Below, in pieces: positions 1-64,000 of a stretch of 64,000 bases of DNA. Position 1 is the first letter of the stretch, and each line of letters begins with the position of its first letter. This stretch comes from an uncultured Campylobacterota bacterium (GTDB lineage Bacteria > Campylobacterota > Campylobacteria > Campylobacterales > Sulfurovaceae), in the NCBI GenBank assembly GCA_937141405.1, contig CAKZQQ010000003.1, positions 1 through 64,000 on the forward strand. The letters run 5' to 3'. The notes beneath the pieces are model-generated. The model saw nothing but the letters and a program-made list of their open reading frames with translations, searched no databases and had not been told where the DNA came from. The position numbers were made by a program, and so were the translations under genes.

Positions 1-298
1 TTTTAATAATTCTTGTGTATCCGCCATTTCTCTCTTTATACTGTGGCGCTATCTCTGTAACAAGCTTGTTTGTAGTAGTTTTATCTTGAAGCATTGCAAA
101 GACTGCTCTGTGCGCATTGGAATCACCGGCAGCAGCTTTTGTTATAAGCTTCTCATAATAACTTCTAAGCTCTTTTGCTTTTGGTAGAGTTGTTTCGATC
201 TTACCCTCTTTCGTCAAAGCAATAGATAGGTTTTTAAGCAGAGCGGCTCTATGAGAAGAGGTTCTACCTAATTTACGATATCCATGTCTATGTCTCAT
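1..298 (-). CDS. rplQ: 50S ribosomal protein L17 (C-terminal part cut by window edge)
   Basis: The first 99 codons of L17 are visible, starting [12 protein letters not shown], a hallmark of the family. The gene runs off the left edge of the window, so its stop is not seen. Its ATG overlaps the rpoA stop in an ATGA junction, which implies translational coupling at the end of the alpha operon. L17 sits near the peptide exit tunnel of the large subunit. The call is certain; only the 3' end is missing. Confidence 0.97.
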
Positions 299-1302
299 TG
301 GTTATCCTTTAGTTGTTTTATTTTCTTAATCAATACATTTCTAATTGAATCTTCAAGTGTATATTCAGATCCAAAACCGTTACTCTCTAAGCATTCATTG
401 ATCTCATCAAGTGACTTTTTACCTAGATTTTTGATATTTTTTATCTCGTTCTCACTCATAAGCACCAATTCGCCTAGATATTTTATACCTGATCTGTCAA
501 GCGAATTAAATGATCTTGCACTGAGCCCAAGTGTATCTACTGTCTTTAAGAAAGGTTTGAGTTCAGACTCATCGCTCGCTTTAATCGGAGCACTTTGGAT
601 GTCGATACCTAGCACACCATTAAATACACTTAACTGTTTGTTCATAGTCTCTAAAGCATTTGTAAATGCTTCAACAGGACCTATTTGACCATCTGTCTCT
701 ATATCAAAAACTATCTTCTCATAATTTGGGTTATCCTCAACGAGAACATGCTCTATCCTATAGTTTGCTTTTCTAACAGGTGTAAAAAATGCATCTATTG
801 CAATAGCACCTTCGGGTATCTCGCTCATAAGATCCTCACTTGGAACATAGCCGATACCTTTTGCGATCGTCATAGTAAAATTAAGCTCAGCATCTTCATT
901 GAGTGTTGCCACAGGAAGATCGCCATCTATAATCTCTACGAGATCGTTTGCAAGATCACTTGCTTTAATGTCTTTAACGCCTGAAAATGAATAATTCACC
1001 TCAACTCTATCTCTGTTTTCATCAAGAATCTTAAAACGAATATTTTTAAGATTTATGATCAATACGGCAACATCTTGATGCATACCTCTGATAGTATCAA
1101 ACTCATGGCTTGCGCCTTCTATTTTGATAGAGATAGGAGCATACCCGATTGAGCTACCCATTATCAACCTTCTTAAAGGATGTGCCAAAGTAACCGCATA
1201 CCCTGTTTCAAATGGATATGCAACGATTTCAGCTCTGTTTTGGCTCACTTCATTTACTTCTACCTCAGTAGGAATTGATGGCGCGACTTTTATTTTTCTC
1301 AT
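295..1302 (-). CDS. rpoA: RNA polymerase alpha subunit
   Basis: The 335-aa product has the full two-domain alpha architecture: an N-terminal dimerisation domain that nucleates beta and beta' assembly, a linker near residue 235, and a C-terminal domain with the helix-hairpin-helix region ([10 protein letters not shown], about residues 291-300) that binds UP elements and activators. Length is normal for Campylobacterota. It lies between rpsD and rplQ, the standard alpha-operon position, so transcription machinery is co-expressed with ribosomal proteins. Confidence 0.98.
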
Positions 1303-1323
1303 TAGCTGACCCTTTTATAAAAA

Positions 1324-1950
1324 TTATTTAGAATAAAGTTCGACTATTAGACGCTCTTCAACTGGTATGTTCACTTCATCTCTCGCCGGCACTCTTGTAA
1401 ACATGCCAAAAAGTTTTTCTTTGTCAACATCTACCCACTCAACAATACCTGTTTGATTGGTAAGCTCGATTGCTCTTAGTATCTGAGAATTTGTTTTACT
1501 TTTTTCTCTTATCTCTATCTTTTGACCAGCTTTAACGCTATATGAAGGGATACTCACTCTTTTGCCATCAACCAAAATATGGCCATGGTTTACAAGCTGT
1601 CTAGCGAATGCTCTTGTCGTAGCAAATCCCATTCTGTAAACAACATTGTCAAGTCTCTTTTCAAGAAGTTCGATCAATAGACTCCCTGTATTTCCCTCTC
1701 TTCTATTTGCTTCAACAAAAAGAGATCTAAACTGTTTTTCACTTATGCCGTACATAAATTTAGCTTTTTGTTTCTCTCTAAGCTGTAAACCATACTCGCT
1801 TATCTTTGTTCTTCTTTGACCGTGTTGCCCCGGAGCATAAGGTCTTTTTTCAAGAGCGCTTTTACCAGCTAGTCTTCTTTCGCCCTTTAGTCCTAGATCA
1901 ACGCCAAGTCTTCTCTCTAGTTTTTCAACCGGACCTCTATATCTTGCCAT
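1324..1950 (-). CDS. rpsD: 30S ribosomal protein S4
   Basis: 208 aa, beginning [16 protein letters not shown], with the S4 RNA-binding domain in the C-terminal half ([12 protein letters not shown], about residue 98 onward). S4 is a primary 16S rRNA binder and, in many bacteria, the translational autoregulator of the alpha operon. That matters here because the operon leader at 2936-2994 is strongly folded. About 77 bp separate it from rpsK. Confidence 0.98.
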
Positions 1951-2027
1951 TTAAAACCCTTTTAGTATCTTAAAAATTTGGGCACTATTGTGCCAACTTG
2001 CATACATAAATCTCAAATAATGAAAAT

Positions 2028-2402
2028 TTATACTCTTCTTTTCTTAGGTGCTCTACAGCCGTTATGAGGTAATGGAGTAATATCTTTCAATGATGTTACA
2101 CTAATCCCTTCTACAGTACCGATAGCTTTTACTGCCGTATCTCTACCTGAACCGGGACCTTGAACTTTGATTCCAACCTCTTTAATTCCATGCTCTTTTG
2201 CTTTACTTAAAGCATCATCTACAGCTTGTTGTGCTGCAAATGGAGTAGACTTTTTGCTTCCTTTGAATCCGAGTGAACCTGCACTGCTCCAAGAGATAAC
2301 ATTACCCATCTCATCTGTGACGGTTATAACAGTGTTGTTAAATGTTGCTGCAACATAAACAATACCTTTAGCTATATTCTTTTTTGATTTTTTCTTAGCC
2401 AT
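2028..2402 (-). CDS. rpsK: 30S ribosomal protein S11
   Basis: 124 aa with the conserved S11 core ([19 protein letters not shown], then GPGSGRDTA and the C-terminal [13 protein letters not shown]). S11 forms part of the 30S platform and contacts mRNA near the E site. The gene follows rpsM with a 16-bp gap and a GGAG-type ribosome binding site. Confidence 0.98.
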
Positions 2403-2418
2403 GATGCCTACTCCTTAA

Positions 2419-2781
2419 TTATGCCGAGCCAACGGTTTTTCTTTTACCTTTGCGTGTTCTTGCATTGGTCTTTGTTTTTTGCCCTCTAACCGGAAGTCCT
2501 CTTCTGTGTCTAAGACCTCTGTAGTTACCAAGATCCATCAAAGATTTTATGTTCATAGCAACCTGTTTTCTCAAATCACCTTCAACCATATAATTCTCTT
2601 GAATCTCATTACGAATAAGCGCCGCTTCCGCATCACTTAGCTCATGAACTCTTTTATTATAGTCAACTCCACTTGCATCTAGAATCTTGCGTGAAGTATG
2701 AAGACCTATACCAAAGATATAAGTAAGTGCGTACTCCATACGCTTCTTCTGAGGTAAATCTACACCTGCTATACGTGCCAT
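2419..2781 (-). CDS. rpsM: 30S ribosomal protein S13
   Basis: 120 aa starting [10 protein letters not shown], with the C-terminal [15 protein letters not shown] motif of S13 and a basic tail that reaches the P-site tRNA. It starts 2 bp after the rpmJ stop, with AAGGA-type Shine-Dalgarno sequence inside the end of rpmJ. In enterobacteria S4 represses this operon at the S13 start; whether that holds here is unknown. Confidence 0.98.
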
Positions 2782-2783
2782 AT

Positions 2784-2897
2784 TTATCCTTGTCTCTGTT
2801 TATGTTTTGGATTTTTACAAATCACGCGTACTATGCCATTACGTTTGATAATCTTACAATCATCGCACATTTTCTTAACCGAAGCTCTAACCTTCAT
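2784..2897 (-). CDS. rpmJ: 50S ribosomal protein L36
   Basis: A 37-codon gene read by hand: [20 protein letters not shown] and on to KHKQRQG. It has the zinc-ribbon ligands of the zinc-binding (C+) L36 form: Cys11, Cys14, Cys27 and His32. A clear AGGAG ribosome binding site precedes the ATG. It is the first gene after the second promoter of the cluster. Confidence 0.97.
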
Positions 2898-2935
2898 TGG
2901 CTACTCCTGTGTGATATTTACACCTAAATTTTGCG

Positions 2936-2994
2936 TGGTATATTGAGAAAAATATACCAACTCTTGGATAATCGGTGTGTATTATTCAAAAGTT
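2936..2994 (-). promoter_or_regulatory. Structured leader of the rpmJ-rpsM-rpsK-rpsD-rpoA-rplQ transcript
   Basis: Two adjacent hairpins lie in the roughly 137-nt leader. One is a perfect 9-bp stem (2936-2944 pairing with 2951-2959, 6-nt loop). The other pairs 2959-2972 with 2981-2994 at 13 of 14 positions, with an 8-nt loop; the two share one base. Neither is followed by a T-run, so they do not look like an intrinsic terminator. A ribosomal-protein autoregulatory site is the natural inference, S4 being the classical regulator, but the fold differs from any leader I can name. Confidence 0.5.
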
Positions 2995-3040
2995 TCTTCT
3001 CGCAGACCTTTTAACCTTTTTATACGTTCAAAGGGCAATG

Positions 3041-3046
3041 ATTATA
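3041..3046 (-). promoter_or_regulatory. -10 box of a promoter between infA and rpmJ
   Basis: TATAAT on the minus strand (attata on plus) preceded by TTTTAGG, 19-24 bp downstream of the infA stop codon. It would start a transcript near position 3034 carrying rpmJ through rplQ, separate from the long S10 transcript. There is no good -35 box, which is normal for this phylum. Confidence 0.55.
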
Positions 3047-3065
3047 CCTAAAAGATTGTTAAAGT

Positions 3066-3284
3066 TTACTTATATCTAAAAGTAATTCTGCCCTTATCGA
3101 GACTATACGGAGTAAGTTCCACCTTCACTTTATCGCCCGGAAGTATCTTAATATAGTGCATTCGCATCTTTCCTGCAATGTGACAAAGCACGATATGGCT
3201 GTTATCCAACTCTACTCGAAATGTTGCGTTTGGAAGCGCTTCGACAACTTTTCCATCAATCTCTATGACATCATCTTTTGCCAT
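3066..3284 (-). CDS. infA: Translation initiation factor IF-1
   Basis: 72 aa, the usual length, with the OB-fold sequence [20 protein letters not shown] and the conserved [14 protein letters not shown] stretch. IF-1 blocks the A site and assists IF-2 and IF-3 in start-codon selection. It is placed between map and rpmJ, as in many bacteria. Confidence 0.98.
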
Positions 3285-3301
3285 TTTTATCCTTTTTATT
3301 A

Positions 3302-3463
3302 GTTATTTTCTTCTTTTGCTCGAACAATGTTTGAGCAAAATTCATCTCACTAAAGCTTCGGCTAGCGCCTCAGAAAACCTCTTGTTATTTTCTTCTTTTG
3401 TTTGAGCAAAGTTTAAGCAAAATTAATCTTCTTGGTTTTGCCTTATGGCTCGCATAACCTCTT
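3302..3463. repeat. Imperfect tandem duplication of about 81 bp between map and infA
   Basis: The segment 3302-3382 is repeated at 3383-3463. The best-kept part starts GTTATTTTCTTCTTTTG and contains GAGCAAA or AAGCAAA. The first copy holds a strong hairpin (ttttgctc at 3314-3321 pairs with gagcaaaa at 3333-3340); the second copy has a decayed version. It fills the 218-bp gap between the map stop and the infA start. I see no gene in it. Confidence 0.6.
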
Positions 3464-3502
3464 ACTTTCCGTTATATCCATAAAAAGATGTAAAAAATAT
3501 CT

Positions 3503-4291
3503 CTACTCCTCTTTTAAGATACGCTCGCTGCTACCTATCTCACTCAAGATAACAGCCTTGCCACCAATCATAGCAACTTGATGCTCATAGTGGCTTGTAT
3601 TGAGTTGATCCTCACTAATAACTGACCACTCATCACCTAAAAGTAATGGTCTGCCGCTCTTTTGGCACACCATTGGCTCGATACAAAAAACCATACCGTT
3701 TTTTATTTTTGGCCCTTGGTTTGCTTTCCCCTCAACATAATTTGGGATATTGGGCTCATCGTGGGGCTTTGATCCGATACCATGACCGCAATAATCACGC
3801 AAAGGCACATAGCCTCTCTTGGTAATACCTTGCTCCAAGATCAAAGAGAGCTCCTTAAATCGCATACCCTCTTTGATTTGTGAAATTGCCTCATAGAGCA
3901 CATCTTTTGAACAATCAATAAGTGCTTGATCCTCTTGTGATATCTCGCCTATAGGCATAGTAATCGCTGCATCACCATAATAATCATCAAGCTTTACGCC
4001 AATGTCGAGTCCAAGTATATCACCGCTTTGTATGATAGTCTCTTCTGTCGGAATACCGTGGATTACAACTTGATTGAGTGAGGTGCATACAGAACCGCTA
4101 AATCCATAGAGCCCTTTAAATGCCGGGATGGCATCAAATGAGCGGATATACTCTTCACCCATTGTATCTATCTGCTTAAGGCTCATGCCCTCTTTGATAT
4201 TTTTTTGGAGATAATCGAGTGTCTTAGCTACAAGCTCACCTGCTTTGGCAAGCTTGTGTATCTCAGCAGATTTGCGTAGAGCTATCGCCAT
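3503..4291 (-). CDS. map: Methionine aminopeptidase, type I
   Basis: 262 aa with all expected metal and substrate residues: His in VIHGIP, the two Asp of LDIGVKLDDYYGDAA, His in YCGHGIG, Glu in FCIEPM and Glu in YEHQVAM. It removes the initiator Met from nascent proteins in the cytoplasm. It lies 1 bp after secY, the classical secY-map-infA order, so it is co-transcribed. Confidence 0.97.
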   Translation of the reverse strand: MAIALRKSAEIHKLAKAGELVAKTLDYLQKNIKEGMSLKQIDTMGEEYIRSFDAIPAFKGLYGFSGSVCTSLNQVVIHGIPTEETIIQSGDILGLDIGVKLDDYYGDAAITMPIGEISQEDQALIDCSKDVLYEAISQIKEGMRFKELSLILEQGITKRGYVPLRDYCGHGIGSKPHDEPNIPNYVEGKANQGPKIKNGMVFCIEPMVCQKSGRPLLLGDEWSVISEDQLNTSHYEHQVAMIGGKAVILSEIGSSERILKEE

Positions 4292-4292
4292 C

Positions 4293-5540
4293 TTAGAGAC
4301 CTACGTTTCCTAAAACGTCGTATTGATTCATGGTTCTTTGTGCTTCAATTTTTCTCATCGTATCAAGTGCGACTTGCACAACAATCAAAACAGCTGTTCC
4401 ACCAAAATAGAAGGTCGCACCCATTGAGTTAATCAAAACAAATGGTAGCGTAGAGATAGTAGCAAGATAGAGTGAACCACTCACTGTAAGCCTACTTGCA
4501 ATCTCGGTGATAAAATCTTTTGTATGAGCGCCCGGTCTAACACCGGGGATAAATCCACCTTGTCGTTTCAAATTATCAGCAATATCTTTTGCATTAAATG
4601 CGATCGATGCATAGAAGAAAGCAAAAAAGACGACCAAAACAAATGTTGTTAAGTTAAAAACAACTCCGCCCGGAGCTATAAAATCTGCAATTTGCTGCAT
4701 GATACCATTTTGGCTTGATTGCAACATAGTAAGAGGAAACATAAGAACCGCTGAAGCAAAGATCGGAGGAATAACCCCTGATAGATTTACTTTGATTGGT
4801 ATATAGTTCATCACTCTTTTTGTCTGATTTTGCATAATAGTTTTTCTAGAATAAGAGATAGGCACTCGTCGCTCGCCAAGCTCTATATAGATAATAACAA
4901 AAATCGTTATAAATATGATTGCCAAAATTGCCAGCACAACCAAGAAGTTCATCTCACCTGCATTGACTGATTTTACTGTATTAGATATGGCGCTCGGGAT
5001 TCCCGAAACAATACCGGCAAAGATGATGAGTGAAATACCGTTACCAATACCTTTTTGTGTAATCTGTTCACCAATCCACATAAGTAGCATCGTTCCTGCT
5101 AGCATAGAAAATGTAGCAATCACTGTAAATATAAACGGATCTATAAATACTGCTTGTTTACTTACTAAGCCCATGGAGACTCCGATAGCCTGAACAACAG
5201 TGATGAAGATAGTAAAGTAACGAATAATCTGCATATATTTTTGCATCCCGTCACGCTCTTTTTTCATCTGTCCGAGTGCAGGAAAAGTCGCAGCGAGTAA
5301 CTCCATGACGATAGAGGCAGTAATGTAGGGCATGATACCAAGAGAGATGATACTCATACGGCTAATGGCATTGCCGCTAAACATATTGGCTAAGCCAAGC
5401 GCATTTTTTGCGTTTTCGCCATCAAAAAAGCCTTTGATGACCTCCAAATCTACCCCGGGAGTAGGGATATAAGCCAAAACTCTATAAGCAAATATAAACC
5501 CAAGGGTTAGAAGAATCTTTTGAGTTAAGGTATTTGACAT
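4293..5540 (-). CDS. secY: Preprotein translocase subunit SecY
   Basis: 415 aa with about ten hydrophobic segments and conserved family motifs: AYIPTPGVD near the N terminus, MGIMPYITASI-like LGIMPYITAS, and RRVPISYSRK in the cytosolic loop. It forms the channel of the SecYEG translocon in the inner membrane. It follows rplO with a 1-bp gap, as in spc operons generally. Confidence 0.98.
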   Translation of the reverse strand: MSNTLTQKILLTLGFIFAYRVLAYIPTPGVDLEVIKGFFDGENAKNALGLANMFSGNAISRMSIISLGIMPYITASIVMELLAATFPALGQMKKERDGMQKYMQIIRYFTIFITVVQAIGVSMGLVSKQAVFIDPFIFTVIATFSMLAGTMLLMWIGEQITQKGIGNGISLIIFAGIVSGIPSAISNTVKSVNAGEMNFLVVLAILAIIFITIFVIIYIELGERRVPISYSRKTIMQNQTKRVMNYIPIKVNLSGVIPPIFASAVLMFPLTMLQSSQNGIMQQIADFIAPGGVVFNLTTFVLVVFFAFFYASIAFNAKDIADNLKRQGGFIPGVRPGAHTKDFITEIASRLTVSGSLYLATISTLPFVLINSMGATFYFGGTAVLIVVQVALDTMRKIEAQRTMNQYDVLGNVGL

Positions 5541-5541
5541 A

Positions 5542-5940
5542 TTATTTTCCGCTTGTTGTTATTGCTTCATCTTTGATCTTAGAAGCCAATTCTTTTGCAC
5601 TTGCACCTATTAATTTTACTTTTGTAACATATTTTGGAAGTTTGTAAACCTCTTTAATCGTCTCCAAACTCAACTCTTTAAGCTCTGCTACTGCTTTATT
5701 TTTGTCAACATTGATAGCATGAGCTTTGACAACTCTTGATACAAATCCTATCTTAGGAAGTCTCTTATAAAGTGGTTGTTGTCCACCCTCAAAACCTCTT
5801 TTTTCATTGTATCCGGCTCTTGATTTTTGACCGTTTTGACCTTTTCCGGCAGTCTTTCCTGTGCCTGAACCTTGCCCTCTACCGACTCTTTTTCTCTCTC
5901 TTGTCGATCCGTAAGCAGGCTGTAAATTATGTAATGACAT
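5542..5940 (-). CDS. rplO: 50S ribosomal protein L15
   Basis: 132 aa with the L15 Gly/Arg-rich N terminus ([17 protein letters not shown]) and the following [15 protein letters not shown] motif. It starts 9 bp after the rpsE stop. In most bacteria rpmD (L30) sits between these two genes; here there is no room for it. Confidence 0.98.
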
Positions 5941-5949
5941 CTTAGCTCC

Positions 5950-6393
5950 TTAAGATTTTATTCTTGCAAGAGCTTGTACTGTCGCTCTTACTAGGTTATT
6001 TGGATTATTTGAGCCAATAGATTTAGTAAGAATATCTTTAATGCCTGCAAGTTCGATTACCGGTCTTGCAGCTCCACCTGCGATAACACCCGTACCTTCG
6101 CTCGCCGGTCTTAGTAGTATTCTACTTGCATTAAATTTATGCTCTATATCATGTGCTATTGTTGAGCCTTTAATCTCGATTTTCACGAGATTTTTAAAGG
6201 CATCATCGACTGCTTTTTTTATGGCATCAGGAACCTCTTTGGCTTTACCAAATCCATACCCAACTGTTCCTTGTTTATCACCAACGACTACAAGAGCAGT
6301 AAATCTAAATCTTCTACCACCTTTTACAACTTTTGTAACACGGCCGATATTTACTATCGCTTCTTCGAAATTCTCTCTATCAATATTTTGCAT
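5950..6393 (-). CDS. rpsE: 30S ribosomal protein S5
   Basis: 147 aa with the double-stranded RNA-binding fold and the [17 protein letters not shown] motif, and [16 protein letters not shown] in the second half. Two ATG codons are adjacent (6396 and 6393). The AAGGA site is only 3 nt from the first and 6 nt from the second, so I place the start at 6393. S5 is a fidelity-related 30S protein. Confidence 0.96.
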
Positions 6394-6402
6394 CATCCGT
6401 CC

Positions 6403-6759
6403 TTAAAACTTTATACCGGCTTCTCTAAGTGCTTCAGCAAATGAAGCAACAACGCCATGATAGAGATAACCGTTTCTATCAAATTTTATACTCTCTATAT
6501 TAGCGGCTTTAAGATTTTCTGCCATCTTTTTAGCCACCTCTTTTACATCTTCTTGGTTGCATTTCAAGCCAAGTTTTCTTCCGTCAACTGAAGCCAAAGT
6601 GTGACCTGCTAGATCATCAATCGCTTGAGCATAAAAATATTTATTTGACTTGTAAACGCTCAATCTTGGAAGTTCAGCAGTACCGGTTACTTTTGATCTT
6701 ACTCTTGCTTTCTTTTGGGCGTTAAGTCTATTTTTTCTTCTTTGAATACTTTTTAACAT
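6403..6759 (-). CDS. rplR: 50S ribosomal protein L18
   Basis: 118 aa with the L18 pattern: basic N terminus (RRKNRLNAQKKARVRSK), LSVYKSNKYFYAQAIDD, and the C-terminal FDRNGYLYHGVVASFAEALREAG. It brings 5S rRNA to the large subunit together with L5. It follows rplF after 11 bp. Confidence 0.98.
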   Translation of the reverse strand: MLKSIQRRKNRLNAQKKARVRSKVTGTAELPRLSVYKSNKYFYAQAIDDLAGHTLASVDGRKLGLKCNQEDVKEVAKKMAENLKAANIESIKFDRNGYLYHGVVASFAEALREAGIKF

Positions 6760-6770
6760 CTCATATCCCC

Positions 6771-7307
6771 TTATTTCGCTGCCGACTTACCAGCTTTTCT
6801 GATAATAGTCTCGTCTGTGTATTTAACACCTTTTCCTTTATAAGGCTCAGGTGGTCTAAAATCTCTAATCTCAGCCGCAACTTGTCCGACAGTCTGCTTG
6901 TCGCTACCACTGATAGTGATAACATTTTTCTCGACTGTTACATTGATCCCTTCAGGAATATCATAGTTGATATCATGAGAGAAACCGAGTTGCAAATTAA
7001 GCACTTTGCCTTGCATGGCAGCTCTATAACCAACACCATTGATCTCAAGTGATTTTTTAAAGCCTTCGTTAAGACCGATTATGATGTTATTGAAGAGTGA
7101 TCTGTAAGTACCCCAAAAGGCAGCACTTTGATTATCATCACCAACTTTTTCAAACACAACTTGTCCATCTTCAACTTTTACATTCACACGACCGTGTGTC
7201 TCAAGTCTCTTCTCAACATTCCCTTTTTTTGCAACTATTTCAGTGCCCTCAAGTGTTACATTGATACCGTTTTCGATTGCTACAGGTTTTTTTCCTATTC
7301 TTGACAT
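6771..7307 (-). CDS. rplF: 50S ribosomal protein L6
   Basis: 178 aa starting [11 protein letters not shown], with the two repeated L6 domains and the C-terminal signature [14 protein letters not shown]. It binds 23S rRNA near the factor-binding site. It starts 9 bp after rpsH. Confidence 0.98.
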
Positions 7308-7316
7308 AACCTCTCC

Positions 7317-7712
7317 TTACCAGATGCTGCACAAGACTTCGCCGCCAATGCCGCGCTTGTAAGCCTCATCATTTGGAAGTACACCTTGACTTGTTGAAAC
7401 AACCAAGGTACCGTAACCGTTTTTGAATGATTTAATTTCATCTTTGCCTTTATGAACACGACGTCCCGGGCTAGAAATTCTTTTAATCTCATTGATTACA
7501 CTACGCTCGTTATCATCATATTTCAAGTTTACTTTTATAAACTTCTTGTTTCCATCTTCTTTTACTTTATAACTCTCAAGGTATCCCTTGTCTACAAGAA
7601 TAGAAACAATAGCTTCAATAGAATTTGCATGTAAAAGTGTTGTTACATCCAATCTTCTTGTTGCTGCATTTCTTATTCGAGTAAGAGAGTCTGCAATTAT
7701 ATCTGTCATCAT
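7317..7712 (-). CDS. rpsH: 30S ribosomal protein S8
   Basis: 131 aa with N-terminal DSLTRIRNA and the C-terminal [20 protein letters not shown] stretch of S8. S8 binds the central domain of 16S rRNA and in enterobacteria represses the spc operon at the L5 start. A GGAG site lies 6 nt from the first of two tandem ATGs. Confidence 0.97.
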
Positions 7713-7726
7713 CTTTTACTCCTTAA

Positions 7727-7912
7727 TTACCAGCTTGCTTTTCGCATGCCGGGGATGAGGCCTTCATTGGCCATTTTTCTTAAACAAATACGGCATATGC
7801 CGAAATCTTGATATACCGAGTGTGGTCTACCGCAAATTGAACATCTTGTATACGCTCTTGAAGAAAATTTTGGTTTTCTTCCTTGTTTATTGATCATAGA
7901 TTTCTTAGCCAT
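7727..7912 (-). CDS. rpsN: 30S ribosomal protein S14, zinc-binding (type Z)
   Basis: 61 aa, the short S14 form, with a zinc knuckle [20 protein letters not shown] (two CxxC pairs). Its ATG lies 8 nt inside the end of rplE. The zinc-containing form is the usual one in this phylum. Confidence 0.97.
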
Positions 7913-8456
7913 TTGTTCTTCCTCTCATAAAAGGCATTCCAAGCTTCTCAAGAAGCGTAAATGCTTGTTTGTCATCTTCAACACTTGTCACTATAGTGAT
8001 ATTCATACCGTGAGTTTTGATAATGCTATCATAATCAACTTCCGGGAACATCAACTGCTCTTGAAGTCCAAAGTTGTAGTTACCTCTTCCATCAAACCCT
8101 TTTCTAGGCAAGCCTCTAAAGTCTTTCACTCTAGGGAGTGCGATAGAGACGAGTTTGTCAAAAAAGTTATACATATTAGCACCTCGTAGTGTCACTTTGA
8201 TACCGCTTGGTGCACCTTCTCTAGCCTTAAAACCTGCAACAGATTTTTTTGCATTAACGACAATCGCTTTTTGTCCGGCTATCAAGGAGATCGTATCTGT
8301 CATATTTTGTATAAGCTTCGTGTCTTTCCCCTCTTCACCTGCTCCAACGCTAATGACTATCTTTTCAAGCTTAGGAGTCTGCATCGGATTTTGTATCCCA
8401 CACTCTTCTTGGAGTGCAGGCACGATGTCATTGTACTTTTGCTTCATTCTACTCAT
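7905..8456 (-). CDS. rplE: 50S ribosomal protein L5
   Basis: 183 aa with [27 protein letters not shown] and the C-terminal KLGMPFMRG of L5. It binds 5S rRNA and contacts P-site tRNA. Its 3' end overlaps rpsN by 8 nt, indicating coupled translation. Confidence 0.98.
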
Positions 8457-8459
8457 CGA

Positions 8460-8690
8460 TTAGCCCTCTACTTTTTTTACATTTGAGATATGCATAGGCA
8501 TCTCAATAGATTTAAAGCCGCCGCTTTTGTTCTCTTCGTTCGGCTTTACTGCTTTTTTTGCCATCTTACAACCTGCAACAACAACGGAATCTTTTTTGGG
8601 ATATACAGCTAAAACTTCTCCCTCTTTTCCTTTGTCATCACCTGCGATAACTACTACCTTATCGCCTTTTTTTATCTTGAATTTTTTCAT
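8460..8690 (-). CDS. rplX: 50S ribosomal protein L24
   Basis: 76 aa beginning [20 protein letters not shown], a KOW-domain protein that initiates 50S assembly. An upstream in-frame ATG at 8699 lies inside the rplN stop and only 1 nt from the GGAGG at 8701-8705. The ATG at 8690 is 10 nt from that site and gives the standard N terminus, so I chose it. Confidence 0.96.
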
Positions 8691-8692
8691 GA

Positions 8693-9061
8693 TTACCATA
8701 CCTCCGGAGCGAGTGATACTATCTTCATAAATCCGGCATATCTTGTCTCACGACTGACAGGTCCAAAGATACGAGTACCTACAGGCTCTTTTTTATCATC
8801 AATAATTACAGCTGCATTATCATCAAATCTAATAAGTGATCCATTCTCTCTTTGGATCTCTTTTTTTGTTCTTACAACAACTGCTTTTACAACTTTACCT
8901 TTTTTCACTTTCCCGTTTGGAAGTGCTTTTTTAACAGAGGCAACGATAACATCACCGACAGAAGCATATCTTCTTTTACTTCCACCGAGAACTTTGATAC
9001 ACATGATCTCTTTTGCACCACTGTTATCAGCTACATTCAATCTTGTAAAACTCTGGATCAT
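8693..9061 (-). CDS. rplN: 50S ribosomal protein L14
   Basis: 122 aa starting [19 protein letters not shown] with [11 protein letters not shown] in the middle, both hallmarks of L14. It forms an intersubunit bridge. Its ATG shares one base with the rpsQ stop (TAATG), showing tight coupling. Confidence 0.98.
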
Positions 9062-9309
9062 TACAACTCTCCTCTTTTCACTATCTCTAGGAGTCTAAAA
9101 CTCTTATTTTTTGAAAGAGGTCTACACTCTATAGCAGTGATAGTATCACCTATATTTGCATTATCTTTTTCATCATGAACAAGATATTTTTTAAATCTTT
9201 TTACTGTCTTGTGATATCTAGGATGTAAAACCTTTCTCTCAACCAAAACAGTCGCTGTTTTTTCACCGGCTTTTTTAATAACTGTTCCTGTTATCTCTCT
9301 TTTTGGCAT
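9061..9309 (-). CDS. rpsQ: 30S ribosomal protein S17
   Basis: 82 aa, starting [19 protein letters not shown] with [15 protein letters not shown] later, the S17 OB-fold. The reading frame is open 27 codons further upstream, but that part overlaps rpmC in another frame; the internal ATG at 9309 gives the family N terminus and length. Confidence 0.97.
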
Positions 9310-9319
9310 ACTGTACCCT

Positions 9320-9511
9320 TTATTTAGATCTAACAGCACTAAGCGCTGTATTGATTTTTGCGATATCTTTTTTCGCAACTCTAAGTTCACTTGTATTTGT
9401 TAATTGCATAGTTTTTGACTTTGCTTTTAAAGTAAACAACTCAATTTTTTTCTCTTTTAACATCTCTATTAATTCGGCTTCGCTTTTGCCATCTAAATCA
9501 ATATATTTCAT
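9320..9511 (-). CDS. rpmC: 50S ribosomal protein L29
   Basis: 63 aa, a two-helix protein ([33 protein letters not shown]). It sits at the tunnel exit near the SRP and trigger-factor docking site. Its start lies 14 nt inside the end of rplP. Confidence 0.97.
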
Positions 9512-9923
9512 TGTTATCCTTTTTAGAGATTATCTTTGTTTTAAAAGGTAACTTATGACGAGCCAAAGTCAATGCCTCTCTCGCAAGTTCTTCATTTACG
9601 CCGGCTAATTCAAATATGATACGACCCGGTTTTATGTTCATTACCCATTTATCAACTGCACCTTTACCTTTACCCATTCTAGTCTCTAGTGGTTTTGCAG
9701 TAAGTGGTTTTGCAGGGAAAACTCTAATCCAGCTCTTCCCTTGACGATTTACTTTTCTTGTCATAGAGATACGAGCGGCTTCTATTTGTCTAGAGTCGAT
9801 TCTGCCTGATTCAGTTGCTTTAAGCGCAAAATCACCAAACTCTATCTTGTTGCCTCTAAAGGCTTTTCCTCTATTTCTACCTTTTTGCTCTTTTCTCCAC
9901 TTTGTTCTCTTAGGCATCAACAT
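9498..9923 (-). CDS. rplP: 50S ribosomal protein L16
   Basis: 141 aa beginning [19 protein letters not shown], with [17 protein letters not shown] and the RMGKGKG motif. Upstream in-frame GTG and ATG codons exist, but GAGG lies 8 nt before the ATG at 9923 and the resulting length matches the family. L16 shapes the A-site tRNA elbow region. It overlaps the rpsC end by 14 nt. Confidence 0.97.
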
Positions 9924-10620
9924 TTTCATCACCTCGCTTTCTCGATGGTTTTCTTCCTGCTTTCTCTTCTCGAGGCTCCGCTTGGATACCTTTTTGAAGT
10001 ACTTCGCCTTTAAATATCCATACTTTTATACCTATGATTCCATAAGTAGTATGTGCTTGAGCAACACCGTAATCGATCTTAGCTCTAAGCGTATGCAATG
10101 GCACACGACCTTCAAGATACCACTCTGTTCTAGCCATCTCAGCTCCGCCTAAACGGCCTGAAACTGATACTTTGATACCTTTTGCACCTGATTTGAGTGC
10201 ACCTTGAATTACTCTTTTCATCGCTCTTCTAAATGCCACACGACGCTCAAGTTGTGTTGCAATATTTTCAGCTGCAAGTTGCGCTGAAGCCTGAGGACGC
10301 TTCTCTTCTTTGATATTGATTGCTACTTCTTTCTTAACCATAGAAACAAGTGTCTCTTTTAGTTTCTCAATATCTGCACCCTTTTTACCGATGATAATGC
10401 CCGGTCTTGCAGTTACTATCGTGATACGAATCTTTTTTACGGTTCTCTCAATGATGATATTACTCACACCGGCATAAAAAAGCTCTTTTTTCAAATATCT
10501 TCTAATCTTATAATCTTCAGCTATGAAATTAACGGCTCTGCCTTTTGCAGGAAACCATCGAGACTCCCAATTTCTATTGATACCGAGTCTAAGACCTATT
10601 GGATTAACCTTTTGTCCCAT
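9910..10620 (-). CDS. rpsC: 30S ribosomal protein S3
   Basis: 236 aa starting [14 protein letters not shown], with a KH domain ([14 protein letters not shown], about residues 75-88) and the C-terminal [26 protein letters not shown] signature region. It lines the mRNA entry channel. The start shares a base with the rplV stop. Confidence 0.98.
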
Positions 10621-11285
10621 TATGCATCCTTCTCGTCTGATTTTTTAGCTTTTGGAGCCGCTTTTTTAGCCGGAGCTTTTTTAGGCTTCTCTGTTGCAGT
10701 CTCAGCTTTCTTTGCTGTGCTCTTCGCTTTTGGAGCTGCTGCTGTTTTTGTTTCAGCTTTAGCTTTTGGAGCCGCCGCTTTTTTAGGGGCTGCTTTTTTT
10801 GTTTCAGTTTTTGCTTTTGCCGGCGCTGCTGCTTCAGCTTTTGCTTTCGGAGCCGCTTTTTTAGCCGGAGCTTTTTTTGCGGTCTCTTTTTTAGCAGGAG
10901 TTGCTTCTGCTTTTGCTTTTGTAGGTTTTGTCTCTTTTTTCGGAGCCTCTTTTACAGTTTCTTTATCTTCTGCTTTCCCTACTTCGACGAGTATATGCGA
11001 TGTTGGTTTTAAGATTCTAGAGGCACTTCCTCTTGCTCTTGGTCTCCATCTTTTCATAACAGCCGCTTTATCGATTCTACAACTAAGTATCTCTACTTCA
11101 TTAGGCTCATAAGAACCGTTAGCTATAGCTGATGCGATCGCTTTAGATATGATACCTGCTGCTTTATTTGGCATAAAGTCAAGTGAAGCAAGTGCCAACT
11201 CAGCATTCATTCCTTGAACCTCTCTTGCAATAAGTCTTGCTTTTGTAGGAGAGACTCTTACAAATTTTACTAATGCTCTACTCAT
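10620..11285 (-). CDS. rplV: 50S ribosomal protein L22 with long Ala/Lys/Pro-rich tail
   Basis: Residues 1-110 are an ordinary L22 ([35 protein letters not shown]), whose loop lines the exit tunnel. Residues 111-221 are a low-complexity extension built of AAPKAK and APAKKA-like blocks with Thr and Glu, similar in composition to histone H1-like tails. The reading frame continues without interruption and rpsC is coupled to its stop, so the tail is real coding sequence. It doubles the normal family length. Its function is unknown; nonspecific RNA or DNA binding is only an inference from composition. Confidence 0.96.
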
Positions 11286-11286
11286 A

Positions 11287-11565
11287 TTAGCCTACCTTCT
11301 TTTGCACGGTGCCTTTATGGCCCTTAAATGTTCTTGTTGGTGCAAATTCACCCAATTTGTAACCGACATGATTTTCTGTTACATATACAGGCACAAATTG
11401 TCTACCGTTGTGAACATTGATAGTTAGTCCAATAAACTCCGGGAAAATTACAGATCTTCTCGACCAAGTTTTGATCGGTTTCGTTGAATTTTCCTCTTTT
11501 GCTTTCAGTACTTTTTTCATAAGGTGTCCATCAATAAATGGTCCTTTTTTCGTTGATCTTGCCAT
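11287..11565 (-). CDS. rpsS: 30S ribosomal protein S19
   Basis: 92 aa starting [15 protein letters not shown], with [20 protein letters not shown] and the terminal [12 protein letters not shown], all S19 signatures. It sits in the 30S head beside S13. Spacing to rplB is 9 bp. Confidence 0.98.
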
Positions 11566-11574
11566 CTTAAACCC

Positions 11575-12402
11575 TTACTTCTTTCTTCTTGAAATGATTA
11601 ATTTGTCACTAGCTTTTTTCTTTCTAGTCTTGTAACCTTTTGTCGGCATACCCCATGGAGTAACCGGATGACGACCCGAGTTAGTCTTACCTTCACCACC
11701 ACCATGTGGGTGATCAATCGGGTTCATTGCACTACCTCTTGTTTGTGGTCTTATACCCATATGTCTTGATCTACCGGCTTTACCTATAACTATATTTGAA
11801 TAGTCTTCGTTACCGACAGTACCTATGGTTGCCATACATTCACCAAGAACATATCTCATCTCACCGGAAGGAAGTCTTAATGATACATATTTGCCGTCTC
11901 TACCCATGATCTGTGCATATCCACCGGCACTTCTTGCAATCTGACCACCATGACCGGGACTAAGTTCAATATTATGAACAAGCGTACCAACCGGGATGCT
12001 CGCTAGTTTCAAAGCATTTCCTGTTTTGATATCGACTTCCGTTTCAGCAGATATGATTTTAGCACCTACTTGAAGTCCTTTTGGTTGTAAGATATATCTT
12101 CTGTCACCATCAGTATATTTTACAAGACAGATTCTACAGTTTCTGTACGGGTCGTACTCGATAGTAGCAACTGTTCCTTCGACGCCAAATTTATTTCTTT
12201 TGAAATCAATGATACGATAAAGTTTTTTTGCTCCTGCCTCTTTATGTCTAGAGGTAATTCTACCGTTGTTGTTTCTTCCTGCTGCTCTTGGAAGTTTTTT
12301 GAGCAAGCTTCTAACGCTTGCTTTTGCTGTAATATCACCGCTATCAAGATTCGTCATATAACGACGGCTTGGGGTATATGGTTTATATGTTTTTATTGCC
12401 AT
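11575..12402 (-). CDS. rplB: 50S ribosomal protein L2
   Basis: 275 aa with [20 protein letters not shown] and the catalytic-centre-proximal [16 protein letters not shown] motif, including the conserved His. L2 is essential for peptidyl transferase activity. Length and position in the cluster are standard. Confidence 0.98.
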
Positions 12403-12411
12403 CTTCTCTCC

Positions 12412-12693
12412 TTATACCGCTAGGCTTTCGATTTTTGCATCTTCCGGGAGCTTGACATAAAATTTCTTTACATCGGCTCTTTTCCCAGGCATGCCTTTAA
12501 ATCTTTTCACTTTGCCGTTTACTCTCATGGAGTTTATTTTAAGTGGACTGATTCCAAAAAACTCACGGAAAACTTCTTTGAGACCGTTTTTGGTCATTTT
12601 AGGAGAAGTTTGCACTACGATCACACCGTCTTCTTGAAGACCTAATGTCTTTTCAGTGTATAGGATTGCTTTTATATCTGTAATATCTGCCAT
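12412..12693 (-). CDS. rplW: 50S ribosomal protein L23
   Basis: 93 aa with [16 protein letters not shown] and the [22 protein letters not shown] loop region of L23. It forms the docking site for SRP and trigger factor at the tunnel exit. It starts 2 bp after rplD. Confidence 0.97.
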
Positions 12694-12695
12694 AC

Positions 12696-13289
12696 TTAGA
12701 CCTCTTGTACTATTTTGTCTAGAACTGCTTTTTCTATAACAACGGAGTGATATGCTGCTGCTAGATAAGCATTGAGTTCATTGCTCTCTATTAGATAGAC
12801 ATTTGACATATTTCTAAATGCTAAAAATGTTTTATCGTCTATCATCTCTTTTACTATTAGGACATCTCTTTGATTAAGAGATTTTACATATGACGCTGCA
12901 TCTTTTGTTTTACCTGACTCGATAACTACACTCTCAGTAACAAAAAGTTTTTCGTTTGCAGCTTTCTCAGCAAGTGCATGGTGCAATGCAAGTTTTTTCT
13001 GCTTTTTGTTCACTTTTTGATTGTAGTTCTTATCGTTCGATGGACCAAAAACTACACCACCACCTGTATAGTGAGGAGCTCTTATAGAACCTTGTCTTGC
13101 TCTACCGCCACCTTTTTGTGCGAAAGGTTTTTTACCACCACCGCTTACTTCACTTCTGCTTTTTACAGTTGCACTATTTGCTCTCACTGAAGCAGAATAT
13201 GCTTTGCAATAAAGATAGAGGTTATGCGGATGCGTCTCCAAAAATGCTTTTGGAAGATCTTTACTTTTTACTATATCTACTTTACTCAT
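12696..13289 (-). CDS. rplD: 50S ribosomal protein L4
   Basis: 197 aa with the L4 loop [21 protein letters not shown] and GGGVVFGP in the middle. The loop reaches the exit tunnel. In enterobacteria L4 also represses the S10 operon; no equivalent leader is proven here. The ATG overlaps the rplC stop (ATGA). Confidence 0.97.
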
Positions 13290-13867
13290 TTTACAATCCT
13301 TACTAATCCTCTAGCGCCATTATGTCCGGGGACTGCGCCTTTGACTACCAATACACCGTTTTCAGCGTCAAATGAAAGAACTTCATTTTTAACTGTTACT
13401 TTTGTGTTTCCGTATTGACCGGGCATTTTTTTACCCTTCATAACACGACCGGGCCATTCACAGTTACCGATCGATCCCGGTGCTCTATGAAATCTAGAAC
13501 CATGCGCTCCCGGACCACCTGAGAAACCGTGTCTTTTTATAACACCTTGAAACCCTCTACCTTTTGAATTGATAGATGTTTTGATGCTCTTAGCCTCTCC
13601 GAGTGGAGCAAGATCAAGATCGCCTTTCTCAACACCCTCAGCCACAGCAATAGTCATAAACTTATTGAAATCTTTTGAGATTCCATATTTTGTTTGTTGC
13701 CCTTCGATACTTTTGTTGATCTTTTTAGAGCTATGATAAGCAACGACTGCTTTGCCATCTTCTCCAACTTCACAAACTTTTGTATCGACTACTTTCAGAA
13801 GTGTTACAGGAACACTAGGAACTTCAACAGTTCTACTCATCCCTATTTTCTCTATGATAAATTCCAT
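13286..13867 (-). CDS. rplC: 50S ribosomal protein L3
   Basis: 193 aa with the conserved [20 protein letters not shown] region and [20 protein letters not shown]3 is an early 50S assembly protein. Length is slightly short of the usual 200-210 aa but in the range for this phylum. Confidence 0.97.
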
Positions 13868-13877
13868 TCTCTACTCC

Positions 13878-14189
13878 TTACTTGTCCATCTGTCTTATCT
13901 CTACTTCTATCTCCGGTGCTAGATCAAGCTTCATAAGCGAATCTATCGTATCGGATGTAGCAGAGACTATATCGATCATTCTTCCGTGAATCCTGATCTC
14001 AAACTGCTCACGCGAGTCTTTGTTGACATGCGGTGATTTCAAAACAGTATAGCGTTTAAATTTAGTCGGCATCGGAATCGGGCCTCTAATTTCAGCGCCT
14101 GTTCTTTTGACAGCATCAATGATAGAACCTACGGATCTATCAAGCACACGGTGATCATAAGCTTTAAGCTTCAGTCTAATCTTTTCCAT
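13878..14189 (-). CDS. rpsJ: 30S ribosomal protein S10
   Basis: 103 aa starting [17 protein letters not shown], with [21 protein letters not shown]. It is the first gene of the S10 operon and the most upstream ribosomal gene in the window. S10 also serves as NusE in antitermination in other bacteria. Confidence 0.98.
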
Positions 14190-14244
14190 TTTTACCCTTT
14201 AAAGAACTCGTCAACAGTAGTGTTAACATAAATTTTGGACGTGA

Positions 14245-14250
14245 ATTATA
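14245..14250 (-). promoter_or_regulatory. -10 box of the S10 operon promoter
   Basis: Minus-strand TATAAT preceded by TTTTTTG gives a strong phylum-type promoter. The predicted start is near 14238, leaving about 48 nt of leader before rpsJ. A short hairpin (GUUAAC pairing with GUUGAC, one wobble) lies in that leader. Confidence 0.65.
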
Positions 14251-14337
14251 CAAAAAATAGATAAAACTAACAATACAATTTAAGTTAAAACGGTTACAAT
14301 TTGAAAAAACATTTCCTTTTTATAAGGAAGGATTGAA

Positions 14338-15408
14338 ATGAACTTACTTGAATACTGCTATCTCAATAGACCAAAAAATGATTTTTTTGCTCCGAGAAAA
14401 GCACAATTAGATCAAAGTCCACTTATAAACTTTTATGGGGTCAGGGGGAGCGGTAAAACATCTTTCATACTTGATTGGCTTGACAACCTTGATGAGGAGT
14501 CACTCTATATAGATATGGGTGATCCTAAAATGCTCTTTGAGGCATTTACTCTTAAAAGTCTTCAGAGGTATATCCAAGAGAAAGAGATAAAAACAGTCGT
14601 GCTCGACCACTACGATACTGCTTTTTTTGACACACTTCCGGCTTGCGATAGACTCATCATCATCACGAGGATACAAGCAGGGATTACGGACGCTGCAACT
14701 ATTAGGCTGCACACAATCGACTATGAAGAGTTTTTAGGATTTGAGACAAATGTCTCGCAGACTAATGGCTTTTCACACTTTTTCAAATTGGGCTCTGTGC
14801 CTGCGCTTTTGAAATCAAATCGATCAACACAACTGCTTGCAAAAGATTTTCTACTCTGTCGTTTTGATCCCCAAGAGATACGCTTGCTCTCTCTTTTGGC
14901 GATTCACAATACAAAAGAGCTCACTATCAATCAGATATACACCTATGCTAAAAAGACATTTAAGATATCAAAAGATTGGCTCTATAAAAAGATCGATGAA
15001 TTTTTGCAAGAGGGGATAGTCTATTTTATAGAAGATATCTCAAAAAAAGGCTCTAAGAGAGTTGTGCTCTATGATATCACGCTCTCTAGCTATCTTACTA
15101 CCGAGTTGAACTTCGGTATCCATTTTGAATCACTTGTGCTTTTAACACTCCTCAAAAGAGACAACAAGGTATATGCTCTCAACGCAAACGGCTACATCAT
15201 ACACTCCGATAAACTCATCATCCCTGCACCTTTTGAAAGCGAAGATAGTGTCTGGGTGAAAACACAAAAGATATTTTCCGATATAAAAAAGAGTGGTATC
15301 AAAAGGGTAGAGATCGTTACGGTATCCAATAGTTATAGATATACGATTGAGGATGTTGTGTTTGAAGCTTTGCCATACTACGAGTGGAGTATCGTCGAAG
15401 AGGATTAG
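14338..15408 (+). CDS. P-loop ATPase with C-terminal winged-helix region
   Basis: 356 aa. A Walker A motif (YGVRGSGKTSF, about residues 33-42) and a Walker B-like TVVLDHYD (about 85-92) place it among AAA/STAND-like single-copy ATPases. The segment after residue 180 (TINQIYTYAKKTFKISKDWL) looks like a winged helix. No membrane segments are seen. AAGGAAGGA precedes the ATG and TACAAT at 14295-14300 is a plausible -10 box. It is divergent from the S10 operon and its stop abuts the SRP RNA gene. The exact family and substrate are not recognised. Confidence 0.8.
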   Translation: MNLLEYCYLNRPKNDFFAPRKAQLDQSPLINFYGVRGSGKTSFILDWLDNLDEESLYIDMGDPKMLFEAFTLKSLQRYIQEKEIKTVVLDHYDTAFFDTLPACDRLIIITRIQAGITDAATIRLHTIDYEEFLGFETNVSQTNGFSHFFKLGSVPALLKSNRSTQLLAKDFLLCRFDPQEIRLLSLLAIHNTKELTINQIYTYAKKTFKISKDWLYKKIDEFLQEGIVYFIEDISKKGSKRVVLYDITLSSYLTTELNFGIHFESLVLLTLLKRDNKVYALNANGYIIHSDKLIIPAPFESEDSVWVKTQKIFSDIKKSGIKRVEIVTVSNSYRYTIEDVVFEALPYYEWSIVEED

Positions 15409-15512
15409 ACCTCCCTCCAGAGTCCGCGGCACACAGTGAAGCGAGATGGGCTGCTATGTTCCCATCCTGACCCGGTGTCTCACAACTCCATTGCACGGAT
15501 TGAAGAGAGGCA
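15409..15512 (-). ncRNA. ffs: Signal recognition particle RNA, small bacterial (4.5S) type
   Basis: On the minus strand the domain IV core reads GGGTCAGGATGGGAAC followed by ATAGCAGCCC. It has the asymmetric and symmetric loops and a GGAA tetraloop closed by AUG/CAU. The flanks pair as a long hairpin: CCUCUCUUC near the 5' end with the GGAGGGAGG near the 3' end. This RNA binds Ffh for co-translational targeting. The 3' end lies immediately beside the stop codon of the convergent ATPase gene. Ends are approximate to a few nt. Confidence 0.88.
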
Positions 15513-15518
15513 ACTGAA

Positions 15519-15524
15519 ATCATA
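15519..15524 (-). promoter_or_regulatory. -10 box of the SRP RNA gene
   Basis: Minus-strand TATGAT in the context TTTGTTATGAT, a close match to the extended -10 of this phylum. It is spaced correctly for initiation near 15512, which is where the SRP RNA stem begins. Confidence 0.6.
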
Positions 15525-15550
15525 ACAAACTATTCTTAAAAAAATTCGTG

Positions 15551-15556
15551 TATAAT
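15551..15556 (+). promoter_or_regulatory. -10 box of the tRNA-Ser gene
   Basis: TATAAT in the context TTCGTGTATAAT, 12 bp before the tRNA 5' end. It is divergent from the SRP RNA promoter, so one AT-rich segment of about 50 bp serves two stable RNAs. Confidence 0.65.
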
Positions 15557-15568
15557 TTCCTCTTCTTT

Positions 15569-15656
15569 AGAGGGGTGGCCGAGCGGTTGAAGGCGCACGC
15601 CTGGAACGCGTGTATAGTTAACGCTATCGAGGGTTCGAATCCCTTCCCCTCTGCCA
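15569..15656 (+). tRNA. tRNA-Ser, anticodon GGA
   Basis: 88 nt including an encoded CCA. The acceptor stem AGAGGGG pairs with CCCCTCT, the anticodon loop CTGGAAC sits on the stem CACGC/GCGTG, and there is a long variable arm (TATAGTTAACGCTATC) and T loop TTCGAAT. The long variable arm and GGA anticodon identify a serine tRNA reading UCC and UCU. Confidence 0.97.
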
Positions 15657-15679
15657 GATAATTTCATAAAAATCATAAT

Positions 15680-15823
15680 ATTTTAATAACCTGTCACGCT
15701 GAACTTGTTTATCTTTCAGAATTTGCTTTGCTACATCAGCATCTCTACATAATGCAACATTTAGAGACCCTGAAAAGAATTCAGGGGAACAAAGAAGCAA
15801 GGACGTAATAAATTCACTATATT
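15680..15823. repeat. Intergenic DNA with a dispersed-repeat-like segment
   Basis: No gene is seen. The core TGTCACGCTGAACTTGTTT, followed by TTCAGAAT and a CCCTGAA/TTCAGGG hairpin near 15769-15787, resembles the short dispersed TGAACT(T/C)GTTT elements common in intergenic DNA of many bacteria. A diverged relative is at 60459-60530. It separates tRNA-Ser from the radical SAM cassette. Confidence 0.35.
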
Positions 15824-16171
15824 CTAAAAACGAATATATGCACCTACATCATTTATATCTTCAATTTTATCTACCGCCTCGGCAACAGCTTGAAAATACT
15901 TTTTCAATGTGGATCTATCGAGCAGTACAATCTCATTGCCAACATGCAGATGCGGAATCACCATGCCGCCCCTTAGTCCGTCTTTGAGAGAGAACACGGA
16001 TGCTTTTCTGGTAAAGCTCTTTATTCTGATTCGATCACTTTTTGCAAGTATATCTCTAAATTTATCTGCCGGGATAATTCGACTAAAATCAGGTATTGGC
16101 CATCCACCGCGTGATGGTTCAAGCCAAATCGGCTTAGTAGTATATGACAATTTGTCTATTTTTGTAGCCAT
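15824..16171 (-). CDS. Uncharacterised cysteine-free 115-aa protein of the radical SAM cassette
   Basis: I do not recognise a family. The protein has no Cys, no signal peptide and no membrane segment. It is basic in the middle, carries SRGGWPIPDFSRIIP near residues 20-34 and VIPHLHVGNEIVLL near 71-84, and ends in AYIRF. AAGGAG lies 5 nt before the ATG. It is the last gene of the cassette behind the radical SAM enzyme. It could be a substrate, a peptide-binding (RRE-like) partner or a modified protein itself; the sequence does not decide. Confidence 0.7.
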   Translation of the reverse strand: MATKIDKLSYTTKPIWLEPSRGGWPIPDFSRIIPADKFRDILAKSDRIRIKSFTRKASVFSLKDGLRGGMVIPHLHVGNEIVLLDRSTLKKYFQAVAEAVDKIEDINDVGAYIRF

Positions 16172-16251
16172 AATTTCTCCTTTTTATTGAATTTTTTTGC
16201 AAATCTTTTTGCAACCTCAAGTCGGATTTGTTGTTTATTGTTTCTATACAT
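16156..16251 (-). CDS. Possible 31-aa basic peptide between radical SAM gene and 115-aa gene
   Basis: The frame starts MYRNNKQQIRLEVAKRF and ends KLWLQK. It is preceded by AAGGAGGTG, a near-perfect anti-16S match, but only 2 nt from the ATG, which is unusually close. It overlaps the start of the 115-aa gene by 16 nt. It is strongly basic and amphipathic, with no Cys. It could be a peptide substrate of the neighbouring enzyme, a coupling leader, or chance. Confidence 0.3.
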   Translation of the reverse strand: MYRNNKQQIRLEVAKRFAKKFNKKEKLWLQK

Positions 16252-16272
16252 CACCTCCTTAATCTAGATTAA

Positions 16273-17367
16273 CTACTCTTTATGTGTGTAACCGAGCATA
16301 TGCTTTGCAAAAAGAGAGTTTTCTTGCAAAGAGTTAAATACATGCTTAGCAACAGTTATGGCATGACGCTCACTATGGCACATCATAGCGCTCATCTTAT
16401 CGGTTGCGCCCGTCATATGATAGTTGGTACAACCACACCAATTCATACAGTATTTTTTAAAAGTGCACTCCCCGCATTCCGCATTGCTACTTGCAAACTG
16501 TTTTCCGACAGCACATCGTGCCAAAAGATTAACGCCGGTATGGATATTGCCCATCATCATATCTACATCCGTATCATCACCGATAAGACGCTCACAAGGA
16601 TAGACATTGCCGCTTGGAGAAAAGCCGAACTCGCTCTCACCCATTCCACAACGATCCGATGCCTCATAACCGCCTTTTAGAAATAGGATCAACTTATTAT
16701 CAAGTAGATTAACCGCCACCTCTTGATCATTTTCATACATCTGTATATATGTATTAGCAACCTCTTTGTAGCTTTGAGTAATCAGGGGGAGGTGTTCCTC
16801 GTCCCAAGCAGCAGAGATGTCAGGATTGAGATGGATATTATGCACACCCTCATCCATCAAAAATTGCACTGTATTATCTAGTTGAACAACTGTGTCGGGA
16901 CCAAATACGGCATTCACTTGAAAATAATCAAGTTCTTGTGATATCTCTTCAAGATTTTTCAAAACTTTTTTAAGCGTACCGCGACCGTTTTTATATTTAC
17001 GCTTTTTATCATGGATATGTTCTGGACCATCAATGCTGATGCTCAATTGTATATTGTGCCTGCGTATAAATCGTAATATAGTATCATTGAATAATGTTCC
17101 GTTGGTCGTTATGTTAAAAGTGATGGGGTTTGAGACATCTTTAGTATGAATATAGGCAATGATATCTTCCATCAAAGCAAGCTCTAAAAAAGGTTCGCCA
17201 CCAAAAAAACCAAAATCAATCGACTCACTTGAGGGAGTAACGGCAAATGCAAAATCTATGATTTTTTTAGCCGTATCCATATCCATGATACGATTAAATT
17301 TTTCACCTGCATAACAATATTCACATCGCAAATTGCAATTATGGGTAATGCTGAGAGTTATTTTCAT
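16273..17367 (-). CDS. Radical SAM/SPASM peptide-modifying enzyme
   Basis: 364 aa from the ATG at 17367, which has GAGGAG 7 nt upstream. The radical SAM cluster motif is CNLRCEYC (Cys11, 15, 18). Next come FFGGEP and the SAM-binding ITTNGTL and SISIDGP segments. The C terminus is a complete SPASM domain: Cys240-X12-Gly-X4-Cys258, then Cys298-X2-Cys-X5-Cys-X3-Cys311 and Cys330, predicting two auxiliary iron-sulfur clusters. Such proteins mature ribosomally made peptides or sulfatases. No sulfatase is near, so peptide or protein modification by this cassette is inferred. The exact subfamily is not recognised. Confidence 0.88.
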   Translation of the reverse strand: MKITLSITHNCNLRCEYCYAGEKFNRIMDMDTAKKIIDFAFAVTPSSESIDFGFFGGEPFLELALMEDIIAYIHTKDVSNPITFNITTNGTLFNDTILRFIRRHNIQLSISIDGPEHIHDKKRKYKNGRGTLKKVLKNLEEISQELDYFQVNAVFGPDTVVQLDNTVQFLMDEGVHNIHLNPDISAAWDEEHLPLITQSYKEVANTYIQMYENDQEVAVNLLDNKLILFLKGGYEASDRCGMGESEFGFSPSGNVYPCERLIGDDTDVDMMMGNIHTGVNLLARCAVGKQFASSNAECGECTFKKYCMNWCGCTNYHMTGATDKMSAMMCHSERHAITVAKHVFNSLQENSLFAKHMLGYTHKE

Positions 17368-17431
17368 ATATGCACTCCTCTGCCGGATGCTTCTATAAAA
17401 CTGATAAAAAACCACTCTTTTCCATTAATAT

Positions 17432-17437
17432 ATTATA
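17432..17437 (-). promoter_or_regulatory. Candidate -10 box for the radical SAM cassette
   Basis: Minus-strand TATAAT about 65 bp upstream of the radical SAM start, in a very AT-rich stretch. It is the only good -10 match close to the start. The region is so AT-rich that chance matches are likely. Confidence 0.4.
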
Positions 17438-17630
17438 ATATTCTACATATATTATTCTTAAAATAATGTTATATATTAAACTGTTCTATTTATATATCTA
17501 CAGCTCAATAAAATCGATATAAGTATGATAAGATGGATAAAACGAGTGTGCTTAGAGATATCTCATCTCTTTAGGCATATTTTAGCTCAATCGCTGTATC
17601 ATTTTATTACAATCGCATAAAGGTTCGCTC
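17438..17630. other. AT-rich divergent intergenic region before corA
   Basis: No gene is seen. It holds a small hairpin (AGAGAT/ATCTCT, 17552-17568) and a plausible corA -10 box TACAAT near 17607. No riboswitch-like structure for magnesium is apparent. Confidence 0.35.
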
Positions 17631-18584
17631 ATGGTAAAATGTTTCATCAAAAAAGGAACGAGACTTGAGATCATAAAAGATTTGGAGTTGTTAACAGATA
17701 CTGCCGAACTTAAAGATGTCGTTTGGATAGATATGCTCCGACCTACCCGCACAGAGATTAAAACAGTCGAAGAGATGTTTGATATCAGCTTCCCAACCAA
17801 ACAAGAGAGTGAAGAGATCGAGATAAGTTCAAGATATTGGGAAGAGGGCAAGCGTATAGAGATCAACAGTTACTTCCTTATAAGCGATGATCCAAATCCA
17901 TACAATGAGACGGTATCTTTTATATTGCAAAATAGATTGCTCTTTTCGATTCGTTATAAAGAGCTTACGACCTTTAGTGAATTTAGCAAGCGCTTCCTCT
18001 CAACTCCAAAAGAGTTCAAAGACGGTTTTGATATATTTCATCAAATCATTGACATAAGAATCGATGCGGATGCGGATGCGATAGAAAATCTCTCAAAAGA
18101 GATCGCGAAGATTAGACGGCATGTATTTTCAGACTATACTCACGAAGATGAAGAGATACTTGAGAAAATCTCCGCGTTTGAAGATCTCAACATGAAGATA
18201 CGAGAGAACCTGACTGATAAACAACGCATCCTCACATCTATGCTCAAATCAGCAGTCGATAGAATAGCAACCGATGAGGTTATCATCATGCTCAAAGATA
18301 TCAAATCCCTCATAGAGCACACAGACTTTAACTTTGAGCGACTTGACTACTTGCAGAGTATCTTTGTGGGTATGTTGAGTATCGAGCAGAACAAAACAGT
18401 AAAGATATTTACAATCATCAATGTAATCTTCCTGCCGCCGACGCTCATTGCAAGCATCTATGGTATGAACTTCCACTTTATGCCTGAGCTTAGCTGGAAA
18501 TACGGCTATGTATTTTCAATAGCCCTGATGATACTTGCTTCCGTGAGCCCTCTATATATCTTTAAAAAGAAGGGGTGGATATAA
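17631..18584 (+). CDS. corA: CorA-type magnesium/cobalt transporter
   Basis: 317 aa. A long acidic and helical cytoplasmic N-terminal domain is followed by two membrane helices at the C terminus. The signature YGMNF (residues about 280-284) closes the first helix, and the protein ends with a short basic tail (IFKKKGWI). CorA pentamers import Mg2+, and some homologues carry Co2+ or Ni2+. In a genome that makes NiFe hydrogenase this is worth remembering, but the sequence does not show metal preference. Confidence 0.93.
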   Translation: MVKCFIKKGTRLEIIKDLELLTDTAELKDVVWIDMLRPTRTEIKTVEEMFDISFPTKQESEEIEISSRYWEEGKRIEINSYFLISDDPNPYNETVSFILQNRLLFSIRYKELTTFSEFSKRFLSTPKEFKDGFDIFHQIIDIRIDADADAIENLSKEIAKIRRHVFSDYTHEDEEILEKISAFEDLNMKIRENLTDKQRILTSMLKSAVDRIATDEVIIMLKDIKSLIEHTDFNFERLDYLQSIFVGMLSIEQNKTVKIFTIINVIFLPPTLIASIYGMNFHFMPELSWKYGYVFSIALMILASVSPLYIFKKKGWI

Positions 18585-18722
18585 ATCGGGGTCTTTTTTG
18601 ACTCAATTATCCACGCTACTGCGAAGCATTTCTTTGGAATTGGGGAGACTTTAACTATCTTTGATATATTTTTAACTACAATTAAAGATAAGGTTTTACT
18701 ATCATATTTTAAAGGAAAGTAA

Positions 18723-19100
18723 ATGAACTTCGATAAACTAATAAGTGGCTTCTTTATTATCTTTGCTATGACGCTCAATTTTGGCTTTTTTTATGGCGAT
18801 ATTACAACACTAGAACACCATAGCAAATATGAACTTTTTGCTGCAATTGTCATAAATATCATTGCTACTACTTTAAAGATCGGCGACAAGACTCAGATAG
18901 GCTCTGTCCTTCTTGCTACCTCTCTTGTTGCTGATATTCAACTTATAGCAGCGGCAACTATATGGACGGTAGCTTTCTATACGAACGCATTGGATACACA
19001 TGCTACGTCAGTCGTCATATCACTTTCAGGAGGGGCATTGATGGCAAATATAACTTCTGTGATACTCTATATTGGAGAGACTTTAAAATCAAAAAGGTAA
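18723..19100 (+). CDS. Small membrane protein of unknown function
   Basis: 125 aa with three to four predicted membrane helices (for example LISGFFIIFAMTLNFGFF, AAIVINIIATTL, and a C-terminal ALMANITSVILYIG). AAAGGAAAGTAA precedes the ATG. It ends 6 bp before the potassium channel gene, so it is probably co-transcribed and may be a partner of it. From memory it resembles small membrane proteins grouped as DUF6394 in this phylum; unverified. Confidence 0.75.
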   Translation: MNFDKLISGFFIIFAMTLNFGFFYGDITTLEHHSKYELFAAIVINIIATTLKIGDKTQIGSVLLATSLVADIQLIAAATIWTVAFYTNALDTHATSVVISLSGGALMANITSVILYIGETLKSKR

Positions 19101-19106
19101 CTCTTC

Positions 19107-20765
19107 ATGAACAATAACTCTCTTTGGCTCCTCCTGCAAAAAATGAGGAGACCTTTTATCGTCATAGTTGTTACCTATACTATAGCGATTATAGGACTTA
19201 TCTCCGTAGGTGGCGTAAGCGCGAACGGTGAGCCCTATCATATGACGATTTTTGATGCATTTTATTTTATCACCTACACGGCAACAACGATAGGTTTTGG
19301 AGAAACACCCTTTGAGTTTACCTATCCTCAAAGGATATGGGTCTCGATGTCTATCTATGTAACGGTCATCGGATGGTTTTATGGAATCGGCTCTCTCATC
19401 TCGATACTCCAAGACAAACTCCTTATCCAGGAGATAGCCAAAACGCGTTTTGAAGGACAAGTAAAAAAGATAAATGAGCCTTTTTTTATCATCTTGGGCT
19501 ATAACAATGTAACAAAAAAGATTATAGGCAAAGTACTCTCTAAAGGTTTTAGAGTTGTTGTGATAGAGAAAAATCGCGACCGAATTAATGAGCTCATCTT
19601 GGAGAACTACTCCCCACATGTTCCGGTGCTTGAGGCAGACATATATGATCCAAATGCTCTAGAACTTGCAGGAATAAAATCAAAATACTGCAAAGGACTC
19701 GTCTCACTTTTTGAAGACGATAATCTCAATCTCAAGATAGCATTAACCGCAAAGATACTCAACAAATCAACAACACTTGCTATCAAGTCGACAACCGATA
19801 ATCACTCGGAAAACTTAAAAGATATCGGCGTGGAAATCATCGAAAATCCATTTGAGATCATCTCCCAACAGATTCATATGCTCCTCAATGCGCCGACACT
19901 CTATCAGCTTGAAAAGTGGATCTATAGAATCGGAGATCTTCACTCTTCGAGCTTTACGCTCCCAAGAGGACTCTATGTGATCTGCGGTTATGGCAGAATG
20001 GGTCGAGGACTCCATAAAATACTCAACCAAAATAATATAGAGGCTGAATTTATAGAGATCGATAATAAACTCGGCGAGCCACTCAATGTTGAGGGCATCA
20101 AAAAAGTTCTTGCTAAAAATGCTGATGATAAAGATGTGCTTATCGACGCCAATATAGAAGAGGCTGTTGCTATCATCGCAGGAACGAATGATGACACCAC
20201 CAACCTCTCGATACTTGCAACAGCTAAGAAGATAAGCCCACACATCGTCACAATCGCGCGCGAGAATGAGATGGAAAATCTTTCACTCTTTGAGTATGCA
20301 AATATACACTATATCTTTATGCCTTCGCGTCTCTTGATTCATAAAACCATCAATGCACTTATCCATCCGCTTTCTGATAGATTTATACATCTTATCTCGG
20401 CTAAAAATGAGATGTGGGCAAGAGATCTTGCGAATGAGCTCAGAGAGATAGGAGCAAATCCGTCGCTATTTGAGATGGTAATCAATGAAAAACAGGCATA
20501 TGCAATCACTCAAAGAATGAAAAAGGGCGAAAAGATGTATCTAGATACCCTCATTCGCTCAAGATCAAACCCAAAAGAGAAAAACAGCATCAAGGTTCTG
20601 CTCTTACAAAGAGAAGGGAAGCCCTATCTGCTGCCACAATCGGTGATTGACCTTAAAGAGGGTGATCAGATACTTTTTGCTTGTAGCGAAGATGCTGTGG
20701 ATGATATAGAGTATATCGCACAAAATATCTATGAACTCGATTATATACTCAAGGAACAGTCATAA
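19107..20765 (+). CDS. Potassium channel with two RCK (TrkA-N/TrkA-C) modules
   Basis: 552 aa. An N-terminal two-helix pore carries the selectivity filter TTIGFGET (about residues 56-63) between helix 1 (about 12-34) and helix 2 (about 75-98). Two Rossmann-type RCK domains follow: one with ILGYNNVTKKI (about 130-140) and one with ICGYGRMGRG (about 292-301). A TrkA-C-like domain lies at the C terminus (LLPQSVIDLKEGDQI). It is an inner-membrane ligand-gated K+ channel of the MthK/Kch type. The first RCK lacks a classical GxGxxG, the second keeps it, suggesting that only one binds nucleotide. Confidence 0.9.
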   Translation: MNNNSLWLLLQKMRRPFIVIVVTYTIAIIGLISVGGVSANGEPYHMTIFDAFYFITYTATTIGFGETPFEFTYPQRIWVSMSIYVTVIGWFYGIGSLISILQDKLLIQEIAKTRFEGQVKKINEPFFIILGYNNVTKKIIGKVLSKGFRVVVIEKNRDRINELILENYSPHVPVLEADIYDPNALELAGIKSKYCKGLVSLFEDDNLNLKIALTAKILNKSTTLAIKSTTDNHSENLKDIGVEIIENPFEIISQQIHMLLNAPTLYQLEKWIYRIGDLHSSSFTLPRGLYVICGYGRMGRGLHKILNQNNIEAEFIEIDNKLGEPLNVEGIKKVLAKNADDKDVLIDANIEEAVAIIAGTNDDTTNLSILATAKKISPHIVTIARENEMENLSLFEYANIHYIFMPSRLLIHKTINALIHPLSDRFIHLISAKNEMWARDLANELREIGANPSLFEMVINEKQAYAITQRMKKGEKMYLDTLIRSRSNPKEKNSIKVLLLQREGKPYLLPQSVIDLKEGDQILFACSEDAVDDIEYIAQNIYELDYILKEQS

Positions 20766-20880
20766 ATTAATCCAAAATAAATTTAAAAGATTATCGATCC
20801 AAACTAGGCTCAGCATAAAAACTATTTTGGTAGAATCACAAAAAGCTAAAGAGTTATTGGAGAAATAAAGCAATATCAAC

Positions 20881-20886
20881 TATAAT
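20881..20886 (+). promoter_or_regulatory. -10 box upstream of the universal stress protein gene
   Basis: TATAAT about 40 bp before the ATG at 20926, in an otherwise gene-free 160-bp interval. It gives the stress gene its own start separate from the potassium channel operon. Confidence 0.45.
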
Positions 20887-20925
20887 AGGCGGTTTGGAAA
20901 TAATGAAAATCAAAGAGAGTGCTTA

Positions 20926-21657
20926 ATGGTCAAACAAGATCAATATATATACGCGTGTGTCGATAGCTCAAAATTTTCAAAATATGTGTGTGATTATAGT
21001 ATAGATTTATCTAAAAGCTTGGATTTGCCACTTAAATTTTTTAGCTCTACAAAGAATGGTAGTACACTTTTAGAAGAGTGTGAAGAGCAAGCAAAAAATA
21101 AAAAAGCAAAACAGATCGTCTCTTCGCAAAAAGAGGGTAGCCTCTATGAAAATCTTCTTGAGCTCCAAGAGAGCATTCGAATTGCTGTTGTCGGGCTAGA
21201 TGGCATCGATGAAAAAGGCAAAAAAAGCGGTATAAGCCCTCAAGTCGAAAAGATTATCAAAGATATTAGAGCACCTATTTTGTTGATAAACGGTACATAC
21301 CGACCTATCAATAAAGTGCTCATCGCCTATGACGGATCACTCTCAAGCCAAAAAGCGCTTGATGCTCTTATATCAAATCCTATCTTCCATGATGTCCAAA
21401 GAGATATCGTCAGTGTTAACAATGAAGCAGCACTTCAAGAGGCAAAAAAAAGATTAGCAAGAACCGATATCAATGCTAATTTTATCTACTTAGAAGGGGA
21501 ACCGGTCACGGCGATTTTATCATATCAAAAAGAGTGCAACATTGATCTTATCGCTATGGGTGCCTTTGGGCATGGCATGCTTCATCACATCATCTATGGA
21601 AGTGTAACACACCATATGCTTTTAGAAGCCTGTGTGCCACTCCTTTTAGTTCGATAA
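20926..21657 (+). CDS. Universal stress protein, tandem UspA domains
   Basis: 243 aa. The C-terminal half starts NKVLIAYDGSLSSQKAL and has the ATP-binding GAFGHGMLHHIIYGSVT (G-x2-G-x9-S/T) ending in VPLLLVR. The N-terminal half (YIYACVDSSKFSKYV) looks like a degenerate Usp domain. It is cytoplasmic. It follows the potassium channel in the same direction, which hints at ion or osmotic stress, but that link is inferred. Confidence 0.88.
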   Translation: MVKQDQYIYACVDSSKFSKYVCDYSIDLSKSLDLPLKFFSSTKNGSTLLEECEEQAKNKKAKQIVSSQKEGSLYENLLELQESIRIAVVGLDGIDEKGKKSGISPQVEKIIKDIRAPILLINGTYRPINKVLIAYDGSLSSQKALDALISNPIFHDVQRDIVSVNNEAALQEAKKRLARTDINANFIYLEGEPVTAILSYQKECNIDLIAMGAFGHGMLHHIIYGSVTHHMLLEACVPLLLVR

Positions 21658-21659
21658 AG

Positions 21660-21893
21660 TCAAGCGCTAATTATCTCTACTACCTCATCGACACTCGGCA
21701 CTCTTCCGCTCACCTTCACTTCACCATCAATGACAAGCGCCGGAGTACTTGTCACCCCATAACTCATAATCTCAACGATATCTTCTACCTTATTTATCTG
21801 CGCAAATTTCCCACTCTTTGCGAGTGCTTCTTTTGCCACTTCAAACAATGCTTTACATTTAGCACAACCGGTCCCCAATATATCTATCTTCAT
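21660..21893 (-). CDS. Small thioredoxin-like protein (TM0996/MTH895 type)
   Basis: 77 aa with the redox motif GCAKCK (residues 9-14) and a cis-Pro segment TSTPALVIDGEVKVSG. These mini-redoxins accompany YraQ/ArsP-type permeases. Its ATG overlaps the permease stop by one base, so the two are coupled. It may reduce ArsC or a permease-bound metalloid; this is inferred from position. Confidence 0.88.
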   Translation of the reverse strand: MKIDILGTGCAKCKALFEVAKEALAKSGKFAQINKVEDIVEIMSYGVTSTPALVIDGEVKVSGRVPSVDEVVEIISA

Positions 21894-22864
21894 TAATTGC
21901 CCCCAAAAATAAAATTGAATATGTATCCCACCAATAATATCCCAAATGCTACTATACCAAAAAAAGCAGCTATAAGTCGCATATGAAGTATTTTTTTTAG
22001 TATCATCGCCTCGGGTAAGCTCAATGCGGTCACTGCCATCATAAATGAAAGCGCACTCCCAAGCAGCATCCCCTTTTCACTCAAAACCTCAACTAACGGA
22101 ATAACACCGGCTGCATTTGAATACATAGGCACACCCATCAAAACTGCTATCGGCACCGCATACCAAGCATCACCTCCTGCATATTTTGAGACAAGCTCCG
22201 TTGGAATGTACCCATGGATAAGTGCACCGACTCCGACTCCGATCATAACATACAGATATATCTTTTTAAATACATCTACAGTATATGCCCACGCCTCTTT
22301 TATCTTCTGCTTAAATGGTTGCCTAGTCATCATATCTTTAAACTCACCCTCGAGTGGAACTATTGGTATAAGAAGATACTTCTCTACTCCTTTGATTTTC
22401 CCTATAGAGTATCCGCCGAGAATAGCGACCAAAAGACCAAAACCGATATAGATTGCTGCTATCTTCCATCCAAAAAGTCCAAAAAGCATCGCTATAGCTA
22501 TCTCGTTGTTTAGTGGTGCAGAAATGAGAAAACTAAAGGTGATCCCGATAGGAATCCTCGCTTGCATAAAACCTAAAAAAAGAGGAATGGCACTACAGCT
22601 GCAAAAGGGTGTGATGATTCCAAAAAGTGCGGCTAAAATATTGCCTGTAAATTCACTCTTACCTTGGAGGTAACGCCTTACTTTTTCAGTGTTAAAATAA
22701 CTTCGCAGAAAACTCACTAAAAAAATGATGCCAAGAAGAAGTATAAAAATCTTGATAGTATCATAGATAAAAAAATGTATAGCGCCCCCGAGTGCACTTT
22801 TTGGATCCAAACCCCAAGATCCAAAAACCAATCCGTCAACTATCTTTTCCCACCAATCAAACAT
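21893..22864 (-). CDS. Permease of the YraQ/ArsP (DUF318) type
   Basis: 323 aa with about eight membrane helices and the family core FCSCSAIPLFLGFMQARIPI (residues about 82-101). Related permeases export trivalent organoarsenicals or other metalloids. Here it follows arsC with an 8-nt overlap, so it is the efflux component of an operon that lacks an ArsB or Acr3 gene in view. Substrate not shown by sequence. Confidence 0.88.
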   Translation of the reverse strand: MFDWWEKIVDGLVFGSWGLDPKSALGGAIHFFIYDTIKIFILLLGIIFLVSFLRSYFNTEKVRRYLQGKSEFTGNILAALFGIITPFCSCSAIPLFLGFMQARIPIGITFSFLISAPLNNEIAIAMLFGLFGWKIAAIYIGFGLLVAILGGYSIGKIKGVEKYLLIPIVPLEGEFKDMMTRQPFKQKIKEAWAYTVDVFKKIYLYVMIGVGVGALIHGYIPTELVSKYAGGDAWYAVPIAVLMGVPMYSNAAGVIPLVEVLSEKGMLLGSALSFMMAVTALSLPEAMILKKILHMRLIAAFFGIVAFGILLVGYIFNFIFGGN

Positions 22865-23261
22865 CTAATACCTTTTTTAGCATAGGGAGCAAAAATGCCT
22901 CTATCTCTTCATATATTTTCCTAAATGCTTTAAAACTTTTACCATCCGGGTCTTCAAAACCTACATGTATCTTCGGAGTCGATCGTGGAAATATCGGACA
23001 ACTCTCTTTTGCATGGTCACACACCGTCACAACCAAATCATAATGATTATCTATGATGCTATCTAGTGTTTTTGAGTGATACTCATCCTTCCAGATTCCT
23101 TTTTCTTCAAGCAATTTTTTCGCATTTGGATTTACTTCTCCATTTGCTTTTACTCCGCTAGAATCTGCACTTACGCCTTCTAGTTTTGCATTGATGAGTG
23201 CTTCAGCTATGATGCTTCGACAGCTATTACCCGTGCAGAGAACTAATACTTTTTTATCCAC
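22857..23261 (-). CDS. arsC: Arsenate reductase, low-molecular-weight phosphatase type
   Basis: 134 aa with the P-loop VLCTGNSCRSIIAEAL (residues about 7-22), including the nucleophilic Cys and Arg. The later Cys pair in VTVCDHAKESCPIFP (about 80-94) completes the thioredoxin-coupled three-Cys relay. It reduces arsenate to arsenite. Gene order arsR-arsC-permease-thioredoxin supports the role. Confidence 0.93.
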   Translation of the reverse strand: MDKKVLVLCTGNSCRSIIAEALINAKLEGVSADSSGVKANGEVNPNAKKLLEEKGIWKDEYHSKTLDSIIDNHYDLVVTVCDHAKESCPIFPRSTPKIHVGFEDPDGKSFKAFRKIYEEIEAFLLPMLKKVLDV

Positions 23262-23263
23262 TC

Positions 23264-23581
23264 TTAACCCCTCCTAATCGTGCATTCTTTTTTAAGTGTC
23301 GGGATATCCATATCAAGATAACTAATCTCTTTTAAAATTGATTGGCGAAATTGATCAAGCGGATCTCTAATGCTATAGTATGCCCACCTTCCTCGTCTAT
23401 CTACTTTTAAAAACCCACTCTCTTTAAGTATCTTGAGATGCCTTGATACTCTTGATTGAATCATCTTAAAAGAGTTCTCTATATCGCAGACACATACTTC
23501 ACCGTTTATATCTATAAAATGAAGTAAGCGTAGTCTCGTTGCGTCATTTATCGCACCGATTGTATCTAAAAATAGCTCCAA
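23264..23581 (-). CDS. arsR: ArsR/SmtB family metalloregulator
   Basis: 105 aa winged-helix repressor. The arsenite-binding CVCD motif (GEVCVCDIENSF, about residues 28-39) sits at the start of the alpha-3 helix and is followed by the recognition region VSRHLKILKESGFLKVDRRG. It is the first gene of the operon and faces a perfect palindrome, consistent with autoregulation relieved by As(III). Confidence 0.94.
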   Translation of the reverse strand: MELFLDTIGAINDATRLRLLHFIDINGEVCVCDIENSFKMIQSRVSRHLKILKESGFLKVDRRGRWAYYSIRDPLDQFRQSILKEISYLDMDIPTLKKECTIRRG

Positions 23582-23614
23582 AGTATCTCCTTTTGTGTAA
23601 GTGTATCACAAATA

Positions 23615-23648
23615 TATTTATATATCAAGATATATTGATATATAAATA
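23615..23648 (-). promoter_or_regulatory. ArsR operator (perfect 14-bp inverted repeat)
   Basis: The arms 23615-23628 and 23635-23648 are exact reverse complements separated by 6 bp, with the core ATATCAA...TTGATAT typical of ArsR-family sites. It lies 34 bp upstream of the arsR ATG, where it would block the promoter. Confidence 0.75.
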
Positions 23649-23753
23649 ACAAACGCGTAATCCTTTTGTAAAAATATATCCTTATTATATTTTGCTTCAT
23701 AAAGAAACTCTTTTGGAAATGAGTGTATAATGTCCTAACGAAAAGGAGATTCT

Positions 23754-24227
23754 ATGAGATTTTTTTATGTAGTTTTTGCGGCTATTATGATCGCTCTACT
23801 TGCAGGTTGTACAAGTTCGGGAACTTCTGTAAACACTCTTTCGACTTCTAACTCAAAAGATGTTGTAAGAGAATATTTTACCGGCGGTAAATTGATGAGT
23901 GAATTTTTTATCACTGACCAATCAACACAGAGCGGTATCCTTAAAAAATATGGATATGATGGCAAATTAACATCAACAGCCCAGATAAAATATGGCAGAA
24001 AAAATGGAATTGAGACTATGTATGATCCGGGTGGTGGAGTATTGCAAAAAACACCATATGTTAATGATGTCGTTAATGGTGAACAGATAGCATACTACGA
24101 AGATGGCTCTCCCATGATAAGTGTTCAATATGTAAATGGCGTCAAAAACGGAGCCTACAAGACCTACAAGAGAGATGGAAGCCTTTACAAAGAGGTTCTC
24201 TTCAAAGATGGAAAACTCGTAAAATAA
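23754..24227 (+). CDS. Lipoprotein with MORN/YwqK-like repeats
   Basis: 157 aa. A lipoprotein signal ends in LLAGC (Cys about 19). The mature part contains repeated G-x-x-N-G / Y-x-x-G-x-L units (KYGYDGKLTSTAQIKYGRKNG, NDVVNGEQIAYYEDGSPM, KNGAYKTYKRDGSLYKEV shortened here), the MORN-2 type called YwqK in databases. The antitoxin label sometimes attached to that family is not supported by any toxin neighbour here. GGAG precedes the ATG. Confidence 0.8.
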   Translation: MRFFYVVFAAIMIALLAGCTSSGTSVNTLSTSNSKDVVREYFTGGKLMSEFFITDQSTQSGILKKYGYDGKLTSTAQIKYGRKNGIETMYDPGGGVLQKTPYVNDVVNGEQIAYYEDGSPMISVQYVNGVKNGAYKTYKRDGSLYKEVLFKDGKLVK

Positions 24228-24315
24228 GGATAGGGGCATACTTCCTACATTTACACACATCATTAACCCGAAACTAAAAAATATCACACTCTCTATCAAT
24301 AAAGATGGAGAGCTT

Positions 24316-24900
24316 GTGGTCAAATCCCCTAAAAATTGCGAAGATAAAATAGCTACTATCATTGCTAAAAAAAGCCTATGGATCAAAGAGGCTAAAGAGC
24401 GAATGCACACTAAAAAAGGTGTTGTCCATACTCTTGACAATGACACGACGATCTACTTTTTAGGAGAAGGCTATCCTGTAGACTTTGAAAAGAGTGAGAA
24501 AAATTCTCTAAGATTTATCATGCAAAAAGGATTTAGGTATAGTTACAAAAACGATCTTGATAAAGCAAAATTTTTAAAGATACTTGATAGCTTTTACCTT
24601 CAAAAAGCTCAAGAGTTACTGCCAAAAAAGATAAAAGAGCATGCTGAGAGTATGGGGTTGCATCCAACAAAGATATCCTTTAAAAAAACAAAATCCCAGT
24701 GGGGTAGTTGCTCTAAAGCAAATGCGCTGAGTATAAATACCGGTGTTATGAAACTCCCTTGGCACCTTATAGAGTATATCATCATTCATGAGCTCGTCCA
24801 CATCAAACATAAAAATCATCAAAAACCATTTTGGGCATTGGTTGCTCAGTATGTACCCAATGTTCAAGAGCTAAGAAGAGAGATGAAAGCCTATGCATGA
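24316..24900 (+). CDS. YgjP-like zinc metallopeptidase (M48-related)
   Basis: 194 aa from the GTG used here, with the zinc motif HELVHIKHKNHQKPFW and the preceding KSQWGSCS, the hallmarks of the YgjP/DUF45 family. A GGAG lies 5 nt before the GTG. However, the family-like N-terminal segment FTHIINPKLKNITLSINKDG is encoded upstream in the same frame back to 24223, without any ATG, GTG or TTG. An ATA at 24238, 7 nt after AAGGA, may be the true start. Role in the cell is unknown. It overlaps the next gene by 8 nt. Confidence 0.85.
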   Translation: MVKSPKNCEDKIATIIAKKSLWIKEAKERMHTKKGVVHTLDNDTTIYFLGEGYPVDFEKSEKNSLRFIMQKGFRYSYKNDLDKAKFLKILDSFYLQKAQELLPKKIKEHAESMGLHPTKISFKKTKSQWGSCSKANALSINTGVMKLPWHLIEYIIIHELVHIKHKNHQKPFWALVAQYVPNVQELRREMKAYA

Positions 24901-25420
24901 ATTGACAATTTTAGGCATAGGCAACATCTTGCAGGGAGATGATGGTATCGGTGTTTATGCTACTGCATTTCTTAAAAAAAATTATGATTTCTCACCAAAT
25001 ATTCACTTCAAGGAGGGTGGAGTCGCCGGTATGGCACTGCTCGATACTATCGAAGAGACCCGCTCGCTCATCATCCTGGATAGCATAGAGATTGATGATG
25101 CTCCGGGGTCGATCTACATGATTCCGGCAAATGAACTTGGAGGATACGGCATTAACTGCGGAGGTGCGCATGAGATAGGGGTGCTTGAATGTCTTGATAT
25201 GCTCGAACTCCAAGGCAAAGAGTTGCCAAATGCAACAGTGATTGGTATCGTCCCGCAAGAGATTGATCTTCACGTTGGACTTAGTGCCCCACTTAAAGAG
25301 CATTTTGATGACTACATCAAAACGGTTATCTCTGCTATAACTGAACTTGATTTTAAAATCGAAAAGAGAGAAAAACAATACTCATTGCAAGAGATAATCG
25401 ATAGATTTAAAGATTGTTAA
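24893..25420 (+). CDS. NiFe hydrogenase maturation endopeptidase (HyaD/HupD family)
   Basis: 175 aa. N-terminal LGIGNILQGDDGIGVY and the three metal-binding positions expected from E. coli HybD are present as Asp17, Asp63 (LIILDSIE) and His93 (GGAHEIGVL). Such proteases clip the C-terminal tail of the large subunit after nickel insertion. It is convergent to the hyp operon. As HydD appears to have lost two ligands, this one may be the working protease for HydB, or it may serve a hydrogenase outside the window. Confidence 0.9.
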   Translation: MHELTILGIGNILQGDDGIGVYATAFLKKNYDFSPNIHFKEGGVAGMALLDTIEETRSLIILDSIEIDDAPGSIYMIPANELGGYGINCGGAHEIGVLECLDMLELQGKELPNATVIGIVPQEIDLHVGLSAPLKEHFDDYIKTVISAITELDFKIEKREKQYSLQEIIDRFKDC

Positions 25421-25439
25421 TAGAGAAATTCAACCAGAA

Positions 25440-26174
25440 TCAAGAAGCTTTAACGACACTGCATTCCCAACCATCATACATACCGCCATGCTCTTTACTA
25501 AGTGCGATGAGTGTAAGTGTAACTGCATCGATATCATAATAAAAAGGCTTATCTTTTCTATAAAATTTTACGCTTTTATCCTCTTGTTCCATCACACGAA
25601 AGCCCTCATTTTGAATAGCCTCTATAAACTCTTTTGGTACACTTACATCAAAAACAACTCTATGCTCTATGGCTCTTGGGGTTTGTAGATCATCTCCACT
25701 CTCTTTAAGCTTCTCGCACACTTTATGGTTATTGATGATTTGCCACTCGTCAACATTGGGATACAGCAGATTATGATAAAAGTTCCACTCACTATCATCT
25801 TGAAACCCGGCACTTATCTCAAAATCCTCAAATTCAGCCAGTGCATACTCTAAGAAATCTTGCCAATTATAGGTAAACTGAAGATAGTATAGAAATGTCA
25901 CACTTCCTTGCGTGATGATTCTGCCGGCATATTTCCCGATGCGAAACTTTATCATAGAGGCTTCTAATTTATCTTCTAAAAAAGAGAGTTCATCCTCCTC
26001 GCTCTCATCGATGAGTCCATTCTCTTTTGGGTTTTTCAGCGCTACTTTAACAAAGCCTACTATCGGATAGGTCGCTTTAAATTCATTGTCTTCAAGCGCT
26101 AGGCCAACATTGGCAAGCACACTCGCTGCAGCACCTTCTAGCTGCTTCATATATATTTCCCAATATTCGTTCAT
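25440..26174 (-). CDS. DUF695 plus RraB-like fusion protein
   Basis: 244 aa. The first 140 residues (WEIYMKQLEGAAASV, then PIVGFVKVALKNP) resemble DUF695. The C-terminal part (RAIEHRVVFDVSVPKEFIEA to GGMYDGWECSVV) matches the RraB fold, named after the E. coli RNase E inhibitor. It starts 1 bp after hypA, so it is a distal gene of the hyp operon. No known link to hydrogenase; RNase control is not implied by this architecture alone. Confidence 0.75.
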   Translation of the reverse strand: MNEYWEIYMKQLEGAAASVLANVGLALEDNEFKATYPIVGFVKVALKNPKENGLIDESEEDELSFLEDKLEASMIKFRIGKYAGRIITQGSVTFLYYLQFTYNWQDFLEYALAEFEDFEISAGFQDDSEWNFYHNLLYPNVDEWQIINNHKVCEKLKESGDDLQTPRAIEHRVVFDVSVPKEFIEAIQNEGFRVMEQEDKSVKFYRKDKPFYYDIDAVTLTLIALSKEHGGMYDGWECSVVKAS

Positions 26175-26175
26175 A

Positions 26176-26517
26176 CTACTCCATCTCCAAACTCATAAGA
26201 TACATCTCTTCGCCGTCAATCACCTCGACATTGTTACTTTCACACTCCCCACAGATATAACGATACTCTTTAAGTGTAGTCTCCGCTCCACACTCTTTAC
26301 ACTTGATAATGACACGCTGCTCTTGGATATCAAGCAGGGCATCTGCACACATGGTCTCTTGTTTAAATGTATCAAAAGCACTTTTTAAAAGATGAGGCTC
26401 CACACCGCTCATCACGCCTATCTTGAGATATATTTTCAAAACTTTTTCGGCACCGTTTTGCGTAGCGATATCTTCACATTGATTGAGAAGTGCTTGGACT
26501 ATACTATATTCATGCAT
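26176..26517 (-). CDS. hypA: Hydrogenase nickel-insertion protein HypA
   Basis: 113 aa from the ATG at 26517, giving the obligate N terminus MHEYSIVQ with the Ni-binding His2. The zinc site is two CxxC pairs (CKECG, CGECE; about residues 70-90). With HypB it delivers nickel to the large subunit. The frame is open upstream but that part overlaps hypE and would bury His2, so the internal start is right. Confidence 0.96.
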   Translation of the reverse strand: MHEYSIVQALLNQCEDIATQNGAEKVLKIYLKIGVMSGVEPHLLKSAFDTFKQETMCADALLDIQEQRVIIKCKECGAETTLKEYRYICGECESNNVEVIDGEEMYLMSLEME

Positions 26518-26525
26518 GCATATCC

Positions 26526-27524
26526 TTAGCAGATTCTTGGCAGTAACTCGCCATTTGGAGTTTCTAAAAATCTCAATGTTCCCCATCCGCTTTTTAAAAC
26601 CACTTTTTGAGGATGCAAAGAGGTCACACTGCCGATGATCGATGCCTTTGCGCACACATCAAAACTTTTTAAGATTTCTACTGCTTTATCGGCATCCTCT
26701 TTTTTTACAGCCAATACAAATGTCCCCTCATTAGCTAAAGCGGTCGCTTCAAAACCAAGCATCTCGCAGATACCACTTACCTCATCACTCACGGGAATCT
26801 TCTCTTCTGTGACCTCTATACAAACATCAGACTGCTTTGCCCATTCATTGAGCACTGCCGCTACTCCGCCGCGCGTCGCGTCTCTCATAGCTGTTATGGC
26901 TATATTTGCATCAAGCAGTGCTTTTACCTGCGGATAGAGTGAGTTACAGTCACTCTTTAGAGCACTGCTCATCTCCATCCCTTCGCGCGCTGCAAAAATA
27001 GTCGCACCATGGCAGCCGATATCACGATTGACAAGGATAACATCATCACATGTAATGTTATTGGAGCTAATGCCTTTTTTGGTTATCTCTCCGATTCCTG
27101 TAGTGTTGATAAATATCTTATCCACACTCCCGCGTGGTACGACCTTGGTATCTCCACTGACTACTATAGCGCCATTTACTTCCAGCTCATGCCTCATACT
27201 CTCGACGATGCGCTCCAGGCTCTCTAGCTCAAAGCCCTCCTCTATGATGACACTGCATGTTAGGTACTTTGGCTTGGCACCCATCATAGCAAGGTCGTTA
27301 CAAGTACCACACACAGCAAGCTTGCCAATGTCTGCTCCTGCAAAAAACAGGGGTGATACGGTAAAGCTATCGGTAGAGAATGCCAGCTCTCCATTATGGA
27401 TAACTGCCGCATCTTCACTCCGCTGTAATATCTCGTTTTTAAAAGCTTTGTAAAAAACTTTTGATATCAGTTCGTTATTCTCTTCACCGCCGTTACCTTG
27501 GGCTAGTGTAATCGTCTTTACCAT
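26526..27524 (-). CDS. hypE: Hydrogenase maturation protein HypE
   Basis: 332 aa of the PurM/ThiL-like fold, starting with TLAQGNGGEENNELI and ending in LLPRIC. The C-terminal Cys is carbamoylated by HypF and dehydrated to thiocyanate, the source of the cyanide ligands of the Fe site. It is separated from hypA by 8 bp. Confidence 0.97.
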   Translation of the reverse strand: MVKTITLAQGNGGEENNELISKVFYKAFKNEILQRSEDAAVIHNGELAFSTDSFTVSPLFFAGADIGKLAVCGTCNDLAMMGAKPKYLTCSVIIEEGFELESLERIVESMRHELEVNGAIVVSGDTKVVPRGSVDKIFINTTGIGEITKKGISSNNITCDDVILVNRDIGCHGATIFAAREGMEMSSALKSDCNSLYPQVKALLDANIAITAMRDATRGGVAAVLNEWAKQSDVCIEVTEEKIPVSDEVSGICEMLGFEATALANEGTFVLAVKKEDADKAVEILKSFDVCAKASIIGSVTSLHPQKVVLKSGWGTLRFLETPNGELLPRIC

Positions 27525-27539
27525 TTGCCACCTGCTTCT

Positions 27540-28394
27540 TTAGTCACTATTGTCCTTCAGAGTTGTTTCACATAAATTATATCCATATTCTATAATAGAC
27601 TTTGATTTATAAAAGTCAAAACTCCCGCATAAATTTCTCGGCACCCCTATCTCAATATCAGGGGGATACGCCGATAATTTCATTCTGGCAATTGCGCCTT
27701 GCATTGTTTCAAATGATTTGTTTGCTACTGTGTACATACTATTTGATATTATTGATTTTGGGATAGAAACACCATTGATATACTCTTTTATCTTCATTGC
27801 CAAAGATGATTCTTGTTTTCTATCTTTTAAAAGAATTTCGGAACTAGCCTCTGCTCCTAGATTCACAGCGATAGTCAAATCTGTATTATCATGAAAAGTT
27901 GGAGCGATTGGAACCGGATTTAATACACCGCCATCTACAAGCGCTCTACCGCCATAGGTATAAGGAGTAAAAAATAGTGGTAAAGATATAGAAGCTCGAA
28001 TGGCACTCAAGAGTGGACCTCTGTTTATCCAAATCTCTTTTTCACTGTCTATATCGGTAGCGACGGCTGTAAACTTGATAGGCAAATCTTCAATCATATG
28101 CTCACCTGTCAACTCTTGCATTTTAGAGATAAGTGTATCTCCTGCTATAAGCCCACCGGAACCTTTGAAATCTAAAAGCTTTAGCATATCAATCACATCT
28201 GATTTTTCAAGCCAATCAATATATGTATCAAGTTTCCCCGCGGCATAAAAGCCACCGATAAGTGCACCCATGGAACATCCGGAGATTGATTCTATCTTAT
28301 AATTATTGTCTTCAAGCCATTTGATGATGCCGACATGAGCTAGCCCTCTTGCCCCACCGCTTCCCAAAACAAGAGATACTGTCTTTTTCTTCAT
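27540..28394 (-). CDS. Patatin-like phospholipase (RssA type)
   Basis: 284 aa. The oxyanion motif GSGGARGLAHVG (about residues 11-22), nucleophile elbow GCSMG (about 39-43) and the dyad Asp in VDGGVLNPVP are all present. It is a predicted cytoplasmic or membrane-associated lipid acyl hydrolase. It sits between hypD and hypE with gaps of 2 and 15 bp, an unusual insertion into a hyp operon. No membrane segment is seen. Confidence 0.9.
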   Translation of the reverse strand: MKKKTVSLVLGSGGARGLAHVGIIKWLEDNNYKIESISGCSMGALIGGFYAAGKLDTYIDWLEKSDVIDMLKLLDFKGSGGLIAGDTLISKMQELTGEHMIEDLPIKFTAVATDIDSEKEIWINRGPLLSAIRASISLPLFFTPYTYGGRALVDGGVLNPVPIAPTFHDNTDLTIAVNLGAEASSEILLKDRKQESSLAMKIKEYINGVSIPKSIISNSMYTVANKSFETMQGAIARMKLSAYPPDIEIGVPRNLCGSFDFYKSKSIIEYGYNLCETTLKDNSD

Positions 28395-28396
28395 AA

Positions 28397-29527
28397 CTAT
28401 AAATTCCCATACCTATAGTAAGCTGCACACGCTCCTTCACTACTCACCATACAGCTTCCAACAGGATTACTCGGTGTGCATAGTTTACCAAATATCGTAC
28501 ATTGAGGTGGTTTTGCCATCCCTTTGAGTATCTCACCACACAAACAAAGTTTATGATCCATGCACTGCTCTTTTGGTAGGATCGCATCATAGATTACCTC
28601 AGCATCATAAGCACTATATGCATCTTTGAGTTTCCATGAGCTATGTGCAACTTCGCCGAGCCCTCTCCAAAGAAACGCGGGTGCCTTTTCAAAATATTTT
28701 TCTATAAGCTTTTGCGCCTCTTTATTGCCATCTCTATCGACTGCTCTGGTGTACTCTATCTCAACTTCACTTCTGCCTTCAAGGAGCTGCTCTAAAATCA
28801 TAGTGATACTCTGCATCACATCAACAGGCTCAAACCCGGAGACGACAACCGGCTTGCCGTATTGTAAAGCAAAAGGCTCATAAATCTTAGAGCCGCTAAT
28901 GACGCTTACATGACTTGGCCCTAGAAAAGCATCGATTCTGCTCTCAACCTCTCTATCTTCACTGTCAACTAAGAGTGTTGTCATTACCTCGGGGACAGTG
29001 ACATGATTGATATGTAGCTTGATATTTTTGATATCTTTTTTGATGATAACATCTAGAAGTGCTGCAGTCATTGGGGTCGTAGTCTCAAAACCAATGGCGA
29101 AAAAAATGATCTCTTTATCGGGATTTTCAAACGCAATTTTAAGCGTATCAAGCGGGGAGTAGACAAATCTTACATCAGCGCCTTTGCTTCTGGCATCTTG
29201 CAAACTTCCATTGCTTCCGGGTACCTTTATCATATCGCCCAAAGTTACTAAGATCACATCCTCTTGCATGGCAAGTGCGTACGCATGATCGATGCGCTCT
29301 TTTGGCATGATGCAAACCGGACAGCCCGGGCCATGGATAAAGTCGATATTTTTAGGCATGAGCTGAGGTAGTCCGTACTTCATAATGGTGTGCGTATGCC
29401 CCCCGCACACCTCCATAATGCCTATATCTCTATCGAGCTTTTTTGCCAAGAGTGCTATCTTGCGAGCATATGCCTTTATGGTATCGGGGTTACGAAAATC
29501 ATCATAGAGGTTACTTAGCTCCATCAT
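28397..29527 (-). CDS. hypD: Hydrogenase maturation protein HypD
   Basis: About 376 aa. The conserved parts are MEVCGGHTHTIMKYGL, GPGCPVCIMP (Cys involved in Fe handling), and the C-terminal [4Fe-4S] Cys set (LCGEIL, PPQCTIFGKLCTP, NPVGSCMVSSEG). It is the scaffold with HypC for assembling Fe(CN)2CO. Several ATGs cluster at 29524-29539 inside the end of hypC; MMELSNLYDDF at 29527 is the family-like choice. Confidence 0.96.
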   Translation of the reverse strand: MMELSNLYDDFRNPDTIKAYARKIALLAKKLDRDIGIMEVCGGHTHTIMKYGLPQLMPKNIDFIHGPGCPVCIMPKERIDHAYALAMQEDVILVTLGDMIKVPGSNGSLQDARSKGADVRFVYSPLDTLKIAFENPDKEIIFFAIGFETTTPMTAALLDVIIKKDIKNIKLHINHVTVPEVMTTLLVDSEDREVESRIDAFLGPSHVSVISGSKIYEPFALQYGKPVVVSGFEPVDVMQSITMILEQLLEGRSEVEIEYTRAVDRDGNKEAQKLIEKYFEKAPAFLWRGLGEVAHSSWKLKDAYSAYDAEVIYDAILPKEQCMDHKLCLCGEILKGMAKPPQCTIFGKLCTPSNPVGSCMVSSEGACAAYYRYGNL

Positions 29528-29801
29528 CGCACGCATCACCTTCTAGTATCGCCTGCTTTCGCTCCTCTTCACTCATCGCTTCAAGCAACTCTTGATAGGT
29601 ATCCAAAGAGATTTGGGCATCTTCCTTGCTAATCGTATTCATCACAAAGCCGATATGGATGAGCACAAAATCGCCTATCTTGACATCATCTTCTGCCATC
29701 ATCATAAGGCTTGCTTCTCTTTGCACGCCCATAGTATCAACGACACAACTCTGATTCTCTTTGTCAATCTTGACAACTTTACTTGGGATCGATAAACACA
29801 T
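29511..29801 (-). CDS. hypC: Hydrogenase assembly chaperone HypC
   Basis: 96 aa starting MCLSIPSKVV, with the essential Cys2, and GDFVLIHIGFVMNTIS in the OB-fold. It carries the iron cofactor to the large subunit. Its tail overlaps the hypD start and hypB ends 3 bp upstream. Confidence 0.97.
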   Translation of the reverse strand: MCLSIPSKVVKIDKENQSCVVDTMGVQREASLMMMAEDDVKIGDFVLIHIGFVMNTISKEDAQISLDTYQELLEAMSEEERKQAILEGDACDDGAK

Positions 29802-29804
29802 ACC

Positions 29805-30560
29805 CTATCTCATCTTTTTCTTAAAATCTATCCACTGTGCAAAAGCTTTTAGCGAATCGTTATCTTTTGTGCTTATCTCAAGGATATCGGCACTTGGATT
29901 GAGCGCGCGTAGCGCAGCTTTCTCTCTTTGGATATCATACTCAAAATAGGGCAACAAATCAACTTTTGTAAAGAGCACGAGATCGGCTTTTCTAAACATT
30001 ACCGGATATTTGGCAATCTTATCCTCTCCTTCGGGAATCGAGACAAGCACGACATTAAGATGTGTACCCACATCATAGCTTGCCGGACAGACGAGATTGC
30101 CGACATTTTCTACAAAACAGACATCAATCGCATCAAGATCTATATCATGCAACGCCTTATGTACCATCATCGCATCAAGGTGACAGGCTGAACCGGTTTG
30201 TATCTGGATGGCCTGTATCCCTTTCGCACTTAATCTATCGGCATCTCTGTTGGTCTCCAAATCACCCTCTACGACACTGTAGTTAAAGTCAGCTACATCT
30301 TTGAGCATCTCAAGAAGTGTCGTCTTACCACTTCCAGGACTACTCATAAGATTGATACCTAAAACATTATGCTTATCAAAATGTGCGCGATTGTGTGCGG
30401 CTTCATGATCATTTTTATCCAAAAGGCTTTTGATAACCTCTATCGTCTTTGGATCATTGAGGTGAGGATTATCGTGAACATGATCATCATGAGCATGCGC
30501 ATGATGATGCTCGTGCTCCTCCTCTTTTCCTCTTACACTGCATCCACAATCAACACACAT
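29805..30560 (-). CDS. hypB: Hydrogenase nickel GTPase HypB
   Basis: 251 aa. N-terminal CVDCGC motif (nickel site) followed by a His-rich segment (EEEHEHHHAHAHDDHVHD), then a GTPase domain with P-loop SSPGSGKTTLLE (about residues 75-86) and FTKVDLLPY. The His-rich region suggests nickel storage. It heads the hyp gene run behind the porin with a 9-bp gap. Confidence 0.97.
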   Translation of the reverse strand: MCVDCGCSVRGKEEEHEHHHAHAHDDHVHDNPHLNDPKTIEVIKSLLDKNDHEAAHNRAHFDKHNVLGINLMSSPGSGKTTLLEMLKDVADFNYSVVEGDLETNRDADRLSAKGIQAIQIQTGSACHLDAMMVHKALHDIDLDAIDVCFVENVGNLVCPASYDVGTHLNVVLVSIPEGEDKIAKYPVMFRKADLVLFTKVDLLPYFEYDIQREKAALRALNPSADILEISTKDNDSLKAFAQWIDFKKKMR

Positions 30561-30569
30561 CTTCTCTCC

Positions 30570-31691
30570 TTAGAAACTATAATTGACAAACGCTCGAAGA
30601 TTTTTTGTATCACCCTCGAGATCATCAGATATATCACTATAGACAACACTTGTAGTGAGGTTGTCATTGAAAGTATATTCTACCACAAGATCAACCTCAT
30701 TGGCATCATCTTGAATATCTCTGTCTATTTTAGCATATCCGGCACCTAATGCCAAGCCATTTATCACAGAATTCAACTCCCAAGAGAGTGCCGCGTTGTA
30801 AACTCTGCCATCATCTCCGGCTTCTGCCAAAGTATAGTGCTCCATACTTGTAAAAAACGGTCCTCCGCCAAAGAAGTTATCTGCAGCTATGCCGTCTGTT
30901 TGATTGTAAGCAACCGCCAAACCTAGACCGCTTGGTGCATGCGTACCCTCTAGAGAGACCCCAAAGATATCATTATTGTCACCACCGTCATAATCTTGTC
31001 TTGAATACTGTGCCCCAAAAGAGAGTTCAAAAGCATCCAAATCAACACCGTAAGTCGCCTCCAAATAAGTGATATCGACTAGGTCATTTGCAAAATAATA
31101 CCACCCTTGCAAGTCAAGATTTTCTATACCTGCATACTCGACACCTAAAACTTGCACGCCATCACTACCGTTCATCTTGGTAAACTCTTCAGGTACCGGC
31201 GCATCGACTCCCGACCAACTTCTCACATGTGAGAGTACAATTGTAGTATCCGGGATATCGCTATTGATGTAGGTTGCCGCTTCAAACCTATTTGGCACCA
31301 TGCCGATATCATCGCTATCAGCATAAGGCGTTTCAAGTATTTGTCTCCCGACAATCACTGTGCTTCCGCCCCATACGCCTTTGAGATAAAGCTCATTCAA
31401 TATCCCATAACTTTCATTCTGTGAATCTCCGAAAGGGATACCCAATATATCGGGAGTTTCATCAAGCAAAACGCCCTGAAGCGTACCTCCAACCGAGAGT
31501 CCCATATATCGCGCACTTTCATAGTTTAATTGAACACCAAATGCTACCTCGTTACTATCTTCCGTCTCTACATCGGTATACTGATACCCAAGTCTTGCTT
31601 CACCGCTAAATTTTTCACCCTCTTCATTGGCACTTACTAAACTTGCGGTTGTAACAGCCGCAAGAATAAATGCTATCTTTTTTTTCTCCAT
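30570..31691 (-). CDS. Outer-membrane porin, OprD/MOMP-like
   Basis: 373 aa. A cleavable signal ends near SLVSA-N (about residue 20), beta-strand-rich sequence follows with GRQILETPYADSDDIGMVPN (a recurring OprD-type segment), and the C terminus ends in FVNYSF with the terminal Phe required for BAM insertion. It lies between nikO and hypB, with a Fur-box-like site upstream. Nickel or iron chelate uptake is a reasonable inference but the substrate is not shown. Confidence 0.88.
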   Translation of the reverse strand: MEKKKIAFILAAVTTASLVSANEEGEKFSGEARLGYQYTDVETEDSNEVAFGVQLNYESARYMGLSVGGTLQGVLLDETPDILGIPFGDSQNESYGILNELYLKGVWGGSTVIVGRQILETPYADSDDIGMVPNRFEAATYINSDIPDTTIVLSHVRSWSGVDAPVPEEFTKMNGSDGVQVLGVEYAGIENLDLQGWYYFANDLVDITYLEATYGVDLDAFELSFGAQYSRQDYDGGDNNDIFGVSLEGTHAPSGLGLAVAYNQTDGIAADNFFGGGPFFTSMEHYTLAEAGDDGRVYNAALSWELNSVINGLALGAGYAKIDRDIQDDANEVDLVVEYTFNDNLTTSVVYSDISDDLEGDTKNLRAFVNYSF

Positions 31692-31754
31692 CCAATCTCC
31701 TTTTAACTTGTAATTTTGTTATGGTGAAATGAAAATATACAATATAATAACTTA

Positions 31755-31777
31755 ATAACAGTTATCATTATCATTAT
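31755..31777 (-). promoter_or_regulatory. Fur-box-like site upstream of the porin
   Basis: The minus strand reads AATGATAATGATAACTGTT, an overlapping run of GATAAT-type hexamers like the classical Fur box. It sits about 65-85 bp upstream of the porin ATG, just after the nikO stop, so it should act on the porin-hyp transcript more than on nik. A NikR or other regulator is an alternative. Confidence 0.45.
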
Positions 31778-31786
31778 ATAATCCTA

Positions 31787-32542
31787 CTATTTTTTATGGC
31801 TATGCCAAATACCTAAATCTTGTGCATCATGCGTATGCAAGAAACCTGCTTTATGTAAAAGCTCGTGATTGTTTACAAAGCTATTTACGCCTCCATCATA
31901 GATGATCTTGCCCTCTTTGAGCACGATAGCTCTCTCGCCTAACTCGGGAGCTAAAACAAGAGAATGTGTCGAAATGATCGAAGTAGACTCAAGACTCTGG
32001 ATATAATCAATCAATTTTTTACTCACTCCGTGATCCAAGGAACTCAACGGCTCATCTAAAAGTAAGAGCTCAGGATTCACAAGCAAAACACACGCCAAGG
32101 CAACTTTTTGCTTTTCTCCTCCACTCAGCATAAACGGAAAAGAATCCAATTTATCATGAAGTCCTAACATCTTTATGACTTGATCAATCTCTTTTTCCTC
32201 TCTTTGGATACCGAGCAATTCAATAGAAAAAAGAAGCTCTTTTTTGACGCTTTCACTAAAAAGCATCGCATCAATATTTTGAAACAACAAAGAGCACTCT
32301 TTTCTAAAATTTACAAAATTCTCTTTCTTTTTTAGAAAATTTGCCGTGATGAGCTCTCCTTTAAAGCGGTACTCTCCTTGCTGTGAAAAAATCAAACCAT
32401 TTAAAAATTTGAGGAGTGTACTTTTGCCACTACCATTGATGCCTAGAAGAACGATCTTCTCTTTCTCTTTTACACTGAGTGATAAGGAGTCTAAAATAAT
32501 CTGCTCATTTTGACTCAACACAATATCTTTACACTCAACCAT
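31787..32542 (-). CDS. nikO: Nickel ECF transporter ATPase NikO/CbiO type
   Basis: 251 aa ABC ATPase: Walker A GINGSGKSTLLKFL (about residues 34-47), signature LSGGEKQKVALA, Walker B LLLLDEPLSS. The C terminus carries scattered His (HTHDAQDLGIWHSHKK), which fits a metal transporter. It overlaps nikQ by 8 nt. Cobalt instead of nickel cannot be excluded, but the hyp/hyd context argues for nickel. Confidence 0.88.
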   Translation of the reverse strand: MVECKDIVLSQNEQIILDSLSLSVKEKEKIVLLGINGSGKSTLLKFLNGLIFSQQGEYRFKGELITANFLKKKENFVNFRKECSLLFQNIDAMLFSESVKKELLFSIELLGIQREEKEIDQVIKMLGLHDKLDSFPFMLSGGEKQKVALACVLLVNPELLLLDEPLSSLDHGVSKKLIDYIQSLESTSIISTHSLVLAPELGERAIVLKEGKIIYDGGVNSFVNNHELLHKAGFLHTHDAQDLGIWHSHKK

Positions 32543-33104
32543 AATAACCTCTCGATCTTAACGCCAAGTTGTTTTCCTTGGAGAGTAAAAGTGCTTTGTG
32601 AAAAAGAGTTACAGCCAAAGAGGCTATAAGTCTGAGGGTATCCGAGAAACTTTTTGTATTCATGCCTCTGCTTGCTGCAGCTTCATAGCTCTCTTTTAAT
32701 ATACGGATAAAAAGTTCTTTTTTTGCCAAAAACAAGACAATAAAAAGCCGTATCTCTTTTGTGATGCCAAATACACCTACAATGCCAAATCTATTGATAA
32801 AAGATATTGTCAGATATGTTAACACGAATGAGCGCCAAACAAAGATAATCTGCTGTGTTAGATCAATGTGTCCTGTCAAATAATAGATAAATATACCGTT
32901 TATAAATGCTACGAAAAACGAGAAAATAAAAACGGCAAAAAATGTAAATTTCAATACATAAAACCGCTCTTTAGAGATCAAAAAAGCGATAACACTCAAT
33001 ATACCAAACAGCATCATACTTGATGATGATGCGGTAAAAATAAGTGTTGCAATCAAGATAACCAAGAGCACCTTACTTATAAAAAAGTCAGAAAATCGGT
33101 CCAT
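32535..33104 (-). CDS. nikQ: ECF transporter transmembrane component NikQ/CbiQ type
   Basis: 189 aa with four to five membrane helices and the CbiQ-family C-terminal AAASRGMNTKSF coupling motif (about residues 135-146) that contacts the ATPase. It is immediately downstream of nikN. Shorter than typical CbiQ (about 225 aa). Confidence 0.85.
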   Translation of the reverse strand: MDRFSDFFISKVLLVILIATLIFTASSSSMMLFGILSVIAFLISKERFYVLKFTFFAVFIFSFFVAFINGIFIYYLTGHIDLTQQIIFVWRSFVLTYLTISFINRFGIVGVFGITKEIRLFIVLFLAKKELFIRILKESYEAAASRGMNTKSFSDTLRLIASLAVTLFHKALLLSKENNLALRSRGYYG

Positions 33105-33386
33105 CTATTTTACTTTGATGCGTTTCAAGGCATAGAAAAAACCAAAACTCATCGCCACTCCTATGATTGCACTAATAATAGTACTTAAAATCGCTCCTAG
33201 GTTACCTACCTCATAATCCGGCATCGGCGCATTGATACCTGCATCCTTTACCCCTTCAGGTATGTAGCCAACCAATGTTTGAAACTCTTCTACTCCCCAT
33301 TCTCCCCAAGCAGAATATTCACTGATAAGCCCCAAAGGAGTCAACGCAACCATTATCAATAAAAATATTATTAATTTTTTACGCAT
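33105..33386 (-). CDS. nikN: Small accessory membrane protein NikN type (PDGLE-like)
   Basis: 93 aa with an N-terminal helix (IIFLLIMVALTPLGLI), a periplasmic loop containing APMPDYEVGNLG, and a C-terminal helix (IISAIIGVAMSFGFFYAL). This layout is that of the PDGLE/NikN subunit of nickel ECF importers. The start overlaps nikM by 8 nt. Confidence 0.83.
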   Translation of the reverse strand: MRKKLIIFLLIMVALTPLGLISEYSAWGEWGVEEFQTLVGYIPEGVKDAGINAPMPDYEVGNLGAILSTIISAIIGVAMSFGFFYALKRIKVK

Positions 33387-34035
33387 GTACGCCCCCTTTT
33401 ACTCTTTCAAAGAAATTAACGATAGCCACAGTAACCAACCCTTCGATAACTCCAAATATCAGGACATGAGAACCAACAACCGCCGGGAATGTTACCGTGA
33501 GATCAAATGGGAAATAGAGCGCTTTGCCATCTTGCATAAACAAGAGAGGCTGGATCCCAAGTATGATAGCAACAGCTATACTTGCTGCCACCATTCCCCC
33601 ATAACCCGCGACAAAAAAAGCTATCGATTTTGGTATTTTTTTGCCCAAAAACTCATAGAGGTAATATGCACTAAATGCCCCTACAAATCCCATCGAAAGA
33701 GAGTTAGCCCCAAGTGCTAATACGCCGCCATCCCCAAATAACACTGCTTGAAAAAATAATACAGCACTAATAGCTATAAATGCCGTCCAAGGACCAAGCA
33801 ATATAGCCAGCACGGCCATACCGACAGCATGGCCGCTCGTACCTCCCGGGATGGGGATATTTATCATCATAATAAGAAACGAAAAAGCTGCCAATGAGGA
33901 TAAATAAGTTACAGAATCCTCATTTTCATTTAAAAACTTCTTTGTCTGTTTTACTCCATACCACCACAACGGAATCGCCAAAGCTAATCCGGCAATAGAT
34001 GTAGATGGCGATATGAAACCATCAGGTATATGCAT
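33379..34035 (-). CDS. nikM: Nickel ECF transporter substrate-binding membrane protein NikM/CbiM
   Basis: 218 aa beginning MHIPDGFISP, where Met1-His2 form the metal site of this family. Six or so helices follow, with GGTSGHAVGMAVLAILLGPW in the core. It heads the nikMNQO run. Together they import Ni2+ across the inner membrane for hydrogenase. Confidence 0.9.
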   Translation of the reverse strand: MHIPDGFISPSTSIAGLALAIPLWWYGVKQTKKFLNENEDSVTYLSSLAAFSFLIMMINIPIPGGTSGHAVGMAVLAILLGPWTAFIAISAVLFFQAVLFGDGGVLALGANSLSMGFVGAFSAYYLYEFLGKKIPKSIAFFVAGYGGMVAASIAVAIILGIQPLLFMQDGKALYFPFDLTVTFPAVVGSHVLIFGVIEGLVTVAIVNFFERVKGGVHA

Positions 34036-34063
34036 AGTGCCTCCTTGATTTATATTTTATAAG

Positions 34064-34078
34064 AACATACTATATGTT
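34064..34078 (-). promoter_or_regulatory. Inverted repeat in the nikM promoter region
   Basis: AACATA-N3-TATGTT lies about 30-43 bp upstream of the nikM ATG, in the 112-bp divergent gap with the zinc-ribbon protein gene. It is a candidate operator for nickel-dependent control or for the divergent DNA-binding-like protein. It does not match the E. coli NikR half-site GTATGA. Confidence 0.35.
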
Positions 34079-34147
34079 TTAGCGTAAAAAAAATATTAAA
34101 AATTACATTTCTTGCATATTTTAAGGACCAAAGATATATAATTTTTT

Positions 34148-34750
34148 ATGGATTGCATCTATTGTCAAAATAAAACTACCTATCTTCTCTCGGACGGCAT
34201 ACGCAAATGTTCACAGTGCAGAAGAAAATTTAGTCCAAAAAAGATAGCTAGAGAAAAAGTACTTGTCAGTCTTTTTTTGTCAGCATCAAAAATTCCTGTC
34301 ACAGCCTTGGATGATAAATCCGGCATAAACATCAATACAATCAAAAAACATTTTATGATAATCCGCAAAAAAATAGCCCTCTTTTTAGATAGAGAGTTTG
34401 AGCGAAATATTGCAAAAATCGATGAGTATGATGAGCATATTTATTGCCAAAAAAATTCAAAATCGACAAAAAACTGCAGATTTATCTCTTTTAGTTTTGA
34501 AGACAAAATTTACACTCTCTTACTCCAGGAAAATATCGAACAAAAAAATAGACTTGAAAATTTTTATAAAATGATTAAAGTAAAAAAGGACTCCTCAACT
34601 ATCACGGATTTCTGGAACTATTTTAAAGTATTTATCGCCAAGCATAGAGGTGTTGCAAGAGAAAACCTCATCTACTATATCAAAGAGGCTGAGTTTCGCT
34701 ACAACTACTCAAAAAAGGAGCAAAAAGAGATACTCGATAATATCTTATGA
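34148..34750 (+). CDS. Zinc-ribbon/HTH protein derived from an IS1595-type transposase
   Basis: 200 aa. A zinc ribbon (CIYC...CSQC, residues 3-26) and a helix-turn-helix (TALDDKSGININTIKKHF, about 56-73) are followed by a shortened core. The C terminus FWNYFKVFIAKHRGVAREN and EAEFRYNYS resemble the end of ISXO2/IS1595 transposases. The catalytic middle is too short for a full DDE domain, and no terminal repeats flank it. It may be a domesticated DNA-binding protein controlling nik or hyp genes. It is divergent from nikM and overlaps the hypF 3' end by 6 nt. Confidence 0.65.
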   Translation: MDCIYCQNKTTYLLSDGIRKCSQCRRKFSPKKIAREKVLVSLFLSASKIPVTALDDKSGININTIKKHFMIIRKKIALFLDREFERNIAKIDEYDEHIYCQKNSKSTKNCRFISFSFEDKIYTLLLQENIEQKNRLENFYKMIKVKKDSSTITDFWNYFKVFIAKHRGVARENLIYYIKEAEFRYNYSKKEQKEILDNIL

Positions 34751-36982
34751 GCCTTTTGGAATGTTCATAAAACTTGCCATCTGCCCCAAAGCGATACCGC
34801 CATCATTTGGCGGGAATTGCTCATTCATGAAAAGATCGGGAAACTCTTTGAGAAGCAATTTCACAAGTATTCTATTTTGAAACACCCCGCCACTAGCACA
34901 GAGCGGCAAATCTTTATAGTCTCCATGGATATTGACGATAATCTTTATTACTGTATTGAAAAACTTTGTTATGGCAATTTTTGTGTCACTCTCTTTTGTG
35001 AGTGAGATGATCATAGGGGATATATCTATAATGCCTCTACTTGCATCATAATCATATACTCCGCCTATCGTCTCATCGTAAAACTCCTCAAGCAGCATAC
35101 CGCTCTCGCCTTCAAAGCTTATGGTCTGTGAGATATCAAGCAGCGAGGCAACAGCATCGAACACCCTCCCCATCGATGAACTTTGCGGAGCGTTAAGCCC
35201 TCGCTCCCACATTGTATAGAGTGTTGTCAACTCCTCTTTACTAAAAGATGACAAAGTCGGACTCTCTATCTTGAGAGCTTCTTTACCGTAAATGTCAAAA
35301 AGCAGAGCAAGTGCAACTCTTCTTGGCTCTTTAATCGCAGCTTCACCGCCGAGAAGAAGAAATGGTTTTAGGTGTGCAACCCTCTGAAAACCTTCATAAT
35401 CACACACCAAAAACTCTCCGCCCCAAAGTGTTGCATCCTCTCCAAACCCTGTGCCATCAAATGCAATGCCAAGCACTTTTTGGTTTCTAAGACCATGTTC
35501 TGCCATCACAGATAAGATATGAGCATAGTGGTGATAGACCTCTTTTTTATGTGCATCCTGCGCTTGTGCATAGCGAGTTGAGTCATACCCCTTGTGTGCA
35601 TCATGCAAGATAGTCGTGTAGTTAAAGCTGTAGACTCTTTGGAGGTCTTTGATGGCGCGCTCAAATGATTTGATAGAGGCAATATTGCCAAGATCTCCGA
35701 TATAAGGTGAGAGCACAACACTCTCTTCGCTCCCGATAGCAACACTATTTTTTTGATGTGCGCCGACTGCTAAGGCATTCTGCTTCAACGGGTAGGGCAA
35801 TTTGAGTGATGCAGGAGCATAGCCTCTCGCTCTTCTAATCGTCACAACCCTCTTTTCAACCACCATGACAACACTATCATCGCATCTATTGACTATCTCT
35901 CTGTTGTGATCTAAGATAAAATCATAAACTCCACTCATCAATCTTAGCTCCTCTATATTTGTAGCGATAGGGTCATCACTGATATTGGCACTTGTTGCTA
36001 CAAGCGGAACATCAAGGGCATCTAAAAGTAAGAGATGCAAAGGGGTATATGCTAAGAAGATGCCGAGTCTTGAAAGATGTGGCGCGACACTTTTTGATAG
36101 ATTTGCATCACCCTTTTTATCTAAAAGCACTATAGCTCTTTGGGGCGAGCTTAATAGCTGTGCTTCTTGTTCATCTATATAAGCAAGTTCGCGAGCACTT
36201 TCTATATCTTTGAGCATAAGTGCAAACGGTTTTGATGGGCGATGCTTTCTCTCTCTTAACTTTTGCACAGCTCTATCATTGGTCGCATCACAGACAAGAT
36301 GATAGCCCCCCACCCCTTTGATTGCTACGATTGCGCCCTGTTTGAGTGCCTCTATACTCAACGCAATAGGCTCTTTATTACCACTGCTAAGCTGCGCTTG
36401 ATTGTTATCTAAAAACGAGAGGCTTGGTCCACAATCATAACAGCCGATAGGCTGTGCATGATATCTACGATTATCAGGATCGCTATACTCTGCCTCGCAT
36501 GCTTTACACATTGTAAATTTTGCCATCGATGTATTGACTCTATCATAGGGAAGATTTTTGATGATAGAATATCGTACACCACAATTCGTACAGGTGATAA
36601 AAGGGTATCTGTATCTTCTGTTATTTGGGTCAAGTAGCTCTCTAGCACAATCTTCACAGACAAAAAGATCGGGAGGAATGTTTGTAAACCCTACCTCACT
36701 AGAGACGCTCTCTTTGATTGTAAAATCATCAAAGTTCTCTTGTTTGACTTGAGCATATTCGATACTCTCGATAGAAGCAAGCGGTGGCTGCTCTTTTTTG
36801 ATATCTTTTATAAATTTTTCAACCTCATCTTGCGTGGCATTGAGCACTATCGCTACGCCGAAATTGCCATTATAGACATAGCCGTTCAATGAAAAAGATT
36901 TTGCTAGATTGTAGATAAAAGGGCGAAAACCGACACCTTGGACAACACCCTTGATAGTTATCTTATAAGTATAAAGCTCCAT
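34745..36982 (-). CDS. hypF: Carbamoyltransferase HypF
   Basis: 745 aa from the ATG at 36982. The domains in order are acylphosphatase (GVVQGVGFRPFIYNLA), two zinc fingers (CEDC...CTNC; CKAC...CYDC), YrdC-like nucleotidyl transfer, and a Kae1-like domain with YHHYAHILS and SGGVFQNRIL. It converts carbamoyl phosphate into the HypE-bound thiocarbamate precursor of the CN ligands. It overlaps the hydE end by 20 nt. Confidence 0.96.
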   Translation of the reverse strand: MELYTYKITIKGVVQGVGFRPFIYNLAKSFSLNGYVYNGNFGVAIVLNATQDEVEKFIKDIKKEQPPLASIESIEYAQVKQENFDDFTIKESVSSEVGFTNIPPDLFVCEDCARELLDPNNRRYRYPFITCTNCGVRYSIIKNLPYDRVNTSMAKFTMCKACEAEYSDPDNRRYHAQPIGCYDCGPSLSFLDNNQAQLSSGNKEPIALSIEALKQGAIVAIKGVGGYHLVCDATNDRAVQKLRERKHRPSKPFALMLKDIESARELAYIDEQEAQLLSSPQRAIVLLDKKGDANLSKSVAPHLSRLGIFLAYTPLHLLLLDALDVPLVATSANISDDPIATNIEELRLMSGVYDFILDHNREIVNRCDDSVVMVVEKRVVTIRRARGYAPASLKLPYPLKQNALAVGAHQKNSVAIGSEESVVLSPYIGDLGNIASIKSFERAIKDLQRVYSFNYTTILHDAHKGYDSTRYAQAQDAHKKEVYHHYAHILSVMAEHGLRNQKVLGIAFDGTGFGEDATLWGGEFLVCDYEGFQRVAHLKPFLLLGGEAAIKEPRRVALALLFDIYGKEALKIESPTLSSFSKEELTTLYTMWERGLNAPQSSSMGRVFDAVASLLDISQTISFEGESGMLLEEFYDETIGGVYDYDASRGIIDISPMIISLTKESDTKIAITKFFNTVIKIIVNIHGDYKDLPLCASGGVFQNRILVKLLLKEFPDLFMNEQFPPNDGGIALGQMASFMNIPKGS

Positions 36983-38891
36983 ACAAAGCATTCTCCTTCG
37001 AGAGTGGATACTCGATATTGGTCACTATATTTTTCGATCCCAATTTCTTCTTTAATCTTCCATATAGTATCTGATTTGCAATATTTTTTCCACTGAGTGC
37101 GACAGTATCGCTCCCGCTCTTTTCGCAAAGTTGCAAAGCACCATCAGCTATGTAGTCACCTATTGATTCAAAGATACTATAGCAAAGAAGTTCTTGCTCT
37201 ACACCTGCTAATTTATAACTGATGATGCTTGCTAAAAAAGCCTTACTCTCAAAACGATTATCTTTGATATGTGTATCGATAGCAAGCCCTGCCTTTCCTA
37301 AAAATTTCAATGCTTCAACGGCAATCCCTTCTAAATTCACTTGTCCGACATCTATGATTACTGCGGCTATTTCAAAAGCATTGGCATTCATTTGAGAATT
37401 ATCTAAAGTACTATAAATCTCCGGAAATTTCTTTTTAAAGTTTTCTACAAGCCTATCGGAACCTGCACGAAGAGTTGCAATATCCTGCCAAAAATTATTA
37501 CAATCGACATCAATAGAAGGAATGATTGTCATGGGCTTGTTCGCTCTACAAAACAAAAACTCTATATTATCATCAAAATAAACACCCACTGCATCTTTAC
37601 TAAGCAATGCATTTTCCGCTAAAACGCTCATGATCGATGCATGCGATTGTTTAAATATCTTGGCATTAGGGTGCTCTTTTGCAAAATCATCCCCCTCTAA
37701 AACATACAGTTGCTCTACTTCTAGATCGCAAGCCCTTTGCATGCTGTCTATGATAATCGTATCTTCAAAAGGAAAACTTACCATCGCGTGAGCAACTACG
37801 GCTTTTGGCAAAGCGGTCTTGACTAAAGCCGGGAAAGATGTCTTTGTTCCGTCTATTATCGCTTTTTTGTCTTGATTGACAAAAAGCGTGCTCTCTTGTG
37901 GAGCGATGATTGGCAAATCAAACTCTACAAGATAGTCAGCCTCACTTTCCTTTGTAGCGTCTTCATAGCCGATATATTCGACTCCAAGAAGAGCAAGTTC
38001 ATATGCTAAAAGCATACTCATACCCTCATCGGGGTATTTTGCTAAAATGCTTGAGCCAAAAGCTTCTTTAAGCTCTTCACTTTGCGTTGCCACTCGCATC
38101 AATGGTCTCTCGATGCTAAGAAGCGCCGTAAACTCATCTTTGATGAGGAGTGTATGCTTGGAGATAGTATTGGCATCACAAAACATCACTTTGGCATGTG
38201 CATCATAGGTTTTATCTTTTTGTATCTGAAAAAAGCGTCTATAGCCATAGGGTGTTTTTACAAGCAAACTCTTACCCTTACTTAAAACTTTCGCACTTAC
38301 CTCAAAAAGTTTTCTATAGGTTGGCCCATCATTGGCTATTCTCTCGCTCTTTTTATCGACCATTCTTAGAGCAACACCACACTGCGAACAGGATATCAGG
38401 GGATAGTTGACTCTCAGTGGATTTTTTTCAAGTTCGTTTTTGCAAGCATCGCAAGGATTTAAAAATCTAAAGGAGCTATTTTCTCTTGCAAAAGGGTATT
38501 TCTCTAAAAATGGAGCTTGTGGCCCACAGTTATTACAGCTTGTAAATGGATAATAGTAGTGTCTGCTTCTGATGTCAAACATTGCTTCTTGACACGCCGG
38601 ACACGGTGCAAGATTTTGAGGAATTTTTGGCTCATCTATCTCTTCAATTTTTGGCTTTTCTTCCAAGATGTAGCTTGTAGTTTTACCTAAAAATATCGAA
38701 ACAGGGATAACTGCATCTAAAAGCTTTGTAAAGCTGTCGATGCTATTTTTATCATCAAAGATAAGGAGTATCTTTTGATCTCTTTGGACAACATCAACGC
38801 TTATGTCGTGCTTTTTTGCATATGCCCTTATAAGGTCGGCTATATATCTTTTGGATGATCTAAATTCAAGCGCAACAACATAATACTCCAT
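36963..38891 (-). CDS. hydE: HydE, degenerate HypF-like hydrogenase maturation protein
   Basis: 642 aa. The first 90 residues lack the acylphosphatase motif. Four CxxC pairs with HypF-like spacing follow (CPAC, CNNC, CDAC, CSQC; about residues 97-175). The middle is YrdC-like but divergent. The end has ALSGKNIANQILYGRL, aligning with SGGVFQNRILVKLL of HypF, but the HxxxH-type metal motif is gone. Position after hydABCD matches Wolinella and Helicobacter HydE, where the gene is needed for hydrogenase activity. Its biochemical role is not settled. Confidence 0.85.
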   Translation of the reverse strand: MEYYVVALEFRSSKRYIADLIRAYAKKHDISVDVVQRDQKILLIFDDKNSIDSFTKLLDAVIPVSIFLGKTTSYILEEKPKIEEIDEPKIPQNLAPCPACQEAMFDIRSRHYYYPFTSCNNCGPQAPFLEKYPFARENSSFRFLNPCDACKNELEKNPLRVNYPLISCSQCGVALRMVDKKSERIANDGPTYRKLFEVSAKVLSKGKSLLVKTPYGYRRFFQIQKDKTYDAHAKVMFCDANTISKHTLLIKDEFTALLSIERPLMRVATQSEELKEAFGSSILAKYPDEGMSMLLAYELALLGVEYIGYEDATKESEADYLVEFDLPIIAPQESTLFVNQDKKAIIDGTKTSFPALVKTALPKAVVAHAMVSFPFEDTIIIDSMQRACDLEVEQLYVLEGDDFAKEHPNAKIFKQSHASIMSVLAENALLSKDAVGVYFDDNIEFLFCRANKPMTIIPSIDVDCNNFWQDIATLRAGSDRLVENFKKKFPEIYSTLDNSQMNANAFEIAAVIIDVGQVNLEGIAVEALKFLGKAGLAIDTHIKDNRFESKAFLASIISYKLAGVEQELLCYSIFESIGDYIADGALQLCEKSGSDTVALSGKNIANQILYGRLKKKLGSKNIVTNIEYPLSKENALYGALYL

Positions 38892-38904
38892 ACCTCTCCT
38901 TGGT

Positions 38905-39438
38905 TTAAACCATTTTTAGATTTGCGTAGTTATCAACAATCTCTTCGATAGGTATGGTAGTACTTTTTTGCTTAAGCGTTATTCCGTATCTCTCTAATAC
39001 TTCCGAAGTAGTTTTTACCAACGTATCAAATGAGTCATACATTGCATCGCTTAGAGCATTCGATACGCTTAGAGTATCTTCAGGCACTATGCCTATCATC
39101 TCTACATTTGCCTCCGATCCTGCCAAAGCAGCAACTTCAAGCATGATTACAAGCTCTGCTTCATTGGCACTTTTGCGTGTCTGCCCAAATGCCAATATCT
39201 TATCTTTATCATCGACGGCTATCGCTCCAACTTTTGCCTCATGAGAGGATGCGCCCACTATGACAACAGCATCATAGCTATTGAGATATTGCATAAGCCA
39301 AAAGCCTAAAAGCCCGCCGTCAACTATCTCGAGTTGACTATCAAAATCATAATTTGATTCGATATATTTTGCGAGATAGACACCCACGCCTTCATCGCAA
39401 AACATTATATTGCCTAGACCGATAAGAGCAACCCTCAT
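38905..39438 (-). CDS. hydD: HydD, hydrogenase protease family member with lost metal ligands
   Basis: 177 aa from the ATG at 39438 (IGLGNIMFCDEGVGVY). The equivalent of HybD Glu16 is kept (Glu16), but Asp62 is Gly62 (VVIVGASSH) and His93 is replaced around Asn92 (KSANEAEL). The rest of the fold, including VDGGLLGFWLMQ and IGIVPEDTLSVS, is intact. It is in the standard place after hydC. It may be inactive, use other ligands, or act as a chaperone. Confidence 0.88.
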   Translation of the reverse strand: MRVALIGLGNIMFCDEGVGVYLAKYIESNYDFDSQLEIVDGGLLGFWLMQYLNSYDAVVIVGASSHEAKVGAIAVDDKDKILAFGQTRKSANEAELVIMLEVAALAGSEANVEMIGIVPEDTLSVSNALSDAMYDSFDTLVKTTSEVLERYGITLKQKSTTIPIEEIVDNYANLKMV

Positions 39439-39442
39439 GTGC

Positions 39443-40147
39443 TCACTTTCCATCTTTTACAAATTTGCTACCTCCAATTACGATAGCAATGTCTCCCTCT
39501 TCCCAGAAAATCGTTCTCCATATCTGATAGTAGATATGAAACACCATCCAAACTACGATAAGCCACATTGTTATATGATGTGCAATTCTCACATCCATTA
39601 ATGTTCCGCCTGTTACAGGGATAGTCCAATCTGTTGAGATGTGGAGCAGTGCAGGCCACCAAGTACCGATGCTACTCTCGCCTGATTCAAGACCATGAAC
39701 ATACAGCTGTAACCCCGTAAAGAGCATAAAGAAAAGCAGGAGATGAAATATCGTAAAATAGACCGTATTGAAACTGTCACTATGGGTTGAATCAAATCTT
39801 TTACGACGATTGAGTGTCAATAGATTTAGGATAACCTCGCCAAACTCTTTTACATTTTTTGCATTTGGTATAAGTTTCTTATACGGTTTTTCGAAGCGTG
39901 AAAAGAAATAGAGATACGCAACAACAATCGATGTAACATCAAAGATAATTGCCGAGATAAAATGTGCCCATCTATTCCACGCCATGACATATTTATCAAC
40001 CGCACCATCAGCGATAAAACTTTGATAATAAGGATGTGCAATGTAAAGTCCGGTGATAATCGCAGCGATCATACATATCGCATTTGCCCAGTGAATTATA
40101 CGCATCGCCGGAGTCATACGTTCGATTTTTTTATAATCAGTTTTCAT
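39443..40147 (-). CDS. hydC: HydC, cytochrome b subunit of the uptake hydrogenase
   Basis: 234 aa with four to five membrane helices and His residues placed as haem ligands (MRIIHWANAICM near residue 20; RWAHFISAIIFD; HHITMWLIVVWMVFHIYYQ near the end). It transfers electrons from HydA to menaquinone and anchors the enzyme in the inner membrane. The internal ATG at 40147 has the family-like N terminus MKTDYKKIERMT. Confidence 0.93.
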   Translation of the reverse strand: MKTDYKKIERMTPAMRIIHWANAICMIAAIITGLYIAHPYYQSFIADGAVDKYVMAWNRWAHFISAIIFDVTSIVVAYLYFFSRFEKPYKKLIPNAKNVKEFGEVILNLLTLNRRKRFDSTHSDSFNTVYFTIFHLLLFFMLFTGLQLYVHGLESGESSIGTWWPALLHISTDWTIPVTGGTLMDVRIAHHITMWLIVVWMVFHIYYQIWRTIFWEEGDIAIVIGGSKFVKDGK

Positions 40148-40157
40148 GATTGACTCC

Positions 40158-41918
40158 TTAAATCGCACAATTTGGATCTACCTTGTAAGTGCTCAACTCT
40201 TTACCTTTTGTGTTGAGAACATGCACGGCACAAGCAATACACGGATCGAAACTATGGATAGTTCTTATTATCTCAAGTGGCTGTTCCGGATCTGCTACTT
40301 TTGTTCCAATCAAACTTGCTTCATAAGCACCTAATTGTCCATTTGCATCTCTAGGACCTGCATTCCAAGTAGAAGGGACAACCGCTTGATAGTTTGTCAC
40401 TTTCCCGTTTGCTATTTTAACCCAATGTCCGAGTGCTCCTCTTGGAGCCTCAGCAAGTCCCATTCCTTGAGTATCTACGCTTACTTTATCAAAGTCAAAC
40501 TCAGTCCATGTAGAGAGGTCACCTTTTGCCGCATTGGTAGCAAGTTCATCAACCCACTCTTCCATCACATCGACCATCATACTTGTCTCAATAGCTCTCC
40601 CTGCAGTTCTTCCGACAGTTGAAAAAAGTACAGTGACAGGTAAATTAGCAGTTGTCAAGAAATCATCAACATATTTTTTGATACGCTCATTGCCTTTTAC
40701 ATAACCGACAACCATTCTTGCGAGTGGACCAACCTCAACTTTTCTTCCATCATATATAGGCGATTTTATCCAAGAATACTTTTCATCAGTTTTTAGATAT
40801 GAGTAACCATCTTCACCTTTTTTCATCCCTGTATATTTTGGAATAGTCTCTCCATCATAAGGATGAAGTGCTTTATCACCCTCATACCATGCGTGAGTTA
40901 CATCTTCTGCTATCTTGTTATGATCAAGATCAAATGCTTTTGAGATATCACCGTCAAGCACAACACCTGCAGGGAAAAGAAGATCTGAATTATAGAATCC
41001 CGTATCATCTAGTCTAAAGTCACCATAACTCATATAACTAAGCAGTCCCCCACCTGTTCCGCCGACTCCTTTATAGGTCGCACTTTTATCGGTAGCTTCA
41101 GCCGCATACATAGTTCCTGCCATATAAACATCAGGCATATACGCTCGTTTTACAAAGGCTCTTGCATCATGAAGGAGTTGTTTATAAAGAGCGATTCTCG
41201 CAGGATTTTTGATATCTTGAACACAAGTAACGCCCCCAACAACGATTGATTGTGGATGTGGATTTTTCCCACCGAAGATTGCATGCATTTTTGCCATATC
41301 TCTTTGAAGATCAAGTGCTTTGAGATAATGTGCAACACCGACAAGGTTTTGCTCAGGCGTTAACTTATAATGAGGATTTCCCCAATATCCATTGCCGAAT
41401 ATTCCAAGTCTTCCCTCTTTTACAAACTTGATAATACGATCTTGAATCGCTTTAAACTCGCCCGCACCATCCATAAAAGGCTCAACGCCGGCAACATTTG
41501 CCCATTTTTTTGCCTCTTTAGCTGCAAGCTCAGGATTTGCGGTCGTTGCTGAAACGATATCGACAAAATCAAGCGCATGAAGATGATAAAAATGCACTGT
41601 ATGATCGTGCACATAGAGTGCACCTTGGATCAAGTTTCTCACCAATCTTGCATTTTTAGGGATCGTGATATCAAAAGCATTTTCAACCGCTTCGATACTT
41701 CTTTGGTAGTGTGTTCCTGTACAGACCCCACATATACGCATCGCCATTAGACCACAATCTCTTGGATCTCTACCCTTAAGTATCGCCTCGATCCCTCTAA
41801 ACATTGTTGCCGAAGAGTACGCATCGACTATCGTGTTGTTCTCATCGATGATTGCCTCGATTCTTAAATGTCCCTCTATCCTTGTAATCGGGTCAACTAT
41901 TAAATGTTTTTTACTCAT
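40158..41918 (-). CDS. hydB: HydB, large (NiFe) subunit of membrane-bound uptake hydrogenase
   Basis: 586 aa. The N-terminal nickel motif RICGVCTGTHY (about residues 61-71) and the C-terminal DPCIACAVH provide the four Cys ligands. A tail of about 20 residues (VLNTKGKELSTYKVDPNCAI) after the His must be removed by an endopeptidase. It has no own export signal and is carried out with HydA. It overlaps hydA by one base. Confidence 0.97.
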   Translation of the reverse strand: MSKKHLIVDPITRIEGHLRIEAIIDENNTIVDAYSSATMFRGIEAILKGRDPRDCGLMAMRICGVCTGTHYQRSIEAVENAFDITIPKNARLVRNLIQGALYVHDHTVHFYHLHALDFVDIVSATTANPELAAKEAKKWANVAGVEPFMDGAGEFKAIQDRIIKFVKEGRLGIFGNGYWGNPHYKLTPEQNLVGVAHYLKALDLQRDMAKMHAIFGGKNPHPQSIVVGGVTCVQDIKNPARIALYKQLLHDARAFVKRAYMPDVYMAGTMYAAEATDKSATYKGVGGTGGGLLSYMSYGDFRLDDTGFYNSDLLFPAGVVLDGDISKAFDLDHNKIAEDVTHAWYEGDKALHPYDGETIPKYTGMKKGEDGYSYLKTDEKYSWIKSPIYDGRKVEVGPLARMVVGYVKGNERIKKYVDDFLTTANLPVTVLFSTVGRTAGRAIETSMMVDVMEEWVDELATNAAKGDLSTWTEFDFDKVSVDTQGMGLAEAPRGALGHWVKIANGKVTNYQAVVPSTWNAGPRDANGQLGAYEASLIGTKVADPEQPLEIIRTIHSFDPCIACAVHVLNTKGKELSTYKVDPNCAI

Positions 41919-43159
41919 TATACATCCTTCTCATCACTATTTTTCTTACCGGCAATCGCGCTTGCTGCCGCATGGATACCGATACCTATACCGGCTGCTG
42001 TTAAGAGCCCAAGACCAAACTCATCGACTGTTTTTTCAACACCGCCCGTTGGTGCTTTGATATGTGCATTTGCCATTGGTCGCTCATAGGCATATTTATC
42101 CCAGAAATCAGGTTCACTACAACCGATACAGCCTCTCCCAACCCCGATAGGCCAGTTAACCGCTTCGTTATAGCGGATAATCGAACAGTTATTAAATGTC
42201 ATAGGACCTTTACAGCCCATTTTGTAGAGACAGAAGTTATTTTTTGCCCCCTCATCTCCCCACTCTTCAACATATTCACCTGCATCAAAGTGTGCTCTTC
42301 TTTCACAGTTATCATGGATTCTATATCCAAATGCAAACTTCGGTCGCAAAAGCGAATCAAGCTCAGGCACACTGCCGGTTAGTGCATAATGCAAAACAAC
42401 ACCGACCATATTTGCAGGGTTTGCCGGACATGCCGGGATATTGATAATCGGTTTTCCTTTGACAAGGTCCATAACGCCTACAGCATCTGTAGGGTTTGGA
42501 GCAGCCGCAGGGATCCCGCCATATGTAGCACATGCCCCTACTGCGATAACAGCCGCGGCGCCATCAGCAAGTCTTAAAAGATGATCTTTAAATGTTTCAG
42601 CTTTTGCGCCTATTGTTCCAAAATTTCCATCTATGCCAAGTGGAATAGCGCCTTCAACAAAAAGGATATATTTTCCTTTAAAAAGTTCAAGCGCCTCTTC
42701 AAGCTGTTTCTCTGCTTGATGTCCTGCGGCAGCTTGAAGTGTTTCGTGGAACTCTAAAGAGATGATATCAAGCACAATCTCATCAATCTTTGGTCCATCA
42801 CTCCTAAGTAGTGCTTCTGAGTTTCCCGCACAGTCTGATAACTCAATCCAAACAACCGGTATACGGTTCATCACCTCTGCAGCCTCAGCTACAAGTGGAG
42901 TAAATGAGGCGGGCAGCATCAGCATGGCTGTTGTTGCCGAAGCCCATTTGAGAAAATCTCTTCTCTCAAAACCATCATCCTCTAAAGCTTTTCTTAGATC
43001 AACACCGCGACCTGCTATTGGCATATCTTTTAGTTCGCCTATTCGCACCTTACAGCTTTCATACAAATCCGAGAAATACTCTTCGCCTTTGTTTGTATCA
43101 ACTTTTGCGCTTTTTGCATCAAAAAGCTTTTTTATCGATTCATCTCTTGCTTCAGCCAT
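41918..43159 (-). CDS. hydA: HydA, small (FeS) subunit of uptake hydrogenase with Tat signal
   Basis: 413 aa from the ATG at 43159, preceded by AAGGAG at 5 nt. A long N-terminal region with twin-arginine motif RRDFLKWAS (residues 66-74) directs Tat export. Cluster motifs: CAGN (Cys110, Asn113) where CxxC is usual, GACATYGG, PACPANP, and the distal and medial sets near RGCIGCSEPDFWD. The C-terminal helix (LLTAAGIGIGIHAAASAIAG) anchors it. The Asn replaces a proximal-cluster Cys. Confidence 0.95.
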   Translation of the reverse strand: MAEARDESIKKLFDAKSAKVDTNKGEEYFSDLYESCKVRIGELKDMPIAGRGVDLRKALEDDGFERRDFLKWASATTAMLMLPASFTPLVAEAAEVMNRIPVVWIELSDCAGNSEALLRSDGPKIDEIVLDIISLEFHETLQAAAGHQAEKQLEEALELFKGKYILFVEGAIPLGIDGNFGTIGAKAETFKDHLLRLADGAAAVIAVGACATYGGIPAAAPNPTDAVGVMDLVKGKPIINIPACPANPANMVGVVLHYALTGSVPELDSLLRPKFAFGYRIHDNCERRAHFDAGEYVEEWGDEGAKNNFCLYKMGCKGPMTFNNCSIIRYNEAVNWPIGVGRGCIGCSEPDFWDKYAYERPMANAHIKAPTGGVEKTVDEFGLGLLTAAGIGIGIHAAASAIAGKKNSDEKDV

Positions 43160-43175
43160 CTTGTCTCCTTTTTTA

Positions 43176-43200
43176 AATGAATAGTCATTCACTCATTATA
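43176..43200 (-). promoter_or_regulatory. hydA promoter: -10 box with overlapping palindrome
   Basis: Minus-strand TATAAT at 43195-43200 predicts a start near 43188. The palindrome TGAAT-N4-ATTCA at 43178-43191 lies right at that start, where a repressor would block. TetR-family operators often look like this, and a TetR gene lies 2.3 kb upstream. The arms are only 5 bp, so the match is suggestive. Confidence 0.4.
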
Positions 43201-43282
43201 TGAACATTTAACTTAAGCAGATATAAAAAAGTGGGTAATTTTTTTGGAAATTATCTTGTATTATAATATTAAATTATAAATA

Positions 43283-44542
43283 TTATTGGGTTGTGCAGAC
43301 AGAACAGAGGTCAAAACTGCGTAAAATCAAGTAGGCTTCTTCTTTGGACCTCGCACCTACAACTGAAGCACGCGCGACACCTTTTTTGTCTGCACTGCCT
43401 CTTGAGAGATTCCATTGGCTTGGCGTGATGATATTGTATGTATGGATATGATTATCTTTGACTACTACTTCATGAATCAATGAACCTCTTGCGGCCTCTA
43501 CTATGCCTATGCCGGCAAAACTGATATCTTTTTTGTTGTGTTCAAGCACACAAGAAGGCTCTGAGACATCGATGCTCTCCAATGCCTCTTTGGCCTTCAA
43601 GAGTAATACATATCCCTCATACACCCGTGCAAAAATACGACTCCAGATATTGCCGCTATGTTCTTTTTGCAGACGCATTATAATTGCATCTTGGTTGATA
43701 AGCGCACGTGCTAAGGGTCCAACTTCAACAAAGTCGTTGCCATACAACGCCTCCTTGGCTTTGCTATCTTCTCTTTGTGACTCTTTTACTTTTTTGATAT
43801 CAACATCAAACCTCGTCGCCCCTTTATACTCACCGCTTTTTGAGAAGAAGGTATCTGCAAGTGCTAAAAAATGCTCACTGCCGTGGGATGTGCTCAGAAG
43901 ATCGGCTCTTTGGAGCATCTCTAGCGCTCGATGTAAGTCACCGATCGCTCTTATCTCCTTGGTATCATCAAAAAGAGATGCACGCACCAACTCTAAAACC
44001 TCATCAACAAGCGCTTTTGCTTGCATTATCTCCACATAGCTTGGATCACAACTCACCCCGCCCGGAACCACATAACTTGCGTGTGGCCATTGACCCGTAA
44101 ATATAGCCATGGCTTTTGTGATCGCATAGGTTGCTTTTGACGCTTTCTTTATAAGATCATTTGGAACTTCAAGATGATTTACCTTATATATCTGTGGTAA
44201 AATCGTCAGATAAAACCACTTGATATGGTTTTGAATGAGTTCACAAGCAATTGCAAAATCTCTTATGTGCCGTGCTTTGTCACTGAGTGTAAACTTTATC
44301 TTCTCTCGCCTCATCCCATCTTCTATAGTATGAACCGCCGCGATAAGATGAGAGTGAGAGCATATCCCACAAACTCTCGGTGCTATAACTAAGGCATCTC
44401 TATAGTCTCTACCCTCCAAGATAGACTCGACACCTCTCATGTAGGGAAAGGTGAGATTGACATCCTTTATCAAACCATTTTTTTGAGTAAAGACAACATC
44501 TGCCTCGCCCTCAATCTTTTCGATAATGTCTTTTTTTATCAC
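43283..44542 (-). CDS. Group 2-like NiFe hydrogenase large subunit without C-terminal tail
   Basis: 419 aa, shorter than HydB. It has RVCGICSHSH (about residues 56-65) and ends LRSFDLCSVCTTQ: the second Cys pair is present, the Pro after Asp and the terminal His are replaced (Leu, Gln), and no cleavable extension follows. Absence of the tail is a feature of regulatory HupV/HoxC-type subunits. It overlaps its small subunit by 4 nt. It is cytoplasmic. A sensory function is inferred; a small catalytic enzyme is the alternative. Confidence 0.88.
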   Translation of the reverse strand: MIKKDIIEKIEGEADVVFTQKNGLIKDVNLTFPYMRGVESILEGRDYRDALVIAPRVCGICSHSHLIAAVHTIEDGMRREKIKFTLSDKARHIRDFAIACELIQNHIKWFYLTILPQIYKVNHLEVPNDLIKKASKATYAITKAMAIFTGQWPHASYVVPGGVSCDPSYVEIMQAKALVDEVLELVRASLFDDTKEIRAIGDLHRALEMLQRADLLSTSHGSEHFLALADTFFSKSGEYKGATRFDVDIKKVKESQREDSKAKEALYGNDFVEVGPLARALINQDAIIMRLQKEHSGNIWSRIFARVYEGYVLLLKAKEALESIDVSEPSCVLEHNKKDISFAGIGIVEAARGSLIHEVVVKDNHIHTYNIITPSQWNLSRGSADKKGVARASVVGARSKEEAYLILRSFDLCSVCTTQ

Positions 44543-45426
44543 TTTTTATACTCCATAAGCGGTTGTGTAAATCGTTTGATGCGAAAACTTTTGGCAACAC
44601 CCGTTACACTAAGATATGCTCTTGCAGGGATACCAAAAGGCATATTTGCAGGGATACCCATATTTGTCTTTGTGGAAAAAAGATTTCTTTGTGGGAAAGA
44701 GGGTTCCGTGCATCCAAAGCAGGGAGTACCGACTCGTGTTTTTGAGCTGATATCATTCCAAAGCATCTTATTGCAATTAGCATTGGTAAATGGGGCCCTG
44801 CACCCATTCTCATAAAAGAGACACCCCTCCTTCTCTCCATAATTCTTTACATCTATCTTCCACTCAAAATACTCATTTCGCACACATCCTGCGTGTGCCG
44901 TATAAGCAAATATCTCTATGGGTCTATAGAACTCATCAACCTCTATCTTTCTTTTTTGAAGTATCATCTCCAAAACATAAGCGAGCCATTTTGGATGTGC
45001 GGGACACCCGGGGAGGGAGATAAGCGTATTGATGTAGTGTTTATATGTCGGTCTCTTTTGTTCTTTATTGAAACAAAAGCCTGCTATGGTATGCTCTTGT
45101 GCCTCTTTGAACACACCTCCAAAGGTTGCACAACTCCCCATAGTAATGGTATATTTTGCTCTTTTTGAATACTTTTTTGCTAGAGCGTAGGTCTCTTTGC
45201 CAAATTTCTTATAGCCTCTTGATTTAAAAGCACCCTCTAAGATAAGCACATCACATGCAAGCTCTTTGGTGTAGATATCTTCTAAACAATAGGGTGTCTC
45301 TAAAAGAGGGTGGTAGAGCACATCAAAAGCGCGCATGAGTGCATCAAAATTTTGGAGATTAAAAAATGAGTGTGTATTGCCGTTGCATGTAATTGATTGT
45401 AGCCAAAGGAGTTTTGGCTTGCTCAT
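44539..45426 (-). CDS. Group 2-like NiFe hydrogenase small subunit, no signal peptide
   Basis: 295 aa starting MSKPKLLWLQSITCNGNTHS; Cys14-x-x-Asn17 matches the CxGN pattern I know from group 2 HupS proteins. Later cluster Cys are present (GSCATFGG, LPGCPAHP, HAGCVRNEY, GCLFYENGCRAPF, CNKM, GTPCFGCTEPSFP). No Tat signal or anchor exists, so the enzyme stays in the cytoplasm. It starts 3 bp after the tetR stop. Confidence 0.9.
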   Translation of the reverse strand: MSKPKLLWLQSITCNGNTHSFFNLQNFDALMRAFDVLYHPLLETPYCLEDIYTKELACDVLILEGAFKSRGYKKFGKETYALAKKYSKRAKYTITMGSCATFGGVFKEAQEHTIAGFCFNKEQKRPTYKHYINTLISLPGCPAHPKWLAYVLEMILQKRKIEVDEFYRPIEIFAYTAHAGCVRNEYFEWKIDVKNYGEKEGCLFYENGCRAPFTNANCNKMLWNDISSKTRVGTPCFGCTEPSFPQRNLFSTKTNMGIPANMPFGIPARAYLSVTGVAKSFRIKRFTQPLMEYKK

Positions 45427-45429
45427 TTT

Positions 45430-46023
45430 TTATGCCTTAAGAGCGGTGTATATGTTGGTTGCAACATCTTGTGCATACTCTTCGAGCGGTTTTTCGAGTA
45501 TCGCCTCGCCGTGTAAAAATGCCATACCGCCGAGGTATCCCATAAAGAGCCCGAAAGCCGAAAAGAAATCCTGATCTCTTAGCTCCTCTTTTTGTACCCC
45601 TTCGGAGAAAAATATCATAATCTCAGTTATAAATCCGGATACACAAATCATCCCTTCGCATCCATTTAAAAAGACTTCTCTATGTGAGAGATAGACGCGG
45701 AGAAAATACTCTATCATCTCCGGCTTTTCCAATGTCATAGCAAAATAGAGTTCGACAATCTTGCGTATCTTCTCTTTTGAGCTGATATCTTGCTCATTTA
45801 CCTTTCTTATCTTATCGCCGAGGTAATCCGAAGTATATTTGATAATCTCTTTTGCAAGCTCATCTTTTGAGCCAAAATAGTTATAAAGATTCCCACTACT
45901 CATCCCCAGTCTCTTGGCGATATCAGGAATGGTAGTCTTGTGAAATCCCTTTACGGAAAAAAGCGTAAGAGCCGTTTGCAAAATAGACTCTTTTTTGATA
46001 GCTTTTTTCAATTTCCTGGGCAT
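45430..46023 (-). CDS. TetR/AcrR family regulator
   Basis: 197 aa with an N-terminal TetR helix-turn-helix (TTIPDIAKRLGMSSGNLYNYFGSKDELAKEI, here cited in part: GMSSGNLYNYFGSKDEL, about residues 41-57) and an all-helical ligand domain. It is 3 bp upstream of the group 2 hydrogenase genes and 9 bp downstream of msrBA, so it is transcribed with them. It may control hydA through the palindrome at 43178-43191. Ligand unknown. Confidence 0.9.
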   Translation of the reverse strand: MPRKLKKAIKKESILQTALTLFSVKGFHKTTIPDIAKRLGMSSGNLYNYFGSKDELAKEIIKYTSDYLGDKIRKVNEQDISSKEKIRKIVELYFAMTLEKPEMIEYFLRVYLSHREVFLNGCEGMICVSGFITEIMIFFSEGVQKEELRDQDFFSAFGLFMGYLGGMAFLHGEAILEKPLEEYAQDVATNIYTALKA

Positions 46024-46032
46024 AATACTCCT

Positions 46033-46962
46033 TTAATCAAATCTCTTAATAATCCTATGACAATAAGGCTCTTTTTTATGTCGCTCATAGTAATCTTGAT
46101 GATACTCCTCAGCTTCATAAAACTCTGTTTTGTCATAGATTTTCGTTGCTATTTTATATCCTTTTTTCTCTAAAAGTCCTATTAACTCTTTGATTGTTGT
46201 ACGCTCATTTGCATCATCCACAAAAACTGCCGATATATATTGCTCGCCCACATCAGGCCCTTGTCTGCCTATTTGCGTAGGATCATGAACCTCAAAGAAG
46301 TGCTTTGCCAGCTCTTTGTAGCTTATCAAGGATGGATCGTAAATGACCTTGACACTCTCAATGTGGCCCGTATCGCCTTCGCAGACCTCCTGATAGGTTG
46401 GATTCTTTGTAGCGCCGCCCATATACCCCGAGATCACATCTTTAACACCTTCCATCTTTTCTAGATAATATTCAACACCCCAAAAGCATCCACCTGCAAA
46501 ATAAGCCTCTTTGAGACCCTTGTCCGTGCTTTTTTTCTCAAACGAAAGCGAGAGGGAGTTGACACAGTGTCTTGTATTTTTTTCCGTAAAACCTTCACCC
46601 GTAAAAACATGGCCCAAATGTGCACCACAGTGTGCACAGAGTATCTCTGTGCGTCTGCCGTCTTTATCCGGTTGCTCTTTAACCGCTCCCGGGATCGCAT
46701 CATCAAAACTCGGCCATCCACAATGTGAATCAAACTTATCGTCACTTCGAAAAAGCGGCGTATTACATACTTTACATTTGTAGATACCGCTCTCTTTGTT
46801 TGTTGTATATATACCGCTAAAAGGAGCTTCTGTTGCTTTTTGAGCAACGATGCTACGCTCTTGTGGGGTAAGCTCTCCTAGCCTATTGCCCCACTTTTCC
46901 ATATCCATATCTGCTTGCAGTGTTGCCATACAAAAAACTCCTATAAGAAATAGTATCCGCAT
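46033..46962 (-). CDS. msrBA: Secreted methionine sulfoxide reductase, MsrB-MsrA fusion
   Basis: 309 aa from the ATG at 46962, giving a signal peptide (RILFLIGVFCMATLQA). The MsrB domain comes first, with zinc CxxC pairs (CKVCN, CAHCG) and RHCVNS as the catalytic Cys. The MsrA domain follows with AYFAGGCFWGVEYYL. It repairs oxidised Met in the periplasm. Upstream in-frame ATGs would lie inside doxX and give no signal peptide. Confidence 0.93.
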   Translation of the reverse strand: MRILFLIGVFCMATLQADMDMEKWGNRLGELTPQERSIVAQKATEAPFSGIYTTNKESGIYKCKVCNTPLFRSDDKFDSHCGWPSFDDAIPGAVKEQPDKDGRRTEILCAHCGAHLGHVFTGEGFTEKNTRHCVNSLSLSFEKKSTDKGLKEAYFAGGCFWGVEYYLEKMEGVKDVISGYMGGATKNPTYQEVCEGDTGHIESVKVIYDPSLISYKELAKHFFEVHDPTQIGRQGPDVGEQYISAVFVDDANERTTIKELIGLLEKKGYKIATKIYDKTEFYEAEEYHQDYYERHKKEPYCHRIIKRFD

Positions 46963-46972
46963 TACACCTTTC

Positions 46973-47356
46973 TCAATCTTGAGATGCAGCATATTTGCCG
47001 GAACCCAAAAAGACGATAGCAAGTGCACTAAGTAAGTAGAGCATCGGAAGCTCTATGCTCCAAGCACCTTGTGCCGTGATTGAAAATATATCAGCACCAT
47101 GCGCAAGATAGATTGCTGTGATCATATTGAAGACCATGATAGCCGCCCACCATCTACTTTTCCAACCGATGATCAAAAAGAGAGGTGCGAGTATCTCGCC
47201 GACATAAACGCCATACGATAAAATCTCCGGTAATCCATGACCACTTAGCATCCCTTTGACAAACCCAATACCGTTTATCGCTTTGTGAATGCCGTGAAAG
47301 AGCATGAGCCCACCCACCATAAGGCGTAAAATAAGTTTTCCCGTATCGCTGTACAT
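46973..47356 (-). CDS. DoxX-family membrane protein
   Basis: 127 aa with four membrane helices, MVGGLMLFHGIHKAINGIGF near the N terminus and a conserved GHGLPEIL loop. DoxX proteins are linked to redox and respiratory functions but lack a defined activity. It is the first gene of the doxX-msrBA-tetR run. Confidence 0.88.
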   Translation of the reverse strand: MYSDTGKLILRLMVGGLMLFHGIHKAINGIGFVKGMLSGHGLPEILSYGVYVGEILAPLFLIIGWKSRWWAAIMVFNMITAIYLAHGADIFSITAQGAWSIELPMLYLLSALAIVFLGSGKYAASQD

Positions 47357-47383
47357 AGTTTCTCCTTTTGTGTTTTGTACTAT

Positions 47384-47389
47384 ATTATA
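47384..47389 (-). promoter_or_regulatory. -10 box upstream of doxX
   Basis: Minus-strand TATAAT about 28 bp before the doxX ATG, with GGAG in between. This would drive doxX, msrBA, tetR and the group 2 hydrogenase genes, whose gaps are 9, 10 and 3 bp or overlap. Confidence 0.5.
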
Positions 47390-47409
47390 CTAAAAAGGAA
47401 AAAGAAATT

Positions 47410-48549
47410 CTAAGACTTTACAATTAAGATAAAATCTTTTATTTTATTAAAAGAAGTCTCCAAAAATGGCATCATTTTTATGACGATAATCCCAACAAGC
47501 ATCCCAAAAAGCATCTGTAAAATGAGGACAATGAGTGCTCCCCAACCGCCTATATGTTCGTGCAAATAGTCATCGAGCGAATGGAGAAGCCCAAGTTGAT
47601 GCTCTATGATGCCGCCACCGACTGCAAGCATAGCAATCGTCCCTATGATGCCGATGGCTGCCAAAATCCAAGGTACCGAGAGAACAAATCCGTCTCCGAT
47701 TTTTTTAATCACCTTAGAGCTTTGTTCTTGCAAAAAGAAGCCTATATCATCAAGTTTCACGATGAGTGCAACGACTCCATACACCCCGACAGTTGCCAAG
47801 AGACCAACGATAAGCAAGACACCAAGCTTAACGCTGACACCTCCGTTTGTCACCATACTCAAAGCAATAACCATTATCTCAAGCGAAAGGATAAAGTCTG
47901 TCTTCACAGCACTAGCAACTTTTTGATCTTCAAATCTCTCAACACTTAGCTCACTTATCGTCTCATCGACAGAAGCACTTTCGTGATGTCCAAAAAACTT
48001 TTCAAGCACACTCTCGGCTCCTTCATATGCCAAGTATGTTCCGCCCAAGATAAGCACGGGTGCCATCAACCAAGGCACAAATGCACTTATGATTAAGATA
48101 ATAGGGATGATGATGAGCTTATTGAGTGCACTCCCTTTGGCTATCTTCCACACGATAGGCAACTCTCTTTGGGCTGCTTTTCTTTTGGATTGCAAGAGCG
48201 TCTCTTGTGCGATTCGCCTAATCTCTTTTTCTACCTCTTTTTGCTCTTCTTTACTCAATTTCGAGATGTTTTTTTTCAAATCCTCCATAGAGTTTGACTT
48301 CTCTAACTCTTTTTTGAGGATATCCGAGGTTGTCTCATTGGTCATGTTGGAGATAGCGGCAAGATCATCGATAACAAGCCCGGATGATTTTGCACTGGCG
48401 ACCTTAGTATAAGTAGCTATGTCATCTAACATAAGAGACATATCATCAAACGAACCTGTTAAGCTCCTTGCGCTTGTCGCCATCGTTCTTCCGGCAAGTG
48501 AAGCTATATCATCACTGAGTGCTGCGAGGTATCCTAATATCCCTGCCAT
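47410..48549 (-). CDS. YedI family (DUF808) membrane protein
   Basis: 379 aa starting MAGILGYLAALSDDIASLAG, the characteristic N terminus, with several membrane helices between about residues 140 and 370 and a charged region (EELEKSNSMEDLKKNISK-like) before them. Function unknown. It is monocistronic with gaps on both sides. Confidence 0.9.
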   Translation of the reverse strand: MAGILGYLAALSDDIASLAGRTMATSARSLTGSFDDMSLMLDDIATYTKVASAKSSGLVIDDLAAISNMTNETTSDILKKELEKSNSMEDLKKNISKLSKEEQKEVEKEIRRIAQETLLQSKRKAAQRELPIVWKIAKGSALNKLIIIPIILIISAFVPWLMAPVLILGGTYLAYEGAESVLEKFFGHHESASVDETISELSVERFEDQKVASAVKTDFILSLEIMVIALSMVTNGGVSVKLGVLLIVGLLATVGVYGVVALIVKLDDIGFFLQEQSSKVIKKIGDGFVLSVPWILAAIGIIGTIAMLAVGGGIIEHQLGLLHSLDDYLHEHIGGWGALIVLILQMLFGMLVGIIVIKMMPFLETSFNKIKDFILIVKS

Positions 48550-48605
48550 TACCTACTCCAAATTTTTCAAAGATTGTAACATAAATATATAAACCCTATC
48601 GGCGT

Positions 48606-50258
48606 TTATATATCTTTGGATTTTTCCAAAAGGGCTCTGCGTTTTTTTGCTTCCTCTTCGGTGTATCGAGGCGGTATGATCTCTTCGCCCTTTTGATTGA
48701 CATAGCCGTATTTATCATCAAGCTTGACCTTACAAAGTCCACCTCTCTCAAAGCCATAAGTAACATCATATTTGATAGGAATGATGACCCTGTTGTTGCT
48801 ATCGATATATCCCCATTTGTCATGAAGCCCAACTTGCGCTAAATCCTGCTTAAAATAGTAAATATGATCATATTGGGGTGGTGCAATCTCTTTACCTTTT
48901 TTATCGATAATCCCATATTTTCCTTCAAACTTCATGGTTATAAAGGTTTTGTTGATTTTGTCATACTCATCTCTTATAAGAAACAGAAAGTTATCCTCAT
49001 CATAGGTAGCTATATCATCATATTTTGCCTCTAGAATGAGCTTACCCTCTTTGGTATAGAGCCCGACTTTATCGCCGAGGAAAACTTTTAAAAAGTCTCT
49101 ATCTTCGAACTCTCTGATATACTTATATTTAATGGGAATGATCTCTTTATTTACCTTATCAACAAAGCCCCAATTGCGCCCTAGCTTTACTTGAGCCAAC
49201 CCGTTATCAAAATCATAGGCTTCACTGTATTGCGGAGGAATCATCAGCCTGCCACCTTTATCGATAAATCCATATTTACCCTCATACTGAATCTTAGCTA
49301 GCCCTTCATGAAAAGGATAAACACGCTCATATCGAAACGGGATAATCTCTTTGCCCGTTTTATCTATAAATCCCCATTTATAGTGCAACCTAACCGCAGC
49401 CAACCCCTCATGAAAAGATTCACTATTGCTGTACTGAAGAGGTATGATCTCTTTGCCTGTTTTATCTATAAATCCCCAACGACCATCATGCCTAACCTTG
49501 GCGAGACCTCCAGAAAAAGAATCAGCCGACTCATATATGGTGGGTATAACCTCTTTGCCATCTTGGTTAATGTAGCCGTACTTTTGATTCACCATAACAG
49601 GACTCATTCCTTCACTAAAACCATAGACGAAATCATATCGAGGCGGTATAACCTCTTTACCCTTCTTATTGACAAAACCATGTTTATTATCTAGCTCAAC
49701 TTCAACTATAGCATTGCGAAAAGAGCTTACATAGTCATATCGAGGCGGTATAATCTCTTCGCCCTTCTTATTAACAAAACCGTATTTGCCATCGATCTTA
49801 TATGGAGTAATCTCTCTATCATCAAAACTTGCAATATCATCGTACTTGACAGGAACTACCTCTTCTCCCTTCTTGTTGATATAGCCCCATTTTTTATCTA
49901 TCTCAACTTTCGCAAGACCACCCTCAAAGGAGAATGCATCATCATATATGATTGGGATGACTACTTGGGATTTCTTATCTATATACCCGCACTTTCCGTC
50001 GCGTTTGATACTAGCTAGCCCCTCAAAAAAAGAGTGTGCATACTCATAGGTAAACGCTGTAACTTTTTTACCGCTTTTATCGATAATTCCCCATTTATCA
50101 TCGAGCTTCGCAGCGGCATACCCGTTATGAAAAGGTGTTACATAATCGTAAGTAGACAAAGAGGAGGTATCGTCATTTTTTTCTTTGGCACTATCATCAC
50201 TGCACCCGATGAACATAAAAGCAAAAATACCCACAACAAAAAATAGTGCTCTTTTCAT
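48606..50258 (-). CDS. Lipoprotein with 14 WG-type beta repeats
   Basis: 550 aa. A lipoprotein signal ends at FMFIGC. The mature part is built of 14 units with the core (W/Y)G(F/Y)(I/V)(D/N)K-x-G-(K/E) followed by E(I/V)(I/V)PP-x-(Y)-D, spaced about 31-45 residues. The unit between residues about 370 and 430 (EFEDRDFLKVFLGDKVG) is more divergent. WG repeat proteins are presumed extracytoplasmic binding scaffolds; no activity is known. A GAGAG ribosome site precedes the start. Confidence 0.88.
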   Translation of the reverse strand: MKRALFFVVGIFAFMFIGCSDDSAKEKNDDTSSLSTYDYVTPFHNGYAAAKLDDKWGIIDKSGKKVTAFTYEYAHSFFEGLASIKRDGKCGYIDKKSQVVIPIIYDDAFSFEGGLAKVEIDKKWGYINKKGEEVVPVKYDDIASFDDREITPYKIDGKYGFVNKKGEEIIPPRYDYVSSFRNAIVEVELDNKHGFVNKKGKEVIPPRYDFVYGFSEGMSPVMVNQKYGYINQDGKEVIPTIYESADSFSGGLAKVRHDGRWGFIDKTGKEIIPLQYSNSESFHEGLAAVRLHYKWGFIDKTGKEIIPFRYERVYPFHEGLAKIQYEGKYGFIDKGGRLMIPPQYSEAYDFDNGLAQVKLGRNWGFVDKVNKEIIPIKYKYIREFEDRDFLKVFLGDKVGLYTKEGKLILEAKYDDIATYDEDNFLFLIRDEYDKINKTFITMKFEGKYGIIDKKGKEIAPPQYDHIYYFKQDLAQVGLHDKWGYIDSNNRVIIPIKYDVTYGFERGGLCKVKLDDKYGYVNQKGEEIIPPRYTEEEAKKRRALLEKSKDI

Positions 50259-50329
50259 TCTCTCTCCTTTATAGCGACATATAGTATCTCTGTTATGTTT
50301 AAAGATGTATAAATAGGGCTGAAAAGAGT

Positions 50330-50926
50330 CTATTCATGCTTGCGTCCAAAAAGAAAATAGAAAAATGCACTTAACAATATTGCACCAAAAAATGCTCCTA
50401 ACACGATATAGAGCATAAGACCTTTGAGTTCATTTAGCAATGTATTGTCAAACACATTGTTTGAGAGTGTAAGCGAGACGATTTTCCACTCGCCATCTAC
50501 TTTATGGAGCACCGCACTCCATCGAGAATCAAGACGAAATGTAGAGCGATCATGGGGGAAAAAGATATCTTCTGTCTCTCCTACAGCTACTGCAACATCA
50601 CCATAAAAAACGGCAGGCTGTGTAATGATTGGATGTGTTTCATATCTTTTTAACACCGTTGTTTTGGCATCACCGACCATCTTCGTAAAATAACCGCGAA
50701 CCGCATTCGTTCCGTTTGAAACCTCAGCATTAAGCCAAGTAACAACTACATGCTCATCCATATGCTGCAACATCAAATCGAGGTTCTTATCATTGACTCC
50801 TTGCTCTACATCGCTCAGTATTTTTAAAAGTGCTTGACGATCTGCATCTCTAGTCTCATGTTGTGCATAAGCAAACTGTATACTCAAAAAAAATGCCATT
50901 GCAAAGACGATAAAAAAACGGTACAT
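50330..50926 (-). CDS. Secreted NTF2/SnoaL-like protein with C-terminal membrane helix
   Basis: 198 aa. Signal peptide to about FAYA-Q (residue 21), an NTF2-like cone domain (DRQALLKILSDVEQGVNDKN to KVDGEWKIVSLTLS), and a C-terminal helix (YIVLGAFFGAILLSAFFYFLF) followed by RKHE. The layout suggests a periplasmic domain tethered to the inner membrane. No catalytic residues are evident. Confidence 0.78.
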   Translation of the reverse strand: MYRFFIVFAMAFFLSIQFAYAQHETRDADRQALLKILSDVEQGVNDKNLDLMLQHMDEHVVVTWLNAEVSNGTNAVRGYFTKMVGDAKTTVLKRYETHPIITQPAVFYGDVAVAVGETEDIFFPHDRSTFRLDSRWSAVLHKVDGEWKIVSLTLSNNVFDNTLLNELKGLMLYIVLGAFFGAILLSAFFYFLFGRKHE

Positions 50927-51025
50927 AATAATTTCCTTTTAATGCAAATAGGCTTTTCGATAAATATATTATAGTATCTTTTTGTTTGTGGTACAATATA
51001 TTTATCATACTAATAGGAATTTGTC

Positions 51026-51433
51026 GTGAAAAAGTCCCTCATTATCTTGCTTTTTCTTTTCACTTTTATCTTCGCGTCTGAGCCCTATACACCGAAAAGA
51101 GGTACTGCAGAGCGTGCAGCTATCATGGATGCTCTAAGGATCGAAGTCAAGAAATACCACAATATCGATGTCCTCTTTGTAGTGCGCACACTTAAACTTA
51201 AAGACGGATGGGCATGGGCAATCACTGCACCCATGAGCAAGGATGGCGCAAATCATTATGAAGATATCGTCGCGCTTCTCCATAAAGAAAATAATACATG
51301 GAGTGTCGCAGAACTTGTCTGCATGGAGGTCGAAACACCCGGATGTATTGATGATCCAAATTTTTTGAACGGGCTACAAGAAAGATTTCTAGATGTTCCT
51401 AAGGAGATAGTATCCTTTGGAGGCAAACAATAA
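51026..51433 (+). CDS. Small secreted protein of unknown function
   Basis: 135 aa with GTG start (AGGAATTTG upstream) and a signal peptide (LIILLFLFTFIFAS). The mature region has WAWAITAPM and two Cys (VCMEVETPGC), perhaps a disulfide. It does not match a family I can name. It is divergent from the NTF2-like gene. Confidence 0.75.
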   Translation: MKKSLIILLFLFTFIFASEPYTPKRGTAERAAIMDALRIEVKKYHNIDVLFVVRTLKLKDGWAWAITAPMSKDGANHYEDIVALLHKENNTWSVAELVCMEVETPGCIDDPNFLNGLQERFLDVPKEIVSFGGKQ

Positions 51434-51532
51434 AAACCCTTAAACGACAACAAAAACTTTACTCTTTATAAAAATTACACAAATCATATACGTTTACTCC
51501 TTACTATTGTGTTTTATAAATAAAAGGATTAT

Positions 51533-52477
51533 ATGATGAAAAAACCAAACTTTAAACGATTAAGCGTGATAGGTGCCGCAACAAGCGTGCTATTTTTTAG
51601 TGGCTGTACTCCTACCGAGCAAGCAATTACTGCGGGGGTAGCAACGGCCGTTATCGTAGGTTCATTTGATCACCCGCGATATTATGATAGACCCTATTAT
51701 CACTATAACAATAGATACTATTATGGAGGGCAATATCGCAATGGGTACTACTACTATAAGGGTCATAGATATAACGGTGGACACTATTATACGCGATATA
51801 ATGGAGCCAACATTGTAAACTCATTTAGTCAACCTCGATACTATGATAGACCTTATTACTATTATAACAATAGGTACTATTATGGGGGACAATACCGCAA
51901 TGGATACTACTACTATAAAGGTCAGAGATATAACGGTGGACGCTACTACCTAAAGTATAATAAAAGAAACCATATAAATAACAATAGATATCTCTACAAC
52001 AAAAATCAGAATTATCAGAAAAAGGTATTTGCACAAAAAGACCCTAGGTATTCTGATAGATACATCAAGAAACCACAATATAAATCTGCAAACATCTATA
52101 ACAAAAATCAAAACTATCGAAAAAAGGTCATCGTACAAAAGGACTCTAGATACTCTGATAGGTATATCAAAAAACCACAATACAAATCTGCAAATGCCTA
52201 TAACAAAAATAAAAATTATCAAAAAAAGATACTGGCCAAAAACAATGCCAAGTATATCAATCAAGAGCGTAAAAAAATGGAAAATAGATTTGAGCGAACC
52301 AATAACAACAAAAATATTGTTCACAATAAAAAGAAAATACAAAACAATTTCAAAAATAATCAAAAACGCAATGTTAAAAACGATAAAAAGATAAAAAACA
52401 ACTTCTACACACAAAACAAATCTAAAGAGTACAAAAAAGAGAAAGACGAAGAGAACAAAAGATATAAGAGGTATTAG
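51533..52477 (+). CDS. Tyr/Asn/Lys-rich repeat lipoprotein
   Basis: 314 aa. A lipoprotein signal ends at LFFSGC. Two 53-aa units follow (RYYDRP, NNRYYYGGQYRNG, YYYYKG, RYNGG), encoded by a 159-bp tandem duplication at about 51656-51973. Three 34-aa units follow (YNKNQNYQKK, PRYSDRYIKKPQYKSAN), encoded by a 102-bp repeat from about 51991 to 52296, then a Lys/Asn-rich tail. The mature protein is about one-quarter Tyr in the first half and strongly basic in the second. Function unknown; surface attachment or an RNA- or polysaccharide-binding coat are possibilities only. Confidence 0.8.
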   Translation: MMKKPNFKRLSVIGAATSVLFFSGCTPTEQAITAGVATAVIVGSFDHPRYYDRPYYHYNNRYYYGGQYRNGYYYYKGHRYNGGHYYTRYNGANIVNSFSQPRYYDRPYYYYNNRYYYGGQYRNGYYYYKGQRYNGGRYYLKYNKRNHINNNRYLYNKNQNYQKKVFAQKDPRYSDRYIKKPQYKSANIYNKNQNYRKKVIVQKDSRYSDRYIKKPQYKSANAYNKNKNYQKKILAKNNAKYINQERKKMENRFERTNNNKNIVHNKKKIQNNFKNNQKRNVKNDKKIKNNFYTQNKSKEYKKEKDEENKRYKRY

Positions 52478-52490
52478 CAACCCTAAATGG

Positions 52491-52526
52491 AACAACCCAT
52501 AAGTGAGATACTTATGGGTTTTGTTA
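52491..52526 (+). terminator. Intrinsic terminator after the Tyr-rich lipoprotein gene
   Basis: An 11-bp perfect stem (AACCCATAAGT with ACTTATGGGTT, 5-nt loop) followed by TTGTTATTG. It ends the upstream transcript and isolates gltB. Confidence 0.8.
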
Positions 52527-52691
52527 TTGTCTATTTATAAATCCTCTTCTCTTTTTTAGCCTCTCTTGTCCATAAATCACAGTTTTTACGACTATTTAAA
52601 ACTGTTTTTTACACAAAAATGACCCAATCTCTCTTATCTCATATATTAAATATCTTACAATGCTAGATAAAAATGATGAAAGAGTTGTTGT
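52527..52691. promoter_or_regulatory. gltB upstream region
   Basis: About 165 bp without a gene. TACAAT at 52656-52661 is a fair -10 box for gltBD, with about 25 nt of leader and a weak AAAGAG ribosome site. No repeat or conserved operator is obvious. Confidence 0.35.
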
Positions 52692-55600
52692 ATGGAGTCA
52701 GAATATTTACCAAAAAAAGAGGGTCTTTATGATCCACAATTTGAGCATGACGCCTGTGGGGTCGGTTTTGTTGCTCATCTTAAAGGAGAAAAATCTCACG
52801 ATATCGTCCAAAAAGGAATCGAGCTTTTAATTAACTTGGAGCACCGCGGTGCCGTCGGAGCAGAGAAGAATTCCGGCGATGGAGCGGGCATACTCACGCA
52901 GATGCCTGATTGTTTTATGAGAAAAAAAGCGAAAAAACTTGGCATTAAACTTCCTAAATTTGGAAGTTACGGTGTGGGCGTTGTCTTTTTACCCAGAGAT
53001 CCGGAAGCGTACATAGAGTGTGAAACGATTGTCGAGCAATGCATCGAAGAGATGGGGCAAAAATGTCTTGGATGGCGAAGGGTCGCAACCGACAATGAGA
53101 TGCTAAGTGAACGCGTCAAAGCTACAGAACCTTATGTGCACCATGTCTTTATCGAAAAAGATGAGAACATTGACACACAAGCTTTTGAGCGTAAACTCTA
53201 TGTTATCCGTAAATATGCACAAACACGCGTAACTGCATCAAAGGTGAGAGGTACGGGATACTTTTATATCCCATCCATGTCTTACAAGACCGTCTCCTAT
53301 AAAGGACAGCTCATCACCGAGCAGCTACCAAAATATTTTGCTGACCTCAGCGACCCTGATTTCAAATCGGCAATCGCCTTGGTGCATAGTAGATTTTCCA
53401 CAAACACATTCCCAACATGGCCACTCGCACAACCGTTTAGATATCTTGCACACAATGGAGAGATCAATACTCTTCGAGGCAATATCAACTGGATGCGTGC
53501 TAGAGAATCTATGTTAGAGTCCGAACTCTTCAGCCCTGAAGAGCTTGATAAAATCTATCCATACCTGATCAATGACGCAAGTGGATCAGACTCTTCGATA
53601 CTTGATAATGTTGTTGAATTGCTCACGCTCGCAGGACGAGAGTTGCCACATGTTATGATGATGATGATTCCTGAAGCATGGAAAGACAAAGAGATGCATG
53701 CAAATCTCAAAGCATTCTACGAGTACCACGCAGCATTTATGGAGCCGTGGGATGGGCCTGCATCCGTTGCTTTTACTGATGGTAAATATATCGGGGCTAC
53801 ACTTGATAGAAACGGCTTACGCCCTTCGAGATATTCTCTTACCAAAGACAATATCCTCGTCATGGCGAGTGAACAAGGCGCACTTGAGTTCCCGAGCGAA
53901 GATATCGTTCTCAAAGGCAGACTACAGCCCGGCAAGATGTTTTTAGCCGATCTTGAAGAGGGAAGAATCATTAGCGATGAAGAGATCAAAGAGCAAATTG
54001 CTACAGCCCATCCTTATAAGAAGTGGCTCAAAAAACAAAAGATTGATCTTGATGATCTACCTTTAGAGTGTGAGATAAAACAACCCAACCAGACTACGAT
54101 CAAAAAACGACAAAAATGTTTCGGCTACACCGAAGAAGATATCAAAACCGTCTTAACGCCAATGGTAAACAATGCTTATGAAGCAACAGGCTCTATGGGG
54201 AATGATGCCGCACTCAGTGTGCTTTCAAATCAATCTGTCACTCTCTATAGCTATTTTCATCAACTCTTCGCGCAAGTGACTAACCCGCCGATAGATCCTA
54301 TCAGAGAGGAGTCCGTAATGTCACTTGTCTCATATATCGGACCGCAAGGCAACCTCTTTGCAGGTGCAGATGAGAACAGAAGATTCATCAAATTGGCTCA
54401 CCCTATTCTTACCAATGAACAGCTTGAAAAAATTCGAGGAGTCAGCGCACTTGGATTTAGATCACAAACTATACCGATACTCTTTGATGCAGAACAAGAA
54501 GGTGCGATGGAAAAAACACTTGAGAAGATAACGCTTCAAGCAGAAACTGCTGTGAATGAGGGCTATCAAGTGATTATTCTCTCAACTCGTAACACCTCTA
54601 AAAAGAAAGCCGCCATCCCTACCTTGTTGGCAACCTCTGCTGTGCATCACCATCTTGTAGACAAAGGTATCCGTACCAACTGCGGTTTGGTTATTGAGAG
54701 TGGTGAGCCAAGAGAAGTACATCATTTTGCTACGCTTATCGGTTATGGAGCAAACGCTATCAACCCATATCTTGCATTTGAGACGATTGAAGATATGAGA
54801 GAGTGTGGAATGCTTGACGAAAAACTCTCAAGCAAACAAGCAGCAAAAAATTACATCGAAGCGATCGGCAAAGGGATATTTAAAGTAATGTCCAAAATGG
54901 GTATCTCGACGATTAGATCCTATATGGGTGCACAGATATTTGAAGCGCTCGGACTCAATCAAGAGTTGGTCGATAGATATTTCACGGGTACGGCAACGAG
55001 GATTGGCGGTATCGGTATCGATACACTTGAAGAGGAGACTCTCCTTTGCCATCGCGTTGCCTATCCTGAAGATATTATAGAGAGTGATGATCTAGGCGTC
55101 GGAGGCAAATATGCCTATAGAAGAAGGGGAGAAAACCATCTCTTTTCGCCCGAGACGATCTTCTTGCTCCAACAATCGAGCAGAAATAACGACTATGATC
55201 TCTATCAACAGTATGCCAAACGGATTAATGAACCCGAAAATAACTACATCACTCTTAGGGGCTTGCTTGAGTTCGACAAACAAGAACCTATCGATATCGA
55301 TGAGGTTGAATCTGTCGAGAGCATTATCACCCGTTTTGCAACAGGCGCTATGAGTTACGGCTCTATCTCCGAAGAGGCACATACCACCTTGGCGATTGCT
55401 ATGAATTCTATCGGGGCTAAAAGCAACACCGGAGAAGGCGGAGAAGACTCTGCTAGATTTAAGACCAATAAAAACTCCAAGATTAAGCAGGTCGCATCAG
55501 GCAGATTTGGAGTAACGGCAAACTATCTTGTCAACGCCGAAGAGATACAAATCAAGATGGCACAAGGTGCAAAACCGGGCGAAGGCGGACAGCTTCCGGG

Positions 55601-57197
55601 GCATAAAGTAGATGAGATTATCGGAAGAACAAGACACTCAACTCCCGGAGTCGGGCTTATCTCGCCGCCACCGCATCACGATATCTACTCTATCGAAGAT
55701 CTGAAACAGCTCATTCATGATCTTAAAAATGCCAACCTCAATGCACGCATCAATGTCAAACTTGTCTCTGAAGTGGGTGTGGGCACAATCGCTGCCGGTG
55801 TTGCTAAAGCACACTCTGATGTTGTTTTGATCTCCGGCTATGACGGCGGTACGGGTGCTTCACCGCAAACCTCTATCAAATATGCAGGTCTGCCGTGGGA
55901 ACTTGGCCTTGCTGATGCACATCAGACTCTTGTCAAGAATGGATTACGCTCTAGAATCGTTGTGCAAACTGATGGGCAGTTGCGTACAGGAAGGGACCTC
56001 GCTATCGCAACACTTTTAGGTGCCGAAGAGTGGGGAATCGCTACAAGTGCACTGATCGTTGAGGGCTGTATCATGATGCGTAAGTGTCATCTCAACACCT
56101 GTCCTGTAGGTATCGCCACGCAAGACGGTGAGCTGAGAAAAAAATACAACGGCAAACCGGAGCATATCGTTAACTATGTTAAATTTATGGCGCAAGAGCT
56201 TCGTGAGATCATGGCAGAGCTCGGATTTAGAACGATCAATGAAATGGTAGGTCGCGCAGATAAGCTCAAAGCCAAAGAAAATATAGACCACTGGAAAGCA
56301 AAACATCTTAAACTCGATAGCTTACTACATCGTATGCATATCGCCTCAGCAGATGCGGGGCACAAAACTATGGAGCAAGACCACGGTACCGATAAAGCAC
56401 TCGATAATGAACTACTCAAACTCGCTGCTCCCGCCATAGAAAAAGGCGTCAGCATCAAAGAGAAGATACGCATACGCAATATCAACAGAACCGTCGGAAC
56501 AATCCTCTCAGCAGCCGTTACTAGAAAGTATGGCGAAAAGGGGCTCAAAGAAGACACTATCTACTTCAAGGCAAAAGGAAGTGCGGGGCAGAGCTTTGGT
56601 GCGTTCCTCAATAGTGGTATCACCTTTGAAGTTGAAGGCGATGCCAATGACTATTTCGGCAAAGGATTATGTGGTGGCAAACTCATCCTTTACCCGCCTA
56701 AAAAATCGACCTTTGCAGCCAATAAAAATGTCATTCTCGGGAATGTCTCTTTTTACGGTGCAACAAGCGGAGAAGCCTATATCTATGGACTTGCAGGTGA
56801 ACGATTTTGTGTCAGAAACAGCGGAGCAAAAGTTGTTGTAGGCGCGATAGGTGATCATGGATGTGAATATATGACAGGTGGTCGTGTCGTGATACTAGGC
56901 GGAATCGGTAAAAACTTTGCAGCCGGTATGAGTGGAGGGATCGCCTATATCTATGACTCTGCCGATAAACTAAAAGGTCGTATCAACACGGGCATGGTAG
57001 AACTTGAGAGCATCGAAGAAGCAAGTGAGAAGAACGAAGTCAAATCGATGATTGAAAATTATCACAAATACACGGGCAGCAAAAAAGCAAAAAAACTTTT
57101 AGATAATTGGGAGCATGAATGTTCTCATTTTATCAAAGTGATGCCGACGGATTATAAGCGTGTTTTAGAGCAAGATAAACAAAGTGTTACGGCTTAA
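52692..57197 (+). CDS. gltB: Glutamate synthase (NADPH) large subunit
   Basis: 1501 aa, normal for the family. The class II amidotransferase nucleophile Cys follows the propeptide (HDACGVGFVAHLKGEK, Cys about 21). The central and FMN-binding synthase domains follow, with ISGYDGGTGASP and the [3Fe-4S] Cys set in CIMMRKCHLNTCPVGIATQ (about residues 1118-1136). The C-terminal beta-helix domain contains GGRVVILGGIG. It makes glutamate from glutamine and 2-oxoglutarate. Confidence 0.98.
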   Translation: MESEYLPKKEGLYDPQFEHDACGVGFVAHLKGEKSHDIVQKGIELLINLEHRGAVGAEKNSGDGAGILTQMPDCFMRKKAKKLGIKLPKFGSYGVGVVFLPRDPEAYIECETIVEQCIEEMGQKCLGWRRVATDNEMLSERVKATEPYVHHVFIEKDENIDTQAFERKLYVIRKYAQTRVTASKVRGTGYFYIPSMSYKTVSYKGQLITEQLPKYFADLSDPDFKSAIALVHSRFSTNTFPTWPLAQPFRYLAHNGEINTLRGNINWMRARESMLESELFSPEELDKIYPYLINDASGSDSSILDNVVELLTLAGRELPHVMMMMIPEAWKDKEMHANLKAFYEYHAAFMEPWDGPASVAFTDGKYIGATLDRNGLRPSRYSLTKDNILVMASEQGALEFPSEDIVLKGRLQPGKMFLADLEEGRIISDEEIKEQIATAHPYKKWLKKQKIDLDDLPLECEIKQPNQTTIKKRQKCFGYTEEDIKTVLTPMVNNAYEATGSMGNDAALSVLSNQSVTLYSYFHQLFAQVTNPPIDPIREESVMSLVSYIGPQGNLFAGADENRRFIKLAHPILTNEQLEKIRGVSALGFRSQTIPILFDAEQEGAMEKTLEKITLQAETAVNEGYQVIILSTRNTSKKKAAIPTLLATSAVHHHLVDKGIRTNCGLVIESGEPREVHHFATLIGYGANAINPYLAFETIEDMRECGMLDEKLSSKQAAKNYIEAIGKGIFKVMSKMGISTIRSYMGAQIFEALGLNQELVDRYFTGTATRIGGIGIDTLEEETLLCHRVAYPEDIIESDDLGVGGKYAYRRRGENHLFSPETIFLLQQSSRNNDYDLYQQYAKRINEPENNYITLRGLLEFDKQEPIDIDEVESVESIITRFATGAMSYGSISEEAHTTLAIAMNSIGAKSNTGEGGEDSARFKTNKNSKIKQVASGRFGVTANYLVNAEEIQIKMAQGAKPGEGGQLPGHKVDEIIGRTRHSTPGVGLISPPPHHDIYSIEDLKQLIHDLKNANLNARINVKLVSEVGVGTIAAGVAKAHSDVVLISGYDGGTGASPQTSIKYAGLPWELGLADAHQTLVKNGLRSRIVVQTDGQLRTGRDLAIATLLGAEEWGIATSALIVEGCIMMRKCHLNTCPVGIATQDGELRKKYNGKPEHIVNYVKFMAQELREIMAELGFRTINEMVGRADKLKAKENIDHWKAKHLKLDSLLHRMHIASADAGHKTMEQDHGTDKALDNELLKLAAPAIEKGVSIKEKIRIRNINRTVGTILSAAVTRKYGEKGLKEDTIYFKAKGSAGQSFGAFLNSGITFEVEGDANDYFGKGLCGGKLILYPPKKSTFAANKNVILGNVSFYGATSGEAYIYGLAGERFCVRNSGAKVVVGAIGDHGCEYMTGGRVVILGGIGKNFAAGMSGGIAYIYDSADKLKGRINTGMVELESIEEASEKNEVKSMIENYHKYTGSKKAKKLLDNWEHECSHFIKVMPTDYKRVLEQDKQSVTA

Positions 57198-57205
57198 AGG
57201 GGGAG

Positions 57206-58690
57206 ATGATGGGAAAAGTAACGGGATTTAAAGAATTTAAGAGAAAAGAGGTCGAATATGCGCCTGTTGAAGAGCGTATCGAGCACTACAACGAATTTAC
57301 AAAACCACTCTCTAAAGAGGAAATCGAAGAACAAGGTGCTAGATGTATGGACTGTGGCGTACCCTTTTGTCACAGTAGTTACGGATGCCCTATCGGCAAT
57401 ATCATTCCACAGTTTAATGACCTTGTCTATAACGGCAAATGGGAAGATGCTCTTAGCGCGCTACTAAGTACGAACAATTTCCCTGAATTCACGGGACGCA
57501 TCTGTCCTGCTATCTGTGAGAGCGCTTGTGTTTTAGGGATCAACGAAAAGCCCGTAACGATCAAAAACATAGAGCTCTCTATCATAGAAAAAGCTTTTCA
57601 AAAAGGAAAGATACGCCCAAGAGCACCAAAAAATAGAACCGGTAAAACGATTGGCATCGTAGGTTCAGGACCTGCCGGATTGGCTGTAGCTGATCAGCTT
57701 AACAAAGCAGGACACAGTGTCACGGTCTATGAGCGCGATAGTAGAATCGGCGGGCTCTTACGCTACGGCATCCCCAATTTCAAACTTGACAAAAAAGATG
57801 TAGTTGAGCGACGCGTGGAGCTCATGCGTCAAGAGGGTATCACTTTTGTAGTCAATACACATGTGGGTGTCGATATCTCTGCAAAAGAGCTCGCATCCAA
57901 ATATGATGCACTTGTTCTTACAGGTGGCGCGACATTGCCAAGAGATTTGCCTATCGATAATCGCGATGCTAAAGGGGTGCATTTTGCGATGGAATTTCTA
58001 GGACAAAACAACTCACGAGTTGAGGGCGAAAAGATACCAAAAGCAAAAGAGATACTCGCAACAAACAAACATGTGGTTGTCATCGGCGGGGGCGATACAG
58101 GCTCGGATTGTGTGGGTACATCCGTCAGACAAAAAGCAGCTTCTATCACTCAGATAGAACTCTTGCCGAAAGCACCGAGTGAACGAACCGAGCAGATGCC
58201 GTGGCCGCTTTTCCCGCGGATATTTAAACTCTCAAGCTCCCAAGCCGAAGGATGCGAGATGGATTTTAATGTGCTTTCAAAATCATTCATCAAAGATGAT
58301 GAGGGCAAAGTCACGGGCATCAACTGTGTCAAGATCAAATGGAGCGAGAAAGCTCCGGGAGTACTTGGCGGATTTGAAGAGATCGCAGGGAGTGAGTTTG
58401 TACTCAAAGCCGATCTTGTCCTTTTGGCGATGGGCTTTTTAGGGCCGGAACAAGAGGGTGTCATCAAAGAGCTTGGACTTGAGACAGACGCGCGAAGTAA
58501 TGTTCTTGCCGAGAATAATTACACCACTTCACAAGAGGGAATCTTTTGTGCAGGTGATATGCGTCGCGGACAGTCACTTGTCGTTTGGGCTATCGCTGAG
58601 GGGCGTGAGTGTGCACGAGCTGTTGATGCATACCTGATGCAAAAACCAAGCATGCTCAACGCTATCAACAAATCTTTGTGCGAGAAGTAA
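57206..58690 (+). CDS. gltD: Glutamate synthase small subunit
   Basis: 494 aa. N-terminal ferredoxin-like Cys clusters ([26 protein letters not shown]) followed by FAD-binding [14 protein letters not shown] (about residues 148-161) and NAD(P)H-binding [12 protein letters not shown]. It feeds electrons to GltB. It begins 8 bp after gltB; the ATG is doubled and both follow GGGGGAG closely. Confidence 0.97.
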
Positions 58691-58725
58691 GCGAAAGCTT
58701 CTCCGCACCAAACTGCTCATATATT

Positions 58726-58893
58726 TTATCTCCAAGTATTATAGACAATACCTATAAACCCAACCACGAAAATAACTGCTATTACAAATGTCATTTCTTG
58801 AATGCCAAATAGAAATCCTACACCAATACCGACAAAAATAGTCATCAGCATCAATGCTAAGAAGGATTTTGCTATGTATATAAACTCTTTCAT
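58726..58893 (-). CDS. Small two-helix membrane protein, possibly leaderless
   Basis: 55 aa from the ATG at 58893 (MKEFIYIAKSFLALMLMTIF), two hydrophobic helices with short ends. There is no ribosome binding site. A TATAAT -10 box at 58900-58905, preceded by TTTTTTTGCGT, lies 6 nt before the ATG, so transcription would start at the A of the start codon. An in-frame ATG at 58920 is possible but would lie upstream of the -10 box. Confidence 0.6.
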   Translation of the reverse strand: MKEFIYIAKSFLALMLMTIFVGIGVGFLFGIQEMTFVIAVIFVVGFIGIVYNTWR

Positions 58894-58964
58894 AGAAATA
58901 TTATAACGCAAAAAAATCATAAAAATATGACTATATTGATATTCTTAACACTTCTCATACAATT

Positions 58965-58996
58965 TCTGATAAGAAAAGTTATCTATTCTTATCAGA
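58965..58996. repeat. Perfect 11-bp inverted repeat downstream of ychJ
   Basis: TCTGATAAGAA and TTCTTATCAGA flank a 10-nt loop, in the 120-bp gap between the small membrane protein gene and ychJ. There is no T-run on either side, so a protein binding site or a weak terminator are both possible. Confidence 0.5.
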
Positions 58997-59013
58997 GTTG
59001 CTAGAGGTACGGC

Positions 59014-59451
59014 TTACAAGCTCAATATAAAAGCATCATAAAGAGAGTTCTTGCGTGACAAACTCGGCACTCTCATAAAGCCATTTTCGTCAACTTTAAA
59101 AAATCTGCTTTTTTCAACAAATTGCGTATCACCCAAGATGGCTCTAAATGTCACGAAAGCCTCCTCAGCACCATCAACAAACTCTATGATCTTAAGACCC
59201 GTAAAATGCACATTCTCACAAAACTCCGCTATGCTTCTTTTCCACTCTTCTATGTCTTTGGTATGCTCTGTGTTATCCGGATGTGTTGTGGCAATGATAT
59301 ACTCCACTAGATGCAAAGCCAAAGCACTATATCGAGAGCGCATTAATGCCAACGCATCTGATGGCAACGCTCCCTTGTGAAAAGGTTGACAACATTTTTT
59401 ATATTTCTTACCGCTATGACAAGGACATGGAGCATTTACAGATATTTTCAT
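59014..59451 (-). CDS. YchJ-family protein with SEC-C zinc motif
   Basis: 145 aa. The N-terminal SEC-C motif PCPCHSGKKYKKCC (residues 8-21) binds zinc, followed by the family-typical RSRYSALALHLVEYIIATTH and an NTF2-like C-terminal part. Cytoplasmic, function unknown. Confidence 0.88.
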   Translation of the reverse strand: MKISVNAPCPCHSGKKYKKCCQPFHKGALPSDALALMRSRYSALALHLVEYIIATTHPDNTEHTKDIEEWKRSIAEFCENVHFTGLKIIEFVDGAEEAFVTFRAILGDTQFVEKSRFFKVDENGFMRVPSLSRKNSLYDAFILSL

Positions 59452-59499
59452 AAGGCAAATTATAGCTTTTGGAAGATAAGAGTTGTCATTGTTGCTAAG

Positions 59500-60027
59500 C
59501 TAAACCCTCTCTTTAAAAATATGAAACTTCTCTAAAGATTTTTCTATTTTTGACCACTCTTCGATCTCATTCATATCAAAATCATTTTTTTGTGCTACCC
59601 AAACAGCTTGTTCTAAACACTGTGCGTCATTCCAATGATAATAAGCTGCCAACCTATCTTTGATACAATCTGTAGCACTCAAAAGTCGTAAAGTACCTGT
59701 ATCAAATATCATCTGTGCTATCACATTGACAGGTGCATCTCCGACACCAAGCGGTCCAGGTGGAAACTCTATATAGAAGTCTGTTTCTGGATATATAAAA
59801 TATTTATGCTCCTCCACAAATCCTAAAGAGTTCATCACCTTTGTTATTTTTCCTCTTCGTTCATTGTAACGATTAACAAGGTCAATATCTAGCGATGTAT
59901 ATTTCCCGTCACTGTAAATCTGAGCACATGAGCCACCGGACAACACCACATGAATATCATGCTTTTCAAGTTCGCTACAGACATAAGCTCCCACCTCTTC
60001 CATGCTCATCCGGGCTATACTTTTCAC
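59500..60027 (-). CDS. Nucleotidyltransferase-like protein of an HTH/NTase pair
   Basis: 175 aa. The Pol-beta-type motif is VVLSGGSCAQIY with SLDIDLVN (Gly-Gly-Ser and Asp-x-Asp, about residues 28-52), as in AbiEii-like and MNT-type proteins. Its ATG overlaps the stop of the upstream HTH gene (ATGA), so the two are co-translated. The pair looks like a toxin-antitoxin or abortive-infection type module; which partner is toxic is not certain from sequence. Confidence 0.75.
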   Translation of the reverse strand: MKSIARMSMEEVGAYVCSELEKHDIHVVLSGGSCAQIYSDGKYTSLDIDLVNRYNERRGKITKVMNSLGFVEEHKYFIYPETDFYIEFPPGPLGVGDAPVNVIAQMIFDTGTLRLLSATDCIKDRLAAYYHWNDAQCLEQAVWVAQKNDFDMNEIEEWSKIEKSLEKFHIFKERV

Positions 60028-60356
60028 AATTTTTTCTCCGATCTTCTAGGTCTCTTTCTTACCATTGTCAATCTATCTATCTCTTCGGGAGGATAATATC
60101 CCCTTGCTTGTTCCAGCAACTCTTTCATGGCGCCAAGGAAAGCATAACGAGGGTTAAAACTATAGAGTCTTGTTCTACCTGCCTCACGACTAATCAGCAC
60201 ACCACCCAGCTCAAGTTTCTCTAACTGCTTTTGTATGGGTGTTAAGTCGGTCTCATAAAATCGTGCTATCTCTCTAGCATAACCTTCTTCAAAAGCTAAG
60301 ATATATTGGAGTACACGCTCTTTGTTGACAGAGCCCAATAACACTTCAAGCATCAT
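60024..60356 (-). CDS. Winged-helix regulator of the HTH/NTase pair
   Basis: 110 aa from the ATG at 60356, which has AAGGAG 5 nt upstream. It is a small wHTH protein (AREIARFYETDLTPIQKQLEKL, cited in part: TDLTPIQKQLEKLELGG, about 36-52, with wing REAGRTRLYSFNPRY) and a basic C terminus (KRPRRSEKKL). Longer frames starting at 60410 would overlap the operator and lack a ribosome site. Autorepression at the adjacent palindrome is inferred. Confidence 0.78.
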   Translation of the reverse strand: MMLEVLLGSVNKERVLQYILAFEEGYAREIARFYETDLTPIQKQLEKLELGGVLISREAGRTRLYSFNPRYAFLGAMKELLEQARGYYPPEEIDRLTMVRKRPRRSEKKL

Positions 60357-60365
60357 CCCATCTCC

Positions 60366-60413
60366 TTTATGACCTATAATGTAGTGTATTTGAACTATAT
60401 TATAGGTCATAAA
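60366..60413 (-). promoter_or_regulatory. 48-bp near-perfect palindrome at the HTH/NTase promoter
   Basis: Arms of 19 bp (60366-60384 and 60395-60413) match at 18 of 19 positions around a 10-bp spacer. They contain TATAAT-like sequence (CCTATAAT) that can serve as the -10 box. The inner end abuts the ribosome binding site. This is a typical layout for an autoregulated toxin-antitoxin style operon. Confidence 0.75.
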
Positions 60414-60560
60414 GTTTTATTTGTCAAGTTTTTTCTATCGAGAGTGTGCAACCGTATATGTTGTCATCTTGAACTCGTTTGTCCGCAGACTAAATTCCTG
60501 CGAGATTTCATCAGAATCTCCAAAAAGTAGAGATTTAACACTCATCAGTAGTGTGTAGTG
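60414..60560. repeat. Intergenic DNA with second dispersed-repeat-like segment
   Basis: No gene. TTGTCATCTTGAACTCGTTT followed by CAGAATCTCC and a short AGTAGAGATTTAACACTCATCAG tail resembles the element at 15690-15790 in its TGAACT(T/C)GTTT core and following TCAGAAT. Weak similarity only. Confidence 0.3.
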
Positions 60561-61352
60561 TTAATCACCTATTTTTCTGCCGTAGATATTGTCAAAAGGT
60601 TGACTCGGTGTCACATATCTCCAAAGTAGAAGAATCTGCCCTATAACAGGAATAAGGCTTATAAGTTGGTACCATCCACTCAACCCAATATCATGTAAAC
60701 GCTTTGCATTCATGCAGAGACTCATATAAGCAAATACCGCTAATACCATGAGATAGGTAGCTACACTTTGGATCGCGATAGCGATAGTCAAAAATCCACC
60801 GCAAACTATACCTCCGAGGATGATAAAAGCCCAATATTCTGCCCTGCTAACACGACCTGAAAAAGAGAAATACCCCGTAATGGTTTTATTTTCTTTGTAT
60901 GGGTAGACATAGTTTTCATCCAATGGCTTTTTCGCCTCCTCTTTTGGTCTATTGTAATCTATCAAAAGACCCAGGACAAACAAAAAGAGTGACACATAAA
61001 ATACATAATCATTGATCACATCCCACAGCACATTATGAAAAGATAGATAACTTGTAGCATTTTTTACTATTTCGACAAATGCTATATTGACCGATACGGC
61101 AAGTACAATGATAGATATATTTCTCATAAATGTATAGTGTACTTTTACTAAAAATGCCGTTGCTAAGACGATGAGAGGAAGTTGGTAAATAAAAGGTTTT
61201 ATCACATAAAGTTTGAGTACATACTCCAATGTTGACAAACTTTCTAAGGTTCGCTTCAATAGCACAACACTTATACTCTGACTTATAGCCATAGAAACTA
61301 CAAATACAGCAAAAATGGTAGCTATGAGCGAGAGCAGTACAAAAGGAGTCAC
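60561..61352 (-). CDS. Membrane protein with C-terminal DUF805 domain
   Basis: About 263 aa. Several N-terminal helices precede a DUF805 domain (YFSFSGRVSRAEYWAF to AKRLHDIGLSGWYQLISLIP). I place the start at the GTG at 61352, which overlaps the upstream gene's stop as GTGA; the frame is open to 61430. Function unknown. Confidence 0.8.
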   Translation of the reverse strand: MTPFVLLSLIATIFAVFVVSMAISQSISVVLLKRTLESLSTLEYVLKLYVIKPFIYQLPLIVLATAFLVKVHYTFMRNISIIVLAVSVNIAFVEIVKNATSYLSFHNVLWDVINDYVFYVSLFLFVLGLLIDYNRPKEEAKKPLDENYVYPYKENKTITGYFSFSGRVSRAEYWAFIILGGIVCGGFLTIAIAIQSVATYLMVLAVFAYMSLCMNAKRLHDIGLSGWYQLISLIPVIGQILLLWRYVTPSQPFDNIYGRKIGD

Positions 61353-61567
61353 CTCATACCGTTTTGTTGTATGAAAAAAAGGATCAATAAAGCTTGAGTC
61401 ACCAACATCAAGAGAAATGCAATATGCCAATAGAGGAAAGTTCCTATATCAAACAGAGTAAGCGTATAATTCTCAGCAACAATCCTCATCACGATAGAGA
61501 GTATGACAAATAGCATAGCTATCTTTAAAATCCATGGTTTCTTTTGGTCGATTTTACTATCTTGCAT
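61349..61567 (-). CDS. Small membrane protein upstream of the DUF805 gene
   Basis: 72 aa from the ATG at 61567 (MQDSKIDQKKPWILKIAMLF) with GGAG 5 nt upstream. Two helices (IAMLFVILSIVMRIVA; AFLLMLVTQALLILFFI). It is translationally coupled to the DUF805 gene. Not recognised. Confidence 0.65.
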   Translation of the reverse strand: MQDSKIDQKKPWILKIAMLFVILSIVMRIVAENYTLTLFDIGTFLYWHIAFLLMLVTQALLILFFIQQNGMR

Positions 61568-61691
61568 ATACACTCCGTTAAAATGTAGTAGAGATTGGAT
61601 ATCGAGAAAATATTTTATCATAATTTTTAAAAGCCGAAATGAAGAGGGTCTTTAACATTTGTCAATCAACTAGAATTGTCATTGTTGCTGT

Positions 61692-61928
61692 TTACTTATC
61701 GAACAGCTCCTCAAACGGCACGACTTGAATGGTGGTGCTATTATCCTCTTTTTTATGCTCTAAAAAGATGTATTTGTCGTTAAAATATCGCAACTTTGCA
61801 TTTTTATCCGGATTATACTTCGCTAAATTATCTAGATTTTCCAAATTGCGAGGTATGTAAAATTTGAAGTCAAAGAACATTGGGAGAATCACTAAAAATA
61901 TCATAATAAACGAAAGTATAAATGGCAT
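61692..61928 (-). CDS. Small membrane-anchored protein of unknown function
   Basis: 78 aa with one N-terminal helix (FILSFIMIFLVILPMFF) and a polar C-terminal domain of about 55 residues. It lies between the DUF805 pair and the RAYT element. No family recognised. Confidence 0.55.
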   Translation of the reverse strand: MPFILSFIMIFLVILPMFFDFKFYIPRNLENLDNLAKYNPDKNAKLRYFNDKYIFLEHKKEDNSTTIQVVPFEELFDK

Positions 61929-61953
61929 TTTTAGATACTTATTATTAGCAATA

Positions 61954-62809
61954 GGGGTCAGGTAACAACTACAACTCTCTACTCCTCTTAATCACACCAT
62001 AAACTGCCTGTTGTGTTATCCCTAGCACTGTAGCGATCATCTGCTGAGAATATCCTTTTTCATAGGCTTTTACTATCTGCTTATTTCTTTGCTTTATCTC
62101 TTTTGTTTTCAACAATTGGTTCTTTAGTTTCTCTATGTCCAACTTCTTTTTTGTATTTGAAGTTTCAACTAGAGCAGATGCTTTTTTCATCTCATCTAGT
62201 TGTGAACTATCTACTGTACTATTTAAAAATGCTTTTATTGCTTCTGTATCATTTTTGTAATTTTGTATTATCCATGACTGCTGTAAACATTCAGGTATAT
62301 TTTTTCCATTCAAGAAATAGTTATAGGAGCCATAAGGATACTCTGCTATATCTTTTACAATCTTTGCTTTAAGCGGATTTTGTTCTATATATATCATAAG
62401 TGTATAGAGGTAAGCTTCATTGGCAACATACCATGATTTAAATCTTCCTTGCCATAGATGTCCTGATCGTTTATATTTTTTATTGAAATAGATGGAGTAG
62501 CTCATGCCCAGCTGTTTCATAAATCTTGAGAGGTTTGGTTGCTCTATCTCTACAAGTAAATGATAATGGTTAGACATGAGACAATAATTATGTATAGTAA
62601 TGCCATAACTTCTAGCATAGAAGCACATTAACTCTTCAAAACATTCATAATCCTCTGCCTCTTCAAAGACTACTCTTTGTTCTACACCTCTATTGACTAT
62701 ATGATAACAACCTACTGCTTCTATACGAGGTTTTCTTGCCATGAAATATTTCCTTTATTTAAAGTAGTATAGCAAAGAAATACTTTAATTGTAATTGTTA
62801 CCTGACCCC
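61954..62809 (-). mobile_element. RAYT element bounded by a 15-bp perfect inverted repeat
   Basis: GGGGTCAGGTAACAA at 61954-61968 is repeated in inverted form (TTGTTACCTGACCCC) at 62795-62809, exactly bracketing the transposase gene. A partial direct repeat GACCCCTCTAAT follows at the right end (62804 and 62823). The element is about 856 bp. Confidence 0.75.
61969..62742 (-). CDS. REP-associated tyrosine transposase (RAYT, Y1/HUH family)
   Basis: 257 aa. The HUH motif is in NYCLMSNHYHLLVE (about residues 53-66), and the catalytic Tyr region is QLGMSYSIYFNKKYKRSGH (a typical RAYT block). The C-terminal extension (GYSQQMIATVLGITQQAVYG) is an HTH. It starts MARKPRIEAVGCYHIVNRGV. RAYTs process REP hairpins by single-strand DNA transfer. 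It is intact. Confidence 0.93.
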   Translation of the reverse strand: MARKPRIEAVGCYHIVNRGVEQRVVFEEAEDYECFEELMCFYARSYGITIHNYCLMSNHYHLLVEIEQPNLSRFMKQLGMSYSIYFNKKYKRSGHLWQGRFKSWYVANEAYLYTLMIYIEQNPLKAKIVKDIAEYPYGSYNYFLNGKNIPECLQQSWIIQNYKNDTEAIKAFLNSTVDSSQLDEMKKASALVETSNTKKKLDIEKLKNQLLKTKEIKQRNKQIVKAYEKGYSQQMIATVLGITQQAVYGVIKRSREL

Positions 62810-62889
62810 TCTAATGCTAATAGACCCCTCTAATACCAAAAATGGAGTCAGGCATGACAGCACCTAAGCCGTTGCCCAATCTTAGATAA

Positions 62890-63241
62890 GAAGAATCATC
62901 TCAAACTCTTAGAGTCGCGTTGTCAAGAGATCAAAGAAGAGCAATAGTTGCGGGGTATCTTTTGATGCCGACAAGAGAGAAGATATTAAAGGAGATCGCT
63001 GTTGGTAGGTAGATTTTTAACCGAGGTCGAAAAAAGATATCAAAAGAAATTTCCAAAAGACGGCACACTCCCCTACTACTTTCAAAGTGAAGATAACAGT
63101 TTTGAGAATATGCTTGAAGTAGCAATCAAAAGGAATGGTGCCGTTACAAAACAAGAGATCATAGATATTCTTGGTGGCGAAGATAATTATAAGATGATGA
63201 GAGCGTATCTCATCGAGAATGGATATGCAGATGTCAAATGA
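62890..63241 (+). pseudogene. Possible frameshifted remnant gene
   Basis: Frame one reads LSRDQRRAIVAGYLLMPTRE and ends ...EIAVGR at 63012. Frame two then reads VGRFLTEVEKRYQKKFPKDG through 63241. Joined, they give a plausible protein of about 105 aa, so a one-base shift near 63001-63010 is likely. Alternatively the second part (63002-63241, TTG start with AAAGGAG upstream, 79 aa, with a wHTH-like C terminus) is a gene of its own. Confidence 0.4.
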
Positions 63242-63280
63242 TAATCAACTAGTAAATAGAGGGCAAACAAAGACAAAAAG

Positions 63281-63660
63281 TGGGTAATTAGGCTTATGAG
63301 CCCGAGAGACAGACGCTTGCCGATGTCTCTACCATAGCTGGGGAATCGGACAATCTATTCCCAGAGGCTGATACAACTATACCACAAAATAAACAAAAAT
63401 TCAAATCAATACAAAAGTCAAAATAAGAAGTTTCAAACTAAGAGGTGCTTCGATATAATTTGTTAGATTTATAAAAAAATAGGTAGGCTCTCCGAGAGCG
63501 ACCTATATCTTCAAAAAGATAGACCTAGAGTCTCTACGCCCGAAAACGACTCTCGTATGAGTGACATAATTGTAACACAAAATAAACAAAAACTCAAATA
63601 AACACATAAATCAAAATAAGAATATTTCAGTAGCTAGGCGAATTTGCTATAATGTGTTAT
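63281..63660. repeat. Two tandem hairpin-plus-AT-rich units beside RAYT genes
   Basis: Each unit of about 190 bp has a hairpin-rich part of about 90 bp (63281-63370; 63481-63565) and an AT-rich part that is similar between copies (ACACAAAATAAACAAAAA...; 63375-63465 and 63573-63660) ending in TATAAT (63454-63459; 63648-63653). Hairpins include GGCTTATGAGCC, GAGACA...TGTCTC and CTGGG...CCCAG in unit one, and AGGTAGGCTCTCCGAGAGCG-ACCT in unit two. GTAG or CTAC lies beside several stems, as in REP elements processed by RAYTs. Confidence 0.55.
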
Positions 63661-63688
63661 GTATGGAGGGTCGGGTGATAATGATAAC

Positions 63689-64000
63689 TCACTTACTCCT
63701 CCTCTTCAACACCCCATGCACAGCAGGCTGTGATATGCCCAATACTTTAGCAATACCATGCTGAGAATAACCTTTCTCTATTGCTTTGAGTATCTTCATA
63801 TTTCGCTCTTTTATATCCCCAATGCCATCAAACATCTTGATCAAATCCTTTTCTTTTAACTTAATGTCAATATTCGGTGCATCAACCAAAGAGGATGCAG
63901 TTTTAAGTTCTTGTAGTTGTGCAGTATCAACGATTGAATTCAAAAATGCTTTTATAGCATCTTTATCATCTTTGTAGTTTTGCACTATCCATGAATCTTT
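63689..64000 (-). CDS. Second RAYT transposase, C-terminal part (cut by window edge)
   Basis: The visible 103 codons align with the C-terminal third of the first RAYT (QNYKDDKDAIKAFLNS and GYSQHGIAKVLGISQPAVHG) but are clearly diverged, so it is a related rather than duplicated copy. The N-terminal catalytic part lies beyond 64000. The stop is followed by a GGGTCGGGT motif like the boundary of the first element. Confidence 0.85.
   Translation of the reverse strand, partial: KDSWIVQNYKDDKDAIKAFLNSIVDTAQLQELKTASSLVDAPNIDIKLKEKDLIKMFDGIGDIKERNMKILKAIEKGYSQHGIAKVLGISQPAVHGVLKRRSK

Follow-up and report, generated by a model that had tools for sequence, protein, structure and literature searches.

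What does a radical SAM/SPASM enzyme modify when the only gene that travels with it encodes a small protein of no recognised family? The question is raised by a compact cassette in the 64,000-nucleotide stretch of DNA analysed here (the window), lying between a tRNA-Ser gene (15569-15656, plus strand) and a corA-like gene (17631-18584, plus strand). On the minus strand, a 364-aa protein assigned to the radical SAM/SPASM class from its sequence and from Pfam and NCBIfam (16273..17367) is followed, after a gap of 101 nt, by the gene for a 115-aa protein (15824-16171), hereafter the partner, which has a Shine-Dalgarno sequence (AGGAG) upstream and is the probable dedicated substrate. The coordinates, strand and order given in an earlier sequence-only reading proved right when the window was read again. 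The enzyme is taken to start at the ATG at 17367 because this codon is conserved in relatives; the GTG at 17415, a mechanical call that would give a protein of 380 aa, was rejected. The tRNA-Ser gene was also considered as an integration site and set aside, the tRNA 3' end having no repeat in the window and the G+C content being ordinary. Elsewhere in the window, a large NiFe hydrogenase block (24893-45426) combines structural and maturation genes (hyp-type genes and hydrogenase proteases) and encloses a cobalt/nickel-type ABC transporter (31787-34035).

The enzyme displays the CX3CX2C motif of a SAM-binding 4Fe-4S cluster (C11, C15 and C18; 17314..17337, minus strand), read from the sequence and conserved in orthologues, followed by a SPASM region (16378..16650, minus strand) composed of CX12GX4C (C240/C258), CX2CX5CX3C (C298/C301/C307/C311) and C330. 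The SPASM cysteine pattern had been described as complete, and indeed all seven residues occur at that spacing and are invariant among orthologues, as are C285 and C313 in an alignment that lacks the N-terminus of one orthologue (G056), for which this part was supplied from separate sequences. Pfam Radical_SAM (PF04055) scores 64.5 bits against a cut-off of 29.5, and the Pfam SPASM model stays sub-threshold at 16.3 bits against 21.5. The radical SAM core starts near residue 1, with no N-terminal RRE domain. The top-scoring NCBIfam models are peptide or protein maturases, and no listed model reaches its curated cut-off, the nearest being that of PapB (NF047865); the anaerobic sulfatase maturase model (TIGR03942) gives 125.5 against 349.45 bits. 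A structure model of the enzyme built from four sequences was too poor to use (pLDDT 47). Further radical SAM proteins were observed: a second SPASM-type protein encoded by this genome, 460 aa long (L048 2938-4320; contig C6, about 224437-225819), whose N-terminal extension may be a PqqD/RRE-like domain, and distant radical SAM/SPASM-like proteins of Campylobacter phages (records H37 and H39), about 23% identical to the enzyme.

The partner is a real gene, since its homologues keep frame and length and dN lies below dS (0.39 and 0.89 for the closest pair of genomes), at identities of 36-55% to the window copy and 31-55% pairwise. As first claimed, it is free of cysteine and of family assignment, with no Pfam or NCBIfam match at E up to 1; the four partners contain 0, 1, 0 and 0 cysteines, none of them conserved. 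A PDB sequence search returned no meaningful match, and Foldseek comparison of the partner model with PDB and viral models gave none at E <= 0.001. Two segments are invariant among the partners. The first, GGWP[IV]P (residues 22-27; 16091..16108, minus strand), occurs as a string once per genome in all four genomes carrying the pair, only in the partner, and is a candidate modification site. The second is a GG...PHxH...EI.L.D block (residues 68-85; 15917..15970, minus strand), predicted to run from a beta hairpin into a helix. The structure model has a pLDDT of 69.6, with residues 31-40 and 81-100 near pLDDT 90, and suggests with moderate confidence the order helix, strand, helix, two strands, two helices.

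By contrast, the possible 31-aa basic peptide noted between the two genes did not survive comparison with relatives. The spacer ORF (31/32 aa; 16156..16254, minus strand) has a strong Shine-Dalgarno sequence and reaches into the first codons of the partner gene, and its coding is not conserved. In the closest relative, of the same genus (L007), the homologous spacer contains in-frame stops and a deletion with both neighbouring genes intact. No such spacer exists at the loci in G056 and G542 (L012 and L003), where enzyme and partner are separated by about 20 nt and overlap by 14 nt, respectively. On the strength of these broken or missing spacers, the peptide was rejected as a cassette component and is not regarded as a gene.

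How faithfully do enzyme and partner stay together? We searched for the partner in overlapping sets of 59 relatives, 175 genomes of the family, 399 of the order and 397 of the phylum; beyond Campylobacterota, coverage consisted of exact short peptide patterns together with plasmid and viral collections. The partner is present only in four Campylobacterales genomes (G000, G008, G542 and G056), each time directly downstream of the enzyme, and at the family level the pair occurs in 3 of 175 genomes. The G008 locus and L007 are one and the same 4326-base contig, and the number of independent loci is four. Enzyme orthologues scoring above 600 bits are confined to the same genomes, and the next enzymes, at about 227-271 bits, form a separate sister group. 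The pair is adjacent in 4/4 genomes, without an orphan enzyme orthologue or orphan partner among the genomes searched; a check set beforehand, looking for partners without the enzyme, thus found none in these genomes and upheld strict co-occurrence. Plasmids and viral contigs yielded no partner homologues. Weak matches in G004, G042, G021, G273 and G654 (E 0.0003-0.09) were not accepted, the one in G654 being a response regulator.

The surroundings of the pair differ at all four loci. In G008 it is flanked by purH, in G542 by a VanY-like peptidase gene and hemC, and in G056 by a cytochrome c peroxidase gene and an M23-like peptidase gene (names in the latter two genomes taken from translations), and none of these changing flanks has space for a third conserved gene. 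The view of the cassette as a minimal two-gene system is therefore borne out: the pair recurs in the order enzyme-partner and no other gene is shared, with no transporter, protease, sulfatase or cofactor genes linked to it at the loci. Also seen near the cassette in G542 (L049 2868-10975) was a gene for a very long helical-repeat protein with a terminal metallopeptidase-like HELTH segment, in a gene run that includes an acyl-carrier-like protein, a ketosynthase, an amidohydrolase and a caspase-like peptidase.

Within the pair, the two genes change at very different rates: for the same pair of genomes, dN is 0.39 in the partner versus 0.086 in the enzyme, about 4.6 times faster. Substrates of such enzymes often change fast yet keep short invariant blocks.

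A related arrangement is seen in the sister group. Enzymes from the same bacterial family (L026-L033), about 33-39% identical to the one described here and with the same cysteine pattern, each come with a single linked small gene. Here the small gene lies upstream and its product is lipoprotein-like, whereas in the pair from the window the partner lies downstream. The genes overlap by 4 nt where coordinates were checked (for example, 4928-6025 and 6022-6285 in L027; 1774-2871 and 2868-3134 in L033), and the small proteins combine a lipoprotein-like signal sequence with a variable tail, often containing GGMP. The small protein of L031 reaches 23.9 bits with an MNIO-class RiPP peptide model, below the cut-off of 40. 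Homology between the partner and the sister small proteins, which share a GG(M/W)xxP look, was considered; no significant similarity emerged in HMM or profile comparison, so the resemblance is kept as a lead and not as an established relationship.

Which known system comes closest? Judged by sequence, the pair behaves as a RiPP-type maturase pair yet fits no named one. The ranthipeptide maturase PapB is likewise a SPASM enzyme, one that modifies peptides and has a small substrate as its companion, and its model gives the best NCBIfam score (234.7 bits, covering almost the full model), which nonetheless falls under the cut-off of 340 bits. PapB crosslinks Cys-X3-Asp/Glu motifs (PMC9413430), which the partner lacks along with any conserved cysteine. 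A similar picture holds for SCIFF maturases: the best PDB sequence match to the enzyme is 5wgg (E 2.4e-40, with an alignment spanning the radical SAM core and SPASM), but TIGR03974 gives only 164.7 bits where 425 are required, and the Cys-rich peptide substrate is missing. The entry 5wgg, which we take to be the SCIFF maturase CteB, is matched from about residue 85 onwards, so its N-terminal part is missing from the enzyme here. Systems making thioethers of the sactipeptide, SCIFF and QhpD kind thus differ on both sides of the pair, no substrate cysteine being conserved and the enzyme scoring below the respective cut-offs.

Triceptide enzymes (XncB and OscB) provide a Cys-free comparison, crosslinking Trp, Phe, Tyr or His at position i to the residue at i+2, reported with Trp to be Asn, Asp or Arg (PMC11002830). 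They share with the cassette a SPASM enzyme and, in GGWP[IV]P, a conserved Trp, and the invariant Trp-Pro-Ile/Val of the partners is, from its sequence, a candidate aromatic-X-X segment. However, the i+2 residue is Ile or Val in the partner, and the GrrM/OscB model scores 85.8 against a cut-off of 310 bits on the enzyme. The description of the cassette as undescribed holds within the family libraries scanned and the open literature searched, which contained no paper on this cassette and none tying radical SAM/SPASM enzymes to Campylobacterota or Sulfurimonas; on RiPPs in Epsilonproteobacteria, the one item was a selenoprotein review that touches on them in passing.

Taken together, the partner as the sole other conserved gene, its faster change with invariant blocks, the sister pairs and the single GGWP[IV]P per genome favour the partner as substrate. 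We consider it somewhat better than even that the partner is the dedicated substrate of the enzyme in a Cys-independent reaction, perhaps at GGWPxP; its role, the site and the chemistry are all deduced rather than observed. The cassette would then be self-contained, the enzyme modifying the 115-aa product of the gene that immediately follows its own. In the radical SAM/SPASM class, the SAM-bound cluster gives rise to a 5'-deoxyadenosyl radical and auxiliary clusters accept an electron; here, the radical would act on the partner, with the auxiliary Fe-S clusters as electron acceptors. Since the partner has no conserved cysteine, thioethers such as those made by PapB, SCIFF, sactipeptide and QhpD enzymes are unlikely and the product should be Cys-independent. 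Crosslinking through C-C or C-O bonds, epimerisation and dehydrogenation may be envisioned, with the invariant GGWP[IV]P segment or PHxH as the likeliest place; crosslinking that starts at the invariant Trp or at a His would be compatible with this, and so would epimerisation. Several points count against the substrate role: independent loci are few (four), the partner would be an unusually long peptide precursor and shows no recognised leader, its model has no fold match, and neither a protease nor an exporter is linked to the pair at the loci.

Linkage alone does not tell a substrate from an adaptor, and the main competing explanation, which we regard as unlikely though well short of negligible, is that the partner acts as an adaptor or chaperone, an RRE stand-in presenting an unlinked substrate to the enzyme. 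Because the enzyme has no RRE domain of its own, the partner might fill that place, and its C-terminus is predicted to be partly folded into a hairpin and helices; stand-alone RRE partners are known, such as PlpY beside PlpX (PMC11002830). However, the partner matches no PqqD/RRE profile in Pfam or NCBIfam at E up to 1, and the loci share no third conserved gene. RRE topology, a fold of three strands and three helices, begins with the three strands, and the element order predicted for the partner does not open in this way. Moreover, the invariant GGWP[IV]P lies in a poorly structured part of the protein, which would suit a modification site better than a binding fold.

Still less probable is that the partner is a structured metal- or cofactor-binding protein (HxH...E) given a cofactor-like crosslink. 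QhpD, the model for this idea, installs thioether crosslinks on the gamma subunit of quinohemoprotein amine dehydrogenase. The PHxH...E...D residues are invariant, the C-terminal half of the partner is modelled with fair confidence and the enzyme resembles the QhpD model (TIGR03906) at 153 bits; this score is nevertheless far under the 453 bits required for QhpD, no cysteine is conserved in the partner for thioethers of this type, and no linked enzyme gene could take it as a subunit. Linkage by chance or shared transfer without joint function, to which the rarity and patchiness of the pair (and hence few independent events) might lend itself, is highly improbable, as the flanks differ at all four loci and the order is kept across spacings from the 14-nt overlap to about 100 nt despite the divergence of the partner.

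The partner as dedicated substrate remains the preferred reading. More tentatively, and on balance doubtfully, the pair may represent new chemistry, in which a Cys-free, partly folded protein of 13-14 kDa is modified at GGWP[IV]P or PHxH with no leader-binding domain, protease or exporter taking part. If the substrate role is true, the cassette would constitute a two-component system, expressible as a whole, in which a protein and not a short peptide undergoes Cys-independent radical modification, the partner offering two narrowly delimited candidate sites. For the phylum, the cassette marks a corner of radical SAM/SPASM enzymes in Campylobacterota that lies outside the curated family models scanned, and the sister subfamily with its lipoprotein-like small genes adds further SPASM diversity to these bacteria.
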